Shown: positions 1 to 6,836 of the stretch, one piece after another
Layout: the number at the start of each line of letters is the position of its first letter
How positions within the stretch are numbered: position 1 is the first letter of the stretch
DNA from: Thermoplasmata archaeon
Lineage (GTDB): Archaea; Thermoplasmatota; Thermoplasmata; Thermoplasmatales; Thermoplasmataceae
DNA length: 6,836 bases
Direction of reading: 5' to 3'
NCBI GenBank assembly: GCA_021793945.1
Contig: JAJYRT010000096.1
Location: 1-6,836 of the forward strand
Notes under the pieces: model-generated
Seen by the model: the letters and a program-made list of their open reading frames with translations, nothing else
The model's database searches: none
What the model was told of the DNA's origin: nothing
Position numbers and translations under genes: made by a program

Positions 1-492
1 GGTGATCACTTCTTCTCCGGCATCCACCTTACCAGCATCGGTAGCCATCAGTGCAACCTCTATTGCAATCTTAGTGCCTGAGCCGAACAGTTCTAGAGTA
101 GAGTCTATCATGCCTTCCATGTTATTCCACGTCCAGTCGATTCTGGACGGTGGAACAAATGGTCTCGTTCCCTGAACGATCTCGACACCGGAGTTGATTA
201 TTTTGTTTCTCCTATCCTCGTATTCCGGTCGGTTTATGCCAATGGGTATATCACCGCTGGGTCCGGACACGCGATCCGGGTAGTGGGTAACAACTACTGG
301 ACTGATGCCTGTTCCCCTGAAAACCTCAATAGCTTTCAGCGCAGATATACCAGTTTCAGACGGCACAACCACGAATTTGATATCCCTAGCAAAGGCGCGT
401 TGCTTCACCCCGTTGAGAAGATTTTCCGTGTTTACCTCGCCAGAATACCTGTAATATACAATCTCGTCTCTCAAGTCAGACTCGAAATTCAT
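1..492 (-). CDS. COG1751-family protein (pyruvate kinase C-terminal-like fold), 3' end cut by window
   Basis: The frame is open from ATG at 492 down to the window edge, giving 164 residues without a stop. It resembles the COG1751 family of archaeal proteins with the fold of the pyruvate kinase C-terminal alpha/beta domain, whose members are about 185-190 residues, so roughly 20-25 residues are missing. Visible family traits are an early YYRYSGEVNTENLL segment, a VVVPSETGISALKA strand-helix unit (about 46-59), a VVVTHYP strand (about 68-74) and near the end EVALMATDAGKVDAGEEVI, matching the conserved E-x-x-x-MAxDxG-x-(I/V) region. The start is supported by an AGGTGGA Shine-Dalgarno-like stretch a few bases upstream; an ATG inside that stretch runs straight into a stop. 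It follows the acetyltransferase gene by 39 nt and probably shares its transcript. The biochemical function of the family is not established; an allosteric effector-binding role is only suggested by the fold. Confidence 0.8.
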   Translation of the reverse strand, partial: MNFESDLRDEIVYYRYSGEVNTENLLNGVKQRAFARDIKFVVVPSETGISALKAIEVFRGTGISPVVVTHYPDRVSGPSGDIPIGINRPEYEDRRNKIINSGVEIVQGTRPFVPPSRIDWTWNNMEGMIDSTLELFGSGTKIAIEVALMATDAGKVDAGEEVIT

Positions 493-531
493 GTCATCCA
501 CCTTTCATGTTCTCGCGTTGATTTATTCCTC
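493..531 (-). promoter_or_regulatory. Intergenic Shine-Dalgarno signals before the COG1751 gene
   Basis: On the minus strand this 39-nt gap opens with AGGAGG overlapping the stop codon of the acetyltransferase gene and ends with AGGTGGATGAC directly before the ATG at 492. The second site fixes the start of the COG1751 gene. Between them a four-codon frame (ATG AAA GGT GGA TGA) ends 1 nt before the real ATG; the first AGGAGG is placed at a possible distance for it. No TATA-like sequence is present in the gap, which supports cotranscription with the upstream gene. Confidence 0.5.
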
Positions 532-1077
532 CTAGTGGAAATGGGACGCGTTAAATTTTTCATACAATATTTCATCCACAAAACCTTTCCCGGGCACGTA
601 AGCATGCTTTGAGTATCTACCTATTTCCATAAATCCATTCTTTTCAAGTACCGTTCTCGAAGCGACATTTGGATCCAGTACACTGCTTATGAGTTTCCTT
701 AGGTTAAGGGTTTCAAAGCAATATTTAGTTAATATTTCAACAGCGCTTGTGGTTATCCCCCTTTTCCAGTATGTCTTGCTTATGCCATATCCAATATATG
801 CGTAACCAAGTTTCCAGTTTATACTGTAAAGTCCAATACTGCCTACGACCTCGGAAGCCTCGCCGTACATTATTGTATATATTCTCATGGTGTCCTTATC
901 ACTTGAGAGTTTTTCAAGAAGCTTTTCCATATCATTCTGAAGGAATACCTGACCTGGATCCCTGAGGTAACGGGCTCCTTCTGGATCATTGTCTATTTCC
1001 CATAGTTTTTCAAGATCTTCCTTTGCAATAATAGCGATCTTTACGCCTTTTTGCTCCCCAATCAAAGGTCTAAGCAT
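532..1077 (-). CDS. GNAT-family N-acetyltransferase, RimJ/RimL type
   Basis: A 181-residue protein, the usual size for single-domain RimJ/RimL-like (Acetyltransf_3) acetyltransferases, which move an acetyl group from acetyl-CoA to an amine of a protein N-terminus or small molecule. The core runs from about residue 14 to 175. VVGSIGLYSINWKLGYAYIG (77-96) forms the central beta strands, YGISKTYWKRGITTSAVEIL (97-116) is the acetyl-CoA pyrophosphate loop and its helix, and DPNVASRTVLEKNGFMEIGR (135-154) is the characteristic N-x-x-S-x-x-V-L-E-K-N-G-F motif of this branch. The acceptor cannot be predicted. The first ATG is preferred because a TATA box lies 26 nt before it and the next Met is at position 50. 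No Shine-Dalgarno is visible, so a leaderless message is likely. The COG1751 gene follows after 39 nt. Confidence 0.88.
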   Translation of the reverse strand: MLRPLIGEQKGVKIAIIAKEDLEKLWEIDNDPEGARYLRDPGQVFLQNDMEKLLEKLSSDKDTMRIYTIMYGEASEVVGSIGLYSINWKLGYAYIGYGISKTYWKRGITTSAVEILTKYCFETLNLRKLISSVLDPNVASRTVLEKNGFMEIGRYSKHAYVPGKGFVDEILYEKFNASHFH

Positions 1078-1099
1078 TTCATTTATTTACAAATTCATG

Positions 1100-1107
1100 T
1101 TATAAAT
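1100..1107 (-). promoter_or_regulatory. TATA box for the acetyltransferase transcript
   Basis: On the minus strand ATTTATAA is centred about 26 nt upstream of the ATG at 1077, the distance expected between an archaeal TATA box and the transcription start. Together with the absence of a Shine-Dalgarno this predicts a leaderless message. The CAACSGTTG element found at other promoters in this window is absent here. Confidence 0.6.
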
Positions 1108-1435
1108 AATTGACTGCTAACATCTTCACGCGGTTCGAAAAAGCAAAATTGGTCTTTGTTTCAACATCTCGTAAAAGATTGTTATACGTGCGGTCTCGAA
1201 CAATAGAGTTGCTAAGCTATAAGATATAATTTTCCAGATTCATCTATACTTGCAACCATATGCAGACTTGTAGACTGGCAACTATGCACCAAAACAGTAA
1301 TTATAGCGATAAAATTGCAATCCTTTCCAACGGTTTTGCTGCTATTTGGTAGATAAGCAATTATTTTGCGTAGAGTATTATGCCATCACATGACGATGCA
1401 CAGAAACTAATTTTTAAAGGGGTTTTTCGGTACAT
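1108..1435. other. Gene-free stretch, nothing firm seen
   Basis: No frame of notable length, no tRNA-like cloverleaf and no repeat array is visible in either direction. The stretch is AT-rich and has multiple stops in all frames. At 1328-1336 there is CAACGGTTT, one base off the promoter palindrome described elsewhere in this window, but the sequence 10 nt downstream is not a convincing TATA box. TTTTTAAA at 1411-1418 is TATA-like and lies about 22 nt before an ATG at 1436. Confidence 0.4.
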
Positions 1436-1582
1436 ATGACGATCTCCAGGCAACAAGGAGTTTCCGTGTATATTCACCTGAACCAGATCTTGACGAATTC
1501 GTGTGGAATGCTGAAGTACATGGAGTCTAACCTACCTTTGCTGCCTATTGCGGGAAAGAAACAACGAAAAAAGGAGGGATAA
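1436..1582 (+). CDS. Doubtful 48-residue ORF
   Basis: ATG at 1436 opens a 48-codon frame beginning MTISRQQGVSVYIHLNQ and ending in a basic AGKKQRKKGG tail. A TATA-like TTTTTAAA at 1411-1418 sits about 22 nt upstream, so a leaderless small protein is conceivable. Against it, an overlapping frame two bases on (from about 1411 to 1530) reads at least as protein-like, including SFRVYSPEPDLDEFVW, which suggests a decayed fragment of some longer gene instead. I recognise no family for either reading. Confidence 0.2.
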   Translation: MTISRQQGVSVYIHLNQILTNSCGMLKYMESNLPLLPIAGKKQRKKEG

Positions 1583-1660
1583 TACATTTTGTAAAATACT
1601 TAACACACAGCTGGCAAGGAGCGTTTATGGACATTGGTTTGATTTTTCACATATTGACGC

Positions 1661-1672
1661 TTGACCGGTCAA
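1661..1672. repeat. Perfect 12-bp palindrome TTGACCGGTCAA
   Basis: TTGACCGGTCAA equals its own reverse complement. It lies in the gene-poor stretch about 44 nt before the small frame at 1716. It has no T-tract after it, so it is more like a protein-binding site than a terminator. No TATA box of good quality is close by. Its function is unknown. Confidence 0.35.
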
Positions 1673-1715
1673 TGGTGAGATGCCAAGTCCAATATCCGGT
1701 AGCTAGTGGAAGCCT

Positions 1716-1922
1716 TTGACACCTAGAAAAATTACATTGCTCTGCTATGGTAAAGTTCACAAATCTCCCTTGAGTTTTTACTTTGTTTCAACAGACCAAA
1801 CCGATACCGACTTGAAACTAATTTCGCATAACAGAAATGATTATGTAACAATGGACCATAAAGATGCTACTGTAAAGCCAATACTTCAGGATTGGAATTA
1901 TATTATTTACAGGAACTGCTGA
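1716..1922 (+). CDS. Unassigned 68-residue ORF, possible gene remnant
   Basis: The frame starts at TTG 1716 (a stop lies four codons earlier at 1704) and encodes 68 residues, including KVHKSPLSFYFVSTDQTDTD and PILQDWNYIIY. No ATG, Shine-Dalgarno or TATA box supports the start. The F-V-S-T-D segment recalls the last strand of DDE transposase cores, but this is too short to rely on. What speaks for transcription is the strong plus-strand terminator 32 nt after its stop. It may be the end of a decayed gene whose upstream part is broken by stops between about 1440 and 1710. No function is proposed. Confidence 0.25.
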   Translation: MTPRKITLLCYGKVHKSPLSFYFVSTDQTDTDLKLISHNRNDYVTMDHKDATVKPILQDWNYIIYRNC

Positions 1923-1953
1923 AAATAGCGTTTAACATGAAATACTGATAACG

Positions 1954-1984
1954 AATGCTGTTGAATCGGTCAACAGCATTTTTT
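1954..1984 (+). terminator. Intrinsic-type terminator, 11-bp perfect stem plus T-tract
   Basis: AATGCTGTTGA at 1954-1964 pairs perfectly with TCAACAGCATT at 1970-1980 around a 5-nt loop (ATCGG). The right arm runs into a T-tract, giving six T in a row at 1979-1984, then GTTT. The T-tract exists only when read on the plus strand, so this should stop plus-strand transcription. It would keep such transcripts out of the convergent OsmC-like gene, which ends at 2004. Confidence 0.65.
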
Positions 1985-2003
1985 GTTTAATAATTAATGG
2001 TGC

Positions 2004-2513
2004 TTAAGCGTAGGTGTCAATTAAGCCGATATCCTTTCCGTTGTGGACAAGCCTTCCCTGAACCTCACAAGCCTTCGACATTGTGTTTGTTATGTAGCAG
2101 TCAGAACTGGATTCTTTTGCCAGTTGAATTACGGTTTCTTCTGACTCAGGACTTGTTATGATTACTGTATACAGAATCCTCTCAAATGTCCTTGGCCTGC
2201 TAATCCTGAATTCACCATTCACCTTTATCTCCAATTCCTTTATTTTTAGGTCCATTGAACCTGCATGTTCTCCGTAGTGAATACATTGACACATAGCAAG
2301 ACTGGAGATAAAATATGCAAGTGGACTTGGACCATTCTCATCTGATGCCCACGAGAAATTTTGATTGTCAGGCATAGCTTCGGAATGGAGATTGTCACCC
2401 TTAATTACTGATACACTCACCGTTCCCTTTACAGTGCCAACTTTGTCGAATTTAGAGAACCTTTCCATTCTATCCATCATTCTTTTCCTGAAATCAGCAT
2501 CAAAATTAACCAT
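2004..2513 (-). CDS. OsmC/Ohr-family protein
   Basis: A 169-residue protein with the OsmC layout. Proteins of this family are dimeric cytoplasmic thiol peroxidases, mostly acting on organic hydroperoxides, with two cysteines in the active site. PSPLAYFISSLAMC at 62-75 matches the family's P-x-x-L-x-x-x-L-(A/S)-x-L-x-x-C helix, making C75 the probable peroxidatic cysteine; C139 in SSDCYITNTM fits the second cysteine, normally within C-P-(I/V)-x-N-T-(L/M). C77 and C149 are extra cysteines near these sites. The usual catalytic Arg is not evident from sequence alone, so hydroperoxidase activity is likely rather than certain; many OsmC-like proteins have unknown substrates. The first ATG is chosen because a TATA box is centred 26 nt upstream, which implies a leaderless message. 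It lies downstream of the CARF-type regulator on the same strand but has its own promoter with the shared palindrome. Confidence 0.85.
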   Translation of the reverse strand: MVNFDADFRKRMMDRMERFSKFDKVGTVKGTVSVSVIKGDNLHSEAMPDNQNFSWASDENGPSPLAYFISSLAMCQCIHYGEHAGSMDLKIKELEIKVNGEFRISRPRTFERILYTVIITSPESEETVIQLAKESSSDCYITNTMSKACEVQGRLVHNGKDIGLIDTYA

Positions 2514-2534
2514 GCGTGAGGGACCACCATTATC

Positions 2535-2561
2535 TTAATAAATAGTCACTGTCAACCGTTG
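2535..2561 (-). promoter_or_regulatory. Promoter of the OsmC-like gene with palindromic element (site A)
   Basis: On the minus strand CAACGGTTG (2553-2561) is followed by exactly 10 nt and then the TATA-like TTTATTAA (2535-2542), centred 26 nt before the ATG at 2513. The element is a 9-bp palindrome around a central G/C pair. The same arrangement occurs before three other genes in this window. A position just upstream of TATA/BRE is typical of archaeal activators, but overlap with the initiation complex could also allow repression. Confidence 0.65.
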
Positions 2562-2575
2562 TATATGAGGGCTGA

Positions 2576-2582
2576 GCAAAAA
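2576..2582 (-). terminator. Possible oligo-T terminator after the regulator gene
   Basis: Downstream of the regulator stop codon the minus strand becomes T-rich (ATATTTTATTCC, then CATTTTTGC), ending in a run of five T. Archaeal RNA polymerase can terminate on such tracts without a hairpin. The signal is weak, and read-through into the OsmC-like gene remains possible. Confidence 0.3.
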
Positions 2583-2616
2583 TGGGAATAAAATATCTGC
2601 CATATTCCAATGCACA

Positions 2617-3342
2617 TTATATGATTACTATCTTTCCAAGTGCGGTAATTTCAATTTCCAATCTGCCTCTAGACTGCCTGTTCGCGCTAACCAGTCCCAG
2701 ATCAACCAGTCCCTGGGAATCTTCTGATCCGTTTATGTGCCTGCTGATAAGAGATTTGTCAAGTCCGGTCAGATCGGAAAGCGCCTCAAGACTTTTGACA
2801 GATCCGTGAGCTCTGGATAATGCATTCAATATGGCAAGTTTCGACTCTGAGAGTATTTTCTGATATCCAAGTTTGAGTATGGGTAGCATGTGTATTCCAC
2901 TCTGGTCGATCCAGAACGTCCGTATGCCAAAAATGAACGCAGACGAAATAGATGTGCAAGAGAGGATCTTCCCCCCATCTGTAACATTCAACAAAATATC
3001 ATTATATTCAGAAAAGTTATTGTTGTGAATGTACCTTACAGCTTCCAGAACCTCGTTTAGATCACCTGACTTGAGCTTAATCTCCTCGACTTCCACTGCA
3101 AGGGCACTTGATATTTGCTTAACAAATTCCTTGAATGAAACCTGCAACGGCTGGCTCGCCTTACCCCAGACCTCTTCGTGGATTATTATAAGTTTGTCAA
3201 CGGGCATCAGCCTTATTCCAGATCTTATGCCGTTGTAAGACTGCCCATCTGTGTAAACGGCTATCTGGAGCGTTTTGTTGGGGATTAAGCCATTAGTCCC
3301 TTCCATGCTCATAAGTAAACAGTTATCTGTACTTATAGTCAT
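2617..3342 (-). CDS. CARF-like domain plus winged-helix transcriptional regulator (Csa3/HFX_2341-like)
   Basis: A 241-residue two-domain protein. Residues about 24-158 look like a CARF-type Rossmann fold: strand LQIAVYTDG (25-33), strand KLIIIHEE (50-57), a long helix (95-106), then YNDILLNVTDGGKILS (113-128), where N-V-T-D-G-G-K matches the N-x-(T/S)-x-G-x-(K/R) loop that contacts nucleotide ligands in CARF proteins. Residues about 165-241 form a MarR/ArsR-like winged helix, with SLEALSDLTGLDKSLISRHI (184-203) as the helix-turn-helix and SRGRLEIEITALGKIVI as the wing. Known Csa3-type CARF regulators bind cyclic oligoadenylates; binding here is not shown. There is no cas gene or CRISPR array in the window. 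The ATG at 3342 is preferred over Met11/Met13 because a TATA-like sequence lies 25-26 nt before it. The gene carries the shared palindrome in its own promoter, suggesting autoregulation, and is divergent from the zinc-finger membrane protein gene. Confidence 0.7.
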   Translation of the reverse strand: MTISTDNCLLMSMEGTNGLIPNKTLQIAVYTDGQSYNGIRSGIRLMPVDKLIIIHEEVWGKASQPLQVSFKEFVKQISSALAVEVEEIKLKSGDLNEVLEAVRYIHNNNFSEYNDILLNVTDGGKILSCTSISSAFIFGIRTFWIDQSGIHMLPILKLGYQKILSESKLAILNALSRAHGSVKSLEALSDLTGLDKSLISRHINGSEDSQGLVDLGLVSANRQSRGRLEIEITALGKIVII

Positions 3343-3363
3343 ATACTTTCAATGTGCATCTCC

Positions 3364-3390
3364 CTTACAAATTCTTTCCGTCAACGGTTG
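3364..3390 (-). promoter_or_regulatory. Promoter of the regulator gene with palindromic element (site B)
   Basis: On the minus strand CAACCGTTG (3382-3390) is followed by exactly 10 nt and then TTTGTAAG (3364-3371), a weak TATA box centred 25-26 nt before the ATG at 3342. Spacing is identical to site A. The weak TATA would make this promoter dependent on an activator, or keep the regulator at low level. Its presence before the candidate regulator's own gene suggests a feedback loop. Confidence 0.6.
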
Positions 3391-3491
3391 CATTTTTCCA
3401 TTTCCCTCATGTGTGATGTAATGTTCCCCGGCAGCCAACACTGCACATCTATTCTTCGAAGAGGCAAGAGTTCTCACGCGCTATAATTTTG

Positions 3492-3518
3492 CAAGGGTTG
3501 TGCGACTTACCTTAAATA
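3492..3518 (+). promoter_or_regulatory. Promoter of the zinc-finger membrane protein with variant element (site D)
   Basis: CAAGGGTTG (3492-3500) differs from the palindrome CAACSGTTG at one base; it is followed by exactly 10 nt and then the TATA-like CTTAAATA (3511-3518). Transcription should start near 3540, leaving a leader of about six bases before the ATG at 3547. This is the weakest of the four elements by sequence, but the spacing match is exact. Confidence 0.5.
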
Positions 3519-3546
3519 GGATTCAGGTCTCATTCTATTGACAGAT

Positions 3547-4146
3547 ATGACTGAAAATAAATGTAATGAATGTGGAATGGTATTCGATTCGAAAGATAAA
3601 TTGATGGAACATGCGAAGATGCATATGCATCCTGCAGGCGTCTCCGGCGCAAATTCAATGAACAGAAAGATGAAAATGGCTGTGATTCCAGCTATAATCG
3701 GAGGCATATTAGGTGGAATAGTAATGGCCATCATACTTATTGCAGGAGCATTGGGTATGGGACTTTCGTCCACCACATTCTTCCTGATCATGGGAATGGC
3801 GCTTGGTGCGGGGATGGGATCTGGTGTTGTCGTGGGTCTTGCAGCACATTTTACTGTAAGCATAGTTGCAGGTGCCATATTCGGAGTTATAGTATCGTAC
3901 GTTAAACCTCTCAGATTAACATCAGCTTCAAGGTCACTTGGGTTTGGGTTGATTTTTGGTGTGGTCCTGTATCTTGTGTTCTTCCTTCCATTAGCTATGA
4001 CATCCTTTTCATCAGTTATGATGTCACTGATGGGTGCCAAAGCCTCTATAATGGCGGGAGATGTGTTAATAATAGGGTTTGTAGGACACTTACTTTATGG
4101 GATAGTTCTTGGAATAACATCGTTCTACATTGCAAAGAAGCTATGA
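3547..4146 (+). CDS. Membrane protein with N-terminal C2H2 zinc finger
   Basis: A 199-residue protein with two parts. Residues 6-26 are a classical C2H2 finger: C6-x2-C9-x12-H22-x3-H26 with the hydrophobic F13 and L19 at the usual core positions; H28 adds another possible ligand. From residue 44 on it is very hydrophobic and rich in Gly, Ala and Met, with about five membrane segments (roughly 44-72, 77-98, 99-118, 131-151, 171-196) and no catalytic motif that I recognise. I choose ATG 3547 over TTG 3538: its MTEN start aligns with MTEE of the small zinc-finger protein at 5656, and the TATA spacing leaves a short leader. The finger should face the cytoplasm (inference). It might sense metal or redox state, or bind DNA or a protein at the membrane. 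It is divergent from the CARF-type regulator gene, and both promoters carry the shared element. Confidence 0.7.
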   Translation: MTENKCNECGMVFDSKDKLMEHAKMHMHPAGVSGANSMNRKMKMAVIPAIIGGILGGIVMAIILIAGALGMGLSSTTFFLIMGMALGAGMGSGVVVGLAAHFTVSIVAGAIFGVIVSYVKPLRLTSASRSLGFGLIFGVVLYLVFFLPLAMTSFSSVMMSLMGAKASIMAGDVLIIGFVGHLLYGIVLGITSFYIAKKL

Positions 4147-4155
4147 ATTGTCAAA

Positions 4156-4176
4156 GAGGGGATTATAAACTCCCTC
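4156..4176 (+). promoter_or_regulatory. Promoter of the disulfide reductase gene, TATA box inside an inverted repeat
   Basis: ATTATAAA (4162-4169) is a good TATA box with a predicted start near 4192. It is enclosed by GAGGG (4156-4160) and CCCTC (4172-4176), a 5-bp inverted repeat that could be an operator masking the TATA box or, less likely, a weak hairpin ending the upstream gene. The CAACSGTTG element is absent. A GAGGA Shine-Dalgarno-like site at 4190-4194 precedes the ATG at 4202, so translation from a read-through transcript is also possible. Confidence 0.45.
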
Positions 4177-4201
4177 AATACATAATTTTGAGGAAAGATA
4201 C

Positions 4202-5584
4202 ATGATGGAAAAATTTGACTTGATAGTAATTGGCGCCGGGTCAGGACTGGATGTCGCGCTTGCCGCGGCCGGTGATGGCCTTAAGGTAGCAATTGTGGAA
4301 AGGGATAAGATGGGTGGAACCTGCCTGAACCGAGGTTGCATACCCTCGAAGATGCTGCTTCACAGCGCTGATGTGGTTGATTCTATTAAACGCGCTGAAG
4401 ATTTCGGGATACACGTAGATGGGTTCTCCGTGGACTTTAACGACATTATCTCCAAAATCAGCAATTTTGTTGACAGCGAGGCAAACGAAATAGAGAAATC
4501 ATTTTCTGGAGACGGTAATCCAAAACTTATCAAGGGGGAAGCGAAATTTGTTGGGCATAAGCAACTGAAAGTCGGTGAAAAAGTCATTGCGGCCGACAAA
4601 ATTCTTATAGCGAGCGGCGGAAGACCATTAATTCCGGAAATTCCTGGATTGAAGGAATCTGGGTATATAACTAGCAATGAGGCGCTGAGACTTTCCAAGC
4701 TGCCAGAAACCATGATCATAATTGGCGGCGGATATATCGCAGCAGAAATGGCACATTTCTTCGGATCCATGGGAACAAGAATTACAATATTGCAGAGAGG
4801 GGACGCCATGCTCTCACGGGAGGATGATGAAATATCGGCGCTATTTACTGGTGTTTTTTCAAAAAAACACAATGTACTTCTCTCGACGGAGGCTTTGAAC
4901 GTGAGAAAGGATCACGGAAAATTTATAGTCAAGACATCAACAAAAGGAGCAGAACATAAGAATGAAATAGAGTCGGATGAGATTCTTATTGCCTCAGGTC
5001 GCGCGCCAAATACAGAAAACCTTCAGCTTGAAAATAGTGGCGTTAAACTCAATTCGCTGGGATACGTAAATGTAGATGAATATCTTGAGACTGACGAGAG
5101 TGGAATTTATGCCCTTGGAGATGTGGTGGGAAAATATCTTTTCAAGCATAGTGCAAATCTGGAAGCTCAGTTTAGCTATTTCAACATTACAGATTCGGCA
5201 AAGAAGATATCTGTGAATTATTTTGCAACGCCTCATGCAGTATTCACATCGCCTCAGGTCGCGGCCGTGGGTTTGACCGAAAGAGAAGCGAAAAAGATGG
5301 GTTACAACTTTGTAATCGGAAGGTCTAAGTTCATAAACACTGGAATGGGGATGGCGATCAAAGATTACGACGGATTGGTGAAGTTAATAGTTGAAAAATC
5401 CACTGAAAAAATTCTTGGATGTCATATAATTGGAAGCGACGCAGCTACTCTAATCCATGAGGTCGTTGTTGCAATGATATCAGGAGATGGTGTGCTGAGC
5501 AATATTAGTAATGCTATCCATGTCCATCCCGCATTATCGGAAGTGATCCAGAGGGCTGCCATTTCATGCAGAGAACAGTTATAA
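4202..5584 (+). CDS. Class I flavoprotein disulfide reductase, mycothione reductase/dihydrolipoamide dehydrogenase-like
   Basis: A 460-residue member of the class I pyridine nucleotide-disulfide oxidoreductases, full length for the family. These FAD enzymes pass electrons from NAD(P)H to a disulfide through a cysteine pair. Visible are the FAD motif GAGSG (11-15), redox-active GGTCLNRGCIPSK (C41, C46), ASGGRP (137-142), the nucleotide-binding GGGYIAAE (175-182), ALGD in the FAD-binding region and the C-terminal HPALSE with H442 and E447 as catalytic pair. GAGSGLDVA (in place of the usual GxGPGG) and YLFKHSANLEA resemble mycothione reductases more than lipoamide dehydrogenases. The second strand of the cofactor domain ends in ITILQRGD without the acidic residue typical of NAD enzymes, suggesting NADPH. 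No 2-oxoacid dehydrogenase gene is nearby, so a low-molecular-weight thiol disulfide is the more likely substrate (inference). ATGs at 4202 and 4205 are both possible starts. It follows the zinc-finger membrane gene by 55 nt. Confidence 0.88.
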   Translation: MMEKFDLIVIGAGSGLDVALAAAGDGLKVAIVERDKMGGTCLNRGCIPSKMLLHSADVVDSIKRAEDFGIHVDGFSVDFNDIISKISNFVDSEANEIEKSFSGDGNPKLIKGEAKFVGHKQLKVGEKVIAADKILIASGGRPLIPEIPGLKESGYITSNEALRLSKLPETMIIIGGGYIAAEMAHFFGSMGTRITILQRGDAMLSREDDEISALFTGVFSKKHNVLLSTEALNVRKDHGKFIVKTSTKGAEHKNEIESDEILIASGRAPNTENLQLENSGVKLNSLGYVNVDEYLETDESGIYALGDVVGKYLFKHSANLEAQFSYFNITDSAKKISVNYFATPHAVFTSPQVAAVGLTEREAKKMGYNFVIGRSKFINTGMGMAIKDYDGLVKLIVEKSTEKILGCHIIGSDAATLIHEVVVAMISGDGVLSNISNAIHVHPALSEVIQRAAISCREQL

Positions 5585-5598
5585 ATGCAGGTCACCAT

Positions 5599-5625
5599 CA
5601 ACCGTTGTGGCTAAATTTATATATA
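5599..5625 (+). promoter_or_regulatory. Promoter of the small zinc-finger gene with palindromic element (site C)
   Basis: CAACCGTTG (5599-5607) is followed by exactly 10 nt and then TATATATA (5618-5625), part of a longer TTTATATATA box. Transcription should start near 5647, leaving a short leader of about nine bases before the ATG at 5656. The element begins only 15 nt after the stop codon of the reductase gene, so this small gene has its own promoter and is not just the tail of an operon. Confidence 0.65.
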
Positions 5626-5655
5626 GATACACAGGGTCATGATCTTGGTGATAAG

Positions 5656-5751
5656 ATGACCGAAGAGAAAATCGAGTGTAAATTATGCAATATGGGTTTT
5701 GCATCAAAGAAAGAATTGGACGAGCATATCTCAAAACATCACAAACATTAG
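5656..5751 (+). CDS. 31-residue C2H2 zinc-finger protein
   Basis: A very small protein consisting almost wholly of one C2H2 finger: C8-x2-C11-x12-H24-x3-H28, with H29 and H31 as extra histidines at the tail. The core residues F15 and L21 are in place. The same frame is open upstream to an ATG at 5566 inside the reductase gene, but the promoter at 5599-5625 and the GGTGAT Shine-Dalgarno-like site just before 5656 fix the start at 5656. The finger resembles that of the membrane protein at 3547 (shared pattern C-x2-C-x-M-x-F-x-S-K-x-x-L-x-E-H), as if one were a soluble copy of the other. A single finger is too small for strong sequence-specific DNA binding on its own; metal binding or protein contact is more likely. 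A terminator-like hairpin follows. Confidence 0.75.
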   Translation: MTEEKIECKLCNMGFASKKELDEHISKHHKH

Positions 5752-5765
5752 TCATGTAATCTGAC

Positions 5766-5787
5766 GCGAAGACTTCGTAATTTTTTT
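5766..5787 (+). terminator. Terminator after the small zinc-finger gene
   Basis: A short stem, CGAA-GAC-TTCG (5767-5777) extended by a G-T pair, is followed by AA and seven T (5781-5787), then a second run of six T a few bases on. It lies 14 nt after the stop codon of the small zinc-finger gene and only has its T-tracts on the plus strand. The stem is short, but the oligo-T tracts alone could stop archaeal RNA polymerase. Confidence 0.5.
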
Positions 5788-5815
5788 ACCAATTTTTTAA
5801 TGCTTGCGAGCGGGA

Positions 5816-5838
5816 ATTCCTCTTTCGTGAGAGGGAAT
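5816..5838 (+). repeat. Imperfect hairpin, possible left end of an IS605-derived remnant
   Basis: ATTCCTCT (5816-5823) pairs with AGAGGGAAT (5830-5838) with one bulged G and a 6-nt loop. It lies about 200 bp before the hairpin at 6041-6060. IS605-family elements carry a subterminal hairpin at each end, so the pair could mark an internally deleted element; the sequence alone does not prove the link. Confidence 0.25.
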
Positions 5839-5934
5839 GAGATCGAGCGAAACTCTATTATTTCTCTCAACTTATTGTACTGTCCGCTGGCAGACAGAAG
5901 TGAAACAGGTCGGATCGCATATTGCTTCATGCGT

Positions 5935-6119
5935 GCCTGCATCCGTAAAGTCAGAAGGTTTGGCATGAAGGAAGAGTACCTTCGGGCCGAGGGGAATTCA
6001 AGCCCATGGAGATTCTGCCAGCAACCTTTGAAGTGAGAAGCTCCCTGCGAAAGCTGGGAGAGGAGGTCATGTGCACATTCCTAGATTTCATGTTTCGTGT
6101 TATGACCGACAGAAAATAG
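5935..6119 (+). pseudogene. tnpB: Remnant of IS605-type tnpB, C-terminal end, frameshifted
   Basis: From about 5935 the plus strand reads ACIRKVRRFGMKEEYLRAEG, resembling the stretch after the zinc ribbon of IS605-type TnpB proteins (N-A-A-x-N-I-x-R-F-G). One base further on, from the four-G run at 5991-5994, the neighbouring frame reads GEFKPMEILPATFEV, the common G-E-x-K-P-(V/M)-E tail of archaeal TnpB. Restoring one G to that run would join the two. The second frame then runs to a TAG at 6117-6119. The catalytic RuvC-like part is absent; upstream sequence back to the zinc-finger gene shows no TnpB motifs. TnpB is an RNA-guided nuclease encoded by IS200/IS605 transposons; this copy cannot be active. 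Short length makes the call moderate, but the hairpin at 6041 supports it. Confidence 0.45.
6041..6060 (+). ncRNA. Terminal hairpin of the IS605 remnant, omega-RNA-like
   Basis: CTCCC-T-GC at 6041-6048 pairs with GC-T-GGGAG at 6053-6060 around a GAAA tetraloop of the stable GNRA class, with one T-T mismatch. Preceded by GAAG and followed by AGGAGGTCA, it has the look of the right-end hairpin of IS605-family elements, which in intact elements forms part of the guide (omega) RNA overlapping the tnpB 3' end. A second small stem, CCTTC-GGGCC-GAGGG, lies upstream at about 5979-5993. Whether any RNA is made here is unknown. Confidence 0.4.
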
Positions 6120-6207
6120 CAGACCTAAAAAAAGTCGGACAATAGAGATTGACTACACATGCTTTTATACATCTACTCCAGAACTTCCCGTTGCAAGCTC
6201 CCATATA

Positions 6208-6600
6208 TTAGGCTTCATTCGGCTCTCTTGCTATAACCCTGAACGCCTTCTGGTTTCCGAATATCACCTTGGATTCTCCGGTACCCAAAACCACATGGAG
6301 ATATATGTGGAGAAATCTCATCGCAGGCAGGTCCAATTGGGAAATTCTGAAAAATACATCTACGGGAATATCCTTTCGCGTGTATCCGGAAATGTTTGAA
6401 CATTCTCACCATAACCAGTTGGCAGATGGATAATGAATTGATCCATTGTCCTGTTGCAATCCTCTTTGGTTCTGTGGAAAGAATAACTTCCATGCCGGAT
6501 CTATGCCCACCTGTTTCTTGTCAGTATCTTCATGAAATCAAATGTTTCAACGTCTCGATACATTCCTGCATCCTCACAAGTATTTCCGCCTAAATTTGTG
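6208..6600 (-). pseudogene. Decayed minus-strand gene of unknown family
   Basis: The last 56 codons, from 6378 to the TAA at 6208, read as convincing protein: IPVDVFFRISQLDLPAMRF, then HVVLGTGESKVIFGNQKAF and REPNEA. The same frame continues upstream with one in-frame TGA at 6406-6408 and then DTDKKQVGIDPAWKLFFPQN up to about 6540. Before that, protein-like sequence (NTCEDAGMYRDVETFDF) continues in a different frame to about 6600, suggesting a frameshift near 6540. Other frames in the middle, such as DQFIIHLPTGYGENVQTF, also look plausible, so the exact lesions are unclear. I recognise no family. The alternative, that only the last 56 codons are meaningful, cannot be excluded. Confidence 0.4.
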
Positions 6601-6669
6601 GCAACCTTAGAAATGCGTTTAGTGAGTTGCTCAGGCTTGTGTTCATTCCCCAAACCAGAATGCCTAAAT

Positions 6670-6836
6670 TTAATGTGAATTTCTATCAGGCGATGGGATA
6701 TGTTTCCTGAGAGATAATGATATCAACGCCATAACGATCAATGCAGCGGAAATTATGCTCCACATGATAACAGGATAAGGATGAAGAAACTGCAGGATAA
6801 GCGTGCCAAGGAACGGGGAGAATGGAAAAATGAAGC
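6670..6836 (-). CDS. C-terminal end of a membrane transporter, probably MFS type, cut by window
   Basis: On the minus strand the frame enters at the window edge and runs 54 codons to the TAA at 6670-6672. It reads FIFPFSPFLGTLILQFLHPY, then a strongly hydrophobic segment VIMWSIISAALIVMALISL and a basic, hydrophilic tail SLRKHIPSPDRNSH. Two membrane segments, the first with an F-S-P-x-x-G-x-x-x-L-Q motif and the last followed by a basic cytoplasmic tail, are what helices 11 and 12 of a major facilitator superfamily transporter look like. The substrate cannot be judged. The decayed gene at 6208-6600 lies just downstream on the same strand. Confidence 0.6.
   Translation of the reverse strand, partial: FIFPFSPFLGTLILQFLHPYPVIMWSIISAALIVMALISLSLRKHIPSPDRNSH

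Follow-up and report, generated by a model that had tools for sequence, protein, structure and literature searches.

We propose that the palindrome CAACSGTTG, which stands ten nucleotides upstream of the TATA box in four promoters of the archaeal DNA analysed here, serves in a lineage of Thermoplasmata as the operator of a small local regulon that controls itself. Its probable binder is a dimeric CARF-winged-HTH protein whose gene lies in the same cluster and which would act mainly as an activator. Our verdict is that the operator is real, conserved and local, and that it represents a variant of the arrangement known for the Csa3a palindrome, placed over other genes.

The window, i.e. the whole stretch of 6,836 nucleotides that was analysed, holds three exact copies of CAACSGTTG, at 2553-2561 (minus strand), 3382-3390 (minus) and 5599-5607 (plus), and a fourth site, CAAGGGTTG at 3492-3500 (plus), with one mismatch. 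At all four, exactly 10 nt separate the core from a TATA-like octamer. On the minus strand, the operator of the OsmC gene (2549..2565; core CAACGGTTG) is followed by the TATA-like box TTTATTAA at 2535..2542, and the regulator's own operator (3378..3394; core CAACCGTTG) by the weak box TTTGTAAG at 3364..3371. On the plus strand, the operator of the zinc-finger membrane protein gene (3488..3504) precedes the TATA-like box CTTAAATA at 3511..3518, and that of the gene for a 31-aa zinc-finger protein (5595..5611; core CAACCGTTG) precedes the TATA box TATATATA at 5618..5625. The first three operators carry a G at position +8, which the last one lacks. The end of the core is 39, 39, 46 and 48 nt away from the ATG in the four promoters, which fits leaderless or short-leader messages. 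Dinucleotide shuffles gave a mean of 0.036 exact copies per window, and at least three copies in 0 of 2000. With one mismatch allowed, the window has seven copies versus 0.88 expected; the three outside the sites above (at 1328, at 3145 within the regulator gene, and at 6022) lie away from these four promoters. The positions, the spacing, the distances to the start and the threefold occurrence of the exact palindrome, each time in a promoter, were all found as the earlier note had claimed. Its suggestion that the flanks extend the symmetry toward RTCAACSGTTGYR had to be given up: the extended site reads TCAACSGTTGA in the window and CCGTCAACSGTTGACGG across relatives.

We compared the window with 13 related Thermoplasmata loci and examined 48 positions upstream of genes, six of which were dropped as internal genes (four reductase genes, and the OsmC genes of loci L007 and L008, which lie directly behind a membrane protein gene). 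When the orthologous promoters were aligned, a check proposed in the earlier note, site and spacing proved to be kept at 38 of the 42 promoter positions, a count of non-independent events, since the copies share descent. No site was found at the other four, which are the OsmC remnant of L003, the HPP gene of L069 and the finger genes of L070 and L080. The core is exact in 27 of the 38 copies, has one mismatch in ten and two mismatches in one; this last copy, before the L004 regulator gene, has the usual spacing and ties with another copy further upstream. The 38 also include the vacated finger-membrane position of L003 (labelled ZFx; L003:3889-4183), where the operator persists without its gene: the next frame stops after 17 codons, and then comes the reductase gene. 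The L071 regulator promoter, with CAACTGTTG at the usual spacing, is additional to the 38. Before unrelated genes the motif is as rare as the proposal demands. Only two of 114 other upstream regions (window and 12 loci) come within one mismatch, one of them exact and one with a single mismatch; the exact one, in L008, is a finger-gene operator viewed from an overlapping, probably spurious ORF, and the other lies at L006:11449.

An ungapped profile of the 38 promoters shows a uniform distance of 10 nt to the TATA region and gives the majority sequence CCGTCAACSGTTGACGG, a 17-bp palindrome centred on S. The centre is S in 31 copies and A or T in seven. On the TATA side, +8 is G in 37 of the 38, with the window site at 5599 as the sole exception, and +5 is A in 27, versus 19 copies with the partner C at -8 and 21 with T at -5. 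The G at +8 is an independent sign of conservation, because the 9-mer and its position relative to the gene, and not this base, decided which copies were chosen. The better-kept TATA-side half suggests a polarity toward the core promoter. The constant TATA distance, together with a G close to the BRE, might mark an extended core-promoter element read by a special TFB instead of a regulator's operator. This is very unlikely, however, because the site is palindromic and can serve both directions: in L077 (genome G078), a single palindrome, which provides two rows of the 38, lies between the divergently read genes for OsmC and the 31-aa finger protein, with 10 nt to a TATA box each way. Moreover, the promoter arrangement was found nowhere else in the two genomes inspected, G002 and G108. 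The two-way use in L077 is what a symmetric dimer site before two promoters would look like.

Genome-wide, the bare 9-mer is not clearly enriched. The complete genome G002 contains 12 copies versus 20 of the reversed control, and eight genomes together contain 89 versus 80, so that an enrichment of this kind was rejected; the signal is thus carried by position and clustering only. The possibility raised in the earlier note, that the motif is equally common in coding DNA, therefore holds for the bare 9-mer and fails for the 9-mer in its promoter arrangement. When 117 genomes of the order were scanned for the pattern of site, +8 G and TATA box, 26 matches were obtained. Regulon promoters account for 17; of the other nine, five are in ORFs and four between genes (in G097, in G114 and in one stretch common to G102 and G104). 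The pattern is present in all 12 genomes with any match to the regulator versus 10 of 105 others, an association that is partly circular, as the pattern was derived from these same loci. Remote copies were inspected for CAACSGTTG in G002, and for CAACNGTTG followed by the +8 G in G002 and G108, the latter being one contig of about whole genome size. Here, 29 of 32 are inside ORFs, and none of the three intergenic copies has both the +8 G and, 10 nt further, a TATA box: in two, the G is present in one direction without a TATA box on that side, whereas the third (L162) lacks the +8 G and has an AT-rich stretch. A wider regulon is accordingly disfavoured in these two genomes, and the regulon looks local. 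Bare 9-mers at about the background rate are also what chance or compositional coincidence would produce, but such a coincidence has a negligible probability given the conservation of sites and of the +8 G, the shuffles and the locality in two genomes. Conservation, rarity before other genes and locality together support the small local regulon of an OsmC-like protein, a regulator and two zinc-finger proteins that was originally put forward. To that proposal the present analysis adds the +8 G, the CARF character of the regulator, the flavin disulfide reductase gene that comes after the membrane zinc-finger gene, and the two-way site of L077.

The regulator gene (2617..3342, minus strand) encodes 241 aa. 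Its N-terminal domain resembles HFX_2341-like proteins, matching HFX_2341_N (PF19810) just over the gathering cut-off (31.5 versus 30 bits). The structural model, which is of middling confidence (mean pLDDT 74, pTM 0.54), predicts a Rossmann-like CARF domain at the N-terminus and a MarR-type winged HTH at the C-terminus, so that fold and profile together would place the protein in the CARF superfamily. Foldseek ranked Csa3 first for the model with both domains aligned, at a TM of about 0.4, whereas VIA-align, run domain by domain, put other CARF and MarR proteins slightly above Csa3. The Csa3 profile TIGR01884 gave 19.3 bits and did not reach its curated cut-off of 60.2, and a sequence search of solved structures returned Card1 as the best match at E 0.21. 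The fold may be called Csa3-like on the strength of the model. In one of our literature searches, no paper among the 15 listed named HFX_2341. PF19810 itself matches in 33 of the 117 genomes, 14 of them over the cut-off, mostly through proteins other than the regulator. Such proteins, outside the matches of the regulator profile, were seen in G058 (L083) and G056 (L081).

The regulator profile led to eight loci in genome contigs, and no relatives were found in plasmids and viral contigs. Among the 117 genomes, the gene is intact in nine, interrupted in G102 and G103, and reduced to a 30-residue remnant in G036. In both interrupted cases (L070:1793-2513 and L071 from about 230 to 952), the frame is broken near the junction of CARF and winged HTH domains, and the operator is kept. 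A Csx1 gene follows the broken regulator in L070 and, by eye, in L071.

The best candidate for the protein that binds the site is this regulator. It is the natural choice because it sits inside the cluster, has the site before its own gene and co-occurs with the targets. The site precedes the regulator gene in all ten loci with an intact copy. OsmC is found in eight of the nine intact-regulator genomes versus two of 108 others (Fisher p 6e-10) and the finger-membrane protein in eight of nine versus none of 108 (p 1e-11), where matches weaker than E 1e-50 (in six genomes for OsmC and five for the finger-membrane protein) were left out. In all 21 aligned regulator sequences (from 43 homologues), the putative recognition helix has six residues that do not vary, as would be expected if the operator is unchanged. 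Alternatively, the site could be the operator of another, unlinked transcription factor, with the CARF protein merely one of its targets. Three genomes point that way, as G078 and G058 have sites and no detected regulator match, and G036 has sites and only the remnant. These assemblies are, however, in many contigs and may be incomplete, and both the co-occurrence and the constant presence of the site before the regulator gene speak against an unlinked factor. We regard it as unlikely.

Taking the CARF-winged-HTH protein as the binder, we favour activation, because the geometry resembles that of Sulfolobus Csa3a, which according to excerpts of two reports exerts its activation through an imperfect palindrome placed directly before BRE and TATA (PMC4333418, PMC8699464). 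In the proposed mechanism, the dimer would bind CCGTCAACSGTTGACGG (core CAACSGTTG) directly upstream of BRE/TATA and would aid the loading of TFB and TBP. This would activate, in the main, OsmC, the zinc-finger membrane protein with the reductase behind it, and the 31-aa zinc-finger protein, while the regulator would feed back on its own weak promoter. The CARF domain would sense a small nucleotide or an RNA-end ligand. The case for activation is argued from position only. The same protein might instead bind as a repressor, its dimer blocking TFB or RNA polymerase until a ligand frees it. Autoregulation, which is common among repressors, and the closeness of the +8 G to the BRE region would suit this role. 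However, repressors in archaea usually bind over BRE, TATA or the start, whereas the core here stops 10 nt short of the TATA box and leaves it free. Besides, the regulator promoter and several OsmC promoters have TATA-like boxes that look weak by eye, as in activated promoters. We therefore consider repression unlikely and read the regulator as a Csa3a-like activator over OsmC, itself, the zinc-finger proteins and the flavin disulfide reductase, and not over cas genes.

The likeness to Csa3a and its palindrome CAPPa in Sulfolobales comprises the CARF and winged HTH architecture, the palindrome directly upstream of BRE/TATA, the joint occurrence of protein and motif across genomes, and the activating role of Csa3a (PMC4333418, PMC8699464, in part). 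In contrast, CAPPa is described there as TCCCN8GGGA before acquisition genes and CRISPR leaders, a sequence that our site does not share; it is CCGTCAACSGTTGACGG before OsmC, zinc-finger and reductase genes, and the placement just upstream of BRE/TATA is shared, in all 38 promoters. It counts against our reading that, on its own palindrome, Csa3a bound nonspecifically in one study and specifically, with cA4 without effect, in another, as excerpts of these reports have it (among PMC4333418, PMC8699464, PMC8844856). Another CARF-winged-HTH protein, MM_0565 of Methanosarcina mazei, likewise binds its own promoter and has targets beyond CRISPR; it lies beside a type I-B CRISPR locus, and in the excerpted report a distinct binding motif is not identified (PMC7465815).

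Unlike a Csa3 gene, the regulator gene does not adjoin CRISPR-cas genes in the window and in six further genomes, whereas the broken copies of G102 and, by eye, G103 do have Csx1 nearby. None of the seven window ORFs scanned belongs to a cas family, and in the six intact-regulator genomes with a cas1 match (G002, G005, G006, G007, G008 and G108), cas1 is on another contig or more than 0.5 Mb away. Searches for the Cas10 palm domain (PF22335) gave no match in the nine intact-regulator genomes and a match in one of 14 genomes searched, namely G102, which has the interrupted regulator and the nearby Csx1 gene. The lack of Cas10 matches argues against a CRISPR-made cyclic oligoadenylate as the ligand in intact-regulator genomes. 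This is tempered by the presence of cas1 in six of the nine, by the draft state of most genomes and by a report, seen in excerpt, that no CRISPR subtype is more abundant in Thermoplasmatota than type III-A (PMC12669027). A CARF regulator outside CRISPR is known in RtcR, which activates a stress operon and has tRNA fragments with a cyclic phosphate as its ligand (PMC7790460, in part); it differs in being a bacterial activator with an NtrC-like AAA+ domain (PMC4012209, in part). If our reading is right, it equips a CARF regulator that lies away from CRISPR loci with a concrete operator, a target list and a candidate sensor. The four promoters would be ready-made reporters for ligand finding, and a site with such rigid 10-nt spacing that works in two directions would be a clean model of TFB and TBP loading by archaeal activators. 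The open-licence literature searched, beyond which an earlier mention of the regulator family is possible, yielded no description of this motif or of a CARF regulator over OsmC.

The target genes give a hint at the function. The OsmC-family protein (2004..2513, minus strand; 169 aa) scores 55.3 bits against PF02566 (cut-off 27.5), and C75 and C139 are invariant in all 17 aligned sequences (from 26 homologues), making it a putative OsmC-type enzyme. The zinc-finger membrane protein (3547..4146, plus strand; 199 aa from this ATG) has one N-terminal C2H2-type finger, with a Pfam score of 21.7 bits below the 25.2 cut-off, and a hydrophobic part that by eye is probably a membrane region. Behind it, and perhaps read together with it, lies the gene for a FAD/NAD disulfide oxidoreductase of the mycothione reductase/dihydrolipoyl dehydrogenase type (4202..5584, plus strand), which has no site of its own. 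The closest solved structures are mycothione reductase (E 1.3e-88) and dihydrolipoyl dehydrogenases. Among the best 25 of 81 NCBIfam matches it stays under every cut-off, with no mycothione reductase or dihydrolipoyl dehydrogenase equivalog reached; the nearest scores among these 25 were 394.3 versus 408.8 for TIGR01350 and 520.7 versus 592 for NF004947. The 31-aa protein (5656..5751, plus strand) is a single C2H2-type finger, just under its Pfam cut-off (26.9 versus 27 bits). It occurs in seven places (the window, L003, L007, L008, L072, L077 and L080), with the operator at all but L080. The gene set is mostly retained in relatives, with rearrangements: L003 lacks the finger-membrane gene and has OsmC reduced to a remnant, and no OsmC match was found in G102 and G103.

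The presence of an OsmC-type peroxidase family and a flavin disulfide reductase suggests that the genes may deal with thiol or peroxide stress. OsmC/Ohr genes are elsewhere controlled by the winged-HTH proteins of the OhrR/MarR type, which resemble the present case in placing a winged HTH over an OsmC-type gene, while the sensor here would be a CARF domain. It is conceivable, and we suggest it tentatively, that this CARF transcription factor, in a lineage where Cas10 was not found alongside the intact gene, has departed from CRISPR immunity, reads a nucleotide messenger or RNA-damage product of thiol/peroxide stress, and switches on a dedicated peroxide/disulfide and zinc-finger set via a palindrome of 17 bp held at a fixed distance from the TATA box.

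Further genes were seen in the related loci. Downstream of the regulator and OsmC remnant, L003:6083-7742 encodes another flavin disulfide reductase, the second in this locus, beside a heavy-metal-binding (HMA) protein; L008 has what by eye is a similar pair at 4776-6463. A weakly HPP-like membrane protein occurs at L007:7809-8267, L008:1843-2304, L069:5444-5917 and L005:12948-13406, with TM_HPP below cut-off in the three scanned; in L007 and L008 its gene is preceded by an operator of its own, and in L069 and, by eye, in L005 it is behind OsmC. The end of the window (5760-6836) consists of short reading frames; part of this stretch is similar by eye to L005:11583-11891 and may be left over from a mobile element.
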